DNA of 64,000 bases from Arthrobacter alpinus. GTDB lineage: Bacteria > Actinomycetota > Actinomycetes > Actinomycetales > Micrococcaceae. Made by a program: the position numbers and the translations under genes. Of the stretch, positions 1-64,000 are shown one piece after another. Location: the NCBI RefSeq assembly GCF_001294625.1, contig NZ_CP012677.1:2108001-2172000 (forward strand), written 5' to 3'. Positions within the stretch are counted from its first letter, which is position 1. Every line of letters begins with the position of its first letter. The notes beneath the pieces were generated by a model. It had not been told where the DNA came from, did not search any database, and saw only the letters and a program-made list of their open reading frames with translations.

Positions 1-756
1 TTCCTGCGGACAAGCGGCGTCCACGCCACCCTGGACAAGGATCCGTGGCATGAGCACGCGTTTGTCCTGAGCATCGACAACGCCGAGCAGTCCCAGGTCA
101 ACCTCGCCCACCCGGAAGAGGTCTTCTACGAGTATCTGCGGCGCATCGCCAATGCCGTGGACCTGGTGAAGCCGGCCGGTGAGCCCATCACGGCCCTGCA
201 CCTGGGCGCCGGAGCCCTGACCTTGGCCCGGTACATCCAGGCCACCCGGCCGGGATCAATCCAGCACGCCGTGGAGCTGGAGCGCGAGCTTCTTGACTTC
301 GTGTTGGAACACCTGCCCCTGCCGGCCGGCACCAACTTGAGCAGCCATGTGGGCGATGCCCGCGAGGAGTTAGGCGCGCTGCCGGCGCAGCTAACGTTCG
401 ACGTCGTCATCCTGGACATTTTCAGCGGACCCGACGCGCCGGCCCACCTTGCCTGCGCGGACTTCTACCGCGAGGCCGCGGCGGTGCTGGCACCGGGCGG
501 GATCCTGGCCGTCAACGTGGGTGACGAGCCCGGGTTCACGCTGGTGACTAGCCAGACCAAGGCGCTGCAGGAGGCCATGTCCCATGTGGCCGCTTATGGC
601 ACAAGCATGCTATTCACCCGCCGCTACCCGGGCAACATTATCCTGCTCGGCAGCAACAGCCCCTGGCCGGCGGACTGGGGGCAGGCCCTGCTCGCTGCGG
701 GCCCGCACCCGGGCACCGTCATGGCCGGCGTGGAACTGGACGAGCTGACCGGCTAA
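1..756 (+). CDS. Spermidine synthase-like (aminopropyltransferase-fold) protein, 5' end missing
   Basis: The reading frame is open from the first base of the window, so the start lies upstream; 251 residues are visible. The fold is that of a SAM/decarboxy-SAM-binding Rossmann methyltransferase of the spermidine synthase family: a nucleotide-binding loop LHLGAGALTLARY near visible residue 67, and the acidic motif VVILDIFSGPDAPAHL where true spermidine synthases carry their catalytic aspartate region. Many actinobacterial members of this family have no shown polyamine role, so the substrate is unknown. It is followed by about 220 bp without a gene and faces the minus-strand flotillin locus tail to tail. 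Confidence 0.8.
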   Translation, partial: FLRTSGVHATLDKDPWHEHAFVLSIDNAEQSQVNLAHPEEVFYEYLRRIANAVDLVKPAGEPITALHLGAGALTLARYIQATRPGSIQHAVELERELLDFVLEHLPLPAGTNLSSHVGDAREELGALPAQLTFDVVILDIFSGPDAPAHLACADFYREAAAVLAPGGILAVNVGDEPGFTLVTSQTKALQEAMSHVAAYGTSMLFTRRYPGNIILLGSNSPWPADWGQALLAAGPHPGTVMAGVELDELTG

Positions 757-977
757 TCCCTACGCTCTCGCAGCTTGGGCGGATTTTTCCCGAACGCTAT
801 CGCACTTTTGCTGGGTGGGTAGTGGTGAACCCTGAGCCACGCCCCTGGCGGTAGCGGCTACCGTTGCAACATGCCACCACTGCGGCCGCGGCGCATCGGC
901 ACCCGGCGATGTGCACTGCGGCAATGCTGCTCACACCAATAAGCGCGCCCCTCAAGCAGCGTCAGTCGCGGCGCCGC
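757..977. other. Intergenic region between convergent genes
   Basis: About 220 bp between two genes that end towards each other. I see no convincing coding frame and no clear T-tailed hairpin. Confidence 0.4.
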
Positions 978-1220
978 TCATTCATCGTGTTTGAGAAACT
1001 CGGGCATAGCTTCCACATAGACCGTCTGCGGCGGTTCGAAATACATCACGAGGACCCTCTCGCCGACAGGATAATAACTTGTGCCGTCGTAGGGGCAGGC
1101 CATGAACGCGTTGGTGCCGCCCTGGAAAGCCAGCATGACCTCGCCTAGAGTATCCGGACCGATCATCCCCGTGACACGGCCAATCTTCCCCGTCAGGCTC
1201 CGGTCAAGATCCCTACGCAC
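978..1220 (-). CDS. Small NfeD-like OB-fold protein next to flotillin
   Basis: This 80-residue protein starts at a GTG that overlaps the last 8 bases of the upstream flotillin gene, so the two are almost certainly translated together. The pattern LTGKIGRVTGMIGPDTLGEV followed by a YYPVGERVLVMYF strand resembles the C-terminal OB-fold of NfeD proteins, which normally accompany SPFH/flotillin proteins and tune membrane microdomains. It has no protease domain and no membrane segment, unlike full-length NfeD. The family call rests on the pattern plus the neighbour; function is inferred. Confidence 0.6.
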   Translation of the reverse strand: MRRDLDRSLTGKIGRVTGMIGPDTLGEVMLAFQGGTNAFMACPYDGTSYYPVGERVLVMYFEPPQTVYVEAMPEFLKHDE

Positions 1221-2616
1221 GGGGCGTCTCCGGCGGCTGTGGTGCTGGCGTTTTCCCGTTCTTGAGCGCGTGCGTCAGCGCCGGAAGGTAGTTGCCCACT
1301 TGGGAGAGGATGCCGCCCACCATGGTGTTTAGGCCGTCACCGCCGTTGAGCACCGTCAGCTGCCCCACATGGGCAAATGGTTCGGCGGCGGCTGCCACAA
1401 TGGCCGGCATGTTTTCGGCCAGTTGCTGGCTGATGACGGCTTCCTGGTTGGTTCCCAAGGCCTCCGCACGAGCTTTGATGCCCTCGGCCTCGGCCAGTGC
1501 CCTGGCCTTGATAGCCGACGCCGCTGCGTCCCCACGCGCCTTGGTTGCGGCTGCTTCTGCCTCACCGGTGACTCTGGTGGCTCCGGCGGTGGCCGCGGCC
1601 GCCGTCGCATTGGCCTGCGCCTCAAGCTCGGTCTTCCGTGCCCGGGCCTCGGCTGCACTGATATCAGCGGCTTTCTGGGCCTCCGCCTCGGTGCGTTGCG
1701 CGTACGCCTTGGCATCGGCCGGTTTGCGCACGGAGGTCTGCAGCTTTTGCTCCTCACGATCAGCTTCCAGCTTGGCCACCTGTGTTTCCTGCACCACCAC
1801 CTGCTGACGTGCGCTTGCCTCAGCCAGCGGCCCTGCCTGAGCGGCGTTAGCCTTGGCCGTTTCCGCGTTGGCAAGCGCCGCCGATTGTCTGATCGCCGAG
1901 ATGCTTTGCGCGTCGGCTATCAACGAGGCCGCCTCCGCTTCCTTTTCGGCCGCTTCACGGTTCCGTGTGGCCTCGGCGATGCGCGCCTCCATGACCACCT
2001 GGGCAATGTGCGGTTTTGCCAGGTTTTGGATATAGCCGGTGGGGTCTTCCAAATCTTTGATCTGCAGCGAATCCACCACCAGTCCCAGCTTCTCCATTTC
2101 AATGCCGCTGGCGCTGCGCACCTGGGAGGCGAGCTTGTCGCGTTCCCTGATGATTTCCTCCACCGTCATGCTGCCAATGATGGAACGCAGATGACCCTCA
2201 AAGACGTTGTACACCTGGCTTTCCATCTTGGGCTGCTGCCCTAGGAAACGCCGGGCGGCATTGGCGATGAACGGCGTCGAATCCCCTATTTTGAAGATGA
2301 CCACGCCTTGGACCACCACCGGGATGCCCTGAGAGGTGACGCAGTTGACCTGCAGTTCGGTCTCATTAAGTGTCAGGGACAGCGTCCGCACGGTTTGCAG
2401 GCCCGGGATCACGAAGGCCCCCTTGCCGGTGACGATCTTAAAGTCCATGCCGTCGGTGGTGCCCACATTGCCACGGGTGAAACCGGAGATGATCAAGGCC
2501 TCATTGGGTTCGGCCACCTGCCACATCATTTTCACACCAGCCCGGATCAGCAGGAGGATTATCACCACAGCAACAATCACAACGACTGCGGGTATGAACG
2601 GGGTTATGTATTGCAT
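1213..2616 (-). CDS. Flotillin-like SPFH/band 7 domain protein
   Basis: This 467-residue protein has one N-terminal membrane segment (residues about 5-28, rich in V and I), an SPFH/band 7 domain up to about residue 200 (for example GVVIFKIGD and SIIGSMTVEEIIRERDKLAS), then a long Ala/Glu-rich coiled coil (about 200-400) with repeated AEA and KA units, and a Pro-rich tail. This order matches bacterial flotillins such as FloT/YuaG, which scaffold membrane microdomains. The stop codon overlaps the GTG of the small NfeD-like gene. The Ala-rich coiled coil gives strong GC skew and long spurious frames on the other strand. Confidence 0.9.
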   Translation of the reverse strand: MQYITPFIPAVVVIVAVVIILLLIRAGVKMMWQVAEPNEALIISGFTRGNVGTTDGMDFKIVTGKGAFVIPGLQTVRTLSLTLNETELQVNCVTSQGIPVVVQGVVIFKIGDSTPFIANAARRFLGQQPKMESQVYNVFEGHLRSIIGSMTVEEIIRERDKLASQVRSASGIEMEKLGLVVDSLQIKDLEDPTGYIQNLAKPHIAQVVMEARIAEATRNREAAEKEAEAASLIADAQSISAIRQSAALANAETAKANAAQAGPLAEASARQQVVVQETQVAKLEADREEQKLQTSVRKPADAKAYAQRTEAEAQKAADISAAEARARKTELEAQANATAAAATAGATRVTGEAEAAATKARGDAAASAIKARALAEAEGIKARAEALGTNQEAVISQQLAENMPAIVAAAAEPFAHVGQLTVLNGGDGLNTMVGGILSQVGNYLPALTHALKNGKTPAPQPPETPRA

Positions 2617-2904
2617 GACCAGGTCCTTTCAACGAAGAGGAACGGTCGCGGCGGTGAACCCTGGCCCGAAGCCAGGACGAATCCCAACGGCCTGAATATG
2701 AAGTTATGGGCCAGCCCTGACCAGAGCGCCTGGCCGGTGAAGTCCGCTAGGACCAAAAATACTCGCTATTTCTTGGCGTAGGCCGAGTACAGCCGAGGAA
2801 TTTTGGCGTCCCCGTCTGGCGGCCACCGCGGCGATGTGACCCCTCAACGGCTCGTAAGCACCGCGGCGATGTGACCCCTCAACGGAGCAGTATGAGCCAG
2901 CTGG
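2617..2904. other. Flotillin upstream region
   Basis: About 290 bp between the start of the flotillin gene and the end of rsmD, both on the minus strand. It must hold the flotillin promoter, but I cannot place the -35/-10 elements with confidence. It also contains a 27-bp direct repeat near the rsmD end, listed separately. No gene is visible. Confidence 0.5.
2824..2885. repeat. Two direct copies of a 27-bp sequence
   Basis: The 27-bp sequence beginning caccgcggcgatgtgaccc occurs at 2824-2850 and again, identically, at 2859-2885, separated by 8 bp. It lies just past the rsmD stop codon. The 35-bp period could reflect a local duplication or paired protein-binding sites; no palindrome is obvious inside it. 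Confidence 0.85.
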
Positions 2905-3483
2905 CTACTCCCCCGCCGGCTCGGCAAACCAGAGCCGTGTCTCCCCGTATTTCTTCCCCGACAACAGCTCCAACGACACCGGCCAGCTCGGCTGGGGCGT
3001 GCGGGCAGAGCGCTCCACCACAACCACCGCATAGCTGCTCAGCCGGGGCCCCAATAACTCCAGCACCAAGGTGAGTTCCTCCTCGGTCAGCGGGTAGGGC
3101 GGGTCCAAGAAGACCAGATCCCACTGGTCCACGCCCGCGTCGGCTACGCGTGCCATAAACGATTCAACCTTGGAACGCTGAACCTTCACCACCTTGGACC
3201 CCAAGACCTTGTTGACAAGTTCGGCGTTAAGCTGGCAGACGGCGGCGGCCTTGTCGTTGAACTCCACCAACTCCACCGATTTGGCTCCACGGCTGGCGCT
3301 TTCCACCCCCAGGGAGCCGGACCCGGCGTAGAGGTCCAGCACCCGGGCGTCGGCGAGCATGTTCAATGACTCGAGCCGGGAAAACAACGCCTCCTTGACC
3401 CTGTCCGTGGTGGGTCTGGTGCCTTCCCCGGGCACCGACACCAGCGGCATGCCGCCAGCTGCCCCGGCAACAATGCGGCTCAC
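2905..3483 (-). CDS. rsmD: 16S rRNA (guanine(966)-N2)-methyltransferase
   Basis: RsmD methylates G966 of 16S rRNA in the 30S subunit. The protein has the SAM-binding loop VLDLYAGSGSLGVE (about residues 48-61) and the N2-guanine catalytic motif DPPY in WDLVFLDPPYPL. I chose the GTG at 3483 because it gives the family's usual start (SRIVAG) and has a GAGG ribosome site seven bases upstream; a GTG at 3498 would add five residues. It is the last gene of the thiL-DAK2-recG-rsmD run. At 192 residues it has the normal length. Confidence 0.92.
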   Translation of the reverse strand: MSRIVAGAAGGMPLVSVPGEGTRPTTDRVKEALFSRLESLNMLADARVLDLYAGSGSLGVESASRGAKSVELVEFNDKAAAVCQLNAELVNKVLGSKVVKVQRSKVESFMARVADAGVDQWDLVFLDPPYPLTEEELTLVLELLGPRLSSYAVVVVERSARTPQPSWPVSLELLSGKKYGETRLWFAEPAGE

Positions 3484-3510
3484 TGCACTGCCTCGCACGT
3501 CTTTGGTTCA

Positions 3511-5724
3511 CTAGCCACGTTCAAGGAATGCCTCATTCTTCTCCGTCACATACGTTTCAATTTCAAGTTTTAGCGCCGGGTGGAACTCAAGGCCCGGATC
3601 GGCCGCCACAATCTCTGTGGCATCCGCCCGGGCGCGTTCGATCAGTTCCCCATCTCGCAACACGCTGAGCATGCGCAGGCCGGTCCGCCCGCCTGACTGC
3701 CTGGCCCCCAGGATGTCACCCTCGCGCCGCAACTCCAGGTCCTCCCGCGCCAGGACAAACCCGTCAATTGTAGCCTCCACAGCGGCCAGGCGCTTCCGGC
3801 TCGGATGCCCCGGTTCCAGACTCGTCACCAGCAGGCACGTCCCCGGATGACCGCCGCGCCCAACCCGCCCACGCAGCTGGTGAAGCTGTGACATCCCAAA
3901 CCTGTCGGCATCCAGGATCACCATCAAGGTGGCGTTGTGGACATCCACACCCACCTCGATCACCGTGGTGGAGACCAAAACGTCAATGTTACCGGCGGTA
4001 AACTCCGCCATGGTCTCCTGCTTGTCCCCTGTGTCCAGCCGGCCGTGAAGTGCCTGGATGCGGGTGCCTGTTAGGGCCGGGACCGTGCGCAAATACTCGA
4101 CGACGTCAAGCACCCCGGCCATGGGGCGCGCCTCACCGCCCCTGATCTCGGCCGGCTCGATCACCGAATCTGGGTCGTCACCGATCTTCGGGCAAACAAC
4201 ATAGACCTGGTGCCCGGCGTCGACCTCTTCCCGGGTGCGCGCCCACACCCGCTTCTCCCAGCCCGGGTGCTCGGCCAACGGGGCCACATGGGTGGTGATG
4301 GGTGCGCGCCCGGCCGGCAACTCCGTCAGCTCGGAGACTTCCAGATCACCAAAAACGGTCATGGCCACTGTGCGCGGGATGGGGGTGGCCGTCATGACCA
4401 AAAGGTGCGCAGGCTTGTGCGCCTTGGAGCGCAGGGCATCGCGCTGTTCAACACCAAAACGGTGCTGCTCATCAACAACAATCAGGCCCAGATCGGCAAA
4501 TTGCACATTCTCGGACAGCAGCGCGTGGGTGCCGATTACGATTCCGGCCTCCCCGGAGGCGGCGGCCAGCATAGCCTTCTTGCGGGCGACTGCCGTCAAT
4601 GATCCCGCCAGCAGGGTCAGCGTTGTGGCGTGGGGGCCGCCCAGGAGGGGCCCGGAGCCCAGCCCGCCCAGCAGAGCGGCGATGGAGCGCAGATGCTGGG
4701 CGGCGAGAACCTCGGTGGGGGCCAGGAACGCCGCCTGGCCTCCGGCGTCGACCACTTGAAGCATGGCGCGCAAAGCGATCACGGTCTTGCCCGAACCCAC
4801 CTCCCCCTGCAACAGCCTGTGCATGGGGTGGCCCGCCGCAATCTCCGCGGCGATCACCTCGCCAATCTCGCGCTGCCCCGTTGTGAGCGTGTAGGGCAGT
4901 TGCGCGTCGAACGCGTCCAACAGACCGCCCGGGCGCAACGGCCGACCCGTGGCGTCCTGGTGCACAGCCTCGAACCGTTTCTGGGCCAGAGAGGTCTGCA
5001 GGGCCAGCGCTTCCTGGTAGCGGAACCGCTTCCTGGCGCGGGGGAAGTCCTCCATGCTGGTGGGCCGGTGGATCAGCTCATAGGCCTCCCACAGCGGGAT
5101 CAGTCTTTCCCGTGCGGCAAACTTCGGCGGCACCGGATCCGGCACGCGCGCCAAGTCAAGGGCTGGCAGCAGGGCCTCGATGACATCCTCGGTTTTCCAG
5201 CTGGGGAATTTGGCCGTTGCCGGGTAGATGGGCACGGGTTTGGCGGCCTGGACCTCCACCTCGTGCTCGGCCAGTTCGTCGTCGGGCAACAGAACATAGC
5301 CGGGGTTGGTGAGTGACTTGTTCCCGCCGTAGAGGGTGACCTTGCCTGAAAACATGGCCAGCACACCGGGCTGGAGCTCCTTTTTCGCCTTGAAACCATT
5401 GAAGAAGCTGATCTTCAGCGCCGATGGCCGGCCCGAGTTGTCGGTGATGACAACGTCGCTGATGGTGCCCTTGCGGGTTTGCATGTACCGGGTGGACAGG
5501 CCCACGACGCGGGCGAGGATGGTGACTTCCTCATCCAAGGGCAGCTGGTTCAGATCGGTCAGGTCCCCGCGGGCCAGGTAGCGGCGCGGGAATTGGTGCA
5601 GCATCTCCCCGACGGTGGTGATTTCCAGCGCCTTGGCCACCGATTTGGCCGTGGCGACACCCACCAGCCGTGACAGCTCCAGGCCCAGATCCGTATAGGC
5701 GGCGCTGGGGTCAGAGGAGGTCAT
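3511..5724 (-). CDS. recG: ATP-dependent DNA helicase RecG
   Basis: RecG remodels stalled replication forks and branched DNA. The 737-residue protein shows the N-terminal wedge/OB domain, then helicase motifs in order: Walker A LLQGEVGSGKT (about residue 308), the DEQH box in VVDEQHRFGVEQ, motif III MTATPIPRT, and the C-terminal helicase motifs, including STTVIEVGVDV and QLRGRVGRGG. Its ATG lies inside the end of the DAK2 gene (14-bp overlap) with no clear ribosome site, which suggests translational coupling. The recG-rsmD order is conserved in many bacteria. Confidence 0.96.
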   Translation of the reverse strand: MTSSDPSAAYTDLGLELSRLVGVATAKSVAKALEITTVGEMLHQFPRRYLARGDLTDLNQLPLDEEVTILARVVGLSTRYMQTRKGTISDVVITDNSGRPSALKISFFNGFKAKKELQPGVLAMFSGKVTLYGGNKSLTNPGYVLLPDDELAEHEVEVQAAKPVPIYPATAKFPSWKTEDVIEALLPALDLARVPDPVPPKFAARERLIPLWEAYELIHRPTSMEDFPRARKRFRYQEALALQTSLAQKRFEAVHQDATGRPLRPGGLLDAFDAQLPYTLTTGQREIGEVIAAEIAAGHPMHRLLQGEVGSGKTVIALRAMLQVVDAGGQAAFLAPTEVLAAQHLRSIAALLGGLGSGPLLGGPHATTLTLLAGSLTAVARKKAMLAAASGEAGIVIGTHALLSENVQFADLGLIVVDEQHRFGVEQRDALRSKAHKPAHLLVMTATPIPRTVAMTVFGDLEVSELTELPAGRAPITTHVAPLAEHPGWEKRVWARTREEVDAGHQVYVVCPKIGDDPDSVIEPAEIRGGEARPMAGVLDVVEYLRTVPALTGTRIQALHGRLDTGDKQETMAEFTAGNIDVLVSTTVIEVGVDVHNATLMVILDADRFGMSQLHQLRGRVGRGGHPGTCLLVTSLEPGHPSRKRLAAVEATIDGFVLAREDLELRREGDILGARQSGGRTGLRMLSVLRDGELIERARADATEIVAADPGLEFHPALKLEIETYVTEKNEAFLERG

Positions 5725-6700
5725 GGGCGTCGTTGGCGGCAGTGGGGCTGAGCGCGGAGATGCTCACATTGCTTGGATCACCCACGGCCTGGATGGCGTC
5801 AAGGGCTATGGTGGGCGACGGAACATGGACGTGGACCCGCCACGGGTACGCGCCTGTGTCATCGGCTGTTTCGGTCACGGCGCTCATGATGACAGAGTCA
5901 CCCAGCTCGTCCAGTTGCATTCGCAGCCCTGCCGCCGCCAAGGGGGTCAAGTTGATGGTGCACATGACTTCCACACCGTCTTGCTCCGGCATGGTCAGGG
6001 CAATGTTGGGGTCCTGGACTTTGTAGCCGGAGAGCCCGTCCAGCAGTTGCTCCTGCAGCGGTTCGCCCAAAACCACGGAGCGCAGGCAGTCAAGGATCAG
6101 CAGCAGCCCCACGCCTCCGGCATCCACCACATGCGCGTCGGCCAGGACGCCCAGCTGGGATTCGGTGAGCACCACTGCGTCGTAGGCGGCCTGCACTGCT
6201 GCGTCAAGGGTTTGAGCCAGCGCCTGGTTGGAGTCATCCCCGTTCAGGGACCCCTCCATGATCGATGCCCCGCGCGCCGCAGCCTCCAACACCGAGAGCA
6301 TGGTGCCGGGCACGGGTTCACTCAGAGCGCTCCAGGCCCGCAGTTGGGCGCGTTGCAAGGATGCCGCCAGCAAGGGTGCGCTGAGCCGGGACTGGCCGGC
6401 CAGAGGTTCGGCCATGGCGCTAAGGAACACCGAAAACAAGGTGCCCGAATTTCCGCGGGCTTGTTCCATGGCGGCACGGGCGGCGGCGGCGAGTGTGGCA
6501 CCGACGTCGCACGGCTCCATGTCGGCCAACGCCTGAGACGCCGACCTGACGGTGAGGTAGAGGTTTGTGCCCGTATCGGCATCCGCGACCGGGTAGATGT
6601 TGATGGCGTTGAGCCGGTCGCTGTGATTGGCAAGGGTTTGTTCCGCCATGGCCAGCCATCGGCGAATTACGGGGGCAGTGGCGGCAATCTTAGACTGCAA
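5711..6700 (-). CDS. DAK2 (DhaL/FakA-type) domain protein
   Basis: The N-terminal part matches the DhaL ATP/Mg-binding domain shared by dihydroxyacetone kinases and fatty-acid kinase FakA: INIYPVADADTGTN aligns with the family's NVFPVPDGDTGTN, with the metal-binding aspartates kept and a Gly changed to Ala. A second DhaL motif is VVDAGGVGLLLIL. The protein has 329 residues against about 550 in FakA, so most of the FakA C-terminal region is absent or reduced. It overlaps both thiL and recG. The start is a TTG at 6700; an ATG at 6649 is possible. The substrate is unknown; a fatty-acid-kinase role is inference. Confidence 0.82.
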   Translation of the reverse strand: MQSKIAATAPVIRRWLAMAEQTLANHSDRLNAINIYPVADADTGTNLYLTVRSASQALADMEPCDVGATLAAAARAAMEQARGNSGTLFSVFLSAMAEPLAGQSRLSAPLLAASLQRAQLRAWSALSEPVPGTMLSVLEAAARGASIMEGSLNGDDSNQALAQTLDAAVQAAYDAVVLTESQLGVLADAHVVDAGGVGLLLILDCLRSVVLGEPLQEQLLDGLSGYKVQDPNIALTMPEQDGVEVMCTINLTPLAAAGLRMQLDELGDSVIMSAVTETADDTGAYPWRVHVHVPSPTIALDAIQAVGDPSNVSISALSPTAANDAHDLL

Positions 6701-7706
6701 AATGGTCCCATCCCACAGCGCCTGTTATGACGCTTCGTAAGTTCTGTCCGCTGATGGTGACAGCCGGTTGATTGGCTTCCGCAGACACTACCGAGCCTAT
6801 CCTAATGAACCCGGCTGGAAGTGTCGTGGCAGCAGGGAATGTGGATAAAATACCGTGATCCTCCCCGCCTGTGAGGACCCACTCCAGCGAGTCTGCCCCC
6901 AGTGCGGCAGCGGTGTCCTCCAGAGCGGTGGCGAGTTCTCTAAGAACGCCGGCGTCCAGGTCCAATCCGGTGCCGCTGGCCGCGGCTAGGCGCCCGGCGT
7001 CGCGCAGTAGGCCGTCGGAAATATCCATCATGGCGGTGGCTCCGGCACGCGCACCGGCGGGCCCGGCAACCAGCGGAGGCCACGGCCTGTTGAACAGCTC
7101 AGCGGCATGCGCGGCGGCCGGTGTGTACCGGTCCGGGACGATCGTGCTTTCCTGCAGTGCCCAGCCTGCCGCGGACACTCCGAGGTTGCCGCACACAGCT
7201 ATCTGGTCACCGGGGCGGGCCCCGCTGCGCAGCACGGGATCGCGTCCCTCCAGGGAGCCGGTGACGGCCACTGTGACAACGAGTTCCGAACCAGCGGAGA
7301 GGTCCCCACCGGCCACCGAACACGCGCCGGCACCCAGTGCAACGATGGCCGCGCTCAAACCGTCGGCCAGGTCCTCAACCCAGCTGACCGGCGTCGTGCC
7401 CGGAAGGGTGAGGCTGACCACCATGGCGGTGGCCTCGGCGCCCATGGCGTTGATGTCGGAGAGGTTTTGGGCGGCGGCCTTCCATCCCACATCAAAGCCG
7501 GTGGTGGCGTAGCCATTGGGCCAACGCAGGCGGAAGTCCTGATCCTGTACCTGGGTGTCGATGGAGATGACGGTGCGGCCGTCGGGGGCGGCGATGATGG
7601 CGGCGTCGTCTCCGGGGCCCAGAATCGTGGAGGTGCCGGCGTGCAGGCGCGGGAAGATGCGCGCCAGAAGCTCGGATTCGGAGAGTTGGGCCACGGTGAG
7701 TCTCAT
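6690..7706 (-). CDS. thiL: Thiamine-monophosphate kinase
   Basis: ThiL phosphorylates thiamine monophosphate to the active cofactor thiamine pyrophosphate. Visible motifs are the Mg/ATP site GPGDDAAII (about residues 30-38), SIDTQVQDQDF (the family's D-x-x-V-x-x-x-x-F region), MMDISDGLLRDAGRLA and LTGGEDHGIL. Length (338) is normal. The gene opens the operon and overlaps the DAK2 gene by 11 bp. The upstream region (7707-7826) is shared with the divergent DUF2630 gene and should hold both promoters. Confidence 0.94.
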   Translation of the reverse strand: MRLTVAQLSESELLARIFPRLHAGTSTILGPGDDAAIIAAPDGRTVISIDTQVQDQDFRLRWPNGYATTGFDVGWKAAAQNLSDINAMGAEATAMVVSLTLPGTTPVSWVEDLADGLSAAIVALGAGACSVAGGDLSAGSELVVTVAVTGSLEGRDPVLRSGARPGDQIAVCGNLGVSAAGWALQESTIVPDRYTPAAAHAAELFNRPWPPLVAGPAGARAGATAMMDISDGLLRDAGRLAAASGTGLDLDAGVLRELATALEDTAAALGADSLEWVLTGGEDHGILSTFPAATTLPAGFIRIGSVVSAEANQPAVTISGQNLRSVITGAVGWDHFAV

Positions 7707-7826
7707 GCTTTAACCGTAGCGGGTGGGACTGACATCGCTTGGCCCTCGCCGTCGCCAGAAAACCGAACTACCCTGAATTTGGATAGTGACGTAGGTCAGC
7801 GCAACCAACAACCAAGGAGATGCGGG

Positions 7827-8069
7827 ATGGACAACAGCCAAGTGCACCACATGATCGAGGAGCTGGTCCGGGCTGAACAAGAGTTGCGGGAAGCCACAGC
7901 CGATCAGTCCCAACTGCCCGCGCGCGCTGCAGAGCTGCGCGCCATCGAGGTCCAGCTGGACCGGTGCTGGGACCTGTTGCGCCAGCGCGGGGCGAGAATC
8001 CGTGCAGGCGCAAATCCCGACGACGCGCAACTGCGCTCGGAAAGCGAGGTTGAGGGCTACCGCCAGTAG
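7827..8069 (+). CDS. DUF2630 family protein
   Basis: This 80-residue acidic, helical protein shows the DUF2630 pattern: an N-terminal HHMIEELVRAEQELRE helix, the core LDRCWDLLRQRGARI, and the end VEGYRQ. The family is common in actinobacteria and has no established function. The ATG at 7827 follows a good ribosome site (aaggag) six to eight bases upstream. It is transcribed away from thiL. Confidence 0.85.
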   Translation: MDNSQVHHMIEELVRAEQELREATADQSQLPARAAELRAIEVQLDRCWDLLRQRGARIRAGANPDDAQLRSESEVEGYRQ

Positions 8070-8128
8070 CGGCCCACATAGCGCCCAACCCATTGCACCG
8101 GGCGTCCAATCCTGCAAAACTGCTGCCA

Positions 8129-8917
8129 ATGGACATTAAAGAGCGCTACCTTCTTACTTACGACGAACAACTGCGCACCGACGCCGAAACGCCCAGCGCA
8201 TTGCGCGTGAGCCGCTGGGGTCCGCTGCGACTGGCCACCTTTGCGGGAGGTCTTGGCTTCATCACGTATAGGGATTTGGGCGGAGCCGTGGCTGCGGACA
8301 TGCCGGGGCTGGTGTCCGCCGCCCTGGCCCACTACCGCACAGATCCCGAGATCTACAAGGTTGAGTGGAAGGCGCGCCTGCACGATGCCTCTCCGGGGCT
8401 GCCCGAGGCCCTTGTGGCGCTAGGGTTCGTCGCCGAAGAGGCCGAATCCATCATGATGGGCCCGCTCGAGGGCTTATGCACCAACGCTCCTGTGCCCCCT
8501 GGCGTCACATTGCGGACAGTCACCACCGAGGACGACGTGCGTGCCATGTCCGCCATGGCCGACGAGGCCTTCGGCGAAGCAGTCGACACACGCCAGGCTG
8601 ATGCCCTGCTGGCCCGCCTGGACCGCAACGACGGCATGGAACTCTGGGTTGCGGAAATTGAGCGACGCATGGTTAGTTGCGGCCGGCTCGAGCCGGTGCA
8701 CGGCACGGAATTCGTTGGTATTTGGGGTGGGGCCACCCTCGAGGCCTACCGCGGCCGTGGCATCTACCGGGCCCTGACCGCAGCACGGGCCCGCTCCGCG
8801 ATGGCGCAGGGCAAGACCTTGGTCCACAGCGACTCGTCCGAGTTTTCGCGCCCCATCTTGGAACGCTCGGGCCTGCTGAAGGTCTCCACCACCATTCCGT
8901 ACTACTGGAGGAAGTGA
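8129..8917 (+). CDS. GNAT family N-acetyltransferase
   Basis: This 262-residue protein has the GNAT acetyl-CoA-binding loop in its C-terminal half: ATLEAYRGRGIYRALTAA (motif A, R/Q-x-x-G-x-G/A), followed by HSDSSEFSRPILERSGL, the usual last strand and helix. The N-terminal half has no recognised domain. The substrate cannot be read from the sequence. The ATG at 8129 was preferred over an in-frame ATG at 8093 because the encoded start MDIKERYL is more protein-like; the ribosome site is weak for both. Confidence 0.8.
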   Translation: MDIKERYLLTYDEQLRTDAETPSALRVSRWGPLRLATFAGGLGFITYRDLGGAVAADMPGLVSAALAHYRTDPEIYKVEWKARLHDASPGLPEALVALGFVAEEAESIMMGPLEGLCTNAPVPPGVTLRTVTTEDDVRAMSAMADEAFGEAVDTRQADALLARLDRNDGMELWVAEIERRMVSCGRLEPVHGTEFVGIWGGATLEAYRGRGIYRALTAARARSAMAQGKTLVHSDSSEFSRPILERSGLLKVSTTIPYYWRK

Positions 8918-8982
8918 TGCACGACGCCGGGCACCCACCACCCACTCCCGGCCCGCCACGGCGCGGGCCAGCAAAAGTGAAA

Positions 8983-9014
8983 ACCCCGCTGCGGAAATGA
9001 ATCCGCGGCGGGGT
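8983..9014 (-). terminator. Rho-independent terminator of hutU (possibly bidirectional)
   Basis: Arms of 13 bp (8983-8995 and 9002-9014) pair with one mismatch around a 6-nt loop. Read on the minus strand the stem is followed by TTTTCACTTTT, directly downstream of the hutU stop. On the plus strand it also follows the GNAT gene but lacks a good T-run. Confidence 0.85.
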
Positions 9015-9036
9015 CTTCGCCGTCAAACTGGGGCGC

Positions 9037-10716
9037 CTACTGCTCCTGCATGGGGATTCGGACCCCACGTTCGGCGGCGACCTCGATGGCACGCTCGTAG
9101 CCGGCGTCGGCGTGGCGGATGACGCCCATGCCGGGATCATTCGTCAGCAGCCGGGCCAGCTTCTCCGCGGCCAGCGGCGTGCCATCTGCCACGGAGACCT
9201 GGCCGGCGTGAATGGAACGGCCGATTCCCACGCCGCCGCCGTGGTGGATGGAGACCCAGGTGGCGCCGGATGCGGTGTTCAGCATGGCGTTCAGCAGCGG
9301 CCAGTCAGCGATGGCGTCGGAGCCGTCCTTCATGGACTCGGTCTCGCGGTAAGGTGAGGCCACGGAACCGGAGTCGAGGTGGTCGCGGCCGATCACAATC
9401 GGCGCGGAAACGCGGCCGTCGGCTACAAGCTGGTTGAACAGCACGCCGGCCTTGGCCCGGTCGCCATAGCCCAGCCAGGCGATGCGGGCCGGCAGGCCCT
9501 CAAACTCCACGTGCTCCTGGGCTGCGTTGATCCAGCGGTGTAGGTGGGCGTTGTCCGGGAACAGTTCCTTCAAGGCTTCGTCAGTGACCAGGATGTCCTC
9601 GGGATCGCCGGAGAGCGCAACCCAGCGAAACGGGCCCATGCCCTCGCAGAACAGTGGGCGGATGTAAGCCGGGACGAAGCCGGGGAAGTCAAAGGCGCGG
9701 CTGTAGCCACCCTTACGAGCCTCGTCCCGGATGGAGTTGCCGTAGTCAAAGACCTCGGCGCCGGCATCCTGGAATTCCACCATGGCCTGCACATGGCGGG
9801 CCATCGAGTTCTGCGCCTTCTTTGTGAAGCCCTCCTGGTCCGCTTCAGCCTCACTGGCCCACTGCTCCACAGAGAACTCAGTGGGCAGGTAGGACAGCGG
9901 GTCATGGGCGCTGGTCTGGTCTGTGACGATGTCCACCGTGAACTCACCTGCCCGGTGGCGGGCCAAGATGGCGGGAAAGAGCTCCGCAGCGTTGCCGACG
10001 ACACCCACGGACACTGGCCGCTTTGACGCCTTGGCCTCAAGCACCCGGGCCAGGGCTGAGTCCAGGTCGGGGGCAACCTCGTCGAGGTAGCGCTTGCCTA
10101 CCCGGCGCTGCAGGCGCTCCGCCGACACGTCGACGATCAGGCATGCGCCGCCGTTGAGCGTCACGGCTAGGGGCTGCGCCCCGCCCATGCCGCCGCAGCC
10201 GCCGGTCAGCGTGAATGTCCCGGCCAGCGTGCCGCCAAAGCGCTTCTCACCAATGGCGGCGAAGGTTTCAAAGGTGCCCTGCAGGATGCCCTGAGTGCCA
10301 ATGTAAATCCAGGAACCGGCCGTCATCTGCCCGTACATCATTAGGCCCTCGGCCTCGAGCTTGCGGAACTCCGGCCACGTAGCCCAGTCCCCCACCAGGT
10401 TCGAGTTGGCCAGCAGCACCCGGGGCGCCCACACATTGGTGCGGAACACACCAACAGGCTTGCCGGACTGTACTAAGAGGGTCTCGTCGTCGTCCAAGGT
10501 CTTCAACGTGGCCACGATCGCGTCATACGCTTCCCAGGAACGGGCTGCCCGTCCGGTCCCGCCGTACACCACCAGGTCCTCTGGGCGCTCGGCAACCTCC
10601 GGGTCGAGGTTGTTCATGAGCATCCGCAACGGCGCCTCCGTCTGCCACGATTTGGCAGACAACGTGGTTCCGCGGTCTGCGCGAATGGAACGGGAAGGAT
10701 CGTGCATCGTCGCCAT
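9037..10716 (-). CDS. hutU: Urocanate hydratase
   Basis: HutU converts urocanate to imidazolonepropionate in histidine breakdown, using tightly bound NAD+. The 559-residue length fits the family. Typical segments are the NAD-binding [30 protein letters not shown], and [21 protein letters not shown] chose the ATG at 10716 because it starts MATMHDPSR and has an AAGGAAA ribosome site; upstream in-frame codons are not protein-like. No hutH, hutI or hutG gene is nearby, so it is isolated from the rest of the pathway here. A T-tailed hairpin follows it. Confidence 0.95.
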
Positions 10717-10850
10717 GGTGTTTTCCTTTGTGTTCGTCGGTGTGGGGCCCGCAGGAAGGGTATCCGCAACGTGTCTGGCCGACCACAAAATCTCTTATCC
10801 CTTATCTAAGCCCAAGGAGCAGGTAATGTGCATGGGCGCACCCACAAACT

Positions 10851-10868
10851 TGTCTGTGATTCCAGACA
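10851..10868. promoter_or_regulatory. Operator-like inverted repeat upstream of hutU
   Basis: A perfect 6-bp inverted repeat, TGTCTG-N6-CAGACA, lies in the 161-bp gap between the LCP gene and hutU, about 135 bp before the hutU start. Its size and spacing fit a dimeric regulator site. The regulator is unknown. It is also close to the end of the LCP gene but has no T-run, so a terminator is less likely. Confidence 0.4.
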
Positions 10869-10877
10869 GATGGACTT

Positions 10878-11912
10878 CTAGTGCAGCCCGGCGCCGGCCA
10901 TGTATGACCCCATGGAATCATTGGCGAGGGCAGCAGCGATGGCCGAGATGGCGGCGTCGTCGCGCAAAACGATCGACTGGCCATCGGCACTGGTCCCGGT
11001 GCCCAGGGTTGGCAGGGTGAACGACTTCACATCCGAGCCGCGCACCCCACGCAGACTCAAGGCCAGTGCGGCCAGTGTTGGGGCCGTGAGATCCTGGTCA
11101 ACCTTGACATAGGGTGAAACATCTTTGACCAGATTGGTGACCGTGATGGGGTTACCCAGGGTGGACGGGGTCAAAATGGTGTTCAAGACCGCTTTGAGGA
11201 AGATCTGCTGATCCTTGACCCGCTGGTAATCGCCGTCCACAAAGGCGTAGCGTTCGCGCACAAAACCCAGGGCCTGATCACCAGTCATCTTCTGCGGCCC
11301 CGCCGGGAAGGTGTAATTTCCATGGGTGGAGGTGAAGGGAATCGGGACGTTCACAGTGACCCCGCCCAGAACATCGGTGACGGCCTTGAAACCCTCAAAA
11401 TCAACCACAGCCACATGATCGATCCTGCTATTGAACATGCCTTCCACCGTTTGCACCACCAAAGGCACTCCCCCGTACGCCATGGCTGCGTTGATCTTCG
11501 CCTCGCCATGTCCGGGGATGGTGACCCAGGTATCCCGCATGATCGAGATCATGTAGATGTTTTTGCGGTCCGCTGGAATATGGACCCACATCATGGTGTC
11601 CGAGCGCTGGTTTGAGGGCAGGCCCTGCTCGGCCAGATCCACGTCGTCGCTTCGACTGTCGCTGCCCAATAGCAAGATGTTCTCCGCGTTCGACGCCGGA
11701 CCCTGCGTTGGCTTCACGGGCCGGGACACGTCGTTGGGGAAGGTCGTGGGGAGACGTTGCACATTGGCGTCGAAGTTGTGAGCCAGATTTGCCACAAACA
11801 GTCCGCTGACCACTGCCGCAATGACAAAAACGGCCAGCACGCTCCATAGCACGCCGCGGCCTATATTGCGTCTACGTCGTGCCGAACCAGGGGCACCATC
11901 ACCTTCGCTCAT
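10878..11912 (-). CDS. LytR-CpsA-Psr (LCP) family cell-wall ligase
   Basis: LCP proteins transfer secondary polymers such as teichoic acid or arabinogalactan from lipid carriers to peptidoglycan at the outer membrane face. The sequence has a short basic cytoplasmic N-terminus (RRRRNIGRG), one membrane segment (VLWSVLAVFVIAAVVSGLFV), then the LCP domain with NILLLGSDSRSDD, RSDTMMWVHI, SIMRDTWVTIPG, KINAAMAYGG and VDFEGFKAVTDVLGGV. The ATG at 11912 was chosen; a TTG at 11942 would add ten residues. Length is near 344 residues. Confidence 0.9.
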   Translation of the reverse strand: MSEGDGAPGSARRRRNIGRGVLWSVLAVFVIAAVVSGLFVANLAHNFDANVQRLPTTFPNDVSRPVKPTQGPASNAENILLLGSDSRSDDVDLAEQGLPSNQRSDTMMWVHIPADRKNIYMISIMRDTWVTIPGHGEAKINAAMAYGGVPLVVQTVEGMFNSRIDHVAVVDFEGFKAVTDVLGGVTVNVPIPFTSTHGNYTFPAGPQKMTGDQALGFVRERYAFVDGDYQRVKDQQIFLKAVLNTILTPSTLGNPITVTNLVKDVSPYVKVDQDLTAPTLAALALSLRGVRGSDVKSFTLPTLGTGTSADGQSIVLRDDAAISAIAAALANDSMGSYMAGAGLH

Positions 11913-12062
11913 AGTCGCAATAGTGCCACCACTTGTGCCCAATTTGCCCCGCCAGACTGGCGGATTGCAGCATTGTTGCAGCTCTGAGACCTAACTCATC
12001 GGCAACTCCCAGACTTGGGCAACGCGGCACCCTCTGCCCTGTTCAGCGGATAGGCTGGAAAC

Positions 12063-12551
12063 ATGCGTTTGAAATCTCTGTCCGGGCGGATTGCCGCTCC
12101 CTTGGCTGTTTGTGCCCTTGTGCTCTTGACCGGTTGCGCCCCGTCCGTGGAGGTGTCTGCGGCCGAGGACTCCAATAATCCTGCGTGCGCGCCGATGATG
12201 GTGGCGTTGCCCGACAGCCTCGCCGACGCACCCAAGCGGACCACCTCGAGCCAGGCCACGGCCGCCTGGGGAGATCCATCCCTGCTCATCTTGCGGTGCG
12301 GTGTGCCGGTTCCGGGGCCCACCACTGACAGCTGCGTGAGTGTCAACGGTGTCGACTGGGTCATGAAAGAGGGCGACCCGGCGTGGACACTAACCACCTA
12401 TGGCCGCAATCCCGCGACGGAAATCATCTTTGACCCGAAGAAAATTGCCTCAAGTTCGGTCCTGCCCGAACTTGCCAATGCCGCCGCCAAGATCCCGGCG
12501 ACCCGGGCCTGTGTCGGGACCGAGGACCTGGAGCTACCGGCTGGCAAATAG
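12063..12551 (+). CDS. DUF3515 family lipoprotein
   Basis: This 162-residue protein begins with a signal peptide and a lipobox (LLTGC, Cys at about residue 25), so it should be anchored outside the membrane. The remainder matches DUF3515: CAPMMVALPDSLAD, WGDPSLLILRCGVP and VNGVDWVMKEGDPAWTLTTYGR. Family members usually sit near thiL or ddl in actinobacteria, as here; their role is unknown. It converges on the methyltransferase gene with a 16-bp gap. Confidence 0.85.
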   Translation: MRLKSLSGRIAAPLAVCALVLLTGCAPSVEVSAAEDSNNPACAPMMVALPDSLADAPKRTTSSQATAAWGDPSLLILRCGVPVPGPTTDSCVSVNGVDWVMKEGDPAWTLTTYGRNPATEIIFDPKKIASSSVLPELANAAAKIPATRACVGTEDLELPAGK

Positions 12552-12567
12552 CCCATGGCGGGCCGGG

Positions 12568-13704
12568 CTAGCTTTTGAGCCCGAGCGTCCAGAGTGAGGT
12601 GACCTCCCGTGAGCGGGCGTCAAAGAACGGGTCGCTGCGGTCCATGGAGCGCGGGTGCCTGGCCGGCGTGTCCCGCTTGTCCAGCACCACCAACCCGGCC
12701 GCCTCAATCCAGTCCAACAGTTCCTCGCGGCTGCGCAGGCCCAGGTGTTCGGCCAGGTCTGAGATGATCAGCCAGCCCTCTCCCCCGGGTTCCAGGTGAC
12801 CGGGCAGCCCGGCCAGGAACGCCTTGAGCATGCGGCTCTTGGGGTCGTAGACGGCATTGTCCAACAAGGTGTGCGGGGTGCCCGGCAACCAGGGCGGATT
12901 GCACACCACGATGGGCGCCCGACCGTCCGGGAACATGTCGGTCAGCGCCGGTTCAATCTGGCCCGCAAGGCCTAGGGAGGCGATGTTCTCTTGGGCGCAG
13001 GCGATGGCCCGGGGCTCACTGTCGGTCGCGATGACTTTTTGCACGCCACGTTTGGCCAGGATCGCCGCCAGCACGCCGGTGCCGGTGCCAATGTCAAAGG
13101 CCAGGTCCGTGGAGGGTAGGGGCGCCTGGGCCACCAGTTCCAGGTACTCGCTGCGGATGGGGGCAAAGGTTCCATAGTGCGGATGGATCTTAGCATCGAG
13201 GACGTCAACAAAGAGGCCGTTCCTGCGCCATTCATAGGCGCCGATGGCCCCGAGGACATCCTGCAGCGGGGTCACCTCCGGCCCATGAACTTCCCCTGCA
13301 GCACCAAGCCAAGCCTGTGAGATGTCCGGTGCACGGCGCAGGGCAACGCCGGGGCCCGGCTCCAGCGGGACGAGCAGCAGTCCCAGGATCCTGGCGCGCT
13401 GGGAGCGGGCCTGCCGGTAGCGGTAGAAAGCGTCCGCAACGTCCTCGCCGTCGCGCTTCTTGCCCGCCGGCGTACGCCGCGCCATGGCGGAAAGAAGCTG
13501 GCGGGCATTGTGATAGTCACCGTGCCACAGCATGGCCTTACCCTGGGCAGCGAGCCGGTAGGCGTCGTCGGCCGTCAGGGAGTCATCCACCAACACCACA
13601 TTTTTCGGTGCCGGAGATCCGTTGATCGAACGCCACCTTGCACTGCGCTCTTCGCCGTCGTGTATCCACGAAATGGTGGGGGCAGCGCCTGAATCGGTGG
13701 CCAT
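12568..13704 (-). CDS. Class I SAM-dependent methyltransferase (RsmC/PrmC-like)
   Basis: The C-terminal half carries the SAM-binding loop FDIGTGTGVLAAILAK and the catalytic motif VVCNPPWLPG typical of enzymes that methylate the exocyclic amine of an RNA base or the amide of a glutamine. The N-terminal half (for example LAAQGKAMLWHGDYHNARQL) resembles the extra domain of two-domain rRNA methyltransferases. The ATG at 13704 has an AGGAG ribosome site; an ATG at 13728 would add eight residues. The target is not known; a ribosomal substrate is inference. Confidence 0.8.
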   Translation of the reverse strand: MATDSGAAPTISWIHDGEERSARWRSINGSPAPKNVVLVDDSLTADDAYRLAAQGKAMLWHGDYHNARQLLSAMARRTPAGKKRDGEDVADAFYRYRQARSQRARILGLLLVPLEPGPGVALRRAPDISQAWLGAAGEVHGPEVTPLQDVLGAIGAYEWRRNGLFVDVLDAKIHPHYGTFAPIRSEYLELVAQAPLPSTDLAFDIGTGTGVLAAILAKRGVQKVIATDSEPRAIACAQENIASLGLAGQIEPALTDMFPDGRAPIVVCNPPWLPGTPHTLLDNAVYDPKSRMLKAFLAGLPGHLEPGGEGWLIISDLAEHLGLRSREELLDWIEAAGLVVLDKRDTPARHPRSMDRSDPFFDARSREVTSLWTLGLKS

Positions 13705-13927
13705 AGGGATGTGCTCCTGGTTTTTCATAAGTTGCTTGGCGCCAACTGGCCAAGAGCGAGTGTCCCGCTGTGAGATTGTGTAGTGGGAGTTTTTCGAAGA
13801 TCAGCCACCCTCTAAGTTTAGCGGTGACGAACTCCGGCTTGCCCGCAGGTCAAATCCAATGGCGCAGTGAGGTGAGCTAGCTGTATTGCCCACGGGCATT
13901 GGGTACTGACTGGCTCGACCGCCGGCG
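13705..13927. other. Intergenic region between ddl and the methyltransferase gene
   Basis: About 220 bp that follows the ddl stop on the minus strand and precedes the methyltransferase start. It should contain the methyltransferase promoter. No hairpin with a clear T-run and no small gene could be recognised. Confidence 0.4.
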
Positions 13928-15064
13928 TTAGCGCAGGCCAACCTTACGGGTCAGTGCCAGTTGCACAAGCTCGTCGATGAGGTCCCGGTAGGACAGCCCG
14001 GACGCGGCCCACATCTGCGGGTACATGGAGCTGGGCGTGAAACCGGGCATCGTATTGATTTCATTGATGATCAGGTCCCCGGCCGCGGTGTAGAAGAAGT
14101 CCACCCGGGACAGGCCCTCGGCCCCGACGGCGTCAAACGCGAGTGCTGCCTGTTCCCGGATTCGGGCGAGGTCTACTTCGGGCATGTCCGCCGGGCAGCT
14201 CAGCGTCACTGCGTCGCCGTGGACGTACTTGGCCTCAAAATCGTAAAACGCGTGATGGGTCCCATCCATCATGGTGACTTCGCCCGGCAGCGAGACGCGA
14301 GGGGCAGCGCTCCCCCGGCCCTCCAGGACGGCAATTTCAATTTCGCGGCCCACAATGCCAGCCTCAATGACCAGCTTGAGATCGTGCTCACGTGCCGCGG
14401 CAATCGCGGCATCCAGCCCGTCGACCGAATCAACCTTGGAGATGCCCATGGAGGATCCGGCGCGGGCAGGCTTCACAAACACGGGGAAGCCAAGAGCGGA
14501 AACCCGATCGCGCACACGCCCGGGATTGACGGTCCACTCTCGGTCGGTCACCGCAATGAACGGCCCCACAGCCAGTCCGGCCGCTTCAAAAACCACCTTC
14601 ATGAAATGCTTGTCCATACCAATGGCCGACGCCAAAACACCCGCACCCACGTACCGGGTATCGCTTAGTTCCAGCATGCCCTGGATGGTGCCATCCTCGC
14701 CCCACGGTCCGTGCAACAGCGGGAAAACCACATCCACGACCCCCAATTCCTGCGGAACCTGGGCTGCTTCCTGCACCACCAGCTGGTGTCCACCACCAAG
14801 GTGTGCCAGCGAAACGCTCTGCCCCCCCGCCTTGACCTCCGGCAGTGCTCCGCCCGCCAACGACCACCCAGAAACCTCGTCCCCAGCCAAAACCCACTGG
14901 CCATTTTTCGCGATACCGATGGCGACGACGTCGTACTTTCCACGGTCGATGGCGCCCAACACGCCGGCGGCAGTGACACAACTGACGGCGTGCTCGCTGG
15001 AGCGCCCGCCAAACAAGATGGCGACACGAATGCGCGGTGTTGGGGCGGGGGAATCAGTAGTCAC
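13928..15064 (-). CDS. ddl: D-alanine--D-alanine ligase
   Basis: Ddl makes the D-Ala-D-Ala dipeptide of peptidoglycan precursors. The 378-residue ATP-grasp enzyme shows the N-terminal VAILFGGRSSEHAVSC, the ATP-binding FVKPARAGSSMGISKV, and the metal-binding end INEINTMPGFTPSSMYP. Length is normal. It lies 3 bp after gpsA and is the last gene of a murA-plsC-gpsA-ddl operon, so two cell-wall enzymes frame two phospholipid enzymes. The gpsA-ddl pairing is conserved in actinobacteria. Confidence 0.96.
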   Translation of the reverse strand: MTTDSPAPTPRIRVAILFGGRSSEHAVSCVTAAGVLGAIDRGKYDVVAIGIAKNGQWVLAGDEVSGWSLAGGALPEVKAGGQSVSLAHLGGGHQLVVQEAAQVPQELGVVDVVFPLLHGPWGEDGTIQGMLELSDTRYVGAGVLASAIGMDKHFMKVVFEAAGLAVGPFIAVTDREWTVNPGRVRDRVSALGFPVFVKPARAGSSMGISKVDSVDGLDAAIAAAREHDLKLVIEAGIVGREIEIAVLEGRGSAAPRVSLPGEVTMMDGTHHAFYDFEAKYVHGDAVTLSCPADMPEVDLARIREQAALAFDAVGAEGLSRVDFFYTAAGDLIINEINTMPGFTPSSMYPQMWAASGLSYRDLIDELVQLALTRKVGLR

Positions 15065-15067
15065 GCG

Positions 15068-16105
15068 TTAGTCGCCTTCGGATTTCAGTTGGCGGGCCAG
15101 TAGCAGCGGGCCCAGTTCATCGACAGTCAGTTTACCTTCAAGCACGCCCACAACCGCGTTGGTGATGGGCATATCGACGCCCATTTTCGCTGCCAGGTCC
15201 GAGACGGCACGGCCGGACTTGATGCCCTCTGCCGTCTGCGTCATGCGGTTGTTGACCTCATCTAGGGTGAGGCCTTCGCCCAGCATGCGACCGGCCGTGT
15301 GGTTGCGGCTCAGCGAGGAGGAACAAGTTGCCACTAGATCGCCCAGCCCGGCCAGCCCGGCCATGGTCTCGGCCTTGCCGCCCAGCGCCAGTGCCAGCCG
15401 TGTTGTCTCCGCCAGGCCACGCGTGATCACCGAGGCCTTGGTGTTGTCGCCCACCATTTGTCCCTCGCAAATGCCCACGCATAGCGCGATGACGTTCTTC
15501 ACGATCCCGCCAATCTCCACGCCCACCACGTCATCGACGGTGTAGGGGCGGAAGTATGGCGGCGTGGACACGCTCGCCACCCATTTTGCGGTGTTCTCAT
15601 CGGCACATGCCACCACGGAGGCGGTGGGCTCCTGGCGGGCAATTTCCATGGCCAAATTGGGGCCAGAAATCACCACTACCCGGTCCGGGGTGAGCCCCAG
15701 CTCTTCCTCGATGACCTGGGACATGCGTTGGTCGGTGCCCAGTTCCAGGCCCTTCATCAAGCTGACGACGACGACGTCCTTAGCCAGGTGACCGGCCCAC
15801 CCGCGCAGCTGCTCACGCAACGTTTGGGCGGGAACGGCAAGCACCACCAGCTCAGCGTCTCTGAGTACCTCCACGGCGTCCGTGGAGGCGCCGATGTTGG
15901 CGGGCAGCTCGGTGGTGGAGAGGTAGCGCGGGTTGCGGTGGTGGATGTTGATCTGGTCCACCACCTCCTGGCGCCGGCCCCACACCACGATCTTGCGATC
16001 CGTGCCTGCCGCGGCGTCGCCGAGGATCTTCGCGAACGTGGTTCCCCAGCTGCCGGCACCCAAGACCGCGATCTTGACCGGCGCAATGCCATCCACGTAG
16101 CTCAC
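15068..16105 (-). CDS. gpsA: Glycerol-3-phosphate dehydrogenase [NAD(P)+]
   Basis: GpsA reduces dihydroxyacetone phosphate to sn-glycerol-3-phosphate, the backbone for phospholipids. The NAD(P)-binding loop is VLGAGSWGTTFAKIL near residue 14, and the catalytic-domain motif is GGIVKNVIALCVGICEGQMVG with its conserved lysine, followed by NTKASVITRG. Length 345 is normal. The start overlaps the plsC stop in ATGA form, which couples glycerol-3-phosphate supply with its acylation. Confidence 0.96.
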   Translation of the reverse strand: MSYVDGIAPVKIAVLGAGSWGTTFAKILGDAAAGTDRKIVVWGRRQEVVDQINIHHRNPRYLSTTELPANIGASTDAVEVLRDAELVVLAVPAQTLREQLRGWAGHLAKDVVVVSLMKGLELGTDQRMSQVIEEELGLTPDRVVVISGPNLAMEIARQEPTASVVACADENTAKWVASVSTPPYFRPYTVDDVVGVEIGGIVKNVIALCVGICEGQMVGDNTKASVITRGLAETTRLALALGGKAETMAGLAGLGDLVATCSSSLSRNHTAGRMLGEGLTLDEVNNRMTQTAEGIKSGRAVSDLAAKMGVDMPITNAVVGVLEGKLTVDELGPLLLARQLKSEGD

Positions 16106-16983
16106 TGGGGATCACCTGTTTCTGTTGGTCCGACGTCGTTCTTCTGATGATCCTGCTTGTGACCTTGGGAGCCGCGCTCCTCAAATCTGCCATGGGTTGA
16201 CTGGTGGTGGGCCGCGGGGTCCCAGCGCTGGGCCGGGGCCTTCTCGCCGCGCAGCTCCTCCAGCATGGCCGTAATGGCCACCATAATGACATCGGTCATG
16301 GCCTCCAGGGTGGCTTTGTCGGCCGCATGCCCGGCGAAGGCGCTCAGGTCCACAGGGTCACCGACCACGACCTTCACCTTCTTGCGCGGGAAAATCTTGA
16401 AGCCCTTGGCATAGCGGGGGAACACTTCCTGCGCCCCCCAATGCACCACGGGGATGACCTTGACACCTGTACCCAGGGCCAGCCTGGCCGCCCCCGTGCG
16501 CCCTTTCATGGGCCACAGATCCGGATCACGGGTAAGGGTGCCCTCGGGATAGACCACCACCGCGCCGCCGCCGTCGAGCACCTTCTGGGCAAAGGACAGC
16601 GACGTGCCGGCCCCTGCTCCGCTGCGCTCAACAGGAATCTGCTGTGCGCCGCGCAGGATGGGTCCCAAGATCGGGGTCTTGAATAAACCGTCCTTGGCCA
16701 GGAAGTGCGGCATGACGTTTTGGTTGTAGAGCAGGTGACCGACCACGATCGGGTCGATTTCGGTGCAGTGGTTGGGCACCACAATGAAGCCCTCGTCGAC
16801 CGGCAGTCGGTCAAGGCCATACCATTCCTTGCCCATGAGCAGGGTGATCGCGGTCCGGGCGACGCCGGCCACAAACGCAAACACCATCCAGGTCCGCAGA
16901 CTCATACCAACGGGCTTGAAGGGGCGCTTGCGTGCTGGCTTGCGCCGGCCGGGCAGGTCCTGTCCGGAAACGTCAGCGGCCAC
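16102..16983 (-). CDS. plsC: 1-acyl-sn-glycerol-3-phosphate acyltransferase family protein
   Basis: This 293-residue protein has the acyltransferase H-x4-D motif in VPNHCTEIDPIVV (about residues 71-77) and the second motif VYPEGTLTRDPDLWPMKG with the glycerol-phosphate-binding EGT. A hydrophobic segment near residues 27-45 would attach it to the membrane. The C-terminus is long and polar (rich in H, Q and R). The start is a GTG, 4 bp after murA. Phosphatidic acid synthesis fits the gpsA neighbour, but the exact acceptor is not proven by sequence. Confidence 0.88.
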   Translation of the reverse strand: MAADVSGQDLPGRRKPARKRPFKPVGMSLRTWMVFAFVAGVARTAITLLMGKEWYGLDRLPVDEGFIVVPNHCTEIDPIVVGHLLYNQNVMPHFLAKDGLFKTPILGPILRGAQQIPVERSGAGAGTSLSFAQKVLDGGGAVVVYPEGTLTRDPDLWPMKGRTGAARLALGTGVKVIPVVHWGAQEVFPRYAKGFKIFPRKKVKVVVGDPVDLSAFAGHAADKATLEAMTDVIMVAITAMLEELRGEKAPAQRWDPAAHHQSTHGRFEERGSQGHKQDHQKNDVGPTETGDPQ

Positions 16984-16987
16984 GACC

Positions 16988-18325
16988 CTACCTCAAGACT
17001 TTACTGGACTCGTGCACGTCAAAATCGGCGCCCAACCCGTCAAGTTTGGCCGTGAACTTCTCATAGCCTCGGCTGATGATGTCAATGCCCGTCACGGTGG
17101 AGGTGCCTTGGGCGGCCAAGGCGGCGATCATGTGACTGAAACCGCCGCGCAGGTCGGGGACGTCGATGGTGGTTCCCGTCAGAGGGGTGGAGCCGGAGAT
17201 GACTGCCGAGTGGATGAAGTTCCGTTGGCCGAAGCGGCAGGGGACGCTGCCCAGACACTCGCGGTGGAGCTGGATGTTGGCACCCATCCTGGTCAGCGCG
17301 TTGGTGAAGCCAAACCGGTTCTCGTAGACGGTCTCGTGCACGATCGAGACACCCTCGGCCTGGGTCAGGGCCACCACGAGCGGCTGCTGCCAGTCCGTCA
17401 TGAACCCCGGGTGGACATCGGTCTCCAGCACTAGCGGCTTCAGGTCCCCGCCCTTGTGGTAGAAACGGATGCCGTCGTCGTGGATGTCCATGCCGCCACC
17501 AATCTTGCGGAAGGTGTTCACGAACGTCATCATGTCCCGCTGGCTGGCGCCTTCGACGTATATGTCACCGCCAGTGACAAGCGCGGCAGACGCCCAGGAT
17601 GCGGACTCGTTGCGGTCGGGCAGGGCGGTGTGCACGTAGCCGCTGAGTTCGTTCACGCCTTCAATGCGGATGGTCCTGTCGGTCTGCACCGAGATGATGG
17701 CGCCCATTTTTTGCAAGATCGCAATGAGGTCAATGATCTCCGGCTCCGTGGCCGCACCGCTGAGCTCGGTGATGCCTTCGGCCCGGGTGGCGGAGAGCAG
17801 CACTTGTTCGGTGGCGCCAACACTGGGGTAGGGCAGACTGATCTTGGTGCCCTTGAGCCCGTGAGGGGCGGAAATGAGGATGCCTCCGCCGGTCTTGTCC
17901 ACCACAGCACCAAATTTGCGCAGCACCTCGAGGTGGTAGTCGATGGGTCGGTCACCGATCTTGCAGCCGCCCAGGTCCGGGATGAACGCGTGACCAATGG
18001 AATGAATGAGAGGTCCGCACAGCAGGATGGGGATGCGGGAGTCACCGGCGTGGGTGTTGATCTCCGAGCTGGAGGCAGTCTTGGCGTTGGCCGGGTCCAG
18101 TGTCAGGTCCCCCGTGACGGGGTCCTTCACCACCGTGACGCCGTGAAGTTGCAGCAACGAGGTCACAACCTCCACATCCTTGATCTCCGGGACATTGCGC
18201 AACGTGGAGGGCGCATTGCCCAACAATGCGGCCACCATGGCCTTGGGGACTAAGTTCTTAGCACCACGTACCTGGATGCGTCCCTTGAGCGGGACACCGC
18301 CACGGACCGTCAGAATCCTGCTCAT
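16988..18325 (-). CDS. murA: UDP-N-acetylglucosamine 1-carboxyvinyltransferase
   Basis: MurA carries out the first committed step of peptidoglycan synthesis. The N-terminal GRIQVRGAKNLVPKAM contains the conserved Lys-Asn pair. The active-site loop reads PDLGGCKIGDRPID, so the catalytic cysteine that fosfomycin alkylates is present, unlike the Cys-to-Asp form of mycobacteria. About 445 residues is slightly longer than the E. coli enzyme. The ATG at 18325 is better spaced from AAGGA than the in-frame GTG at 18331. It starts the murA-plsC-gpsA-ddl operon. Confidence 0.95.
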   Translation of the reverse strand: MSRILTVRGGVPLKGRIQVRGAKNLVPKAMVAALLGNAPSTLRNVPEIKDVEVVTSLLQLHGVTVVKDPVTGDLTLDPANAKTASSSEINTHAGDSRIPILLCGPLIHSIGHAFIPDLGGCKIGDRPIDYHLEVLRKFGAVVDKTGGGILISAPHGLKGTKISLPYPSVGATEQVLLSATRAEGITELSGAATEPEIIDLIAILQKMGAIISVQTDRTIRIEGVNELSGYVHTALPDRNESASWASAALVTGGDIYVEGASQRDMMTFVNTFRKIGGGMDIHDDGIRFYHKGGDLKPLVLETDVHPGFMTDWQQPLVVALTQAEGVSIVHETVYENRFGFTNALTRMGANIQLHRECLGSVPCRFGQRNFIHSAVISGSTPLTGTTIDVPDLRGGFSHMIAALAAQGTSTVTGIDIISRGYEKFTAKLDGLGADFDVHESSKVLR

Positions 18326-18536
18326 CTTCACCTAATCCTTCGTTCCACCACCACCCGCCGAACCTTCGCCGGGCCTCAGTCAAGCATAGTTTCTCCCCAC
18401 TAGATGCTGAAATGGCTGTCCCTGCTGGAGGCTGGCGGGCAGCGAACGCGCGGTTTCCGCGGGAGCAGGATCCGGCGTCGTCCCTTGGCCCAGGCGTATC
18501 CGGGCGCCCTGGCCGGAACCAAATGCGTCCCACCGC
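18326..18536. other. murA upstream region
   Basis: About 210 bp that should contain the murA operon promoter. I see no gene. It ends where the palindromic repeat cluster begins. Confidence 0.4.
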
Positions 18537-18559
18537 GGGGGCCGTTGTGGTGATTCGCC
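18537..18559. repeat. Half-copy of the palindromic repeat
   Basis: The sequence gggggccgttgtggtgattc matches the left arm and first loop bases of the full palindromes at 18583 and 19761. No matching right arm follows. It lies in direct orientation exactly 50 bp before the same bases of the next copy, so it is either a decayed element or a partial duplication. Confidence 0.8.
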
Positions 18560-18582
18560 ACCGCTATGAATCGGTTCCGCAA

Positions 18583-18650
18583 CAGAGGGGGCCGTTGTGG
18601 TGATTCGACGCTGGCCGGCCAGGGGCGAGTCACCACAACGGCCCCCTCTG
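18583..18650. repeat. Large palindromic repeat, copy upstream of the nuclease-like gene
   Basis: A perfect 21-bp inverted repeat (arms 18583-18603 and 18630-18650) encloses a 26-nt centre that itself contains the palindrome ctggccggccag. The arms include ggccgttgtggtga. The whole unit is nearly the same as the one at 19761-19826, in the same orientation. No T-run follows, so it is not a standard terminator; it looks like a REP/REPIN-type interspersed element. Confidence 0.9.
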
Positions 18651-18782
18651 AATGCCCTGTCGTACCCGGAACAGGTGGCGACCCGCACCCTTGCCTCCTC
18701 CACAGGCCCGGGGTGCCCGGTACTTTCCACAATCGCCACGATTCAAGATGCCAGGCCCGTTCCCCGGATGGATCATCGAAGC

Positions 18783-19748
18783 ATGACAGTTTTCCAGGTG
18801 CCGCCGTTTATCACCGCGGACAGCAAATATGAGGACGAATACTCGGCCCGAAGGCTTTCTCGCCAGACTGCCTCCGGCAAACTTGTCAGGGTACGCCGGG
18901 GACTTTATCTGCCAGCTTCGGTGTGGGAAAGCATGAAGCCGTGGGAGCAGGAACGGATGCGGATCCAGGCAGTTGATGTGCTGGCAAGCCGTCATCCGAT
19001 TTTTGCCCGCGAGTCCGCAGCTCTGGTCATGGGACTGCCACTGATTCATACGCCGCGCCAGGTTCAAACGGTCGTGGCCCCGGGCCTGCGCGGGGGCCAA
19101 AGCAGCAAGGGGGTGCGCCGCACCGGCTCGGTGGAGGGCGATCCCGTACCGTGGACCATGTTTGGGCTCAAGGTCACCCCGCCGGCGGAGACCGCACGCG
19201 ATCTGGCGCTGCAGCTGCCACTGTCCCAGTCGCTGCCCGCCATGGACAAGTTGATGCAGCGCGAGATCCTGCCGGGCTCTCCTCACAATGTAAATCTGAT
19301 CTTCACTGCTGACCATGTGCGTGCCTCAGCTGCATTGCTTCCCAATGGCACGCAGCGGCGCAGGGTGGAAAGAGTTCTGGAGGTGGCGGACGGGCTCTCG
19401 CAGTCGGCGGGTGAGTCATGGAGCCGTGCCATCATGATCCAACACGGCTTCCCACGACCGGTTTTGCAAAATTCGTACTACGACGACCGGGGTCTCATCG
19501 GCTATCCGGACTTTGAATGGAAGGAATTGAAGATTCTTGGCGAATTCGATGGCTTCGAGAAATACTCAGCGCAGCGCTTCCTCAAGGGTAAGACCCCGTC
19601 CCAGGTGGTGGTTGAGGAGAAAAAGCGGGAGGACCGGCTACGAGCGCTCGGCTACAAAGTGGTTCGATGGGTGTGGGCAGACCTCCAGGACCCACAGCGG
19701 CTCATTGGCCTGTTGCACGCGGCCGGCCTGCCGTCGCGAAATCTGTAG
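18783..19748 (+). CDS. AbiEi-like winged-helix protein with C-terminal PD-(D/E)XK-like (DUF559-type) domain
   Basis: The N-terminal part (SARRLSRQTASGKLVRVRRG, then LYLPASVW) has the form of the winged-helix domain of AbiEi-type antitoxins; FARESAALVMGLPLI follows. The C-terminal part (YPDFEWKELKILGEFDGFEK, EEKKREDRLRALGYKVVRW) fits the Vsr/DUF559 nuclease-like fold with D, E-x-D and E-K-K-R positions. The protein has 321 residues. No toxin gene (AbiEii nucleotidyltransferase) is adjacent, so a toxin-antitoxin role is doubtful. An in-frame ATG at 18768 is an alternative start. Large palindromes flank the gene, and a broken paralogue lies at 58.9 kb. Function unknown. Confidence 0.75.
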   Translation: MTVFQVPPFITADSKYEDEYSARRLSRQTASGKLVRVRRGLYLPASVWESMKPWEQERMRIQAVDVLASRHPIFARESAALVMGLPLIHTPRQVQTVVAPGLRGGQSSKGVRRTGSVEGDPVPWTMFGLKVTPPAETARDLALQLPLSQSLPAMDKLMQREILPGSPHNVNLIFTADHVRASAALLPNGTQRRRVERVLEVADGLSQSAGESWSRAIMIQHGFPRPVLQNSYYDDRGLIGYPDFEWKELKILGEFDGFEKYSAQRFLKGKTPSQVVVEEKKREDRLRALGYKVVRWVWADLQDPQRLIGLLHAAGLPSRNL

Positions 19749-19760
19749 CGTCAACGAGGT

Positions 19761-19826
19761 CCGGGGGGCCGTTGTGGTGATTCGCCGCTGGCCGGCCAGG
19801 AGCGGATCACCACAACGGCCCCCCGG
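19761..19826. repeat. Large palindromic repeat, copy downstream of the nuclease-like gene
   Basis: Perfect 20-bp arms (19761-19780 and 19807-19826) enclose a 26-nt centre with ctggccggccag. It begins 12 bp after the stop codon of the nuclease-like gene. Arms and centre match the 18583-18650 unit at nearly every position and in the same orientation, so the gene sits between direct copies of a palindromic element. Confidence 0.9.
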
Positions 19827-19853
19827 GTGTGCTCCGGCTGTAATCGGGGCAGC

Positions 19854-19881
19854 AAAAAGCCGGCCCTTCCCGGGAGGGATG
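19854..19881 (-). terminator. Rho-independent terminator of leuCD
   Basis: Arms aaagccgg (19856-19863) and ccggcttt (19874-19881) enclose a short inner loop; on the minus strand the stem ends in CCGGCTTTTTGC. It lies about 105 bp after the leuD stop codon. Confidence 0.75.
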
Positions 19882-19985
19882 GACCGGCTTTCCTGTGTGC
19901 TGAGGCCACGCACCCCTGGGGCCACACACCCAGTGGTCCACAGCAGAAGCCGCACGAACGGCTGAAGTTGGGGAGGGCTCGGGGA

Positions 19986-20585
19986 CTAGCTTTTCGCCGG
20001 CAGCGTGGTGGGCTTGTAGGTCGGACGCGTGGCCTCGAACGCGGTGATGGCCGGTTCGTCGCGCAGCGTCAGGCCAATGTCATCCAGGCCTTCCAGGATG
20101 CGCCAGCGGGTGTAGTCGTCAATCTGGAACGGGGCCACAACAGTGCCCGCCGTGACCATTTTGGCCACCAGGTCCACAGTGACCTCCGTCCCCGGAGCGT
20201 TCTCCAGGACTTTCCAGATCAGCTCAATGTCGTCCTGGGCCACCTCGGCGGCCACCAAGCCTTGTTTGCCCGAGTTGCCGCGGAAAATGTCGGCAAAGCG
20301 TGAGGAGAGCACGGCCTTGAAGCCGTAGTCTTTCAGCGCCCAAACAGCATGCTCGCGGGAGGAACCGGTTCCGAAGTCGGCGCCTGCCACCAGCACGGAG
20401 CCAGCGCTGTACGGCTCCTGGTTGAGGATGAATTCGGGGTTTTTGCGCCAGCTGGAGAACAGGGCGTCCTCGAAGCCGGTACGGGTGATCCGCTTGAGGT
20501 ACACGGCCGGGATGATCTGGTCGGTATCAACGTTGCTTTGGCGCAGCGGGACACCAATACCGGTGTGGGTGGAGAACTTGTCCAT
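19986..20585 (-). CDS. leuD: 3-isopropylmalate dehydratase small subunit
   Basis: LeuD pairs with LeuC to isomerise 2- to 3-isopropylmalate in leucine synthesis. Visible features are [20 protein letters not shown] and the swivelling-domain motif [20 protein letters not shown]. At 199 residues it has the normal size. It starts 12 bp after leuC with a GGAG ribosome site, so the two genes form an operon. Confidence 0.96.
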
Positions 20586-20597
20586 GGTGTGAGCTCC

Positions 20598-22133
20598 TTA
20601 CGCTACGGTCTGGGCGGATGTGGTCTCGACAGGCTCGACCACCGGCAAGAGGTCCGACGGCGAGCTGAGGGTGCCGCGAACAGCCGTGGCGGCTGCGACG
20701 ACGGGTGAGACCAGGTGGGTGCGCCCGCCCTTGCCCTGGCGGCCTTCAAAGTTGCGGTTGGACGTCGAGGCGCAACGCTCCCCCGGTTCCAGTTGGTCAG
20801 GGTTCATACCCAGGCACATGGAGCAACCGGCAAAACGCCACTCGGCACCAAAGTCGACGAACACCTTGTCCAGGCCCTCGGCTTCGGCTTCCAGGCGGAC
20901 GCGGGCGGATCCGGGCACCACCAGCATGCGGATGTTGGGGTCCTTTTCGCGGCCGCGGATGATGTCCGCGGCGGCGCGCAGGTCCTCGATGCGGGAGTTG
21001 GTGCAAGAGCCCAGGAAAACCGTGTCGACACGGATGTCCTTCATGGGGGTGCCTGCTTCGAGGTCCATGTAGGCCAGTGCCCGTTCGGCGGCGGCCTTGG
21101 CGTTTTCGTCGCCGAAGTCCTCCGGGAACGGAACGGCGTCGTTCAGGGAGACGCCCTGCCCCGGGTTGGTGCCCCAGGTGACGAAGGGCTCCAGGGTGTT
21201 TGCGTCTAGGAACACCTCGGCGTCGAATTCGGCGTCGTCCTCTGTTGTCAGGGACTTCCAGTACTCAACGGCATCATCCCAGTCCGCACCCACCGGTGCA
21301 TGAGCGCGGCCCTTGAGGTAAGCAAAGGTGATCTCGTCCGGGGCGATCATCCCAGCACGGGCGCCCGCCTCGATGGACATGTTGCACACGGTCATGCGGG
21401 CGTCCATGGACAGTGCACGGATGGCCGATCCACGGTATTCGAGCACGTAGCCCTGGCCACCACCGGTGCCGATCTGGGCGATGATGGCCAAGATGACGTC
21501 CTTGGAGGTCACGCCGGGGCGCAGCGTGCCCTCGACGTTGATGGCCATGGTTTTGAACGGCTTCAGCGGCAGTGTCTGGGTGGCCATGACGTGCTCCACC
21601 TCGGAGGTGCCAATACCAAAAGCGAGGGCGCCCACTGCACCGTGCGTTGAAGTGTGCGAGTCTCCACAAACCACCGTCATACCCGGCTGGGTCAGGCCCA
21701 GCTGCGGGCCCACCACATGCACGATGCCCTGTTCGGCGTCGCCCAGCGAGTGCAGGCGCACACCGAATTCGGCACAATTGTTGCGCAGCGTCTGGATCTG
21801 GGTGCGGGAGGTAAGGTCCGCGATCGGCTTGAAGATGTCCAGCGTGGGGGTGTTGTGATCCTCCGTGGCAATGGTCAGATCCGGGCGGCGCAATGGCCGA
21901 CCGGCCAGCCGCAAACCCTCGAAGGCCTGGGGCGAGGTGACCTCATGGATCAGGTGAAGGTCGATGTAGAGAAGGTCCGGCTGTGCGGCATCGCCGTCAC
22001 CCTCGCCCTGCTTGACAACGTGGTCGCGCCATACTTTTTCAGCGAGCGTCTTCGCGGTCCTTCGCGCAGTCGTCGTCGAAACGGTCGGCAGCTTTGCTGA
22101 GTCGTGCGCTTCGGGTGTGGTTGCCTCGGTCAC
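20598..22133 (-). CDS. leuC: 3-isopropylmalate dehydratase large subunit
   Basis: LeuC carries the [4Fe-4S] cluster of isopropylmalate isomerase. The cluster cysteines appear in [13 protein letters not shown] and in [13 protein letters not shown]; substrate-site segments include [20 protein letters not shown]. The 511-residue chain has a 30-residue polar N-terminal extension and a Ser/Thr-rich C-terminal tail. The GTG start has AAGGGAG six bases upstream. It is divergent from an NdgR-like regulator, as in other actinobacteria. Confidence 0.96.
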
Positions 22134-22256
22134 GGCCAGCTCCCTTCATCTGTTGAGATGCGTGCCTCCAGTAGAATGACTGGAACGCGCACCTGTGGTT
22201 TGTATAGTCCTACTGTTCCAGCCCCGTTGGCACAGAAGCTAGCCCGTCGATTTGCA

Positions 22257-22271
22257 TCTCACATAATGAGA
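22257..22271. promoter_or_regulatory. Palindrome in the leuC-ndgR divergent promoter region
   Basis: TCTCA-CATAA-TGAGA is a 15-bp inverted repeat centred 23 bp before the regulator start codon. A further TGAGAT lies at 22154-22159, nearer leuC. IclR-type regulators bind short palindromes in such divergent regions, so this is a candidate autoregulatory or leuCD operator; that is inference. Confidence 0.5.
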
Positions 22272-22286
22272 CGTCAATATCATTAC

Positions 22287-23006
22287 ATGGACAATTCTAG
22301 TGGCGTTGGCGTTATCGATAAAGCGGCTCTCGTGCTTGATGCACTGGAGGCAGGACCTACCACCTTGGCCCAGCTTGTTGCGGCCACCGGTTTGGCCCGC
22401 CCAACAGTGCACCGGCTGGCGCTTGCCTTGGTATATCACCGGCTGGTCAGCCGCGACATGCAGGGCCGTTTTGTGCTGGGCAGCCGCCTCGTGGAACTGG
22501 CCTCCGCCGCCGGTGAGGACCGCCTGATTGCCGCCGCCGGCCCCGTACTTCTGCAACTGCGTGATTCCACCGGTGAAAGCGCCCAGATCTTCCGTCGCCA
22601 GGGCGATTCCCGCGTGTGTGTGGCGTCTGCTGAGCGGCCTATCGGCCTGCGCGACACCATTCCCGTAGGCACCCAGCTGACCATGAAGGCCGGCTCCGCC
22701 GCCCAGGTGTTGCTGGCCTGGGAAGATCACGAGCGTTTGCTCGAGGGCCTGCACAACGCCCGTTTCACACCCACCGTTTTGGCCGGTGTACGACGGCGTG
22801 GATGGGGTCAGTCCCTGGGCGAACGTGAGCCCGGGGTGGCCTCGGTGTCGGCGCCCGTCCGCGGCCCCTCCGGCCGCGTCATTGCGGCGGTGTCTATCTC
22901 CGGCCCCATTGAGCGCCTGACCCGCCAGCCCGGCCGCCTGCACGCCGAGATCGTATGCAACGCTTCCCGCATCCTGACCGAGGCCCTTCGCAAAAGCAAC
23001 GACTAG
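22287..23006 (+). CDS. ndgR: IclR family regulator, NdgR/LtbR-type
   Basis: The 239-residue protein has the IclR winged helix at the N-terminus (GVIDKAALVLDALEAGPTTL, LVAATGLARPTVHRLALAL) and an effector domain after residue 80 (SGPIERLT near the end). It closely resembles the actinobacterial NdgR/LtbR group, which controls leucine and other amino-acid genes and is encoded divergently from leuCD, as here. The ATG at 22287 gives the usual start MDNSSGVGVIDKA; no ribosome site precedes it, so the mRNA may be leaderless. Confidence 0.88.
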   Translation: MDNSSGVGVIDKAALVLDALEAGPTTLAQLVAATGLARPTVHRLALALVYHRLVSRDMQGRFVLGSRLVELASAAGEDRLIAAAGPVLLQLRDSTGESAQIFRRQGDSRVCVASAERPIGLRDTIPVGTQLTMKAGSAAQVLLAWEDHERLLEGLHNARFTPTVLAGVRRRGWGQSLGEREPGVASVSAPVRGPSGRVIAAVSISGPIERLTRQPGRLHAEIVCNASRILTEALRKSND

Positions 23007-23045
23007 AACTCACGGGTAGAACTCACAGGCGCGTAGTGTTTCCCC

Positions 23046-23576
23046 ATGACTAATTGCGCCGTTTTCCTGCGTGGCATCAACGTCGGGGGCATTAACATCA
23101 AGATGGCCGAGCTTCGCTTGGCCCTGGCGGCGTTGCCGCTTGAAAACGTGAAGACGCTGCTGGCCTCCGGGAACGTGGTGTGCTCAAGCGATGCGCCAGT
23201 CGCAGAAGTTAAGGCGCTGGTGGAAGACTGCCTGCGGGAAAAATTTGGCTACGACGCGTGGGTGGTGGTCCTTGACCAGCCTCGGCTGAAGTCCATCATC
23301 GAGACCTGCCCCTACCCTGCCGACGACAAGGCCACCCACAGCTATGTGACGCTTTCCTCGCAGCCGGACATGCTGGACGAGCTTGAGGCGCTGGGCCGCG
23401 ACCTGCCCGCCACCGAACTGCGCCGTCTAAGCCCTGAGGCCTTGGCCTGGCTGGCCCCAGCCGGAGGCACGCTGGAGAGCCCGTTCAGCAAGCTTTCCGC
23501 CAGGGCCCGTTACAAGAGCACGACGACGACCCGCAACTTGCGCACGCTCCTGAAGTGCCGCGACGCGATGGCCTAA
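23046..23576 (+). CDS. DUF1697 family protein
   Basis: This 176-residue protein shows the DUF1697 pattern: an N-terminal VFLRGINVGGINIKMAELR, then the strand LLASGNVVCSS, and near the end KLSARARYKSTTTTRNLRTL. The family is widespread and of unknown function. Its stop codon overlaps the stop of the convergent GTPase gene by 4 bp. Confidence 0.9.
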   Translation: MTNCAVFLRGINVGGINIKMAELRLALAALPLENVKTLLASGNVVCSSDAPVAEVKALVEDCLREKFGYDAWVVVLDQPRLKSIIETCPYPADDKATHSYVTLSSQPDMLDELEALGRDLPATELRRLSPEALAWLAPAGGTLESPFSKLSARARYKSTTTTRNLRTLLKCRDAMA

Positions 23577-25180
23577 GATGCTGCGGCGAGGGCGTCCTGA
23601 AACGCGCGATGGCGGGCAATCTCGGCCTCGACGGGTTCCACCACCAGTGTTTGGCACACGGCACCGATACTCTCGCGCAGCCGCCGTCGTGCCTGGGACG
23701 CACGACGTGCCGCACCTGCCGCGGCGATGAATTTGCTGGTGAGCGCCAGGAAGACTCCCAACACCACACCGCCGATCACGAGCAGCGTGGGCACGGGCCA
23801 GCCTTCGACTTTCGGCGCTTCAGGGACCGGCATCTGAAAGTATCCCAGGCCGGCCAGCACGCCAAGCCACAGCAAGCCGGCAACGGCCGCTAGCAGGGCC
23901 AGCCATTGGATGGCGGAGAACACCGGCCACCACCAGGACCGCGCATTGGCCTTCACATCGGTGGAAGCCACCGCCTGATCCAACGCGTCAGTGAGGCCCT
24001 GGCGGTTGCTGCGCGCAGCCGCCCGGATGGAGGCACGCCACGGACCGCAGGCCCCGGCACTGGCGGCGTCAGCAAAGTCGCGTACGGCTGAATCGAGCTG
24101 CGCCTGCTCGGCGACGCCAGCCTGCGGTAGCGAGGTTCGGTTAACAGCGCAGTCACCTTCTCTGCGCAAACTCAACTGGCGCAGGGGGTCCTTGCGGAAC
24201 TTCGAGATCCACCGCGTGGGCGGCCAACCAGTCCGCTTCGTGGCCTCCAAGCGGTAGGAGGCACGCACGGCAGCCACTACTGGCTCCACATGTGCGGCCT
24301 GCGCCAACCCGGCGGCCAAGGCCCTCCGCTCCTGCTGGTGAACCCCCGCAGCCTCACCCGTTCCCGAGGCCTCTGCCAACCTGCGCGCTGCCACGGCAAC
24401 ATCGGCGGCGAGCCGTGCCGACTGGGCTGCCTTAGCCTTCACGACGGCGGACAGCCGCGTACGCAGATCGGACACACCGGTTCCCGCCAGTGCCGAAACA
24501 GCCAGCACCGGAACGTGGGTCAAACCGTCACGGTCGAGGATACCGGCCAGTGAGGCAAGCACGGGCTTGACCTCGTGGGGGGCCAGCGTGTCCACCTGGT
24601 TCAACACCACTATGGTCACGGCCCCGTGGGCCGAAAAGGGCCGGATGAAGTCATGGTGGATGGCGGCGTCAGCATACTTTTGCGGGTCAACCACCCACAC
24701 CAGGACATCCACCTGCCCGGCCAGTCGCTGTGCCGTTTCCCGATGCGAAAACTGCACGGAGTCAAAGTCCGGCAGGTCCAGAAGGATCAGCCCGCAGCCG
24801 TCCCCCAGGCCCGGCACCGCCTTGCCCTCACGGCGGTCGGCAACCTTCAACCAGTCAAGCAACGGCCCGCTCCCTGCTAGCTCCCACACCATGGCCAACG
24901 GCTCACTCGTGGTCGGCCGCCGCACGGCAACCGTGGCCACCCCGGCCCCCACCACGGCGTTAAATAGCGTGGACTTCCCGCTGCCCGTGGCGCCAAAGAA
25001 TCCCACCACGGTGTGCCCGGCGCTGAGCGAGCGCCGCGAGGTGGCCCGTTCCAGAACGTCGTACGCCTCCTGTAAGGCGGCGTCGTCCAGGCGTCCCTCA
25101 CCGAGTTCGCGGGCCTTGTTCAGCGCGGCCAACTTTTGCGCCAGCGAGGACTCGGTACGCGCCTCCCGGTGCCGGCTCAT
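23573..25180 (-). CDS. Membrane-associated GTPase (dynamin/YfjP-like), second of a pair
   Basis: The N-terminal GTPase domain has the P-loop GFFGATGSGKSTLFNAVV (about residues 60-76), the G3 motif LLDLPDFDS, and a G4 motif VVLNQVDTL (NQxD in place of NKxD). The C-terminal part has two hydrophobic segments: SAIQWLALLAAVAGLLWLGV and VPTLLVIGGVVLGVFLAL. The 535-residue protein overlaps the upstream GTPase gene in ATGA form. Such paired GTPases occur in actinobacteria; a role in membrane remodelling or division is only inferred. Confidence 0.82.
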   Translation of the reverse strand: MSRHREARTESSLAQKLAALNKARELGEGRLDDAALQEAYDVLERATSRRSLSAGHTVVGFFGATGSGKSTLFNAVVGAGVATVAVRRPTTSEPLAMVWELAGSGPLLDWLKVADRREGKAVPGLGDGCGLILLDLPDFDSVQFSHRETAQRLAGQVDVLVWVVDPQKYADAAIHHDFIRPFSAHGAVTIVVLNQVDTLAPHEVKPVLASLAGILDRDGLTHVPVLAVSALAGTGVSDLRTRLSAVVKAKAAQSARLAADVAVAARRLAEASGTGEAAGVHQQERRALAAGLAQAAHVEPVVAAVRASYRLEATKRTGWPPTRWISKFRKDPLRQLSLRREGDCAVNRTSLPQAGVAEQAQLDSAVRDFADAASAGACGPWRASIRAAARSNRQGLTDALDQAVASTDVKANARSWWWPVFSAIQWLALLAAVAGLLWLGVLAGLGYFQMPVPEAPKVEGWPVPTLLVIGGVVLGVFLALTSKFIAAAGAARRASQARRRLRESIGAVCQTLVVEPVEAEIARHRAFQDALAAAS

Positions 25181-26982
25181 GCGCCCTCCCCCAGCGTCGC
25201 CAACCGCTTCGCCAACGCCTCAAGCCGTTCCACGGCAGGGGAGGAACCAGAGCTTAACGGGCCGATCCGCTCCAGGAAGCGTTGCTGCTGCCCCGCCAAA
25301 AGGGCCGCGCACCGCTTTTCTAGGGACTGCCGGGCCTCATGGGTCAGGCGCCGCACCGCATCCTCGCCGAAGACCGCTTCCAGGAGTTTTTGGCCCACGA
25401 CGGCGGTACCTCCGGCGATTCCCACCTCGGCCCCCGTCAATCCCCCTGTCAGCGAAAACACCACGATCATCAACACCACGCCCAAGCCGTTGACCCCGAA
25501 GGATAGCCAGCGCGCCTGCGACCGCCTGGCCGCACCCTCGGAGCGGATTAAGGCCATCACATCCGACTGCCAGGCCCTAATTTCCGCCGCAACCGTAGCG
25601 GGGAAATCTGCTGTAACTCCGGAAAGGTCCTGCGCACTTAGCAGCGCCCTGCCGGCGGGATCGGCCCGCCACCGCTGGTCGGCGTCCTCGGCGGCCCGGG
25701 CGGCCTGGGCCACGATGACGGCCTGCAGCCCGGTTTCGATGGCAGCCTCCACCTGCACGGCCGGAGGCGGTTGCCCCCTGAAAAACGCGCCCACACGGTC
25801 CCTGACCCTGCCAATGCCGCTTTCCAGGGCCCGGAAGAAATCACCTGTTCCCACAAAGTCCTGCCACCTGGCCAGGACTTCCCCGCGCAGCAGCGAGCCG
25901 TCACTGGTGGCGTGGGAAATTTTGGTGGCGGCATCCTCAAAGGCGGCTACGACGTCGTCGGTCAACTGCAAGCTTGACTCAAGCTGGTCCAAGGCGGCCA
26001 AGGCCAGCAGTTCCACCTTGCCTGAGAGCGCCCGCACGGTGCCATTGAGGGTGCGACGGGCAATGTCCGCCCTGCCGGAAACGTCGGCTGCCATGCCCTC
26101 CAACCAGGCCCTGATAGGTGCCGTGGCCTCCGACGGCAGCATGCCGAGTTCGTCAAGGGCGGTCTCCGGCACCACAAAAAGCTGCGCGCCCGTCAATCCT
26201 TGGCGCCCCAGCATGGAGCGCAGATCGGCACTGACTTCCGTCTGGGCGCCTTGGGGTACTCGGTCAAGGATCACGGCCACGAGAATGTCCCGCGAGGCGG
26301 CATCGAGCAGCAGCCGCCACGGGACGGCATCAGCATAGCGGTTTGCGGTGGTGACGAAAAGCCACAAGTCCGCTGCCGCCAGGAGCTGGCCTGCAAGTTC
26401 GCGGTTGTCATCGGAGACTGAGTCGACGTCGGGCGCGTCAAGCAGTGCCACTCCTTTTGGCACTGCCGGATCGGCCACGAGAGCCAGTGAGTTCATGGCG
26501 GCCGGGTCGGGGGTGGGGCCCGCCTCGGTGGCGGCGGTGCCCGCAGGCGCGCGTTCCCCGCGGATCCTGGCCAAGGAGGGTAGGACCCGCGTGGAACTGA
26601 ACCAGTCGGTGTCTTGCGGGTGGTGGAGCAGGATGGGTTGGCGGGTGGTGGGGCGGATGGCTCCGGCCCGGGTCACGGGGTGCCCCACCAGCGCGTTGAC
26701 GAGCGTTGATTTTCCGGCGCCTGTGGAGCCGCCCACCACGGCCAGCAGCGGGGCCTCCAGGCTGCGGTAGCGCGGCAGAATGTAGTCCTCGAGCTGCCTC
26801 AGCGACGCCTTCGCCGTGTTGCGTGCTTCCTGCGTTCCGGGCAGTTCTAGGGGAAGCTGCAACCGTTCGAGTTCGGCACGCACCGCTTCCAGCAGCGCCA
26901 GCGCGGCGAGGCTCGCCTTGGCTGTGCCGCCGTCATCGGAGGGAAGAATGATTGGACTCACAACATCATCATGCCAGTTCAA
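25177..26982 (-). CDS. Membrane-associated GTPase (dynamin-like), first of a pair
   Basis: This 601-residue protein has a P-loop AVVGGSTGAGKSTLVNALVG near residue 82 and a G3 motif LLDAPDVDSVSDDNRE. The place of NKxD reads VILDRVPQG, so a normal guanine-specificity motif is not clear. A hydrophobic hairpin lies near residues 490-520 (GLGVVLMIVVFSLTGGLTGA). It is the first gene of a two-gene operon with the other GTPase. The start is a TTG at 26982 with a weak ribosome site; a GTG at 26961 is an alternative. Confidence 0.82.
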   Translation of the reverse strand: MNWHDDVVSPIILPSDDGGTAKASLAALALLEAVRAELERLQLPLELPGTQEARNTAKASLRQLEDYILPRYRSLEAPLLAVVGGSTGAGKSTLVNALVGHPVTRAGAIRPTTRQPILLHHPQDTDWFSSTRVLPSLARIRGERAPAGTAATEAGPTPDPAAMNSLALVADPAVPKGVALLDAPDVDSVSDDNRELAGQLLAAADLWLFVTTANRYADAVPWRLLLDAASRDILVAVILDRVPQGAQTEVSADLRSMLGRQGLTGAQLFVVPETALDELGMLPSEATAPIRAWLEGMAADVSGRADIARRTLNGTVRALSGKVELLALAALDQLESSLQLTDDVVAAFEDAATKISHATSDGSLLRGEVLARWQDFVGTGDFFRALESGIGRVRDRVGAFFRGQPPPAVQVEAAIETGLQAVIVAQAARAAEDADQRWRADPAGRALLSAQDLSGVTADFPATVAAEIRAWQSDVMALIRSEGAARRSQARWLSFGVNGLGVVLMIVVFSLTGGLTGAEVGIAGGTAVVGQKLLEAVFGEDAVRRLTHEARQSLEKRCAALLAGQQQRFLERIGPLSSGSSPAVERLEALAKRLATLGEGA

Positions 26983-27031
26983 TGCCAGCTACAAACCCTT
27001 TGGTGTGACAATTGGCGGGTTTGTTAAAGCA

Positions 27032-27061
27032 AAATGGCCGGAAACCCGTAGGTTTCCGGCC
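27032..27061 (-). terminator. Rho-independent terminator downstream of tRNA-Glu
   Basis: Perfect 11-bp arms (27036-27046 and 27051-27061) surround a 4-nt loop. On the minus strand the stem is followed by ATTTTGC, directly after the tRNA-Glu gene. Confidence 0.88.
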
Positions 27062-27068
27062 TTGCTTG

Positions 27069-27141
27069 TGACCCCAGCGGGATTCGAACCCGCGTTACCG
27101 CCGTGAGAGGGCAGCGTACTAGGCCGCTATACGATGGGGCC
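27069..27141 (-). tRNA. tRNA-Glu (anticodon CTC)
   Basis: On the minus strand a 73-nt cloverleaf begins GGCCCCA and ends TGGGGTC plus discriminator A. The anticodon loop CTCTCAC gives anticodon CTC (27105-27107), and the T-arm contains GGTTCGAATCC. No CCA is encoded. It lies 89 bp downstream of tRNA-Gln on the same strand and is followed by a terminator. Confidence 0.96.
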
Positions 27142-27230
27142 CTAATACATTCGGTTTTTGCTCAACAATCTTCAGAAACATTACCCGAATTTTGCTGCTC
27201 ACGCCAACCGAAGGGCGGCTTTTACAAGCG

Positions 27231-27302
27231 CTGGGATACCAGGACTCGAACCTAGAATGTCGGTACCAGAAACCGATGTGTTGCCAATTACACCATATCC
27301 CA
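27231..27302 (-). tRNA. tRNA-Gln (anticodon CTG)
   Basis: On the minus strand the acceptor arms TGGGATA and TATCCCA pair perfectly, with discriminator G. The anticodon loop TTCTGGT gives anticodon CTG (27267-27269), and the T-arm contains GGTTCGAGTCC. It is 72 nt long and has no encoded CCA. It lies upstream of tRNA-Glu on the same strand, not far from gltX, which charges tRNA-Glu (and, in actinobacteria without GlnRS, also tRNA-Gln). Confidence 0.95.
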
Positions 27303-27431
27303 ATGGCCACGTTCTGCCGTGAAATCCTCGGGTTTCCCCGGGCTTTCAGCGGCCCTCGCGCCGGGATAAGACTCTACCCGATAGTTTCCCAGACACCAAA
27401 ACGAGAAGACAGAAATGGGCTGAGCGGTACG

Positions 27432-28229
27432 TCACAGCCGCGTATTGAGCGGTTCCAGTGCCAAAAGGAGGGCCAGTTCGAATAAGTTTGCGATTTCTTG
27501 GACCCCGCCCAGGGCGTCCACAGCTTCGCCCTCGCACGACGGCGCCTGCACGTTCTCCCTGTTCAGCCAGACCCCGCGCAGCCCGGCTTGGGAGGAGCCG
27601 ACGGCGTCGAGCATGTAGTTGTCCCCCACGTACAGCGTTTGCGCCGGGTGGGTACCCAGTTGGCGGCAACCTTCCAGGAACACCTGCGGTGCCGGCTTCG
27701 CCGCGTCGAGGGTGTCGATGCCCACCAGTACCTCGATGCGCTGCAGGCCGGCTGTATCCAGCTTGGCGCGCTGGTAGTCGTGGACGTTGTTGCTCACACA
27801 GCCGTATGGGATTCCTGCCTCATCAAGCGTGTCAAGGATGGGCACCACGTCCTCAAAAGCCTTGATGGACAGCGGCTGGGCGGCTTCAAAATCGGCAATC
27901 CAACGTTGCTCGGCAACGTCGTCGAAACCACTGAACCCCAGATGGTCGAAGACGACGCGGGCCCGCAGGCCTCGCTGCTGGGCAAAGCTGAACTCCCCAG
28001 CCACATAGCGGTCGTAATAGTTGTGCGTGTCGGCCATATAGATGGCGGCGAAGGTGTCCCAGTCCTGAGCCGTGTTGGCCGGCAGCAGCTCCCTGCCCGC
28101 CACCTCCATGGCAGCCTGCATGGCGGCGTACAGGTCCACCAAGGTCTCGTCGATGTCAAACAAGACACCCCCGACCCGCCCCAAGGAAAAGGGCGAGTCA
28201 GGGGCTGCTTGCAAAGCGCTGGACGTCAA
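27432..28229 (-). CDS. HAD family hydrolase
   Basis: The 265-residue protein has HAD motif I as GVLFDIDETLVD (DxDxT, nucleophile Asp near residue 25), a cap region, a motif II/III region SNNVHDYQRAKL, and motif IV TLYVGDNYMLDAVGSSQAGL. This fits a small-molecule phosphatase; the substrate is unknown. The start is a TTG located 5 bp after the gltX stop codon, so it is likely co-transcribed with gltX. Confidence 0.85.
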   Translation of the reverse strand: MTSSALQAAPDSPFSLGRVGGVLFDIDETLVDLYAAMQAAMEVAGRELLPANTAQDWDTFAAIYMADTHNYYDRYVAGEFSFAQQRGLRARVVFDHLGFSGFDDVAEQRWIADFEAAQPLSIKAFEDVVPILDTLDEAGIPYGCVSNNVHDYQRAKLDTAGLQRIEVLVGIDTLDAAKPAPQVFLEGCRQLGTHPAQTLYVGDNYMLDAVGSSQAGLRGVWLNRENVQAPSCEGEAVDALGGVQEIANLFELALLLALEPLNTRL

Positions 28230-28234
28230 CTTGA

Positions 28235-29734
28235 TCAGCCGCGGAACGTCTTGAGGCGGGTCAGTGAGGATTCCTTGCCCAGAATCACCATGGACTCAAA
28301 CAGCGGTGGGGAAATGCGCCGCCCCGACAGTGCCGTACGGACGGGGCCGAAGGCCAGGCGCGGCTTCACACCAAGGCCCTCCACCAGGGCCGTCTTCAGG
28401 GCTGCCTGAATGCTCTGCGCGGTCCACTCTTCCAGGGGCTCCAGGGCCGCCAAGGCGGCATCGAGCACCTCGGTCAGGTTTTCTGGCAGCCCCTTGCGCG
28501 CATCGTCGGCGACGTCGACGCCGTCGTCCCTCTTGAACAGGAACGCCAGCATCTGTGGAGCCTCACCCAACAAGGTGATCCGCTCCTGCACCAGCGGGGC
28601 GGACTCGGTGAGGATTTCCTCCTCACGGGCGCTGAGGGTCTCCCCCACGACGCCTTCAGCCTGCAGGTATGGCACCAGGCGGTTGCGGAAGTCGCAGGCC
28701 CCAAGCATGCGCACGTGGGTGCCGTTGATGGCCTCGGCCTTCTTGACGTCAAAGCGTGCCGGGTTGCCTAGGACGTCGTGAATGTCGAAGTGCTCCACAA
28801 GCTGTTCCACGGTGAAGATGTCCTCGTCTGCGGAAAGCGACCAGCCCAGCAGGGACAGGTAGTTCAGCAGGCCCTCGGGGATGAAGCCGCGGTCACGGTG
28901 CAGGAACAGGTTTGACTCGGGATCACGCTTGGAAAGCTTCTTGTTGCCGGCGCCCATGACGTAGGGCAGGTGCCCAAACAAGGGCATGTACTGGGCAACC
29001 CCCACGGCGTACAGGGCCTGGTAGAGAGCCACTTGGCGTGGCGTGGAGGAAAGCAGGTCCTCGCCGCGCAGCACGTGGGTGACACCCATCAAGGCGTCGT
29101 CCACCGGGTTCACCAGCGTGTACAGCGGTGCACCGTTGGGGCGGACCAGCGCGTAGTCCGGAACTGATCCTGCCTTGAAGGTGATCTCGCCCCTGACCAA
29201 ATCCGTGAAGGTGATATCCGCATCCGGCATCCGCAGACGCAGGGCAGGCTGGCGGCCTTCGGCCTTGAATGCGGCAATCTGATCTGCCGAGAGGTCGCGG
29301 TCGAAGTTGTCGTAACCAAGCTTGACGTCCCGGCCGGCCGTCTTGTGACGTGCCTCAACCTCTTCAGGGGAGGAGAACGACTCGTATACGTGGCCACCGG
29401 CAACCAGTTTGGCAATGACGTCCTGGTAGATGTCGTTGCGCTGCGACTGACGGTATGGCTCGTGAGGGCCACCAACCTCAACACCCTCGTCCCAGTCAAT
29501 GCCCAACCACTTCATCGCATCGAGCAGCTGGAGATAGCTTTCCTCACTGTCGCGCTTGGTATCGGTGTCCTCGATGCGGAAAATCATCTTTCCGTTCGTG
29601 TGCCGGGCGTACGCCCAGTTGAACAAGGCCGTGCGGATGAGCCCCACGTGGGGCGTGCCGGTCGGTGAGGGGCAGAACCTTACCCGGACAGGGGTTTCGG
29701 CGGTAACAGTGGGGATCTGGGCTGCAATAGTCAT
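28235..29734 (-). CDS. gltX: Glutamyl-tRNA synthetase
   Basis: GltX is a class I synthetase that charges tRNA-Glu. The HIGH-type motif is in [20 protein letters not shown] and the KMSKS-type motif is KLSKRD. The length (499) is normal for a bacterial enzyme. Genes for tRNA-Glu and tRNA-Gln lie 1-2.5 kb downstream on the same strand. Confidence 0.96.
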
Positions 29735-29806
29735 GATGTTTCCAGTTTAGACGCCTTGACCAGATTGCCGGTATCCCGCTGGGGCTCCGCTTGGATGGCG
29801 GCTCCC

Positions 29807-29838
29807 AGCGGTGGCGCGTGCAAGCGGTGGCGCGTGCA
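29807..29838. repeat. Tandem duplication of 16 bp
   Basis: agcggtggcgcgtgca occurs twice head to tail (29807-29822, 29823-29838). Confidence 0.85.
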
Positions 29839-29962
29839 AACTGGCAAGGGGGTCTGAGCCAACAAACGCCACCTTCAACCAGAGCTGCCCCTTTTTCGAG
29901 TTTTAGTCACGTTTACATAACGGCTGACTTAACTGCCAATGCCTCATGTATGTTACTCGTCA

Positions 29963-29983
29963 GTAGCTTAAGTTGTTAGCTAC
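29963..29983. promoter_or_regulatory. Operator-like inverted repeat before the LxxG-repeat gene
   Basis: GTAGCT-N9-AGCTAC is a perfect 6-bp inverted repeat 35 bp before the start codon, just downstream of the likely -10. This position and form suit a repressor site. No regulator gene is adjacent. Confidence 0.5.
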
Positions 29984-30017
29984 ATCACACGCACCCAACT
30001 TTCGTGAGGAACTGCCC

Positions 30018-32189
30018 ATGTCCCGCAGAACCGTAGGCGCACCGTTGCGCAGCTCCACCAAAAACCATTACATCGCACATGCCCTTCTGAGCCTCCTTGT
30101 GTTGGGTTTGATCATGTTCTTCGCCCTGACCACCACCAAAATTGCCAGCGGCGCCTCACAACTCCATGATGGCTCCAAGTTAACCTCCGCCGGTGCCGAC
30201 AAACTCAAGCAGGGCGCCGCGGACCTCGACGCGGGTGCGGCGGCATTGTCGAAGGGTGCGGCCTCAGCGGCCGTAGGCGCCACTGCCGCCGAGAGCGGTG
30301 CCGGAAAACTTTCCACCGGTGCCACCGCCCTGAGCCAAGGCATCCAAGATAAGCTGGCGCCCGGGCTCTTCAGCGCCAACGACGGAGCGCAGGCGCTGAC
30401 CGAGGGTGCCGCCAAGACGGCGAACGACGTCCGGAACAAGCTCGCCCCGGGCGTTTACGCAGCGGCAGACGGTGCCAATCAGTTGGCTGCCGGTGGCACG
30501 GAACTGAATGCAGGCGCAGCAACCATCGCTGACGGAGTGAAGAACCAGCTAGCACCGGGCGTCTTCGCCGCCAACGCTGGGGCCCAGGAACTGTTCGCCG
30601 GATCCAAAGCACTCGAGTCTGGTACTGCCACCGTGGCCGAAGGTGTTGCCACCCAGCTAGCCCCCGGCATCGTGGCCGTGGACAAGGGCGCAGGGGATGC
30701 CGCTGCCGGTGCCAACAGACTTAATGCCGGTGCGCAGCAACTGAAGGCAGGTGCCTCAGCTGCCTCAGCCGGTGCCGCTGCACTGGGTGCCGGGGCCTCG
30801 GCGGCAAACGCAGGAGCCCAGCAAGTTAATGCGGGCTCTCAGGGCTTGGCCGCAGGTGTTGGCCAGCTCTCAGCCGGACTTACTCCGTCTGCAAACGGCG
30901 CGGATCCACAGAACTTGGCCGACGGTGTAAACCAGTTGGCTGCCGGAGCAGCACAACTGGCCGGACACGGTTCCACTCCCGGCGTGGATGCCACCGGCGT
31001 CGCGGCCCTGCGTGAGGGACTGTCCAGCCTGCGGGCCGCCGCACTAGCCACCCCAGGGATCCCTTTGGGTGCCCTGCTAGACCAACTGACAGCGCTGGAG
31101 GCAGGCGCCCAGCAGGCCTCACAAGGTAGCACCCAACTTGTGGCTGGCAGCCAGCAGCTGCAGGGTGGCTTTGGCGTGCTGGGGAAAAAGCTCAATAGCA
31201 CCGATCCAGCCAATCCGGGACTGGTGGCCGGCGCCAACCAGCTCTGGGCCGGAGCCCAGCAGCTTGCCGGTGGCACAATGCAACTATCCGCAGGGCTCAA
31301 CGGAGTGCCCAACGACCCTGCCAACCCGGGACTTGTCGCTGGCAACATGAAGCTTGCCGAGGGCGCCACTGAGGTATCCACCGGAACCAAGCAACTCGCG
31401 GAGGGCACCACGGCATTGTATGCAGGGACCAGGCAGTTGGTGGTGGGCGTCCACGGCCAGCCAAATGATGTTTCCCAGCCCGGTCTGCTCAGCGCTTTGA
31501 AGTCCATAGCAGCCGGATCCAGCGCGCTCTCGGCTGGAACGGGCAAGCTCAGCGGCGGCACCTCAGAAATCGCGACCGGCTTGAGGGGCACGGCAGGCAA
31601 GCCCGGGCTCATTGACGGCGCTGCCTCCCTCGCCACCGGCAGCTCAACGCTTTCAGCGGGCACGAAAAAACTCTCCACGGGCACCCAACAGCTAGTCTTT
31701 GGCATGGATGGCACCCCCGGAGATCCCGAGCGCCCCGGTCTGCTCTATGCCACACGGAACCTGGAATCGGGAACGGCGAAGCTTTCTGCCGGTACGCAGG
31801 CACTCAACGAGGGCGTGGCGGGGACTCCCGCGATCGCCGGGTCCGGCCTGCTGGAAGGCAGCAAGACACTTGCCGAAGGTGCCGGGAAGCTCGCTGAAGG
31901 CAGCACCACCCTGGCAGCCGGAAACGCCAAGCTCGCTGCCGGAGCGTCAGGTCTTTCCACCGGGGCCAGCCGTATGGCGGACGGAGCACAAACACTGGCG
32001 GTGGGCAACAGCCAGGTAGCCGATGGCACCTCGGAGCTGCTCACCGGCGTTTCCGCCGTCACCCCCGCCGGGGCTGTCGCGGCACCGGTGCCCATCCTGG
32101 CAATCATCGGGGCATTGCTGGTGGCCATTGCCATGACGATCATGCTCCGTCGCCGCGCGGCAACGCGACGAGCAGAAAGCGCCAGCTAA
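30018..32189 (+). CDS. LxxG heptad-repeat membrane protein (YhgE/Pip-like repeat region)
   Basis: The 723-residue protein has a membrane segment near residues 20-40 (LLSLLVLGLIMFF) and another near 692-713 (ILAIIGALLVAIAMTIML), each with a basic cytoplasmic flank. Between them are about 640 residues of X-X-X-Leu-X-X-Gly heptads, as in the extracellular region of YhgE/Pip proteins. Two super-repeats are visible: about 36 residues starting QLAPGVF (four copies, the first one heptad shorter) and a longer one with NDPANPGL-type linkers (six copies). The other transport-like membrane segments of YhgE/Pip are missing. The ATG at 30018 has a GAGGA site; an upstream ATG at 29973 is less likely. Function unknown. 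Confidence 0.85.
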   Translation: MSRRTVGAPLRSSTKNHYIAHALLSLLVLGLIMFFALTTTKIASGASQLHDGSKLTSAGADKLKQGAADLDAGAAALSKGAASAAVGATAAESGAGKLSTGATALSQGIQDKLAPGLFSANDGAQALTEGAAKTANDVRNKLAPGVYAAADGANQLAAGGTELNAGAATIADGVKNQLAPGVFAANAGAQELFAGSKALESGTATVAEGVATQLAPGIVAVDKGAGDAAAGANRLNAGAQQLKAGASAASAGAAALGAGASAANAGAQQVNAGSQGLAAGVGQLSAGLTPSANGADPQNLADGVNQLAAGAAQLAGHGSTPGVDATGVAALREGLSSLRAAALATPGIPLGALLDQLTALEAGAQQASQGSTQLVAGSQQLQGGFGVLGKKLNSTDPANPGLVAGANQLWAGAQQLAGGTMQLSAGLNGVPNDPANPGLVAGNMKLAEGATEVSTGTKQLAEGTTALYAGTRQLVVGVHGQPNDVSQPGLLSALKSIAAGSSALSAGTGKLSGGTSEIATGLRGTAGKPGLIDGAASLATGSSTLSAGTKKLSTGTQQLVFGMDGTPGDPERPGLLYATRNLESGTAKLSAGTQALNEGVAGTPAIAGSGLLEGSKTLAEGAGKLAEGSTTLAAGNAKLAAGASGLSTGASRMADGAQTLAVGNSQVADGTSELLTGVSAVTPAGAVAAPVPILAIIGALLVAIAMTIMLRRRAATRRAESAS

Positions 32190-32507
32190 CGGTAGTCAAG
32201 GAAAAACAGCCGCCGCACTTGCTGGCCCGCACCGCCCCACCAGGGGTACGGGCCCGCAGGGGCGGCGGTTGTCTTCACCGGCCACCGCCAGCCCAACCAG
32301 GGCGCCACCGCACAGATCGCCGCCGGCACACTCGGGAAGAAGTATTGGCAGTACATGCCGATCGCCCTGCACGTGGGGATCATGCTCACGTGCCGCCGTC
32401 GTTCCCCACCCACTCCCCCATCAGGTACGTCAGTCTGGGAACCCTGCGGGCGTGGGTGGATTCTTCAAGGACGACGGCGGCACAAAGGTGAGAGAAAAAA
32501 TCGGACG
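32190..32507. other. Non-coding or degenerate region between convergent genes
   Basis: This 318-bp stretch lies between two gene ends. A plus-strand stretch around 32270-32400 reads TGHRQPNQGATAQ followed by KKYWQYMPIALHVGIM, which looks somewhat protein-like but has no start, no ribosome site and no family I recognise. It may be a gene remnant. No terminator with a T-run was found. Confidence 0.35.
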
Positions 32508-33284
32508 CTAGCGCCGAACCACCGGGTTGGAAAGGCGGCCGATGCCCTCGATTTCGATGTCGTAGCGGTCCCCGGCATTGAGCAGGTCCACTCCGGCCGG
32601 GGTGCCGGTCATGATGACATCTCCGGGCAACAAGGTGAAGGCGTGGGAGATGATCGAGACGAGCTCGCGGACGCTGCGCACCATCTGGTTGGAGCTGCCG
32701 TCCTGACGGAGATCGCCGTTGAGCCAGCCCTTGATGGTGACGTCGTCGGGGTCCAGCTCGGTTTCGATCCACGGACCCAGTGGCGCGGAGGTGTCAAATC
32801 CCTTGGCGCGGGCCCACTGGCCATCACCCTTTTGGACGTCGCGGGCGGTGAGGTCGTTGCCGCAGGTGTAACCGAAGATGACCTCGTCCACGCGCGACTC
32901 CGGGACGTCCTTGCAGATGCGGCCGATGACCACGCACAGTTCGGCCTCGTAGGAGACCTCCTCGGAGAAATCGGGCAGCACGATGGGCTCGTTCGGGCCG
33001 ATGACGGAGGTGTTGGGTTTCAGGAACAGCAGCGGGCTTTCGGGGACCTCGTTGCCCAGTTCACGGGCGTGTTCGGCAAAGTTGCGCCCCACACCGATGA
33101 CCTTGGAGCGCGGGATGATCGGGGCCACAAGGCGCACATCCTCCAGCGGGTACTTGATGGTGGTGGGCTCCACGCCGTTGAAGAACGGGTCGCCCTTAAT
33201 GACAGTGACAACTTCACTGCCGGTCTCCCCTTCCACAATGCCGTACATCGGGTCATTATCTACAACAAAACGGGCTATACGCAT
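32508..33284 (-). CDS. Fumarylacetoacetate hydrolase (FAH) family protein
   Basis: This 258-residue protein has the C-terminal FAH fold: metal-binding EVSYEAELCVVIGR, GYTCGNDLTARDVQ and PGDVIMTGTPAGVD. Members hydrolyse or decarboxylate small beta-diketo acids (for example 5-carboxymethyl-2-hydroxymuconate isomerase/decarboxylase or acylpyruvate hydrolase); the substrate is not readable. The ATG at 33284 gives the typical start MRIARFV. The frame is open further upstream, but that sequence overlaps the transporter gene and is not protein-like. Confidence 0.9.
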   Translation of the reverse strand: MRIARFVVDNDPMYGIVEGETGSEVVTVIKGDPFFNGVEPTTIKYPLEDVRLVAPIIPRSKVIGVGRNFAEHARELGNEVPESPLLFLKPNTSVIGPNEPIVLPDFSEEVSYEAELCVVIGRICKDVPESRVDEVIFGYTCGNDLTARDVQKGDGQWARAKGFDTSAPLGPWIETELDPDDVTIKGWLNGDLRQDGSSNQMVRSVRELVSIISHAFTLLPGDVIMTGTPAGVDLLNAGDRYDIEIEGIGRLSNPVVRR

Positions 33285-33322
33285 GGGACCGAGTCTAGCC
33301 GGAATATCGCTCGGTCCAGCAG

Positions 33323-34156
33323 TTACCCGGCAGGCCTGCCCTTGGCAGCAGCCTCTTTTCGCTTCTCCTTGACGAGGTCCTTGGTGCGCACCAGGCGCAG
33401 CGCCGTGACCAGCAGCACTCCCCCGGCAACATTGAACAGTACCGTGTACCAAAACCAGTTCAGCCAGTTCAAGTAGCCGAAGGGCGCCCCTGCCTGGATC
33501 GCACCAAAAATCAGTAGCGAATCCAGCACCGAGTGAAACAGCGGCAGGCCGGCCAGCAGGAACGCCCCGCCTATGGCCGCGACAATCTTGGCCGGCATGG
33601 ACTCCGTGCCGTGCTGCATGCGTGTCATGAGCGTGATGGTGCTGCCACCGAGGATGCCCAACACTGCCGTCTGCAAGGACAACGGCGCCAAGGCAAAGTG
33701 GGCTGCGGATTCGACCACGGTGTCGCGCCATTCGGGGAACGCCTGCATGACCAGCCACATGATGACCCAGCCACCGGCAAGGTTGGCCGCCAGCGTTCCG
33801 CCCCACAATTTCAGCAGTTGCCCCACCCGGGCCTCCTTGGCAGCGACGGCGGCGAGGGGAACCAGAAAGCCTTCCGTGAACAATTCGCTCTTGGCCAACA
33901 GCAGGGCTATGAAACCAATGCTGAAGGCCAGCCCCGCCAATAGCTGATTTCCCGTGGCATATTCCACGGCGAGGTAGGCCATGACCCCCAAGCCCACCTC
34001 CATCCCACCAAACACGCCGGTGACAAGCACCGAAGGCCAGGAACGGTGTAACCGCTGCGCCCCCTCGTCCACAATGAGGTCGAAGGATGTTTCCAGCTCT
34101 TCTTCCACGGGGGCGTCGTTCGCACCGAGCTCTCGCCTACGTTGGTCATCGTCCAT
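33323..34156 (-). CDS. Formate/nitrite transporter (FNT) family protein, YfdC-like
   Basis: This 277-residue protein starts with an acidic cytoplasmic segment and then has six hydrophobic helices, including SVLVTGVFGGMEVGLGVMAY, SIGFIALLLAKSELFTEGFL and GGTLAANLAGGWVIMW, which correspond to FNT pore helices and the broken-helix regions. YfdC-type members have unknown substrates. The ATG at 34156 follows GGAGG with seven-base spacing and is preferred over 34207. The C-terminus is basic (KEKRKEAAAKGR). Confidence 0.85.
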   Translation of the reverse strand: MDDDQRRRELGANDAPVEEELETSFDLIVDEGAQRLHRSWPSVLVTGVFGGMEVGLGVMAYLAVEYATGNQLLAGLAFSIGFIALLLAKSELFTEGFLVPLAAVAAKEARVGQLLKLWGGTLAANLAGGWVIMWLVMQAFPEWRDTVVESAAHFALAPLSLQTAVLGILGGSTITLMTRMQHGTESMPAKIVAAIGGAFLLAGLPLFHSVLDSLLIFGAIQAGAPFGYLNWLNWFWYTVLFNVAGGVLLVTALRLVRTKDLVKEKRKEAAAKGRPAG

Positions 34157-34341
34157 AGTCTTTCCTCCCAGCGCCTGTGCGGTGATCGGTGGGTCAGCTG
34201 CCGTCATCGCTTTTCACTGCATAATATGCCAGGTGAGACTGCTTACGTGCACTGTGAAAAATCTCTGCGATGCGCCGCCGGCCGGCATCCTGCCCTTATC
34301 TGATTGGACAAACCCCCAGGGTTCTCTGACACGATCAAGGG

Positions 34342-35433
34342 ATGGAACAACTCGAACTAGCGATCAGACCAGTTTTAGCGATTCTGGCCGCCATCGCCTT
34401 TGCCCTGCTGGCGACATACGTGCTGCGCCTGGTCACCAATCACGCCTTCCGTAAGATTACGGACTTCAAACGCCGCTCCGCGCCAGCCAAGGCTCCGGTT
34501 TTCGTGGTCCTTCTCACGGTGGGATTGCGGATCGCGCTCGCCTCCACCGTGTCCGGACAACCATGGTTCGCTGCCGTTGATTTCATTTTGGTGGCGGCCT
34601 TCATCGCGGCCTTGTGCTGGCTGTTCCTGGCGGCCCTGTCAGTGGCCGAACGCATTCTCCTGCGCCAATTCAGCGGGCGCGTCACCGACAGCAGGCGCCG
34701 CCGCCGGCTCACCACGCAAGTCACCCTCGGACGGCGGGTCATTAGCGCGCTGGTGATCACCTTGGCCGTGGCCGGTCTGCTGCTGACTATTCCTGAAGTC
34801 AGGGCACTAGGAACAGGGATTCTGGCCTCGGCCGGACTAATCTCCATCGTCGCCGGTCTCGCCGTTCAGAGCTCCCTGGCCAATGTTTTTGCCGGCGTAC
34901 AGCTGGCGTTCACTGATGCACTCCGAATTGATGACGTGGTGGTCGTGGAAGGCCTGTGGGGACAGGTGGATGAGATCACCATGACCTATGTGGTGGTGCG
35001 GGTGTGGGACGAACGGATGCTGATCCTGCCTTCCACGTACTTCACCACCACCCCCTTTGAAAACTGGACCCGCAACAACCCTAAAATCAAGGGCAGCGTG
35101 GAGCTCGACCTTGACTGGAACACACCGGTATCCGATCTGCGCACTCACCTGGAAAGGCTCCTGGCTTCCACACCCTTATGGGATGGACGCACCGGAAACT
35201 TGGCAGTGACCGACGCCGTTGGCAGCCTGGTCCGGATCAGGGTTGTTGTCAGTGCCGCCGACAGTGACGATCTCTGGGACTTGCGCTGCTTGGTCAGGGA
35301 ATCCATGGTGGGATTCATCCAACGGACCCACCCGTCCTCGCTGCCGCGCCAGCGCTGGGAAATGATACCCGAGGTCGAGGATCGGACTACGGAGCCAGCC
35401 GATCCCAACGGCGCAGGAGCCAATCCACGCTGA
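34342..35433 (+). CDS. MscS-type mechanosensitive ion channel family protein
   Basis: This 363-residue protein has four N-terminal membrane segments (for example LAILAAIAFALLATYVL and VISALVITLAVAGLLLTI), then the pore-lining helix GTGILASAGLISIVAGLAVQ and the MscS beta domain IDDVVVVEGLWGQVDEI and LPSTYFTTTPFENWTR. Such channels release solutes on hypo-osmotic shock. It is divergent from the FNT gene. Confidence 0.93.
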   Translation: MEQLELAIRPVLAILAAIAFALLATYVLRLVTNHAFRKITDFKRRSAPAKAPVFVVLLTVGLRIALASTVSGQPWFAAVDFILVAAFIAALCWLFLAALSVAERILLRQFSGRVTDSRRRRRLTTQVTLGRRVISALVITLAVAGLLLTIPEVRALGTGILASAGLISIVAGLAVQSSLANVFAGVQLAFTDALRIDDVVVVEGLWGQVDEITMTYVVVRVWDERMLILPSTYFTTTPFENWTRNNPKIKGSVELDLDWNTPVSDLRTHLERLLASTPLWDGRTGNLAVTDAVGSLVRIRVVVSAADSDDLWDLRCLVRESMVGFIQRTHPSSLPRQRWEMIPEVEDRTTEPADPNGAGANPR

Positions 35434-35567
35434 CAAGGCCTGGGCACCTAGGCATGGGCACGAGCCCAGCCTTATCCACGTCCTTGTGAACTATCTCCGC
35501 AAGCCAGCCAGCTCCACGCTGCGCAGGTATTGCGCACGTGTGGATCTGCTTCCCGGGCAGGTCTGGG

Positions 35568-35990
35568 CTAATCACACCCAGCATGACCCGCACCTGCGCT
35601 GGCACTGACTTGCGGATGCTCCCGGCCGTGATGAGAAAAGGGCGGAACCGGCGGGTAGTTAGCCGGAGGGCCGAATTGAGCGTTGGGCTGGGCACCGCCT
35701 TGTAGGCGGACCAGTTCGGCCGTGTTCTTGGCCGTGCGGATTGTGGCAATCAACGATTCAACTCCCACCCGCGCCAACACTAGGTAAAACAGGCCAACGG
35801 GCGGGCCCACAATGACCATGATGAACAGGCCAAACCCGGTACTGCTATAGAAGGCGACAATGACGGAGATCAGGTAGAAAATCCCGATGGCCACCATGAG
35901 CAGAATATAGACAATCCAGGCGATGCTAGGAGCCACAAACGTCGTGAACGATAGATCAAAGAGTGCTTTCAATTTTCCCCCGACAGTCAA
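35568..35990 (-). CDS. DUF4282 family membrane protein
   Basis: The N-terminal KALFDLSFTTFVAPSIAWIV and two membrane segments (IVYILLMVAIGIFYLISVIV; LFIMVIVGPPVGLFYLVLA) match DUF4282. The tail is Pro- and Gln-rich (PPANYPPVPPFSHHG). The start is uncertain: a TTG at 35990 has no ribosome site, and a TTG at 35972 has GGGGGA close by and gives the family's usual beginning. The role is unknown. Confidence 0.75.
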   Translation of the reverse strand: MTVGGKLKALFDLSFTTFVAPSIAWIVYILLMVAIGIFYLISVIVAFYSSTGFGLFIMVIVGPPVGLFYLVLARVGVESLIATIRTAKNTAELVRLQGGAQPNAQFGPPANYPPVPPFSHHGREHPQVSASAGAGHAGCD

Positions 35991-36244
35991 TGCAAATAAT
36001 GAACGCTTGAAGCCCCACCACAGTTAGGCAGCTGTTCCTCATGCAATGACGGAACAATAGGAAATGTCAGCTCCGCTGCTCTTTGGTAGCCAGCCGCAAA
36101 GGCGGGCGGCGCACCTAGGCGGCCACCCACCATCGTGCTTAAGCACAAATGCGCCCGTCCCCCATCAATGAGCTCGGTGTACGGGGCGCATTAATGGGGA
36201 ACGGGCGCAAACATGGCTGGTCGCCGCGGTAGCACCGGCAGGGG
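35991..36244. other. Intergenic region downstream of ilvE
   Basis: About 250 bp between the DUF4282 gene and the ilvE stop, both on the minus strand. It contains the hairpin at 36150-36209 and probably the DUF4282 promoter. No gene is visible. Confidence 0.4.
36150..36209 (-). terminator. Long-loop hairpin after ilvE, possible terminator
   Basis: Arms at 36150-36165 and 36194-36209 (16 nt, one mismatch, core tgcgcccgt / acgggcgca) surround a 28-nt loop, 36 bp after the ilvE stop. There is no clear T-run, so a terminator is possible, not certain. Confidence 0.45.
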
Positions 36245-37357
36245 CTAGACCAGGCGGGTCAGCCAGCCGTGAAGGTCTTCCACCACGCCGGTCTGGATGC
36301 CGAGCAACTGTTCGCGGATGGCTGCAGTTACCTCGCCGATACCCTCTCCCGGGGATGCGATGACGCCGTCGGCCATCTTCAGCTCGCCGATCGGGGTGAT
36401 CACGGCCGCGGTGCCACAGGCGAACGCCTCGGTGATTTCCCCGGCAGCCACGCCGTCGCGCCATTCATCGATGGTGATCTTGCGTTCCTGGACCTGCAGG
36501 CCGCGGTCGGCGGCGAGTTGCATGACTGAGGAGCGGGTGATGCCGTGCAGGATGTGCCCATTCAGCGCAGGGGTAACCAGGCGTCCGTCCTTGAAGACGA
36601 AGAAGATGTTCATGCCGCCAAGTTCTTCAATGGCGTTGTCATTGAAGGGGTCAAGGAAGAGGACCTGCTTGCAGCCCTGCGCCTCGGCCTCCATCTGCGC
36701 GGCGAGGGATGCGGCGTAGTTTCCGCCGCATTTGGCCTCACCCGTGCCACCTTCGCCGGCGCGGGCGTAGGTGGTAGTCAGCCAGATCGAGACGGGCTTC
36801 AATTCGCCACCAAAGTAGTTGCCGGCGGGCGATGCAATGACGCGGTAGGAAACCTCCCGGGCCGGGCGGACACCCAGGAATGCCTCGGTGGCGATCATGA
36901 ACGGGCGCAGGTATAGGGCTTCGCCGTCTCCGGTGGGGATCCATTCTTGGTCCGCAGCCACCAGCTCGCGCAGCGATTCCAGAAACACCTCAGGTGGCAG
37001 TTCGGGCAGGGCCAGACGGCGGGCGGAGGCATTCAGGCGGGCAGCGTTGGCTTCGGCACGGAAGGTCCACACGGAGCCGTCGGCGTGCCGGTAGGCCTTC
37101 ATGCCCTCAAAGATCTCTTGCCCGTAGTGCAGCACGGCGGCGGCCGGGTCCATGGCGATGGGGCCGTACGGCTCAATGCGGGCGTTGGACCAGCCACCCT
37201 CGCCGTTCGCGTCAACCTTGAAGTCGACCACAGCCGTGTGATCCGTGAAGTAGTCACCGAAGCCGGGGTTCGCCAAAATAGCCTCGCGCTCGGCACTGCT
37301 CTTCGGGTTCTCGTTGCGCTGCCGGGAAAAGGTCGGCTCGCTGGCTGTCTGGGTCAT
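36245..37357 (-). CDS. ilvE: Branched-chain amino acid aminotransferase
   Basis: IlvE moves the amino group between glutamate and the keto acids of Ile, Leu and Val. The 370-residue class IV PLP enzyme shows YGQEIFEGMKAYRHADGSVW near residue 77, the PLP-lysine region AKCGGNYAASLAAQ, and VFLDPFNDN-like and CGTAAVITPIGE segments. Length fits the actinobacterial and eukaryotic BCAT group. leuB lies 176 bp upstream on the same strand. Confidence 0.96.
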   Translation of the reverse strand: MTQTASEPTFSRQRNENPKSSAEREAILANPGFGDYFTDHTAVVDFKVDANGEGGWSNARIEPYGPIAMDPAAAVLHYGQEIFEGMKAYRHADGSVWTFRAEANAARLNASARRLALPELPPEVFLESLRELVAADQEWIPTGDGEALYLRPFMIATEAFLGVRPAREVSYRVIASPAGNYFGGELKPVSIWLTTTYARAGEGGTGEAKCGGNYAASLAAQMEAEAQGCKQVLFLDPFNDNAIEELGGMNIFFVFKDGRLVTPALNGHILHGITRSSVMQLAADRGLQVQERKITIDEWRDGVAAGEITEAFACGTAAVITPIGELKMADGVIASPGEGIGEVTAAIREQLLGIQTGVVEDLHGWLTRLV

Positions 37358-37533
37358 GCTTCCTCCACATGGTTGTGCCCGTCATTGGTAGTACCAGTTT
37401 GAGGCGGAGTTGAGTGCTGAGAATTCTGCGCAGTACTTGTGGTGGTGCGCCGAACCCTTCAGTTACGGTGCACTCACTCTATAAGTTAAGCGTACTCCTG
37501 CCCACCGATTCTCCCGCGCGTCGGCTTTGTTGC

Positions 37534-38586
37534 TCAGAGGACCGCCGCGATGGCGTCACCGATGGCGCTGGTTGTGCGCGCCGCCGCGGGGTTCCGGGTT
37601 GCGATATCCGCAGCCACCGCTTCTTCGACTTTGGTGGCCGCGCCCGGGTAGCCGACGTGGTTCAGCAGCAGGGCCGCGGACAAGATGGCCGCCGTCGGAT
37701 CCGCTTTTTGCTGGCCCGCAATGTCGGGTGCGGAGCCGTGGACCGGCTCGAACATGGACGGCGCCGTGCGGTCCATGTTGATGTTGCCGGAGGCTGCCAG
37801 GCCGATCCCGCCGGTGACGGCCGCGGCCAGGTCGGTGATGATGTCACCAAAGAGGTTGTCGGTGACGATCACGTCAAAGCGGGCCGGGTCGGTGACCAGG
37901 AAGATCATGGCCGCATCGACGTGCAGGTAGTCCACGCTGACCTCGGGGAAATCATTGGCTACGGCCTCCACGGTGCGCTTCCACAGGTGCCCTGCGTAGA
38001 CCAGCACGTTGTGCTTGTGCACATAAGTCAACTTCTTGCGGGGGCGTTCGCTGGCTCGGCGGAAGCCGTCGCGTACCAACCGCTCCACACCGAAGGCGGT
38101 GTTGACGGAGACCTCCGTGGCAACCTCGTGCATGGTGCCCTTGCGCAGCACGCCACCGTTGCCCACATAGGGACCCTCGGTACCCTCACGGACCACCACG
38201 AAGTCGATGGTGCCGGGGGCCGCCAGGGGTGAGGCGACGCCGTCGTACAAGAAGGAGGGGCGCAAGTTCACATAGTGGTCCAGACTGAAGCGAAGTTTGA
38301 GCAGCATCTCGCGTTCGATTAGGCCGGACGGGATGCGCGTGTCGCCTGGGGCTGCACCGACAGCACCAAAGAGGATGGCGTCGTGGCCGCGGAGGGCCTG
38401 GATGGTCTCCTCGGGCAGGGTCTGCCCCGTGGCCAGCCAGTGCTCGGCTCCCAGGGCGTAGTCAGTGAGTGTCAGCTCGACACCCTCCGCTGCGGTGACC
38501 TTTTTCAAGACCTTCACAGCCTCCGCGGTGACCTCGGGGCCGATGCCGTCGCCGGCGATAACTGCAATGTCAATCGATGCGCTCAT
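37534..38586 (-). CDS. leuB: 3-isopropylmalate dehydrogenase
   Basis: LeuB oxidatively decarboxylates 3-isopropylmalate in leucine synthesis. The 350-residue protein shows [20 protein letters not shown] at the start, the [20 protein letters not shown] region, [20 protein letters not shown] and [20 protein letters not shown]. It lies upstream of ilvE with a 176-bp gap; they may share a promoter or be separate. Confidence 0.96.
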
Positions 38587-38632
38587 GATTTCAGCCTAAC
38601 GAAACTATCCACATGATGAGCAAGCCATCTCA

Positions 38633-40024
38633 CTAAGTGAGACTTGACTTGGTAGCGGCAAGGGCGTCCAGGGCCGCCCGCCGGCTGTCGGCGAGGTCGA
38701 CGACGGGTTGCGGGTAGTCGGAGGTCAGGAGCTCCGGTACCCAGCGGTTGACGTATTTCCCTTCCGGATCGAACTTCTTTGCCTGCGTGAGCGGGTTGAA
38801 GATCCTAAAGAACGGGGCGGCATCGGCCCCCGATCCTGCCACCCACTGCCAGTTGGCTGGGTTCGACGCGGCATCGGCATCAACCAAGGTGTCCCAGAAC
38901 CACGCCTCCCCCACGCACCAGTGAATCCCCAGGTTCTTGACCAGGAAGCTGGCCGCGACCATCCGGACACGGTTGTGCATGAACCCGGTGCGCCACAGCT
39001 CGCGTTGCCCGGCATCCACGAGCGGAATCCCGGTGGCGCCCTGCTGCCAGGCACGCAGATGCTCGACGGCGGACCCTGAGTAGGCTGCATCCGTTGCGTC
39101 CGGCAGTTGCCACGGGAAAGCATCAAAGTGCCGGCGAAGGTTGGTGGTGGCCAGGTCGGGGTGGTGGAAGAGCTGGTGCCAGCAAAACTCCCGCCACCCC
39201 AGCTCCGAAGCGAACACTGCGGGGCCGGAGGTTCCCTCGCTGCGGAGGTCTGCGAGCGCGGCCCACACTTGGAAGGGGCTGAGCTGGCCCCATCGCAGAT
39301 ACGGGGACAGGCGACTGGTGCCCGGCTGGTCCGGCCGGTCGCGGGCGTCCGAGTAGTCCCGCACCCGGCTGGCGAGGAAATCCGCCAATGCTTCCTGCCC
39401 GGCCGCGGCGCTGGGCTGCCACGTTGCGGCCAGCCCGCCGGACCAATCCGGGGCGGTTGGCACCAGGGCCCACTGCGCCAGCCGGTCGCTCACCGGGAGG
39501 TCCCCGCCAAACCCGTGACCGGCGTCGGGCCTGCCCAGCGGCGCCCGGAAGTCCCGTTCCGAGAGCGCCCGCCAGAAGGGGGTGAACACCTGGTAGGGAT
39601 TGCCGGCCCCGGTGCGGACCGTCCAGGGTTCATGCAGCAAGGAGGCCTGGAAACTTTCGGTGTGGAGCCCCCGCCCGGCGGCCCACTCTTTCACGGCTGT
39701 GTCCACGGCCCGTTCCGGACCGCCGTAGCGCCGGTTCCAGTAAAGGGCGCCAGCCCCCAGCTCGGAGGCCACTGTCTGGATAACCTGCGCCCCGGGGCCG
39801 CGACGCAGCATCAGCGGGACGCCCAGTTCAGCCAATTCGCTGCTGAGATCCGCCAGTGCGTGGTGCAGCCACCACTTGGCGGCCCCGCCCAGCGGCCGGA
39901 TACCAGCGGACTCTTCATCCAGGACGTACAGGGCCACGGCCCCACCGTCGGCGACGGCAGCAAGCAGGGCAGGGTTGTCCGCCACGCGCAGATCATCACG
40001 GAACCAGACCAGGGAAATGGTCAT
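38633..40024 (-). CDS. phr: Deoxyribodipyrimidine photo-lyase
   Basis: This class I CPD photolyase repairs UV dimers with blue light. The N-terminal domain starts LVWFRDDLRVADNPAL. The FAD domain has LSPYLRWGQLSPFQVWAAL, ELGWREFCWHQLFHHP, GFMHNRVRMVAASFLVKNL and WQWVAGSGADAAPFFRIFNP. The ATG at 40024 has GAAAGG eight bases upstream; a GTG at 40033 is the alternative. It follows crtEb by 22 bp on the same strand, so it is probably the last gene of the carotenoid operon. Confidence 0.94.
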   Translation of the reverse strand: MTISLVWFRDDLRVADNPALLAAVADGGAVALYVLDEESAGIRPLGGAAKWWLHHALADLSSELAELGVPLMLRRGPGAQVIQTVASELGAGALYWNRRYGGPERAVDTAVKEWAAGRGLHTESFQASLLHEPWTVRTGAGNPYQVFTPFWRALSERDFRAPLGRPDAGHGFGGDLPVSDRLAQWALVPTAPDWSGGLAATWQPSAAAGQEALADFLASRVRDYSDARDRPDQPGTSRLSPYLRWGQLSPFQVWAALADLRSEGTSGPAVFASELGWREFCWHQLFHHPDLATTNLRRHFDAFPWQLPDATDAAYSGSAVEHLRAWQQGATGIPLVDAGQRELWRTGFMHNRVRMVAASFLVKNLGIHWCVGEAWFWDTLVDADAASNPANWQWVAGSGADAAPFFRIFNPLTQAKKFDPEGKYVNRWVPELLTSDYPQPVVDLADSRRAALDALAATKSSLT

Positions 40025-40046
40025 CTCATACACCTTTCGTTCCGCC

Positions 40047-40895
40047 TTAGCGGTTCAAGACCAGCCAGATCAAAGTCATGGTCACCAGGAAACCAGTGAG
40101 GTAGTTCAGCCACAAGAAGCGCTTCCAGGCCACATTGGCGGATGTGGAGGTAGCATCGGTGACCCGCAGATAGGAGGCAACGTTGACCAGGTACGGCACC
40201 GCCAGCAGGCCGGCAAACGGCACCGCCGTCCAGAGCATCAGCACCCCGGCACCGACATAGGCAAGCACGGAGAAGGCAACAGTGGCGCGTGCCCCCATGA
40301 CTGTGCCGATGGAGGCCAACCCACCCTCGCGGTCAGGAATAATATCCTGCACGGCACCAAAGGCGTGGCTGCCAATGCCCCAGAGAAAGAATGCCCCAAG
40401 AAAGGCCCAGATGCCGGGGGTGAAGGGCGCATCGACCAACACTAGGGCGTAAACGGCCGGGGAAACAAAGTGGGTGCTGGAGGTGATGGAGTCAAGGAAC
40501 GGCCGCTCCTTGAAACGCAGCCCGGGCGCACTGTAAGCGACCACGGCAAAAAGGGATATCAGCAGCACCGACTTGGCCAGCACCCCGCCTTGAGTTAGCA
40601 GCGCAGCCACGAAAGGAATCACAGCCACGGCTGCAGACACGAGGATGAGGCGGTGGTGGGTGCGCTCCAGCACGGTACCTTCAATACCGCCCTTGCGGGC
40701 ATTGAGAAGGTCGGATTCGTAGTCGAACACGTCGTTGATGCCGTACATCGCCAGGTTATAGGGGATCAGGAAGAACACGGTCCCCACCACAAATATCCAG
40801 TCGATTCTCCCGGTGGCCAGGAAATATGCAGCCGCGAAGGGATAGGCGGTGTTCACCCAGGAAACCGGGCGGGACGAGAGGAATAGTGTCTTCAT
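40047..40895 (-). CDS. crtEb: UbiA-type prenyltransferase, lycopene elongase
   Basis: CrtEb adds two dimethylallyl units to lycopene, giving the C50 acyclic carotenoid flavuxanthin. The 282-residue polytopic protein has UbiA prenyl-diphosphate/Mg motifs: INDVFDYESD (N-D-x-x-D-x-x-x-D) and the second Asp-rich motif VQDIIPDREGG. Its ATG overlaps the crtYf stop codon (ATGA). The position next to crtYe and crtYf matches decaprenoxanthin clusters of Corynebacterium and Arthrobacter relatives. Confidence 0.92.
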   Translation of the reverse strand: MKTLFLSSRPVSWVNTAYPFAAAYFLATGRIDWIFVVGTVFFLIPYNLAMYGINDVFDYESDLLNARKGGIEGTVLERTHHRLILVSAAVAVIPFVAALLTQGGVLAKSVLLISLFAVVAYSAPGLRFKERPFLDSITSSTHFVSPAVYALVLVDAPFTPGIWAFLGAFFLWGIGSHAFGAVQDIIPDREGGLASIGTVMGARATVAFSVLAYVGAGVLMLWTAVPFAGLLAVPYLVNVASYLRVTDATSTSANVAWKRFLWLNYLTGFLVTMTLIWLVLNR

Positions 40896-41209
40896 GCCTT
40901 CCGCCCCCGTGTGAACAACAGCCACAGGCCCGGCAGTAGCAATCCGGCGGCAATCGGGTAGGCAAAATCCTCAATGGGTGCCAGGCCGACGTGAATGCCG
41001 TTCAAGGTGTGCCCGGCGTAGTCGAAGAGTCCCGAGGCAATCATGAGGTTGTCAAAAATGGCCGTCAGAACAATCAGGACTGCAATGGTTCCGACGACGA
41101 CGGCAATCACCGCACGCCGACCGGTTTCCCCTCGATGCTGCGCCAGCGCCGTCACCATGACCAGCACGGCCACGGCCACAAAGATGACGTTAAGCTGGGA
41201 AAAGTTCAT
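40892..41209 (-). CDS. crtYf: C50 carotenoid epsilon-cyclase subunit CrtYf
   Basis: This 105-residue protein has three predicted membrane segments (VIFVAVAVLVMVTALA, AVIAVVVGTIAVLIVLTAIF and the AAGLLLPGLWLLF end) and the family motif HVGLAPIEDFAYPI. Heterodimeric cyclases CrtYe/CrtYf form the two rings of decaprenoxanthin. It overlaps crtYe and crtEb by 4 bp each, and GGGGAG precedes the ATG. Confidence 0.9.
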   Translation of the reverse strand: MNFSQLNVIFVAVAVLVMVTALAQHRGETGRRAVIAVVVGTIAVLIVLTAIFDNLMIASGLFDYAGHTLNGIHVGLAPIEDFAYPIAAGLLLPGLWLLFTRGRKA

Positions 41210-41544
41210 GATTGCTCCCCTTTCCGGCGCAGGGTCCCTCGGTGGTGCCACAAACGCACGGCTCCGGTGAACAAGATCATGGTTTGGTAGCACAGAAACA
41301 AGAGGAAAAATGCTTCCTCTAAGGGCAGCTGTGGACCAATCATGATACCCGTCATGAGAGGAGATTCCCTGTGCAAGAAGATGCCGGCCGCTATCGCTGC
41401 TACATCCCACACCAAGAAATAGGCGGTGCCCAGGGCCAAGACGGCCGCCGCTGCCCACGGGCGGGCAAACAAGAACAGCTTCCATCGCGCATCCAGCAGG
41501 GCCATGCAGCACAGCAGGAGCATCAAGATGATGAGGTAGATCAA
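41206..41544 (-). CDS. crtYe: C50 carotenoid epsilon-cyclase subunit CrtYe
   Basis: This 112-residue protein has three membrane segments (MIYLIILMLLLCCMALL; AAAAVLALGTAYFLVWDVAA; LEEAFFLLFLCYQTMILF) and the partner motif IGPQLPLEEAFF. It is the second half of the heterodimeric lycopene/C50 cyclase. Start and stop overlap crtI and crtYf, respectively, by 4 bp. Confidence 0.9.
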   Translation of the reverse strand: MIYLIILMLLLCCMALLDARWKLFLFARPWAAAAVLALGTAYFLVWDVAAIAAGIFLHRESPLMTGIMIGPQLPLEEAFFLLFLCYQTMILFTGAVRLWHHRGTLRRKGEQS

Positions 41545-43289
41545 GGCACGACCACCCGCACAGCATGATCAGTGTCCGGTGCCCTCATGCCTTCGGCCAC
41601 AGTTGTGCCAGAAACTGATGCCGGCACATCGGGTTCAGGCTCAGCCAAGGGTCCGCCGGTCTTGTCTCCGCGCACCGATTTGAGCACCAGCTCGGCGCTG
41701 ATCATGCACAGCGGCACCCCAATGCCGGGGCGCACAGAACTGCCGGCGTAGTAGAGCCCGCTGACCTTGTGGTTCACATTGCCGGGGCGCAGGAAGGCGC
41801 TCTGGCGAAGCGTGTGCGCCAATCCCAAGGCACTTCCCTGCCAAGCGTTCACGTCGTCTTGAAAATCCGCCGGGCCGTAGCTGCGCCGCACCATGATCCG
41901 CTCGGCCAAGTCCGGCGTGTTTGTCCAGATCGCCAGTTGGGCGATTGCCGCGTCAGCAACCTTTTCCACGTGCGACGAGCCTCCGCCGTCGAACCCTCCC
42001 CTGCCCCACTGCGGCAGGGCCGGTGCCGGGATGAGTAGGAATAGATTCTCGGTACCGGCAGGCGCCACGGAGGAATCGGTGGCGCTCGGACGGCAAACGT
42101 AGATGGAGGTGGTGTCCGCCAGTGCCTGTCCGTCAACGATCCGGGCGAAGTTGTCCTGCCAGTCGTCAGTGAACAGGAGGTTATGGTGGGCCAACTGTGG
42201 TAGGCCGCCCCTGACGCCCAAGCACACCAGTACCGCACTGATGCCGGGATCAGTCTTGGCCCACTTTTTGGCAGATCGCGTGCGCAGCGTCTCCGGCAAC
42301 AGTGCCGACTCAATGTGGTGCAGATCCGCGGCACCAACCACTAGCTTGGCACCGCTGCGATGTTCCACGCCGTCCCGGTCCCGCCAGGCGACTGCCTCGC
42401 ACCGCGCCCCGCCGTCCGCCGGGCCAGTGACAATTTGCGTGACCGTGGCCCCGGCGACGATCTGGACACCGGCCCTGCGGATGACCCGTTCCATGGCGTC
42501 AACCACCGCGGCAAAGCCACCCTGCGGGTACAGTACGCCGTCCTGGAGATCCAGGTGGCTCATGAGGTGGTAAATCGAGGGCGCTTTGTAGGGGCTGGTT
42601 CCCAAAAATACGGCAGGGTACCCAAGGATCTTTTGTTGTAGAGGATGAGTGAACCGGCCCGCCACGAAACCGTGCAGGGAACGGGTTAAAAGTTGGGCCA
42701 GCCGTGGGGCATGACGCAACACCGCCGGCGTGACCAAGCCCCGCAGCGTGCCAAAGGGGTCGTAGAGGAAATGTTTCTTGGCCAGGGTGTAGGCCAGTTC
42801 GGCGGAATCCAAGTACTTCTCCAATTGCGCCCCGGAGCGTGGTTGCTGAGACTCGAACAAGTCCACAGCGGCGGCACGTCCGGTGCGGACCACCGTGGAA
42901 TCAGCCCCCTGCTGACCGCCTGCGGCGCTCCATAACTTATAGGCAGGATCCAGCCGGGTCAATGTCAGCTCCGCGGCCGCACTGGTGCCCATCATCTTGA
43001 ACCAATGGTCAATGACCTCCGGCATGAGGTACCAACTGGGGCCGGTGTCAAAGGTGAAACCATCGCGTTCCCAGCGGCCGGCCCGACCCCCGAGCTGCTC
43101 CTGCTGTTCCAGCACCGTCACAGCGTGCCCGTCTTTGGCCAGAAGACCCGCCGTGGCCAGGCCGGAAATACCACCGCCGATCACCACGCATGGCCCGGAG
43201 GCATTATCCGCAGGCCTGCCGCTTCCTTTCCTGGCCAAGGCAGGAATCAGCCTTTTCATGAGCAAGTCTGGTCGGCGCGTGCCATTCAT
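41541..43289 (-). CDS. crtI: Phytoene desaturase
   Basis: CrtI converts phytoene to lycopene. The dinucleotide-binding loop is CVVIGGGISGLATAGLLAKDGH (about residues 34-55), followed by LEQQEQLGGRAGRWERDG, and the C-terminal FAD motif is GLYYAGSSVRPGIGVPLCMI. It has 582 residues, with a 30-residue basic N-terminal extension and a long acidic/Pro tail beyond the usual ~500. It overlaps crtB and crtYe by 4 bp. Confidence 0.94.
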   Translation of the reverse strand: MNGTRRPDLLMKRLIPALARKGSGRPADNASGPCVVIGGGISGLATAGLLAKDGHAVTVLEQQEQLGGRAGRWERDGFTFDTGPSWYLMPEVIDHWFKMMGTSAAAELTLTRLDPAYKLWSAAGGQQGADSTVVRTGRAAAVDLFESQQPRSGAQLEKYLDSAELAYTLAKKHFLYDPFGTLRGLVTPAVLRHAPRLAQLLTRSLHGFVAGRFTHPLQQKILGYPAVFLGTSPYKAPSIYHLMSHLDLQDGVLYPQGGFAAVVDAMERVIRRAGVQIVAGATVTQIVTGPADGGARCEAVAWRDRDGVEHRSGAKLVVGAADLHHIESALLPETLRTRSAKKWAKTDPGISAVLVCLGVRGGLPQLAHHNLLFTDDWQDNFARIVDGQALADTTSIYVCRPSATDSSVAPAGTENLFLLIPAPALPQWGRGGFDGGGSSHVEKVADAAIAQLAIWTNTPDLAERIMVRRSYGPADFQDDVNAWQGSALGLAHTLRQSAFLRPGNVNHKVSGLYYAGSSVRPGIGVPLCMISAELVLKSVRGDKTGGPLAEPEPDVPASVSGTTVAEGMRAPDTDHAVRVVVP

Positions 43290-44254
43290 GAGGAAACCTC
43301 CACGGTTGAATCGTGCACTTTAGAGTCCGAAGCCTGCGGTTCTGGAATCGGAAAGCGGGGCCGATCTGGAACACTTTCGCTGGTGCCTGGGCGATTTCCG
43401 CCTAGGCACACCGTCACGGCGATCATCACCTTGTGCCAGCCAGGAACCCTGGCCCTTTCCTGGGCGAGTCGGGCCGCCGGGATGCGGGCCAGTTTGGCGA
43501 CTAGGGCGGCAAAGAGATCGTGGGCTAACCGCACGGCCCGCCGGGCCGGCGGGGGAAGGAAAGGCATACCGGCCCGGGCAACTGCCAAATCGTGGCGAAT
43601 CTCGGCAAGCAGCGCATCCTTGTGATGATCGTTGAACGCCGCAGGGTCCAGTCCCGGGAAGTACAGTCGCCCCAACTCTGCACTGTCGGCCCCCAGATCG
43701 CGCAGGAAGTTCACCTTTTGGAATGCGGCGCCCAGGCTGCGGGCCGCATCCAGCAGCTGCTGTTCGTGACCGGCCTGCGCACCGTCCATGGTCTGGAAGA
43801 CTTTCAAGCACATCAGGCCCACCACCTCAGCTGAGCCATAAATGTACTCGGCTAAGGTGTCCGGTGAATGCGTGTTCTGCGAAACGTCCGTGCGCATGGA
43901 GGCGAAAAACGGCTTGGTCAGCGAGGAGTCAATACCTGCCCGCCGCGCGGTGCCGGCAAAAGCGTGAACTACCAGGTTGGTGCTGTAGCCGCTAGACAGG
44001 GCTTGCTCGGTTTCCCGTTCCAGGGTGTCAAGCTGGGCGCGCACTGCTTCCTGGCCCAGGCCTGCCGCCGCGGCTGCGCCGTCTACCACCTCGTCGGCCA
44101 CCCGTACCAGTGCATAAATGTTCTCTATTTCCCGGCGAGCCTTGGTCCCTAGTAACCAGCAGGCCATGCCGAACGACGTCGAATAGCTTTTGATAACCAC
44201 TGCCGCGCTTCGCGTGGCGGTCTCGGAATAGTGCCTCAGGGGTTCGGTTCCCAT
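43286..44254 (-). CDS. crtB: Phytoene synthase
   Basis: CrtB joins two geranylgeranyl diphosphates to phytoene. The trans-isoprenyl diphosphate synthase fold shows the first Asp motif as YALVRVADEVVDG (DxxxD) and the second as NFLRDLGADSAELGRLYFP. The C-terminus has a Ser/Pro-rich extension (PGTSESVPDRPRF). Length 322. It lies 2 bp after crtE. Confidence 0.93.
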   Translation of the reverse strand: MGTEPLRHYSETATRSAAVVIKSYSTSFGMACWLLGTKARREIENIYALVRVADEVVDGAAAAAGLGQEAVRAQLDTLERETEQALSSGYSTNLVVHAFAGTARRAGIDSSLTKPFFASMRTDVSQNTHSPDTLAEYIYGSAEVVGLMCLKVFQTMDGAQAGHEQQLLDAARSLGAAFQKVNFLRDLGADSAELGRLYFPGLDPAAFNDHHKDALLAEIRHDLAVARAGMPFLPPPARRAVRLAHDLFAALVAKLARIPAARLAQERARVPGWHKVMIAVTVCLGGNRPGTSESVPDRPRFPIPEPQASDSKVHDSTVEVSS

Positions 44255-44256
44255 GG

Positions 44257-45423
44257 CTAACTCCTCCGGCTCAGGACGTAGTCGCAGATTTGCGTAAGTT
44301 CCATGAACAAGGACTCGGGCAAGTCCAGCTCCGTGGCCTTATCAATGGCGTCTACCACCAGGCTCTTGGCCAGCGCCAGGGCATGCTCCCGAGCGCCGAG
44401 CTGGCGCAGCACGGCCCGCACAGCCTCGGCGTCGCCCTCACCTGCACGAAAAGCCGCCATGGCTGCAACAAACTCTCCGGAACCCTCGGCGAATGATGTC
44501 AGGGTGGTGTGCTTACCTTCCCGCAGGTCCGAATCAACAGGTTTGCCGGTGAGGGACTGCTGGCCGAAGGTTCCCAGAACGTCATCGACCACTTGGTAGG
44601 CCACTCCGATGTCTCGGCCCACGGCAGCGAGCGCGTCGGCGGTGGCCACTGATTCACCCGCCAACAGGGCTCCTGCACGCAACGGCATTTCAAAGGAATA
44701 AACGGCAGTTTTCAGCCGCTCCATGTTCAGAACTTCACGCAGATCAGGATCGCTGCTCCCCAGTGAGAACAACAGGTCATCAAGCTCGCCCGCCGCGGAG
44801 GCAAAGATCGCTTCATGTATGGTGGCGAGAATCGCTGAGCCCTGCCCGTGCCCTGTGGCTGCAGAGGTTGCCAGCTTCAGGGAACCCGTCAGGAGCAGAT
44901 CCCCGGCAATGATGGCGGCGGAGAATCCGGCGTGGTCTGCGTCGATGCTACTGTGGCCGGCACGGGTGGCCACGTCCCGGTAGCTACCGCCGAGTGTTTG
45001 CACACCGCGGCGAACAAAGTCCCTGTCAATCACGTCATCGTGCACCAGCAATGCTGCGTGGAGCACCTCAAAGGCGGCAGCGAGTTCGCTGCACGCCCGC
45101 CAGTCATCCCCCCCGAAAGCTTCAAAGGTCAGGTAGACCAGTTTGGGACGCATCCATTTCCCCCCGCTCGTTGTGGCCGCCATGCGATCCCACAACTCAC
45201 CAAATGCTGGCGAGTACCCCTCGGCACGTTGACGTTGAGCAGCAAAGTAGTGCTCCAGCACCTCTTTGACCCTGATCTGAAAGTCCGCCCAGCCCAAAGG
45301 TATTGCCGGGTTTTGGGCGGTCGAGGCGCAGCAATTTCCCCGCTCGACCAAAAGTGTTTCACCTTGTGTCCCGGGTTTCCGGGCGATTGGCTGGGCTAGT
45401 TGGCTTTCGTTCTTCGCTGGCAT
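44257..45423 (-). CDS. crtE: Geranylgeranyl diphosphate synthase
   Basis: This 388-residue polyprenyl synthase supplies GGPP to CrtB. The first Asp-rich motif is LVHDDVIDRD (DDxxD). The second is reduced to YQVVDDVLGTFGQ, a form common in actinobacterial IdsA/CrtE-type enzymes, followed by GKPVDSDLREGKHT. A 40-residue N-terminal extension precedes the fold. The GGPP product is inferred from the operon. The gap after the marR stop is 5 bp. Confidence 0.92.
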   Translation of the reverse strand: MPAKNESQLAQPIARKPGTQGETLLVERGNCCASTAQNPAIPLGWADFQIRVKEVLEHYFAAQRQRAEGYSPAFGELWDRMAATTSGGKWMRPKLVYLTFEAFGGDDWRACSELAAAFEVLHAALLVHDDVIDRDFVRRGVQTLGGSYRDVATRAGHSSIDADHAGFSAAIIAGDLLLTGSLKLATSAATGHGQGSAILATIHEAIFASAAGELDDLLFSLGSSDPDLREVLNMERLKTAVYSFEMPLRAGALLAGESVATADALAAVGRDIGVAYQVVDDVLGTFGQQSLTGKPVDSDLREGKHTTLTSFAEGSGEFVAAMAAFRAGEGDAEAVRAVLRQLGAREHALALAKSLVVDAIDKATELDLPESLFMELTQICDYVLSRRS

Positions 45424-45428
45424 GATCG

Positions 45429-45947
45429 TTACACCTTCCGGCTATCATTTTGCTCGGTTGCGGGACTCGGGGCGTGGCCATTTTTCAAGTCCTCCACGCG
45501 GCTACTCATGGAGGCCACCACGCTACCCAAGAAGTCGACAATGACGGCTTGTTCGCCATCGTCGTAGCTGCGCACCTTGTTGTCAACGTCCATGATCATC
45601 GGCATGAGCTTTTCCATGGCTGCTCTCTCGGATTGTTCACTTGGGCTAATGAGCAATCGCCGCCTGTCAGTGGGGTGGGGGGTCCTGGTGATGTGCCCCT
45701 TACGCGCCAGTCTGTCGATGACCGTGGTTGTGGCTGCCGCCGTAAGGTGCAGCAACTTTGCCAACTCGCCAGGGGACATGGATCGCTGCTTCATCAGATG
45801 CTGCATGGCCTGGAAGTCGGTTTCGTTCAGGTCCATTTCCCGGCGCATGATGAACTCCATTACCTCATTCAAAACAAGGATGTGACGAACCAGCACCGAC
45901 GCCGGATGCATCCGTCCTGGGGCAGGACCACCGTGTGAGTTTTGCAA
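45429..45947 (-). CDS. MarR family regulator leading the carotenoid operon
   Basis: The 172-residue protein has the MarR winged helix: SPGELAKLLHLTAAATTTVID (recognition helix) and KGHITRTPHPTDRRRLLISP (wing). The start is a TTG with an excellent GGAGG ribosome site six bases upstream. It is the first gene of the crt operon. In Corynebacterium a MarR-type protein (CrtR) represses crt genes and responds to GGPP; here a similar autoregulatory role is inferred from position only. Confidence 0.9.
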   Translation of the reverse strand: MQNSHGGPAPGRMHPASVLVRHILVLNEVMEFIMRREMDLNETDFQAMQHLMKQRSMSPGELAKLLHLTAAATTTVIDRLARKGHITRTPHPTDRRRLLISPSEQSERAAMEKLMPMIMDVDNKVRSYDDGEQAVIVDFLGSVVASMSSRVEDLKNGHAPSPATEQNDSRKV

Positions 45948-45960
45948 GGAACACCTCCAA

Positions 45961-45994
45961 CCATTGATTATCAGAAAATCTAATTACATAATGG
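45961..45994. promoter_or_regulatory. AT-rich candidate operator in front of marR-crt
   Basis: The 95-bp region between marR and the divergent pseudogene is AT-rich and contains the palindrome TGATTATCA (45965-45973), TAATTA (45981-45986), and outer inverted CCAT/ATGG at 45961 and 45991. MarR dimers bind such sites, so this is the likely operator/promoter of the crt operon (inferred). Confidence 0.5.
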
Positions 45995-46042
45995 TCGAAT
46001 GAAGTCTGTTTGTAAAGTTTCACTCAACAAGGAGTTTGCACC

Positions 46043-47530
46043 ATGAGCGTGATAACCGTTGCCGGAGCCACCGGATACATTGGCGGGCGCCTGGTGCCCC
46101 TGCTATTGGAAGCCCACCATGAGGTGCGGGTTTTTGACTCGCACTCCACAAAAGCTCCGGGATGTGCCCTGTCGCGACCAGGTGGAGATCACGGTGGGCT
46201 CCATAGAGGATCCGCAGAGGGCACAGAATCTGGGTCACTGAGCCGACATTGTGTACTACCTGGTGCACTCCATGTCCGGGGACAAACACGCGTCCGCCAA
46301 TTTTGAACGTGTGGAAAGGCTGTGCGTGCGGAACCTCAGCAATGCTGCCAGAGATGCCGGAGTCGGCCGGCTCATTTATCTTTCTGGCCTACGTCCGCAG
46401 GGAAAGCTAAGCCGCTATCTGGTCCTCCCGCACGGAAGTAGGCGAGATTGGTTTGTCCTCGGGTATCCCTACGGCTGTTCTGCAAGCGGGGTTGGTCATA
46501 GGCTCCGGTTCTGCCAGTTTCGAGATGGTCCGGCACCTAACAGAGGTCTTGCCGGTCATGCCCGCCCCCCAAGTGGGTCCTGAACAAGATCCAACCCATC
46601 GCCGTCAGGGATGCGCTGCACTATCTGGTGGGCGCCTGCCAACTGTTGGCAGGGGTAAACAGGGCCTTCGATATTGGCGGACCGGAGGTTCTCAGCTACG
46701 CACAGATGATGCGCAGCTACGCAGCGGCAGCCAATTTTCGCCAGCTTGTAGTTCTGCCCCTTCCCGTTCTGACGCCATGGCTTGCCGCCCAGTGGGTCAA
46801 TCTAGTCACCCCTGTCCACCGCAGCCTGGACATCCCCCTGGCGGAGTCACTGCAGCATGACTGCGTGGCCAGCGAGACCGACATTGCCAACTACCTTCCC
46901 GAGGCCGACTGCGGGCTAACACCCTATACGCGCACCGTGGAACTGGCGCTGCACAAGATCGAGGCGGATACCGTGGAAACCAGCTAGGCCACAGCCCACG
47001 CCGTGAGCGCTCCGGCAGAACCGCTACCCAGCGATCCCGACTGGGCGGGGCTGACGGTGTTCACCGATGAACGCAGAAAAACCACCACGGCCCCCGCCAG
47101 CGATGTCTGGAAGGTCATCGAGGGCATAAGTGGCCAGAACGGCTACTACTCATTACCGTTCGCCTGGACGGTGCGCGGCTGGATGGACAAGCTCGCCGGC
47201 GGGGTGGGCCTGAGCCGCGGACGGCGCAGCAGCAACAGCCTGCAGCTCAACGACACCGTGGATTGGTGGCGGGTGGAAACCCTGGAGCGGTGGAAGCTGC
47301 TGCGCTTGCGGGCAGAAATGATCGTCCAGGGACGTGCCTGGCTCGAATTTGAGGTTACCCCGCTGCTTGCGGGCGGGGTGGAGACGGGCAGCGTGTTCCG
47401 CCAGCGGGCCATCTTCTTCCCCTGCGGCCTGTCCGGGCGCTTGTACTGGTTGGCCGTGCTTCCCTTCCACGGCATCATCTTCAAGAACATGGCCACCAGG
47501 ATCACCGCCGCCGCGGCTCAACAATCCTAA
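46043..47530 (+). pseudogene. Decayed SDR-type NAD(P)-binding protein fused to DUF2867
   Basis: One ancestral gene can be followed through all three frames. It starts VITVAGATGYIGGRLVPLLL (Rossmann GxxGxxG) and shifts frame near 46135. It continues to a TGA at 46239, followed in frame by ADIVYYLVHSMSGDK. It shifts again near 46440 (SGIPTAVLQAGLVIGSGS) and near 46573 at a six-C run, then reads RAFDIGGPEVLSYAQMM. A TAG at 46985 is followed in the same frame by the DUF2867 domain (47003-47530, WTVRGWMDKLAGGVGLSRGR, FRQRAIFFPCGLSGRLYWL). With two nonsense codons and three shifts, a functional full-length protein is not possible. The DUF2867 part alone could still be translated from the GTG at 47003. 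Confidence 0.88.
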
Positions 47531-47661
47531 GACCCGCCAGCCCCCGGCAGGTCCCGGATGGACCCGCCAGGCCCGGCCGGTCACGAGCAAGTTGCCAGTC
47601 AAGCTCCTACCAGGGCAGGATGCCACCGCACGCCGCGCACCCTAGAGTGGATTGGGTGATC

Positions 47662-48918
47662 ATGCATCCCCTCTACGAATGGTTCCGCCGGCACCGTTTC
47701 GCCGTCGACTTCGTCCTCATGGCCGTACTGTGGCTGACAGTCATGCCGTTCAGCCTGATGACCACCGGCGCCACCGCAGATTCCGTCCCCCACATAGCCG
47801 GCGGCATGGTGTTCACCACGGCCCTGGTAGTGCCGCTTGCATGGAGGCGCACACGAACTGTTATGGCAGGCATCATCATTGCCGTTGTGGCCATTGCGCA
47901 ATGGGCCCTGGCCGTGCAGCCCATGCCCTCCAACATTGCCGTTCCTCTCATTGTGTATCCGCTGGCCGCCTTCGGCCCCCGTTGGGCCAGCCTGGGCGGG
48001 CTCGGGCTGGCACTCATGGGCGCCGTCATGCTCGTGACCCGCTACTTTTACAACCTCACCTCCGCCTCGCTGGTTGACTTGCCCTACGGCGCCGTGTTGA
48101 TTCTGGTGGTTTGGGTGCTGGTGCTCTTCAGCTGGACGGCCGGGGACCTGACCCGGACCAAGCGCCTGCGCGAACAGGCCCTGGCGGACCGCGCGTACCG
48201 GCTGGAAATTGAGGCCCAGCACGAACGCGAGCTGGCCTCCAGCGACGAACGCGCCCACATCGCCCGCGAAATGCACGACATCGTGGCCCATTCCCTCTCC
48301 GTGATCATCACTCAGGCCGACGGCGCCCGCTACGCCGCCGTGGCCAACCCCGAGATCGCCCCGGCCACCCTGGCCACCATCGCCGAGACCGGCCGGTCCT
48401 CTCTGCAGGAAATGCGCCGGCTGCTGGGCGTGCTGCGCGGCGACGAGGACGCGTCCATGCGGCCCCTGCCTGGCCTGGCCGACCTGGATGAGCTGCTGCT
48501 GGGTATCCGCGCTGCCGGGCTCCCTGTTTCCTTCGATGTCAGGGGCGAGCCGCGCCGGATGCTGCCGGCCGGCGCCGAGCTGACTGCGTACCGTGTGGTC
48601 CAGGAGGGCCTGACCAATGTCATCAAACACGCCGGCCCCAAAGTCGTGGCCACCGTGAGGTTGAACTGGACCGCCCGGGGGCTGGAAGTGTCGGTGACGG
48701 ACGACGGCAGGGGGGCCTCGGCGTCGTTCGTTGACACCGGCCCCCTCCCCACGTACGACGGCGGCACCCCCACAGCGCCCAAGCCCACCACTGCTGGCGG
48801 GAACGGCTTGTGTGGCATGGCCGAAAGAGTCAAGCTGTACGACGGAACCCTGAACGCCGGGCCGCTGCCCGGCGGCGGCTTCGGCATCACCGTTCTCATC
48901 CCCTACACGGAGACTTAA
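47662..48918 (+). CDS. Sensor histidine kinase (NarL-partner, HisKA_3 type)
   Basis: The 418-residue protein has several N-terminal membrane segments (up to about residue 165), then the dimerisation/phosphoacceptor box ARIAREMHDIVAHSLSV-like (SDERAHIAREMHDIVAHSL, His near 213) and an HATPase domain with YRVVQEGLTNVIKHAG, VSVTDDGRGAS and GGNGLCGMAERVKLYDG. The signal is unknown. The gene is followed directly by its response regulator. The ATG at 47662 is chosen; GTG at 47656 or ATG at 47620 are possible. Confidence 0.93.
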   Translation: MHPLYEWFRRHRFAVDFVLMAVLWLTVMPFSLMTTGATADSVPHIAGGMVFTTALVVPLAWRRTRTVMAGIIIAVVAIAQWALAVQPMPSNIAVPLIVYPLAAFGPRWASLGGLGLALMGAVMLVTRYFYNLTSASLVDLPYGAVLILVVWVLVLFSWTAGDLTRTKRLREQALADRAYRLEIEAQHERELASSDERAHIAREMHDIVAHSLSVIITQADGARYAAVANPEIAPATLATIAETGRSSLQEMRRLLGVLRGDEDASMRPLPGLADLDELLLGIRAAGLPVSFDVRGEPRRMLPAGAELTAYRVVQEGLTNVIKHAGPKVVATVRLNWTARGLEVSVTDDGRGASASFVDTGPLPTYDGGTPTAPKPTTAGGNGLCGMAERVKLYDGTLNAGPLPGGGFGITVLIPYTET

Positions 48919-48919
48919 C

Positions 48920-49624
48920 ATGACTTCCAACCCCATCCGCGTCGCCTTGGTCGACGACCAGCAACTGGTCCGTTCCGGATTGGGCATGCTCATCAATTCC
49001 CAGCCCGACCTCACGGTTGTGCTCGAAGCCGGGAACGGGATCGAAGCCCTGGCAGGGCTCTCCGCCATCGCCGCCGACGTGGTTCTCATGGACGTGCGTA
49101 TGCCCGGCATGGACGGCATTGAAACGACCCGCCGGCTCGTGGAACGCACCAAGGCAGCCTCTGCCGGGTCGTGGCTGGCGGAGCTGAAGATCGTGGTGCT
49201 GACCACCTTTGACCTGGACGAATACGCGCTGGCCGCCATCCAGGCCGGCGCCAGCGGCTTCCTGCTCAAGGATGCCCCGCCCGAGGAACTGTTGGGCGCC
49301 ATCAGGACTGTTTTTGCCGGGGACGCCGTGATCGCCCCCTCCACCACGCGGCGGCTGCTGGATCATGTGGCGCCGATGCTCTCGGCACCGAGCCCCGCCA
49401 ACAAGGCCCACACGGCGGCCGTCGAATCGTTGACGGCCCGCGAACACGAGGTGTTTGAGCTGATTGCCAACGGGCTCTCCAACCCGGAGATAGCCACCCG
49501 GTTCTTTGTGTCGGAGGCGACCGTCAAAACCCATGTGGGCCACATCCTGGCCAAGCTCCACGCCCGCGACCGGGTGCAGGTGGTGGTCATCGCCTATGAG
49601 ACCGGGATCGTCACCCCGCGCTGA
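48920..49624 (+). CDS. Response regulator, NarL/LuxR family
   Basis: The receiver domain has the phosphoacceptor Asp in VVLMDVRMPGMDGIE (about residue 55) and a conserved Lys in GFLLKDAPPEE. The C-terminal LuxR-type helix-turn-helix reads LTAREHEVFELIANGLSNPE and VSEATVKTHVGHILAKL. It begins 1 bp after the kinase stop codon. Length 234. Kinase-regulator pairs of this class often control an adjacent ABC exporter; here such a system lies 5.8 kb downstream. Confidence 0.95.
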   Translation: MTSNPIRVALVDDQQLVRSGLGMLINSQPDLTVVLEAGNGIEALAGLSAIAADVVLMDVRMPGMDGIETTRRLVERTKAASAGSWLAELKIVVLTTFDLDEYALAAIQAGASGFLLKDAPPEELLGAIRTVFAGDAVIAPSTTRRLLDHVAPMLSAPSPANKAHTAAVESLTAREHEVFELIANGLSNPEIATRFFVSEATVKTHVGHILAKLHARDRVQVVVIAYETGIVTPR

Positions 49625-49634
49625 CCCGAAGGGG

Positions 49635-50471
49635 TTAACCCTTGACCGCTCCCGCGGTGAGGCCTTGGACGATGAACTTGCTGGCGAAGGCGAAGATCAC
49701 CAGCGTCGGGACAACCGTCAGCACGGCTGCGGCGGACATTGAACCCCAGTCGATGTTGAAGCTGGAGATGAAACCGGCCAGCGCGGTCGGGATGGTCTTG
49801 TTTTCGTCGGAGTTCATCAGGGTCACGGACAGGAACAACTCGTTCCAGCAGTTGACGAAGTTGAAGATGAAGCTGGCGGCGATGCCAGGCATCATGACGG
49901 GGACAAGGACCCTGAACAGCGCGCTGAGCCGGGAGCAGCCGTCAATCATGGCCGCCTCCTCCAACGCATCGGGCACGTTTTCGAAGAAGCCGCGCAGCAT
50001 GATGGTGCAGAACGGTATGCAAATGGCGATGTACACCAGGATCAGACCGGTCTTGGAATCGACAAGGTCGAAGTTTGTCATCATCATGTATAGCGGGCCA
50101 AGGGCGATAAATCCTGGGATCATCTGGGTCAGCAGGAACGCGGCCATGACGGCGCCCCTGCCGGCGAAATGAAAGCGGGCCAGGACGTAGGCGGAGAGCA
50201 ACGAGATCAGCGTCGCCACGGTAGACGCCACGGTCGCCACGACGAGGCTGTTGATCATGTACCGGCCGAAGTCGCTCTTGGTGAACAAGCCGATGTAGTT
50301 CTCGAAAGAGAGTTCCTTGGGCCAGTAATCCAGGGGTAGCGAATAGATGGTACCCGGGGCCTTGAGGGAGGTGACGACGATCCAGTACAGCGGGAATATC
50401 GTGACGATCAGGCAGATGCCAAGGAAAACTAATTTGCTGACCCGGCCAAAGGCGGTTTGTTTGTCAATCAT
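49635..50471 (-). CDS. Carbohydrate-type ABC transporter permease (MalG-like)
   Basis: The 278-residue protein has six membrane segments and the inner-membrane EAA loop EEAAMIDGCSRLSALFRVLVP that docks the ATPase. It overlaps the second permease gene in ATGA form and converges on the response regulator with a 10-bp gap. No ATPase gene is in the cluster, so it probably uses a shared MsiK/UgpC-type ATPase. Confidence 0.93.
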   Translation of the reverse strand: MIDKQTAFGRVSKLVFLGICLIVTIFPLYWIVVTSLKAPGTIYSLPLDYWPKELSFENYIGLFTKSDFGRYMINSLVVATVASTVATLISLLSAYVLARFHFAGRGAVMAAFLLTQMIPGFIALGPLYMMMTNFDLVDSKTGLILVYIAICIPFCTIMLRGFFENVPDALEEAAMIDGCSRLSALFRVLVPVMMPGIAASFIFNFVNCWNELFLSVTLMNSDENKTIPTALAGFISSFNIDWGSMSAAAVLTVVPTLVIFAFASKFIVQGLTAGAVKG

Positions 50472-51439
50472 CGGTTTGCCTTTCGGGGGCGCATGGCCAT
50501 CAGGTAGAAGACTGCGAACAGCATCAAAGTGAAGATCACGATGAGTCCCAGTGCCGATGCCTGGCCGTAATCGCCTTCCTGCGTAATTTTGATCATGTAG
50601 GTGGTGATGATGTGCGTCTGGTCCGCCGGACCGCCGCCCGTCATGGCCCAGATGATGTCAGGGAAGTTGAAGATCCAGATGATGCGCAGCAGGATCGTCA
50701 AGCCAAGCGTCACGGCAATGGCTGGCAGCGTGATGCTGAACAGCGTGCGAATCTTGCCTGCGCCGTCGATCGCCGCGGCCTCATACATTTCATCCGATAC
50801 CGATTGCAGTGCCGCCAGGATCATGATTGCGAAGAACGTCACGCCGTACCAAATGTTGGCAATGATGATTGCCGTCATGGCAAAGCCGGGCTCCGCCAGC
50901 CATGGGATGTGCGTTTGGATGATGCCCGCCTTCATCAGCAGGTCGTTGACCACGCCGAACTCGGCATTGAACATCCAGCGGAAAAGCATGCCGATGAGGA
51001 AACCTGACACGGCCCAAGGGAAGAAGATCAACGCCTGGTAGCCGCTGCGGAACCTGAACTTGCGCTTCAGGAACAGGGCCAGGGCGAAACCGATGACAAC
51101 CTGTGGCACAAGTGAGCCAACAACCCACACCACGGTGTTGCGGACGATCGTGCCAAATTCCGGATTCTCAAACAACGTGATGAAGTTGCCCCAGCCAACC
51201 CAGGACGTGTCGGAAAGGTCATTGAGGTTCCAGTTCCTGAACGCCATCTGGCTTCCGGAAATCATGGGGTAATAGGTGAAGATTGCAACGAAAATGGCTG
51301 CTGGCGCCATAAAGGCTGCCATGGTCCAGGCAGTTCGGGAGTTGTAACGCCTCTTCCTGCGGTACTCCGGGGACGGCCCGGGTGGTGCGCTGACCGTTTC
51401 CGGTCTGCGCACCACCGTCCGCTGTGCATTGAAAGCCAC
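50468..51439 (-). CDS. Carbohydrate-type ABC transporter permease (MalF-like)
   Basis: The 323-residue protein has a basic cytoplasmic N-terminus (YRRKRRYN), six membrane segments and the EAA loop YEAAAIDGAGKIRTLFSITLP. It is the partner permease of the MalG-like protein and is 6 bp downstream of the binding-protein gene. Confidence 0.93.
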   Translation of the reverse strand: MAFNAQRTVVRRPETVSAPPGPSPEYRRKRRYNSRTAWTMAAFMAPAAIFVAIFTYYPMISGSQMAFRNWNLNDLSDTSWVGWGNFITLFENPEFGTIVRNTVVWVVGSLVPQVVIGFALALFLKRKFRFRSGYQALIFFPWAVSGFLIGMLFRWMFNAEFGVVNDLLMKAGIIQTHIPWLAEPGFAMTAIIIANIWYGVTFFAIMILAALQSVSDEMYEAAAIDGAGKIRTLFSITLPAIAVTLGLTILLRIIWIFNFPDIIWAMTGGGPADQTHIITTYMIKITQEGDYGQASALGLIVIFTLMLFAVFYLMAMRPRKANR

Positions 51440-51445
51440 GGTGAA

Positions 51446-52747
51446 TTATCCCGCCATCTTTTCGGTCCAGTATGAATCCCAGCTGGCCAGCAGTTCCTTG
51501 GTGGACATCTTGTCCGTGAGGACCCGCTGCAGTTCACCGTCGGACTTCTTGATCCATTCGGTCCACCAGGCAACACCGCGCGGCTGGACGGCCGATATGT
51601 AGGTGTCGGGATTTTCTGTCATTGTCACGTAGGCGGCCCACGGGCCCGTGCTGTAGAACGGGTCCTTTGCAGCCGATTTCAGGATAGGGACAAGGCTGTT
51701 GTCTTTGCTGAAGGTGGTCGCCGGTTCGCCCTGCGCCAGGTACTTGATCAGCTTGACGGCCTCGGGCTTGTGGGCGCTACTTTCGGCAATGCCCCAACCC
51801 GCGGACGCCACCGGCTGGATGGCCTTGCCCGTGGGGCCGACCAGCAGCGGTGCAACATTCCACTGGTCTTCCTTGACGGAGGTGGATTCCTTGATTGTTG
51901 CAATCACTTCGGGGTCCTGTAGCAGGAACGCTGTGGAGCCGTTGCTGAAGCCCTGCACCATTTCCGGGTAGCCCCAGGCAACTGACGACGGTGGCGAGCC
52001 CTTCTTGAACAGTTTCATGTAGTCGTCCATGGCCGTCTGCGCCTCAGGGGCGGAGAAGATGGTCTTGCCGTTGTTCAGCAGGAACGCGTTTTCCTTGTTG
52101 ACCTGGTCCGCTGTGTAGGCCTCGATGACTGCCACTGCGTTTGAGTTGGCGTTGGGGCCGCCGCGGAATGCGTATCCGAACTTGTTGGCCGAGGGGTCGT
52201 TGAGCTTCTCGGCCTGGTTGATCAGGTCCTTCCAGCTCGACGGCGGGCCGCTGAACCCTGCGGCCTTGACAAGGTCCGTCCGGTAGAACAGGGACAGTCC
52301 GTAGAAGCCGTAGGGGATGTAGTAGGTCTTGTCGTCCTGTTTTGAGTAGTTCACAGCGTTGTCGGTCAGGTCGGCCCAGCCATTCCAACCCTTCAGGTCG
52401 GCGCTCATGTCGTAGAGCCACTTGTTGGCGCCGAAGGAACCGACGGTGATGTCGCGGGCCTCCACAACGTCTATGCCCTTGCCCGACTGCAGCATCTGCT
52501 GGATCTTCTGGTCGGCAGAGTCGGTGGGAGGCGAAATCAGGTCAACCTTGATGGTGGGGTTGTCCTTTTCGAAGCCCGCGAGAAGCTTCTTGATGGTGTC
52601 GGTGCGTGTGGGGTTTGTCAGACTTTCAACCATTTTCAGGGTGACCTGGCCATTGGCGGCGTCCTTGCCGCCAGCGCCGCCGCATCCGGAGAGTGCCAGG
52701 ACGGCTGCCACACCCAGTGCGGCTATGGTCGTGAGTTTGGATTTCAT
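51446..52747 (-). CDS. Extracellular solute-binding lipoprotein (family 1)
   Basis: The 433-residue protein has a signal peptide and lipobox (LALSGC, Cys near residue 22). The mature part is a sugar-type binding protein: LLAGFEKDNPTIKVDLI, GKGIDVVEARDIT, IPYGFYGLSLFYRTDLVKAA and GSTAFLLQDPEVIATI. It is the binding component for the two permeases. The ligand is unknown; the aminotransferase gene next to it suggests that it may not be a plain sugar. Confidence 0.93.
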   Translation of the reverse strand: MKSKLTTIAALGVAAVLALSGCGGAGGKDAANGQVTLKMVESLTNPTRTDTIKKLLAGFEKDNPTIKVDLISPPTDSADQKIQQMLQSGKGIDVVEARDITVGSFGANKWLYDMSADLKGWNGWADLTDNAVNYSKQDDKTYYIPYGFYGLSLFYRTDLVKAAGFSGPPSSWKDLINQAEKLNDPSANKFGYAFRGGPNANSNAVAVIEAYTADQVNKENAFLLNNGKTIFSAPEAQTAMDDYMKLFKKGSPPSSVAWGYPEMVQGFSNGSTAFLLQDPEVIATIKESTSVKEDQWNVAPLLVGPTGKAIQPVASAGWGIAESSAHKPEAVKLIKYLAQGEPATTFSKDNSLVPILKSAAKDPFYSTGPWAAYVTMTENPDTYISAVQPRGVAWWTEWIKKSDGELQRVLTDKMSTKELLASWDSYWTEKMAG

Positions 52748-52816
52748 GGATGACCTTTCATAGGGGTGTGAAGCAGAGATTGTTTTTTGTTCAGGAAAGT
52801 TCGGCCAATTCCCTTG

Positions 52817-54031
52817 TCAGCGGGCCTGGGCGAGCTTGGCAAGGGCGGGGACGGCACGCTCGGCGAATGCTTCGTAGTCGGCTGGGGTGTTGTATAGGTG
52901 GGTGGACAGCCGGAGGTAGCCTGCTCCGCCAAAGGTGGTGATGGCCGTTTCAAAGTCGAGCACGTCGGAAATGAGTGCCCGCACCGCGTGTGAGTCCTCA
53001 TGGGTTTCGGCAAGGCCACGCGGCAGCCTGATCAGCCGGAGCGGATCAACAGGCATCCCCACGCCCACCGACGCGTCCTCCCCCGTCAGGGCCGAGAAGG
53101 CATGCTGCACAATGTGCTGGCCGTAGTCGCCGAGGGAGGCGGCGTAGCTGCGGAACCCATCCCATCCATATCTGGCTTCCACCGTGTCAAACGCCGTCCT
53201 TGCCGACATCCATGACGTGATGTCCTGGGTACCAACGTGGTCGAAGCTCTCGGGGAAGACATGGGGGAAGCCCCACGAATCTATCAAGGGCTCCAGGTAG
53301 CGGCGGAACGCCCCGCGCGCCACCAGCGCCGCCGTGCCACGCGGGGCGCAGGCAAACTTGTGCAGGTTTCCGACCCAGAACCCGTCAAAGTCGGGAACGG
53401 GTTCGGCAAGCACACCTGGTGCGTGGGCGCCGTCGACAAGTACGGGAACCCCAAGCTTCCCCGCTGCCGCGGCAATCTCCACGACGGGGAAGCGGCGAGC
53501 GGTGGCGGAAGTTATTTGGTCGATGACAATCAGGGCTGTGCGGTCGTTGACCTGCGCCATCACTAGTTCCAGGACAAGTGCCGCGTCGGCGTCGAGCGGC
53601 ACGGACGCCACCTGCACCTTCCCGTTGTGCTTGCGGGCAATGCGCTTTGCGCCTTCAAGAACCGCGCCGTAGGCGTGGTCGGTGGTGACGATTTCGGCGC
53701 CGTCGGCAAAGGGCAGCGAGTTGTAGACGGCGCTGACGCCGGCACTGGCATTAATGACAAGAGCCATGTCCTCGTGGGGGACGCGCAGGAATTCCGCAAT
53801 GCCGACGCGGGTTCCGGCCAGGGTGGCAGCCTGTCCCATGAACCAGGTGCAGGGATTTTGGTCCATCTCAACCTTGAGCCGCAGCTGTTGCTGTTGTGCA
53901 GCGAGGGGAACTGCCCCGTAGGAGCCGTGGTTCAGGTGGACCTTGCCCGGCGTAATGGACCAATCGGAAATGGCCGGGGCGCCCTCGGGGGTGAGCAGCG
54001 GGGACGGTGCGGTCAGTGCGGGGATTGACAC
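52817..54031 (-). CDS. Class V PLP-dependent aminotransferase (isopenicillin N epimerase-like)
   Basis: The protein (404 residues from the GTG at 54031) has the class V fold: HLNHGSYGAVPLAAQQQQ near the start, DQITSATARRFPVVEIA, VLVDGAHAPGV (PLP-binding Asp-x-x-His), and the Schiff-base lysine in FWVGNLHKFACAPRGTAAL. It resembles isopenicillin N epimerase/EgtE-like enzymes; the substrate is unknown. It lies 69 bp upstream of the binding-protein gene on the same strand and is probably the first gene of that operon. Confidence 0.88.
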   Translation of the reverse strand: MSIPALTAPSPLLTPEGAPAISDWSITPGKVHLNHGSYGAVPLAAQQQQLRLKVEMDQNPCTWFMGQAATLAGTRVGIAEFLRVPHEDMALVINASAGVSAVYNSLPFADGAEIVTTDHAYGAVLEGAKRIARKHNGKVQVASVPLDADAALVLELVMAQVNDRTALIVIDQITSATARRFPVVEIAAAAGKLGVPVLVDGAHAPGVLAEPVPDFDGFWVGNLHKFACAPRGTAALVARGAFRRYLEPLIDSWGFPHVFPESFDHVGTQDITSWMSARTAFDTVEARYGWDGFRSYAASLGDYGQHIVQHAFSALTGEDASVGVGMPVDPLRLIRLPRGLAETHEDSHAVRALISDVLDFETAITTFGGAGYLRLSTHLYNTPADYEAFAERAVPALAKLAQAR

Positions 54032-54122
54032 GTTGGACTTTCTGTCAGGCGGATCGAAGTACCTGTAAGCTATCTCACAAAAAAACCTAAGACAAGACGT
54101 CACTTCCAATATTCATCAGATG

Positions 54123-54134
54123 ACTTTCTAAAGT
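54123..54134. promoter_or_regulatory. Candidate operator between the aminotransferase and GntR genes
   Basis: ACTTT-CT-AAAGT is a perfect 5-bp inverted repeat in the 226-bp divergent region. Direct copies of atcagatg lie on each side (54115-54122 and 54142-54149). The region is AT-rich and should contain both promoters. Binding by the GntR protein is inferred. Confidence 0.45.
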
Positions 54135-54257
54135 TTTGCGAATCAGATGCTTCCGTAGCCTCTTCGCGGCGCAAGATGTCCGATGACTTTGAAAACACAT
54201 ATGATGAGTTCAATGATTGGCGGCGGTGCCCGCCGCCCCGACCCAAGGAGCCCTACC

Positions 54258-54989
54258 GTGAGTGCAGTGGAAACGGCCATGCAGGGGCTGCGGTCCAAGA
54301 TTGCATCCGGGGAACTGGCCCCCGGCCAAAAATGTCCGCCGGAAGGTGAACTTTCAGCGCAGCTTGGCGTGTCCAGAAGTTCCCTTCGCGAGGCTATCCG
54401 GGCCATGTCGGCACTGGGCGTCATGGAGGCGCGGCATGGATCCGGCACCTATGTGTCATCCCTGGAACCAGCCGAAATCCTCAAGGGGTTTGCACTGCTG
54501 GTTGACCTCTTCCCCTTCGACAGCGTCCTTGAGCTATTTGAAATCCGACGGGCTCTTGAGTCGCACGCCGCGGCCGGCGCTGCGGCAAAATGCACGCCGG
54601 AACTCCTGGCCGAACTCGACGACCTCACCGCTAAGATGGAGGCCACGGAGGATTCCGCGGACATTTCAGATTTGGATGCTCGCTTCCACGAGGCCATCTG
54701 CACAGCAGGGGGAAATTCGACGTTGACGGGCCTCATGGGCCTGTTCCGTTCCCGCGGACGGCATTTCAACATCTTCGACAGTGTTGAGGGGGCAACCGTG
54801 CGCCAGGTAAGCAACAAGGGCCACCGCGACATTCTCGAAGCCATCCGGAACCGAGATCCGGCCTCGGCAGCCACGGCCACCGCCGCACACATCGCCCAGA
54901 GCGAGTATTGGCTCAAGAAATTCCGCCCGGCGCCCCAGGTCCTGCCGCAGGTACACCCTCAAAACCAACCGCAGGAGGACGTGGACTAG
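54258..54989 (+). CDS. GntR family regulator, FadR/FCD type
   Basis: The 243-residue protein has the GntR winged helix (LRSKIASGELAPGQKCPPEG, QLGVSRSSLREAIRAM, GVMEARHGSGTYVSS) and an FCD effector domain (FEIRRALESHAAAGAA, DLDARFHEAICTAGGNSTL, GHRDILEAIRNRDP) with the metal-binding Asp/His positions. The GTG at 54258 has AAGGAG with seven-base spacing and is preferred over the ATG at 54183. It is divergent from the aminotransferase/importer operon, which it probably controls in response to a small organic acid (inferred). Confidence 0.92.
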   Translation: MSAVETAMQGLRSKIASGELAPGQKCPPEGELSAQLGVSRSSLREAIRAMSALGVMEARHGSGTYVSSLEPAEILKGFALLVDLFPFDSVLELFEIRRALESHAAAGAAAKCTPELLAELDDLTAKMEATEDSADISDLDARFHEAICTAGGNSTLTGLMGLFRSRGRHFNIFDSVEGATVRQVSNKGHRDILEAIRNRDPASAATATAAHIAQSEYWLKKFRPAPQVLPQVHPQNQPQEDVD

Positions 54990-55267
54990 ACCTGTGGCTC
55001 CGGTCCGACATGCCCGGCCACCATCCGGGCGGCCATAGTCTCCGTCATAACCCTGCTAGCCGCGGGGTTCAGGAAGGCGCGGTCGATCAGCGCATGGCTC
55101 CCCTCCGTGGCCAGTCCTCGTCCCCAGGCCGTTTTGCACAGACGGTAACCACGCTCCGGCTCGCCGGCAGGGCGTCCGGGTTTGGACCGCAGGTAGGAAT
55201 TTGTTGTCGGTGCGGCCTCGGTGAACTCACACAACACCATGCGTTGGGTTTTCAGCACTATGCTCAT
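54986..55267 (-). pseudogene. Remnant of a GNAT acetyltransferase (RimJ-like), internal deletion
   Basis: The 93-codon frame begins MSIVLKTQRMVLCEFTEA, typical of RimJ-like GNAT N-termini, and then jumps to GYRLCKTAWGRGLATEGSHALIDRAF, the acetyl-CoA loop and following helix. About 60-80 central residues and the usual C-terminal end are missing, so the enzyme cannot be intact. The frame ends within the last bases of the convergent GntR gene. Confidence 0.75.
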
Positions 55268-55414
55268 GCCCCATTGTGGCCGGCACACTCCGACTGGCGT
55301 CCACCCCCGCGGGCGGCGGCTCCACCCCTGGTAGGAGGAACCGGCGTCGAACTTTTCAGTGATCTCCACCCCGGCTCCGATCCCCCGGCTTCGCGTGGAA
55401 ATTAGGCTGGGACC

Positions 55415-56167
55415 ATGACGATCATTACTGAGAATTCCCAACGCACCATAGCGGTTCAGGCCCGCGGTTTGCGCAAGACCTACGGCAGGGGCGAGACCGA
55501 GGTGACCGCGCTTAAGGGTGTGGACCTGAACTTCCCGGCAGGGCAGTTCACCGCCATCATGGGCCCCTCCGGGTCCGGAAAATCGACCCTGATGCATTGC
55601 CTGGCCGGGCTTGACTCGGTGACTGCCGGAACTATCCACCTCGGCGACACCGAGCTGACCGCCCTGAACGACAAGGCTCTAACACACCTGCGCCGCGACC
55701 GGATCGGCTTCGTTTTTCAGGCGTTCAATCTGGTCCCCACACTCAGCGCCGAAGCCAACATCACCTTGCCCGTGGCACTAGCCGGGGGCACCGTGGACCG
55801 GGAGTGGTTCACGTTCATCACCAAGACCCTGGGCCTGGTCGACCGGCTGGCGCACAAGCCGCACGAACTCTCCGGCGGCCAGCAGCAGCGCGTCGCCGTG
55901 GCCCGGGCCCTGCTCACCCGCCCCGACGTCATCTTTGGCGATGAGCCCACCGGCAACCTGGATTCGCGTTCCGGCGCCGAGGTGCTGGGTATGTTGCGGC
56001 GATCCTCCCGCGAAATGGGCCAGAGCATCATCATGGTCACGCACGATCCCGTCGCCGCCTCCTACGCCGACCGCGTGGTGTTGATGAACGACGGCGAACT
56101 CGTGGGCCAGCTGGAGAATCCCACGGCCGAATCGGTGCTGGCGTCACTGGCGCAGCTGGGGGCGTAA
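55415..56167 (+). CDS. ABC transporter ATP-binding protein (MacB/LolD-type)
   Basis: The 250-residue ATPase has Walker A GPSGSGKSTL, the signature LSGGQQQRVAVARALL, Walker B DVIFGDEPTGNLDSR and the switch histidine in IIMVTHDP. It belongs to the group that works with FtsX/MacB-type permeases in export or mechanotransmission. The permease gene follows after 3 bp. Confidence 0.95.
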   Translation: MTIITENSQRTIAVQARGLRKTYGRGETEVTALKGVDLNFPAGQFTAIMGPSGSGKSTLMHCLAGLDSVTAGTIHLGDTELTALNDKALTHLRRDRIGFVFQAFNLVPTLSAEANITLPVALAGGTVDREWFTFITKTLGLVDRLAHKPHELSGGQQQRVAVARALLTRPDVIFGDEPTGNLDSRSGAEVLGMLRRSSREMGQSIIMVTHDPVAASYADRVVLMNDGELVGQLENPTAESVLASLAQLGA

Positions 56168-56170
56168 GCC

Positions 56171-58651
56171 ATGTTGCAAGTCGCCCTGAGTCAACTTCGC
56201 ACGCATTCCCGGCGCTTCATCGCCATCACGCTCGCGGTGCTGCTGGCCGTCGCCTTCCTCTCCGCCACCCTCATGGTCAACGCCTCCACCAAGGCGTCGC
56301 TGAAGGCCTCCCTCGGCCAGTCCTACTCCTCCGCCGAGCTCGTCATCTCCCCCACCCAGGAGCAACCACTAACGACGACGGACGCTGCCTCCGTGGCCGC
56401 CTCACCTCTCGTCGCGGAGTCCTATGCGCAACGGACCCCGTACCTTCAAGCAGAGCTGGGCACAACCACCGTTGGCGCCACGTTCCGCAATATGCCGGCC
56501 AAACTTTCACTGGAACCGGTTGCTTTGACCTCGGGCGCGTGGCCGACCAATGACCAAGAAGTCACGATCGATACGACTGCGGCAGAACGAAATTCGCTGA
56601 CCGTGGGCAGCAAGGTCACCTTGACCGGTGCGGCCACATCCACTGAAAGCACCCCGCTCTTGACCGCCACGGTCTCGGGCATCACGGCCGCATCAGCTAA
56701 CCCCATTACCTCAGGGCTGGCCCAATTTGTGGGCACTGCTGCAGCCGTCGACAGGCTCACCTCACCGGATACCGTCTTCAACACCATCTCCGTGAACCTC
56801 AAGGATGGGGTCTCACTTGCCGACGCGAAGTTGGCACTTGCAACCGCAGTTGAGCAGCCCGTTGAAAATATCCTGACCGCTGATGAGAAGACCACCCAAA
56901 CGGTCTCCACCATGACCGGCGGCCAGGACCAGCTGACCATTGTTTTGCTGGCCTTTGCCGGAGTTGCCCTGCTGGTTTCAGCCTTGGTTGTCTCCAACAC
57001 CTTCTCCGTCCTGGTGGCACAGCGGACCCGTGAATTGGCGCTGCTGCGCTGCGTTGGTGCGAGCCGTGCACAAGTGCGCAATTCCGTGGTTCTTGAGGCG
57101 CTGATTGTAGGATTGATAGCCTCCGCGCTGGGCGTGCTCGCCGCAACCGGAGTCATGGCACTGGTTTTATCCCTGCTGAGCCATAACCCCGACTTTGCCT
57201 TCGCCACGTTGGCGGTGCCGCCGTCGGCCGTTATCGCCGGAATCCTGGTGGGCACCGTGCTCACTGTGTTGGCTGCGCTGGTGCCTGCCCGTGCGGCAAC
57301 CAAGGTAGCGCCGCTGGCTGCACTGCGCCCGGCCGACGACGTCTCCGTCCACAATCCCGGTGGAAGGGTGCGCCTCACTGTTGGAGTGCTGCTGCTTCTG
57401 GCCGGCGGGGCGGGCCTGGCATACGGCGGAGTATCGGCGAATCTGATGCTGGCATTGCCCTCCGGCGCGGCGTCCTTTGTCGGTTTCCTCATGGCTGCAA
57501 CGCTGTTCGTGCCGAAGCTGGTCTCCCTGGCCGGAACCCTGGCCGCACCCGCCGGAGTCCCCGGGAGGATGGCCGCGGCCAACGCCGTGCGCAATCCGCG
57601 CCGGACCACCGCGACGGCGTCCGCGCTGCTCATCGGCGTCACACTGGTGACCATGATGATGACCGGTGCCGCGACGGCCCGGCAGGCCTTCGACACCCAA
57701 CTCGACAGCAGCTACCCCGTGGACATCACGGCGCAGACCTATCCTGGCGAGCCTGCCATTTCCTCTGCCCGTATTGCCGCGGCGGCCGCCCTGCCCGGGG
57801 TGGCACACATTGCCACGCTTGACTTGGTGGGCACCGTGACGGCCGGGGGTACGCAGCTTCCCGCGTACGGAATTTCCGACGCCGACGCTGCCGCGCTACT
57901 GGCGAACCGAGCCAACAGGCCCACGCGCACCTCGGCAATTCTTCCCAAAGGTTCCACAGCCACCTCGGCTACCCTGGAAGCAGGCACACAGACAACCAAC
58001 CTCACGGCCACCAACGCCACGAACTACGGCATGACCGCCCTGGTCTCGCTGGATGCCTTCCCGCCGCTGGCTGCTGATGACCCGCTCCGGGAGCGGACAG
58101 TGGCGCCGTTGTGGATCTCCGTGGACCCTTCCTTGGACGCGAATGCGCTGATGGACCTGCGCACGTCGCTGGCCAGCACCTTGGGTGTTGATGAGTACCT
58201 CGTCTCCGGATCAGTCTTGGAGAAGGCAATGTTCAACCAGGTCATCGACATGCTGCTGCTGGTTGTCACCGGGCTGTTGGCAGTGGCCGTTTTCATTGCG
58301 TTGATCGGGGTGGCCAACACCTTGTCCTTGTCTGTGCTGGAGCGCACGCGCGAGAACTCGCTGCTGCGGGCCCTGGGCCTGACGCGTGGACAGCTGCGCG
58401 GCATGCTGGCCCTAGAGGCCCTGTTGATCGCCGGCGTTGCCGCTATCATCGGCTCCGTGCTGGGTACGCTCTACGGCTGGGCCGGGGCGCAATCGGCGCT
58501 GGGTACCTTTGCGGAGGTAACGGCCGTGATTCCTTGGGGCCAGATCATTGCCGTGGTGGCTGTCGCCGCCGTCGCCGGGCTGCTCGCCTCCGTGGTGCCG
58601 GCACGCCGGGCCGCCAGGCTCTCCCCCGTTGAAGGGCTCGCGATGGACTGA
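56171..58651 (+). CDS. FtsX/MacB-type ABC transporter permease
   Basis: The 826-residue protein has the duplicated FtsX-like layout: one N-terminal membrane segment, a large extracellular domain (about residues 40-250), three membrane segments with VALLVSALVVSNTFSVLVAQ, then a second copy with an extracellular region and the last three membrane segments (LLLVVTGLLAVAVFIALIGV). Each copy has the conserved R-T-R-E-L-A-L-L-R or R-T-R-E-N-S-L-L-R coupling motif. It forms a complex with the preceding ATPase. Substrate (peptide antibiotic or lipoprotein) is unknown. Confidence 0.93.
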   Translation: MLQVALSQLRTHSRRFIAITLAVLLAVAFLSATLMVNASTKASLKASLGQSYSSAELVISPTQEQPLTTTDAASVAASPLVAESYAQRTPYLQAELGTTTVGATFRNMPAKLSLEPVALTSGAWPTNDQEVTIDTTAAERNSLTVGSKVTLTGAATSTESTPLLTATVSGITAASANPITSGLAQFVGTAAAVDRLTSPDTVFNTISVNLKDGVSLADAKLALATAVEQPVENILTADEKTTQTVSTMTGGQDQLTIVLLAFAGVALLVSALVVSNTFSVLVAQRTRELALLRCVGASRAQVRNSVVLEALIVGLIASALGVLAATGVMALVLSLLSHNPDFAFATLAVPPSAVIAGILVGTVLTVLAALVPARAATKVAPLAALRPADDVSVHNPGGRVRLTVGVLLLLAGGAGLAYGGVSANLMLALPSGAASFVGFLMAATLFVPKLVSLAGTLAAPAGVPGRMAAANAVRNPRRTTATASALLIGVTLVTMMMTGAATARQAFDTQLDSSYPVDITAQTYPGEPAISSARIAAAAALPGVAHIATLDLVGTVTAGGTQLPAYGISDADAAALLANRANRPTRTSAILPKGSTATSATLEAGTQTTNLTATNATNYGMTALVSLDAFPPLAADDPLRERTVAPLWISVDPSLDANALMDLRTSLASTLGVDEYLVSGSVLEKAMFNQVIDMLLLVVTGLLAVAVFIALIGVANTLSLSVLERTRENSLLRALGLTRGQLRGMLALEALLIAGVAAIIGSVLGTLYGWAGAQSALGTFAEVTAVIPWGQIIAVVAVAAVAGLLASVVPARRAARLSPVEGLAMD

Positions 58652-58694
58652 CTTTTCGCGTTCTACCGGGATGGAGGCCGGCACCTGTTAGCAA

Positions 58695-58760
58695 AAATGA
58701 TCCCGATCCCGCTTTCTGATCCCGGAATTTCTGGATCAGAAAGCGGGATCGGGATCATTT
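58695..58760. repeat. Perfect 28-bp inverted repeat with 10-nt loop
   Basis: Arms 58695-58722 and 58733-58760 pair perfectly; the core is gatcccgatcccgctttctg. The left arm begins with aaa and the right arm ends in ttt, so it could be a bidirectional terminator for the ABC operon. The stem is unusually long for that. Its sequence is not related to the palindromes at 18.6 and 19.8 kb. Confidence 0.9.
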
Positions 58761-58920
58761 CCCATGAGGGCTCCCACGCGATTGCCCGTGGAGGACCCGA
58801 CTGAGGGCGTTCCCGGACGCAACTGTCCGCCATAGCTTCCTCCACACCCCTCCGGCGGCGCTCCGTTCTCCACAGTTGCTGCCGGGCCACTTTCGGAGCC
58901 TCCCTTCCAGTGCCACGCTG

Positions 58921-59717
58921 ATGCACATGGACAATCCACGCCTCATCCTCAGTTCCGATCTGGGCATCGCCGGCCAAGATCCTCGGACTCTGACCAAGCT
59001 CAGCCCGAAGGCACAATATGGACTGCATGCGGAGGCATTCCGCAGCCTTACGCCATCCGAGCTGGTATTCTCCTATGCCACGGCTGCGTTGTTATGGGGA
59101 CAATGGATTGTGGGAACGCCCTCTGATTTGCATGTCAGGACGGAAGTAACAACGGGCGGACAGAGTCGCAACGGCGTACGGCGATGAATCGGGGCCAGCA
59201 GTGATGGCATTCTTCGATGCGGTTGGGGACACCGACTGCCCTCAAGGAAAACCACTGAGGAAAGAGGAACTCGTTGCCGCTGCACAACGGCTGCCCAGCC
59301 ACGCCGCCAGGGCCCGAACACTTGCAGTCATCAAGTTTTCTTCTGCTAGGTCCGGTTCGGCTGGCGAGTAGCTCAGTCGGGCCAAGATGCACCAGCTTGG
59401 ATTTCCCGCTCCCGTCCTTCAGAAGAAATTCACGCTGCGAAATGGCAGCGAAGCCTTCGTGGACTTCTGGTTTAAGGAACTCAACCTGGCCGGTGCATTC
59501 GATGGCAACGGCAAATATCTGCCTGCTGACTTCGGCGGCGGCCTGTCCATGACGGATCGGCTGTGGCGGGAGAAGCAACGCGAGGACTCCATCTGGCCCC
59601 AAGGCGTTCGATTTGTTCGATGGACCTGTCAGGAAGTCAACAACCGGACCCTTCTCGAACGGCTGCTTCGGCAAGCTGGACTGCGCCAGATCACCACTTG
59701 GCGGCAAAGCAGCGCGG
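58921..59717 (+). pseudogene. Broken paralogue of the AbiEi-like/DUF559-type gene at 18.8 kb
   Basis: The first fragment (ATG at 58921 or 58927, ending in a stop at 59187) contains LVFSYATAALLWGQWIVGTP and GGQSRNGVRR, matching the same region of the intact gene. The second fragment is in another frame from about 59201, has an in-frame TAG at 59369 within SAGE*LSRAKMHQLGFPAPV, and continues to DFWFKELNLAGAFDGNGKYL and WREKQREDSIWPQGVRFVRW, ending LLERLLRQAGLR near 59690. The intact protein reads SAGESWSRAIMIQHGFPRPV and WKELKILGEFDGFEK at these places. One frameshift and one nonsense codon are clear; the end abuts metG. Confidence 0.85.
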
Positions 59718-61298
59718 CTACGCCTCTACGGGGGCCGGCTCCTCATACTTGGGGAAGATCGGCGCCGGGGCGGGTAGCACAGTACCGGGAACCAAAGGAG
59801 CCGCAATGGCAGCGAACTGGCGAACAGCGTCGTCCGGTGCAGTACCCTGGCCCAGAACAAAAAGCAGTTTCGCTGCGGCGTCGGGCATAACGGGCTGGAT
59901 CAGGATCGAGACGATGCGCAGCACCTCCATGGTCACGTACAGCACGGTTTCCATGCGGGGCACGTCGGTCTTGCGCAGCACCCAGGGGGCCTGGTCGGCA
60001 AAGTAGGCATTGGTGTCACCAAGGACGTGCCAGATCTTCTCCAGCGAGCCGTGGAAGTCCTGCCCCTGGTAGGCGTGGCGCGAGTGCTCCAGCAAGGCGC
60101 GGGCCGCGGCCAGAATCTGCTCATCCGCGGAGGTGAACGCTCCCGGCGTCGGCACAACGCCGGAGCAGTTCTTGGCCACCATGGACAGCGAACGCTGGGC
60201 CAGGTTGCCCAGGTTGTTGGCCAAATCGGAGTTCATCCGGCTCACGACCGCGTCGTGGTTGTAGGAGCCGTCGGCGCCAAAGGGGACCTCGCGCAGCAAG
60301 AAGAAGCGGACCTGATCCAGACCGTACTGGGCCACCCAGTCGGCCGGGGCCACCACATTGCCCAGGGACTTGGACATCTTGACGCCGTTGTTGTGCAGGA
60401 AGCCGTGGATCATGACGCGCTTGGGCAGTTCCAGCCCGGCGGACATGAGGAACGCGGGCCAGTAGACGGCGTGGAAGCGGGAGATGTCCTTGCCGATGAT
60501 GTGCACGTCGGCCGGCCAATACTTTTGGAACGCCTCGGATTCGGTGTCCGGGTAGCCCACAGCGGTCAGGTAGTTGGTCAGCGCGTCAACCCACACGTAC
60601 ATGACGTGTTTCTCGTTGCCGGGCACAGGAACGCCCCAGTCGAAGGTGGTGCGGCTGACCGAAAGGTCCTCCAGGCCGCCCTTGACGAAGCTGATGACCT
60701 CGTTGAAGCGGGTGCGCGGGGCCCCGAATTCGGGCTGATCGGCGTAGAGCGCCAGCAGTTTGTCCTGGTAGTTGGAGAGCCGGAAGAAGTAGCTTTCCTC
60801 CTCCGTCCAGGTCAGTAAAGTGTCGGTGACCTTGGAGTAGCGCTTGCCGTCCTCGCGCAGTTCGGTCTCATCCTCACCATAGTAGGCCTCGTCGCGGACC
60901 GAGTACCAGCCCTCGTACTTGCCCAGGTAAATATCCCCTGCCTCTTCCATCTTCTTCCAGAGGGCCGCAGAGGCGGCGTAGTGGTCGGCGTCCGTAGTGC
61001 GGATGAACCGGTCATAAGTGATGCCCAGAGCGGCGTGCGTCTCCTTGAAGATCGTGACGTTGCGGTCCACGAGCTCCTTGGGCGTGAGGCCTTCCTTTTC
61101 GGCCGTCTGCGCGATCTTCATGCCGTGCTCATCCGTGCCCGTCAGGAACATGACATCGAAGCCGTCCAGGCGCTTGAAGCGTGCCATGGCGTCGGTGGCA
61201 ATGTACTCATAGGCGTGCCCAATGTGCGGGTCACCGTTGGGGTACGTGATGGCGGTGGTCAGGTAGTAAGGCGTCTTGGCCGATTCAGAAGATGTCAC
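59718..61298 (-). CDS. metG: Methionyl-tRNA synthetase
   Basis: The class I enzyme (526 residues) shows the HIGH motif in [13 protein letters not shown] and KMSKS in [12 protein letters not shown]. It lacks the Cys4 zinc-binding knuckle and the C-terminal tRNA-binding extension, as in the short MetG form of actinobacteria. Its stop lies next to the end of the broken DUF559-type gene. Confidence 0.96.
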
Positions 61299-61342
61299 CC
61301 TACGAATTTACCGTGAACCGGGGCAAAACACCGCTTCGTAAC

Positions 61343-61401
61343 AAGAACGACGACGACGGCCCCCACATTGAGCGGGCGAAGGGGCCGTCGTCGTCGTTCT
61401 T
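61343..61401 (-). terminator. Terminator hairpin of serA
   Basis: Perfect 21-bp arms (61343-61363 and 61381-61401), built on a cgacgacga triplet run and ggccc, enclose a 17-nt loop. On the minus strand the stem ends GTTCTTGTTACG, 14 bp after the serA stop. The T-run is short. Confidence 0.7.
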
Positions 61402-61414
61402 AGCTGGGAGGGTG

Positions 61415-63010
61415 TTAGTCCTCTAGGTCCACCTCGCGGGCCATGGTGGCACCGATTTCGGTCTTGATAGCATCGAGCACGTTCTGCGGCACGGAGCTGT
61501 CGACCGTAATAAGGGACAGCGCTTGGCCGCCTTCGGTGTTACGGGCAACCTGCATGCCGGCAATGTTGACGCCGTTCTCACCCAGAAGGCGACCCAAGGT
61601 GCCGACGACGCCGGGGCGGTCGGCGTAGGAGATCACCAGGAGGTGGTCGCTCATGGGAATTTCCAGTTCGTAGCCGTTGAGGGCAACGATCTTCTGGATC
61701 TGCTTCGGGCCCGTCAGTGTGCCGGAGACGGAGATCTGTGAATCATCCGAGAGTGCGCCGCGGATCGTGAGCACGTTGCGGTAGTCAGTGGACTCGAGCG
61801 TGGTGATCAAGTTGGTCTTGATGCCGCGCTGTTCGGCCAGAACCGGCGCGTTGACGTAGGAGACCTGCTCGGAGACGACGTCCTTGAAGACACCCTTCAG
61901 GGCGGAGAGTTCCAGCGCCTTGACGTCCAGTGCGGCGATTTCGCCGGCAACCTCAACATCGATCTGGGTGACGGAGGCGTGAGTCAGTGCGGTAAAGATG
62001 CGACCCAGCTTCTCAATTAGCGGGATGCCCGGGCGGACGTCGGCAGCGATGACGCCACCGGCCACGTTGACAGCATCGGGCACAAGCTCGCCGGCCAGGG
62101 CCAGGCGGACCGACTTGGCCACGGAGACGCCGGCCTTTTCCTGGGCCTCGTCCGTGGAGGCACCCAGGTGCGGGGTGGCAATGACGTTCTCCAGGGACAG
62201 GAAGTCCACATCAGTGGCGGGTTCTTTGACGAACACGTCGATGCCGGCACCAGCAATTTCGCCCTCGCGCAGGGCAATGTTCAGGGCTGCTTCATCGATC
62301 AAGCCGCCGCGGGCAACGTTGATAACGTAAGCGCTCTTCTTCATCTTTGCGAACGCTTTCGTGCCGATCATGCCCAGGGTTTCGGGCGTGCGCGGCATGT
62401 GGATCGTGATGAAGTCCGACTGTTCCAGCAGCTCATCGAGGGTGAGCAGCTGGACACCGAGGCTGGCGGCGCGGGCCGAGGTGACATAGGGGTCGTACGC
62501 GACGATCTCCATGCCGAAGGCCTTGGCGCGTTCGGTGATCAGGGCGCCAATGCGGCCCAGACCGATGATGCCGAGTTTCTTTTCCAGCAGTTCAGTGCCG
62601 GTGTACTTGGAGCGCTTCCACTCACCGTTCTTCAGCGCGGTGCTAGCGGCCGGGATGTGCCGGGCCAGGGACAGGATGTGCCCAATGGTGAGTTCGGCGG
62701 CGGAGACAATGTTCGACGTCGGCGCGTTGACCACCATGACCCCGGCCTGTGTTGCAGCCTTGATGTCCACGTTGTCCAGCCCCACACCGGCACGTGCAAT
62801 GACCTTCAGTTTCTTGGCAGCAGCGATGGCTTCCGCGTCAACCAATGTTGCGGAGCGAACCAGGATCGCATCAACGTCCACAATAGCGGAAAGCAGCTGG
62901 GCACGGTCGGCACCGTCGGTGTGACGGATTTCAAAATCGGGGCCAAGAGCCTCGATCGTGGCGGGCGAAAGTTCCTCAGCGAGGAGTACTACGGGCTTGG
63001 TGGCGCTCAC
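61415..63010 (-). CDS. serA: D-3-phosphoglycerate dehydrogenase
   Basis: SerA makes the first step of serine synthesis. The 531-residue long form has the NAD-binding loop LGIIGLGRIGALI (about 145-157), the catalytic Arg/Glu/His region (NVARGGLIDEAAL, VIATPHLGAST), the intervening ASB domain, and a C-terminal ACT domain (LLVISYADRPGVVGTLGRLL), which in related enzymes mediates serine feedback control. ilvC is 240 bp upstream on the same strand, with its own terminator in between. Confidence 0.96.
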   Translation of the reverse strand: MSATKPVVLLAEELSPATIEALGPDFEIRHTDGADRAQLLSAIVDVDAILVRSATLVDAEAIAAAKKLKVIARAGVGLDNVDIKAATQAGVMVVNAPTSNIVSAAELTIGHILSLARHIPAASTALKNGEWKRSKYTGTELLEKKLGIIGLGRIGALITERAKAFGMEIVAYDPYVTSARAASLGVQLLTLDELLEQSDFITIHMPRTPETLGMIGTKAFAKMKKSAYVINVARGGLIDEAALNIALREGEIAGAGIDVFVKEPATDVDFLSLENVIATPHLGASTDEAQEKAGVSVAKSVRLALAGELVPDAVNVAGGVIAADVRPGIPLIEKLGRIFTALTHASVTQIDVEVAGEIAALDVKALELSALKGVFKDVVSEQVSYVNAPVLAEQRGIKTNLITTLESTDYRNVLTIRGALSDDSQISVSGTLTGPKQIQKIVALNGYELEIPMSDHLLVISYADRPGVVGTLGRLLGENGVNIAGMQVARNTEGGQALSLITVDSSVPQNVLDAIKTEIGATMAREVDLED

Positions 63011-63086
63011 CTGGTGACCTCTTTAGCTTTCATTTATGTTCTGGTGGGGATTTTGGTGAATGGTTCTTGCGGCGCCCTTGCGACGA

Positions 63087-63121
63087 CAAAAGCCGGTCTC
63101 CAGTTTATGGGAGACCGGCTT
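63087..63121 (-). terminator. Rho-independent terminator of ilvC
   Basis: Perfect 12-bp arms (63090-63101 and 63110-63121) enclose an 8-nt loop; on the minus strand the stem ends CCGGCTTTTGTCG. It lies 130 bp after the ilvC stop and separates ilvC from serA. Confidence 0.88.
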
Positions 63122-63250
63122 CGGTGCCGTAACAATCCGAGACGACGGCGACGCAAGCGACGCACGTCACACAACGGAGAAACGTTGGTCCCACGCTTGC
63201 CAGCGTCCCGAAAAAACCGCGTCGACGATTTCCCGGGACGGCAAGTACTG

Positions 63251-64000
<750 letters not shown>

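Follow-up and report, generated by a model that had tools for sequence, protein, structure and literature searches.

The closest described counterpart of the locus presented here is the REP/RAYT system (REPtrons, REPINs), in which palindromes flank the gene in pairs, the gene evolves rapidly, and gene and repeat are correlated (PMC2817692). Two protein families are also relevant. At its own promoter, genuine AbiEi binds to inverted repeats that reach 23 bp (PMC3985639), and the MTES_1575 domain is described as having a Vsr fold (PMC3710099).

The window, a stretch of 64,000 nucleotides from Arthrobacter alpinus (contig NZ_CP012677.1, positions 2,108,001 to 2,172,000 of the forward strand), contains a gene enclosed by two large palindromes. 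The components of this arrangement are the following:

18537..18557, plus strand: half-copy, a single palindrome arm (GGGGGCCGTTGTGGTGATTCG), lying 50 bp 5' of the arm in palindrome 1
18583..18650, no strand: palindrome 1, 68 bp with its outer CAGA/TCTG pairs (60-bp family core at 18587-18646), 132 bp 5' of the ATG
18783..19748, plus strand: gene for a protein of 321 aa with an N-terminal AbiEi-type winged helix and a C-terminal Vsr/DUF559-like region, nuclease-like by paralog alignment
19761..19826, no strand: palindrome 2, 66 bp (60-bp family core at 19764-19823), 12 bp past the stop codon, with leuD next

The gene at 18783-19748 is the only one between the palindromes, which are 93% identical across 60 nt and each fold, with DNA parameters, into a single hairpin at about -37 kcal/mol (z scores -10.9 and -9.7; 0 of 200 shuffles do as well). 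The preliminary description, which had reported two palindromes of about 66 bp around one AbiEi-like/DUF559-type gene, is confirmed (66-68 bp), as is its half-copy further upstream, whose arm (18537-18557) and that of the full copy (18587) have starts exactly 50 bp apart; the original observation is real and broader than first noted. Both units were also said to have the same orientation. They are present, but as palindromes their orientation carries little meaning, and polarity can be read only from the half-copy. The view that they are not terminators agrees with the lack of any terminator-like site or T-run at 18300-20000, both window palindromes included, and an Rfam search of 16500-21000 gave no match. 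With up to one mismatch, the arm GGCCGTTGTGGTGAT has 37 matches in the focal genome (G000) against 4 for its reversed control, so that the window palindromes are not a product of chance.

The start codon is most likely the ATG at 18783 and not one inside the palindrome, since all 15 aligned orthologs share a methionine at this position. The immediate neighbours are read as murA and leuD from their Pfam domains (EPSP_synthase and Aconitase_C). In the protein, Pfam finds AbiEi_4 alone, just under the cut-off of 25 (23.2 bits, E 7e-5), and PADLOC assigns residues 10-167 to AbiEi (E 3e-5). The orthologs match AbiEi_4 in 14 of 15 cases (E up to 0.1), the remaining one having no Pfam match. Taken alone, the C-terminal half has no hit in Pfam, nuclease models included, the orthologs likewise give no DUF559-type match, and NCBIfam gave no match for five proteins. 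In a 19-sequence family alignment, however, it aligns with paralogs that match DUF559 above the cut-off (L136, L137) or MTES_1575 below it (L003, E 4e-7), and it is because of this alignment that the region is called nuclease-like. The invariant columns include E211, D243, D256 and G257; E254 is variable, being K in G007 and Q in two paralogs. By analogy with PD-(D/E)XK enzymes, the invariant residues are predicted to be catalytic. Solved structures include no significant match (best PDB entry 3hrl_A, E 0.44). No relatives of the protein were confirmed in viral contigs or in a scan of contigs from named genomes, and a plasmid scan returned two records with weak matches.

Homologs at 53-67% identity are present in 16 of the 22 relatives searched within the genus, a truncated one in G013, and only more distant ones in G004, G009, G014, G015 and G017. 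Among the 17 relatives with a homolog, murA is inside the fetched flank in 12. The gene evolves fast compared with its neighbours, the adjoining murA and leuD being 89-98% identical to those of the relatives against its own 53-67%. A recent insertion into the murA-leuD gap was rejected because orthologs occupy the gap in many relatives; the gene has long been established in the genus at this place. The earlier idea of a small self-mobilising element is therefore supported only in part, although five relatives carry the unit at another locus (see below).

A relaxed hairpin scan places a palindrome within 400 bp of the gene in all 17 close orthologs (16 relatives and the focal genome), against 4.5% (either side) and 0.035% (both sides) of random positions in a null taken, like that for the paralogs, from one genome (an evenly spaced 400 kb, a tenth of G000), with hairpin thresholds that were set after the first cases had been viewed and that differ among the ortholog and paralog scans. 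Being related by descent, these orthologs are not 17 independent events, and more independent evidence comes from the differing arms and from the paralogs than from this count. Three copies fall outside the 17: the truncated one of G013 has no palindrome in a stricter scan, and the second murA-leuD copies of G001 and G022 have one upstream palindrome and none at threshold, respectively. Palindromes are found on both sides at six of the 14 ortholog loci with 400 bp on each side (relaxed scan), and were also seen on both sides in G001, G022 and G021 (stricter scan and pattern matches) and in G002 and G019 (by eye). In G007, G005 and G010 only an upstream palindrome was seen.

The architecture of the palindromes is kept, at about 60-66 bp and often starting with GGGGG. 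The arm is species- or clade-specific and usually common to both flanks in one genome. At the gene it is GGGGGCCGTTGTGGTGATTCG in G000, GGGGGTAGTTATTACC in G011, GGGGGTAGCTAATACT in G001/G022 and CAGGATGACGATATGG in G021, and arms are identical or almost so within the pairs G011-G016, G001-G022 and G018-G021. At murA-leuD alone about ten arms can be told apart by eye, and those of some relatives include GTAG within the stem. A Mantel comparison of arm and protein distances (r 0.49; r 0.59 for residues 1-45) was set aside, relatedness being uncorrected and the arms hand-picked.

The upstream palindrome lies 112-213 bp 5' of the start codon in 15 of the 17 orthologs. This position would suit an operator by which the AbiEi-like protein represses itself, the dispersed copies forming its regulon, and genuine AbiEi does repress its own promoter and bind inverted repeats there (PMC3985639). 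A matching palindrome, however, often lies also 3' of the gene, and together with the genomic placement of the other copies, described below, this makes an operator an unlikely explanation.

The family is not confined to murA-leuD. A profile search of G000 gave 19 matches, merged by hand into 14 family loci including the focal one, of which six (2126783, 3199858, 1458404, 975899, 2446231 and 2800502) are flanked by a palindrome on each side at distances of 11-212 bp, two have one on a single side and six have none. At random G000 positions, palindromes lie within 1.5 kb on both sides in 1.2% and on any side in 21.6% of cases. The preliminary description had asked whether copies correlate with this gene family, and regarded scattering without enrichment near it as contrary to its proposal; the palindromes are in fact both scattered and strongly enriched there. 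The loci with palindromes on both sides mostly have arms of their own, and the two sides share their arm, by eye, in five of six cases (not at 2800502). The arm beside 2446231 has, with up to two mismatches across 23 genomes, 55 matches in G000, 4 in G005, 2 each in G018 and G021 and none in the 19 others. The six palindrome-free loci comprise two full-length open frames (3745015 and 769774), the rest being broken, fragmentary or weak partial matches. Within the window, a 66-bp palindrome at 58695-58760 (28-point hairpin) adjoins a decayed family member at 58993-59689, with in-frame stops and fragments.

Outside the genus, a palindrome lies within 700 bp of eight of the nine best homologs (L086-L088 and L092-L097), five of them (L087 and L093-L096) having palindromes on both sides; at L088 none was found within that distance. 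Three distant homologs within the genus have palindromes on both sides (L091), on one (L089) and on neither (L098). Among control loci, all from the genus, 0 of 11 have a palindrome within 700 bp, a twelfth (L129) having been left out as itself a G021 repeat. That two scattered palindromes happen to flank an unrelated gene, an event to which 15 full focal-family copies genome-wide would give some room, has a negligible probability, as the association is repeated in orthologs and paralogs and is contradicted as chance by both scans.

In the evenly spaced 400 kb of G000, six of 12 large palindromes (score at least 18) match arms of family genes (shuffle p<0.01) and six do not. Those that fit no family gene at this p threshold include L162 6149-6218, L161 6158-6223, L148 9174-9226 and L160 15039-15100, which perhaps represent families whose gene was lost or missed. 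The window itself has a further large palindrome at 61343-61401 (21 points, 59 bp).

The palindrome-gene-palindrome unit has occupied two places in the genus, one of which bears a lone palindrome elsewhere. In G011, G016, G001, G022 and G006 a family gene has on one side a gene for an aromatic amino acid lyase, probably hutH; on the other side, where the contig reaches, the first four have an IclR-type regulator gene. In the tree these five lyase-site genes group together as a clade (support 77) that falls within the murA-locus genes, and G001 and G022 have a second gene, 53% identical, at murA-leuD. The IclR-lyase site of G000 and G007 carries a lone palindrome and lacks the gene. In seven other relatives, two of them without an adjoining lyase gene, neither palindrome nor gene was found there at threshold, a threshold that missed the known G016 pair, so that imperfect palindromes may be overlooked. 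The lone palindrome could be what was left when the gene between direct copies was lost, or it could be a resident palindrome that the gene entered elsewhere; both fit.

The half-copy of the window belongs to a recurrent geometry. In four genomes, extra half-sites within 100 bp (up to 3 mismatches in 15) accompany 19 of 42 full copies, and by raw count 14 of these, that of the window included, lie at exactly 50 bp with the polarity of the nearest arm; the other distances are 31, 40, 40, 51 and 52 bp. G012 has a tandem row of half-sites about 51 bp apart 5' of its gene. Since the 50-bp geometry is found with two different arm sequences, it suggests that a protein complex reads arms at this spacing. 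In another part of the window, two half-sites of the second arm family (CGTTGAGGGG) at 2830-2849 and 2865-2884 lie in a 35-bp direct repeat.

Arms are dispersed in several genomes, to different degrees, and pattern searches find each one most abundant in the genome or clade to which it belongs. Exact matches to GGCCGTTGTGGTGAT across 58 genomes number 26 in G000, 9 in G005, 2 in G013, 1 each in G008 and G021 and none in the rest. Across 23 genomes, GGGGGTAGTTRTTRCCA, the G011/G016 arm, has 23 matches in G011, 20 in G016 and 1 each in G003, G006 and G018, its reversed control having 5 in G004, G006 and G019 together. The G021 arm GGATGACGNKATGGAY, with 21 matches in G021 and 1-8 in each of the other 22 genomes, among them 7 in G018, shows a looser pattern with a real background, as those other counts indicate. 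Dispersal is not universal: the G001 and G022 arm has 5 and 4 matches, all but one at the gene, and the G002 arm has 3, all at the gene, with one more in G003. In G002, GGATGCCGGTATGGAT occurs seven times among the matches listed and is possibly another dispersed arm family. Of 17 stretches obtained by scanning named genomes, 11 belong to three Arthrobacter genomes (E3 7, S7A_St_54 3, H35-D1 1) and carry nearly the gene-side arm of G007/G008; six are from unrelated organisms, share the short core alone and are treated as chance.

The 15 full copies of the focal family in G000 keep pairing in 90.2% of cells, with a covariation of 0.096 against 0.058 when shuffled (0 of 500); by a weaker measure six pairs changed on both sides, a number reached in 50 of 500 shuffles. 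In all 15, pairing begins at the first base of the 60-bp core, which leaves no GT(A/G)G head unpaired. The outer flanks differ among the copies. An inverted target duplication, hinted at by self-complementary outer flanks in individual copies, was rejected, pairing being at background about 3 positions beyond the core. No copy overlaps a gene call (simple codon model) in five copy sets with 69 rows, some of them overlapping pairings of one site.

In G000, the copies lie mostly at 3' ends of genes. The 15 focal sites comprise seven convergent, six tandem and one divergent gap and one of unresolved class, and the 23 sites of the second family 14 convergent, nine tandem and no divergent gaps; gaps of at least 60 bp in the window are six convergent, 18 tandem and seven divergent. 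This placement speaks against operators, less strongly in G011, G016 and G021, where a smaller fraction of sites is convergent (3 of 11, 2 of 9 and 5 of 11). Together with the very stable folds, it would fit bidirectional terminators or mRNA-protecting hairpins selected at gene 3' ends, which are nevertheless highly improbable: the two window copies have no terminator-like T-run, copies also lie 5' of the gene, and the arm sequence itself, beyond stem stability, is conserved among the focal copies of G000.

The joined flanks of eight focal sites were also compared with 17 relatives. Nine comparisons at three sites were read, of which eight (five at one site, three at another) show junctions without a palindrome; the ninth aligned on one side only. 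The search also gave many other matches, some of which have long stretches of unrelated DNA in the gap. The eight empty junctions count against both the operator and the terminator or mRNA-hairpin explanations. Extragenic, palindromic and species-specific repeats with empty sites are also what would be expected of passive MITE- or REP-like repeats moved by another transposase (e.g., RAYT), the gene being merely among them. This, too, is improbable, to about the same degree as an operator. Members of one protein family each have their own arms, all 17 scanned orthologs have a palindrome, the focal copies are paired from the first core base without the GT(A/G)G head, and a target-site duplication of at least 3 bp, a trait of MITEs of DDE transposons, was found in 0 of 42 copies, with 0.5 expected by chance.

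G005 has seven full copies of the focal arm, yet its own murA-leuD gene has other arms. Three of the seven, one of them on the leuD side, are at the same sites as copies in G000, so that some G005 copies are old, and these shared sites count against a purely mobile reading. The leuD-side palindrome (L211 7915-7974) adjoins leuD and differs from the upstream arm of the local gene, and is perhaps an orphaned copy. The same gene pair in G016 and G000 (L203 and L026) has in its gap a palindrome whose arm is of the type proper to the species, at different distances from the genes, reflecting either re-use or rewriting of the site.

The gene-palindrome association, the clade-specific and mostly matching arms, their dispersal in several genomes, some empty sites, the occupancy of two loci and the 50-bp geometry are demonstrated. 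The explanation preferred for them, with a probability of roughly 0.6, is that a family protein and its cognate arm form a coupled pair, and that in active genomes arms are copied to extragenic places in a RAYT-like manner. The gene product would be a sequence-specific DNA-binding protein, combining an AbiEi-type winged helix with a Vsr/DUF559-like restriction-fold region, and the palindrome arm of about 21 bp would be its cognate site. By likeness to genuine AbiEi on inverted repeats, the AbiEi-like domain may read the arm, and the nuclease-like domain may nick or cut the palindrome as duplex, cruciform or single-stranded hairpin, after which repair of the break would copy it to new places. 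Family genes would be retained between cognate palindromes, gene and arm changing together. With an active pair, palindromes alone or modules of half-site, 50 bp and palindrome would be copied to extragenic sites, and occasionally the whole unit would relocate, or the gene would be lost and leave a lone palindrome. The suggestion in the preliminary description of a REP-type system whose product handles the hairpins fits well with the recurring gene-specific palindromes and dispersed arms; handling of the hairpins by the protein is what we infer.

More tentatively, and with somewhat less than even odds, a large family of Vsr/DUF559-type nucleases with AbiEi winged helices may constitute a repeat-driving class apart from HUH enzymes, DDE enzymes and site-specific recombinases. 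Each would maintain, rewrite and spread its own large palindromes, with several pairs per actinobacterial chromosome, and turnover of arm specificity would drive the rapid evolution of the protein. If so, REP-like repeats arose at least twice, with unrelated enzymes, a restriction-type fold is tied to the spreading of repeats, proteins labelled 'AbiEi antitoxin / DUF559' gain a function, and half of the sampled large palindromes of G000 (six of 12) are accounted for. The many natural gene-arm pairs within one genus, with about ten arms by eye at murA-leuD, would be a ready set for studying how protein specificity changes.

Among known systems, AbiE type IV toxin-antitoxins share with the present protein the N-terminal winged helix, here detected weakly (AbiEi_4 below the cut-off; AbiEi in PADLOC). 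They differ in that the present gene has murA and leuD as neighbours, a nuclease-like C-terminus and palindromes on both sides and genome-wide; no AbiEii toxin was found among murA, leuD and three further genes scanned with Pfam. As to the Vsr/DUF559 and MTES_1575 nucleases, it is the paralogs in the alignment that match DUF559 or MTES_1575; the focal protein and its orthologs give no significant match, but acidic residues are aligned. We know of no Vsr/DUF559 or MTES_1575 family member tied to dispersed palindromes, and none of the open-literature matches listed links AbiEi, DUF559 or MTES_1575 genes to such repeats. The CGTC REPs are likewise palindromic extragenic families, and TIRYT elements have inverted repeats around a transposase gene (PMC3733652); unlike the present families, CGTC repeats have no dedicated enzyme gene, and TIRYTs encode HUH enzymes.

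Compared with REP/RAYT, the present protein is an AbiEi winged helix with a Vsr/DUF559-like region (Pfam finding only AbiEi_4 and no Transposase_17), whereas RAYT is a Y1 (HUH) transposase, and because the enzyme class differs the present system is not assigned to REP/RAYT. The palindromes are also symmetric, at about 60-66 bp, and those of the focal family lack a GT(A/G)G head that is unpaired and lies beyond the palindrome at one end; 15 full copies carry the focal arm, whereas REPs often exceed 100; and a half-site lies 50 bp from many copies. A gene flanked by two genome-repeated palindromes is found in G000 and several relatives, G001/G022 and G002 showing little or no dispersal, and the repeats are extragenic and species-specific. 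The resemblance is nevertheless broad, since REP/RAYT, too, is described as having a gene between two cognate palindromes that evolves faster than its neighbours, and species-specific repeats, dispersed extragenically, that keep their palindromicity while the sequence changes (PMC2817692).
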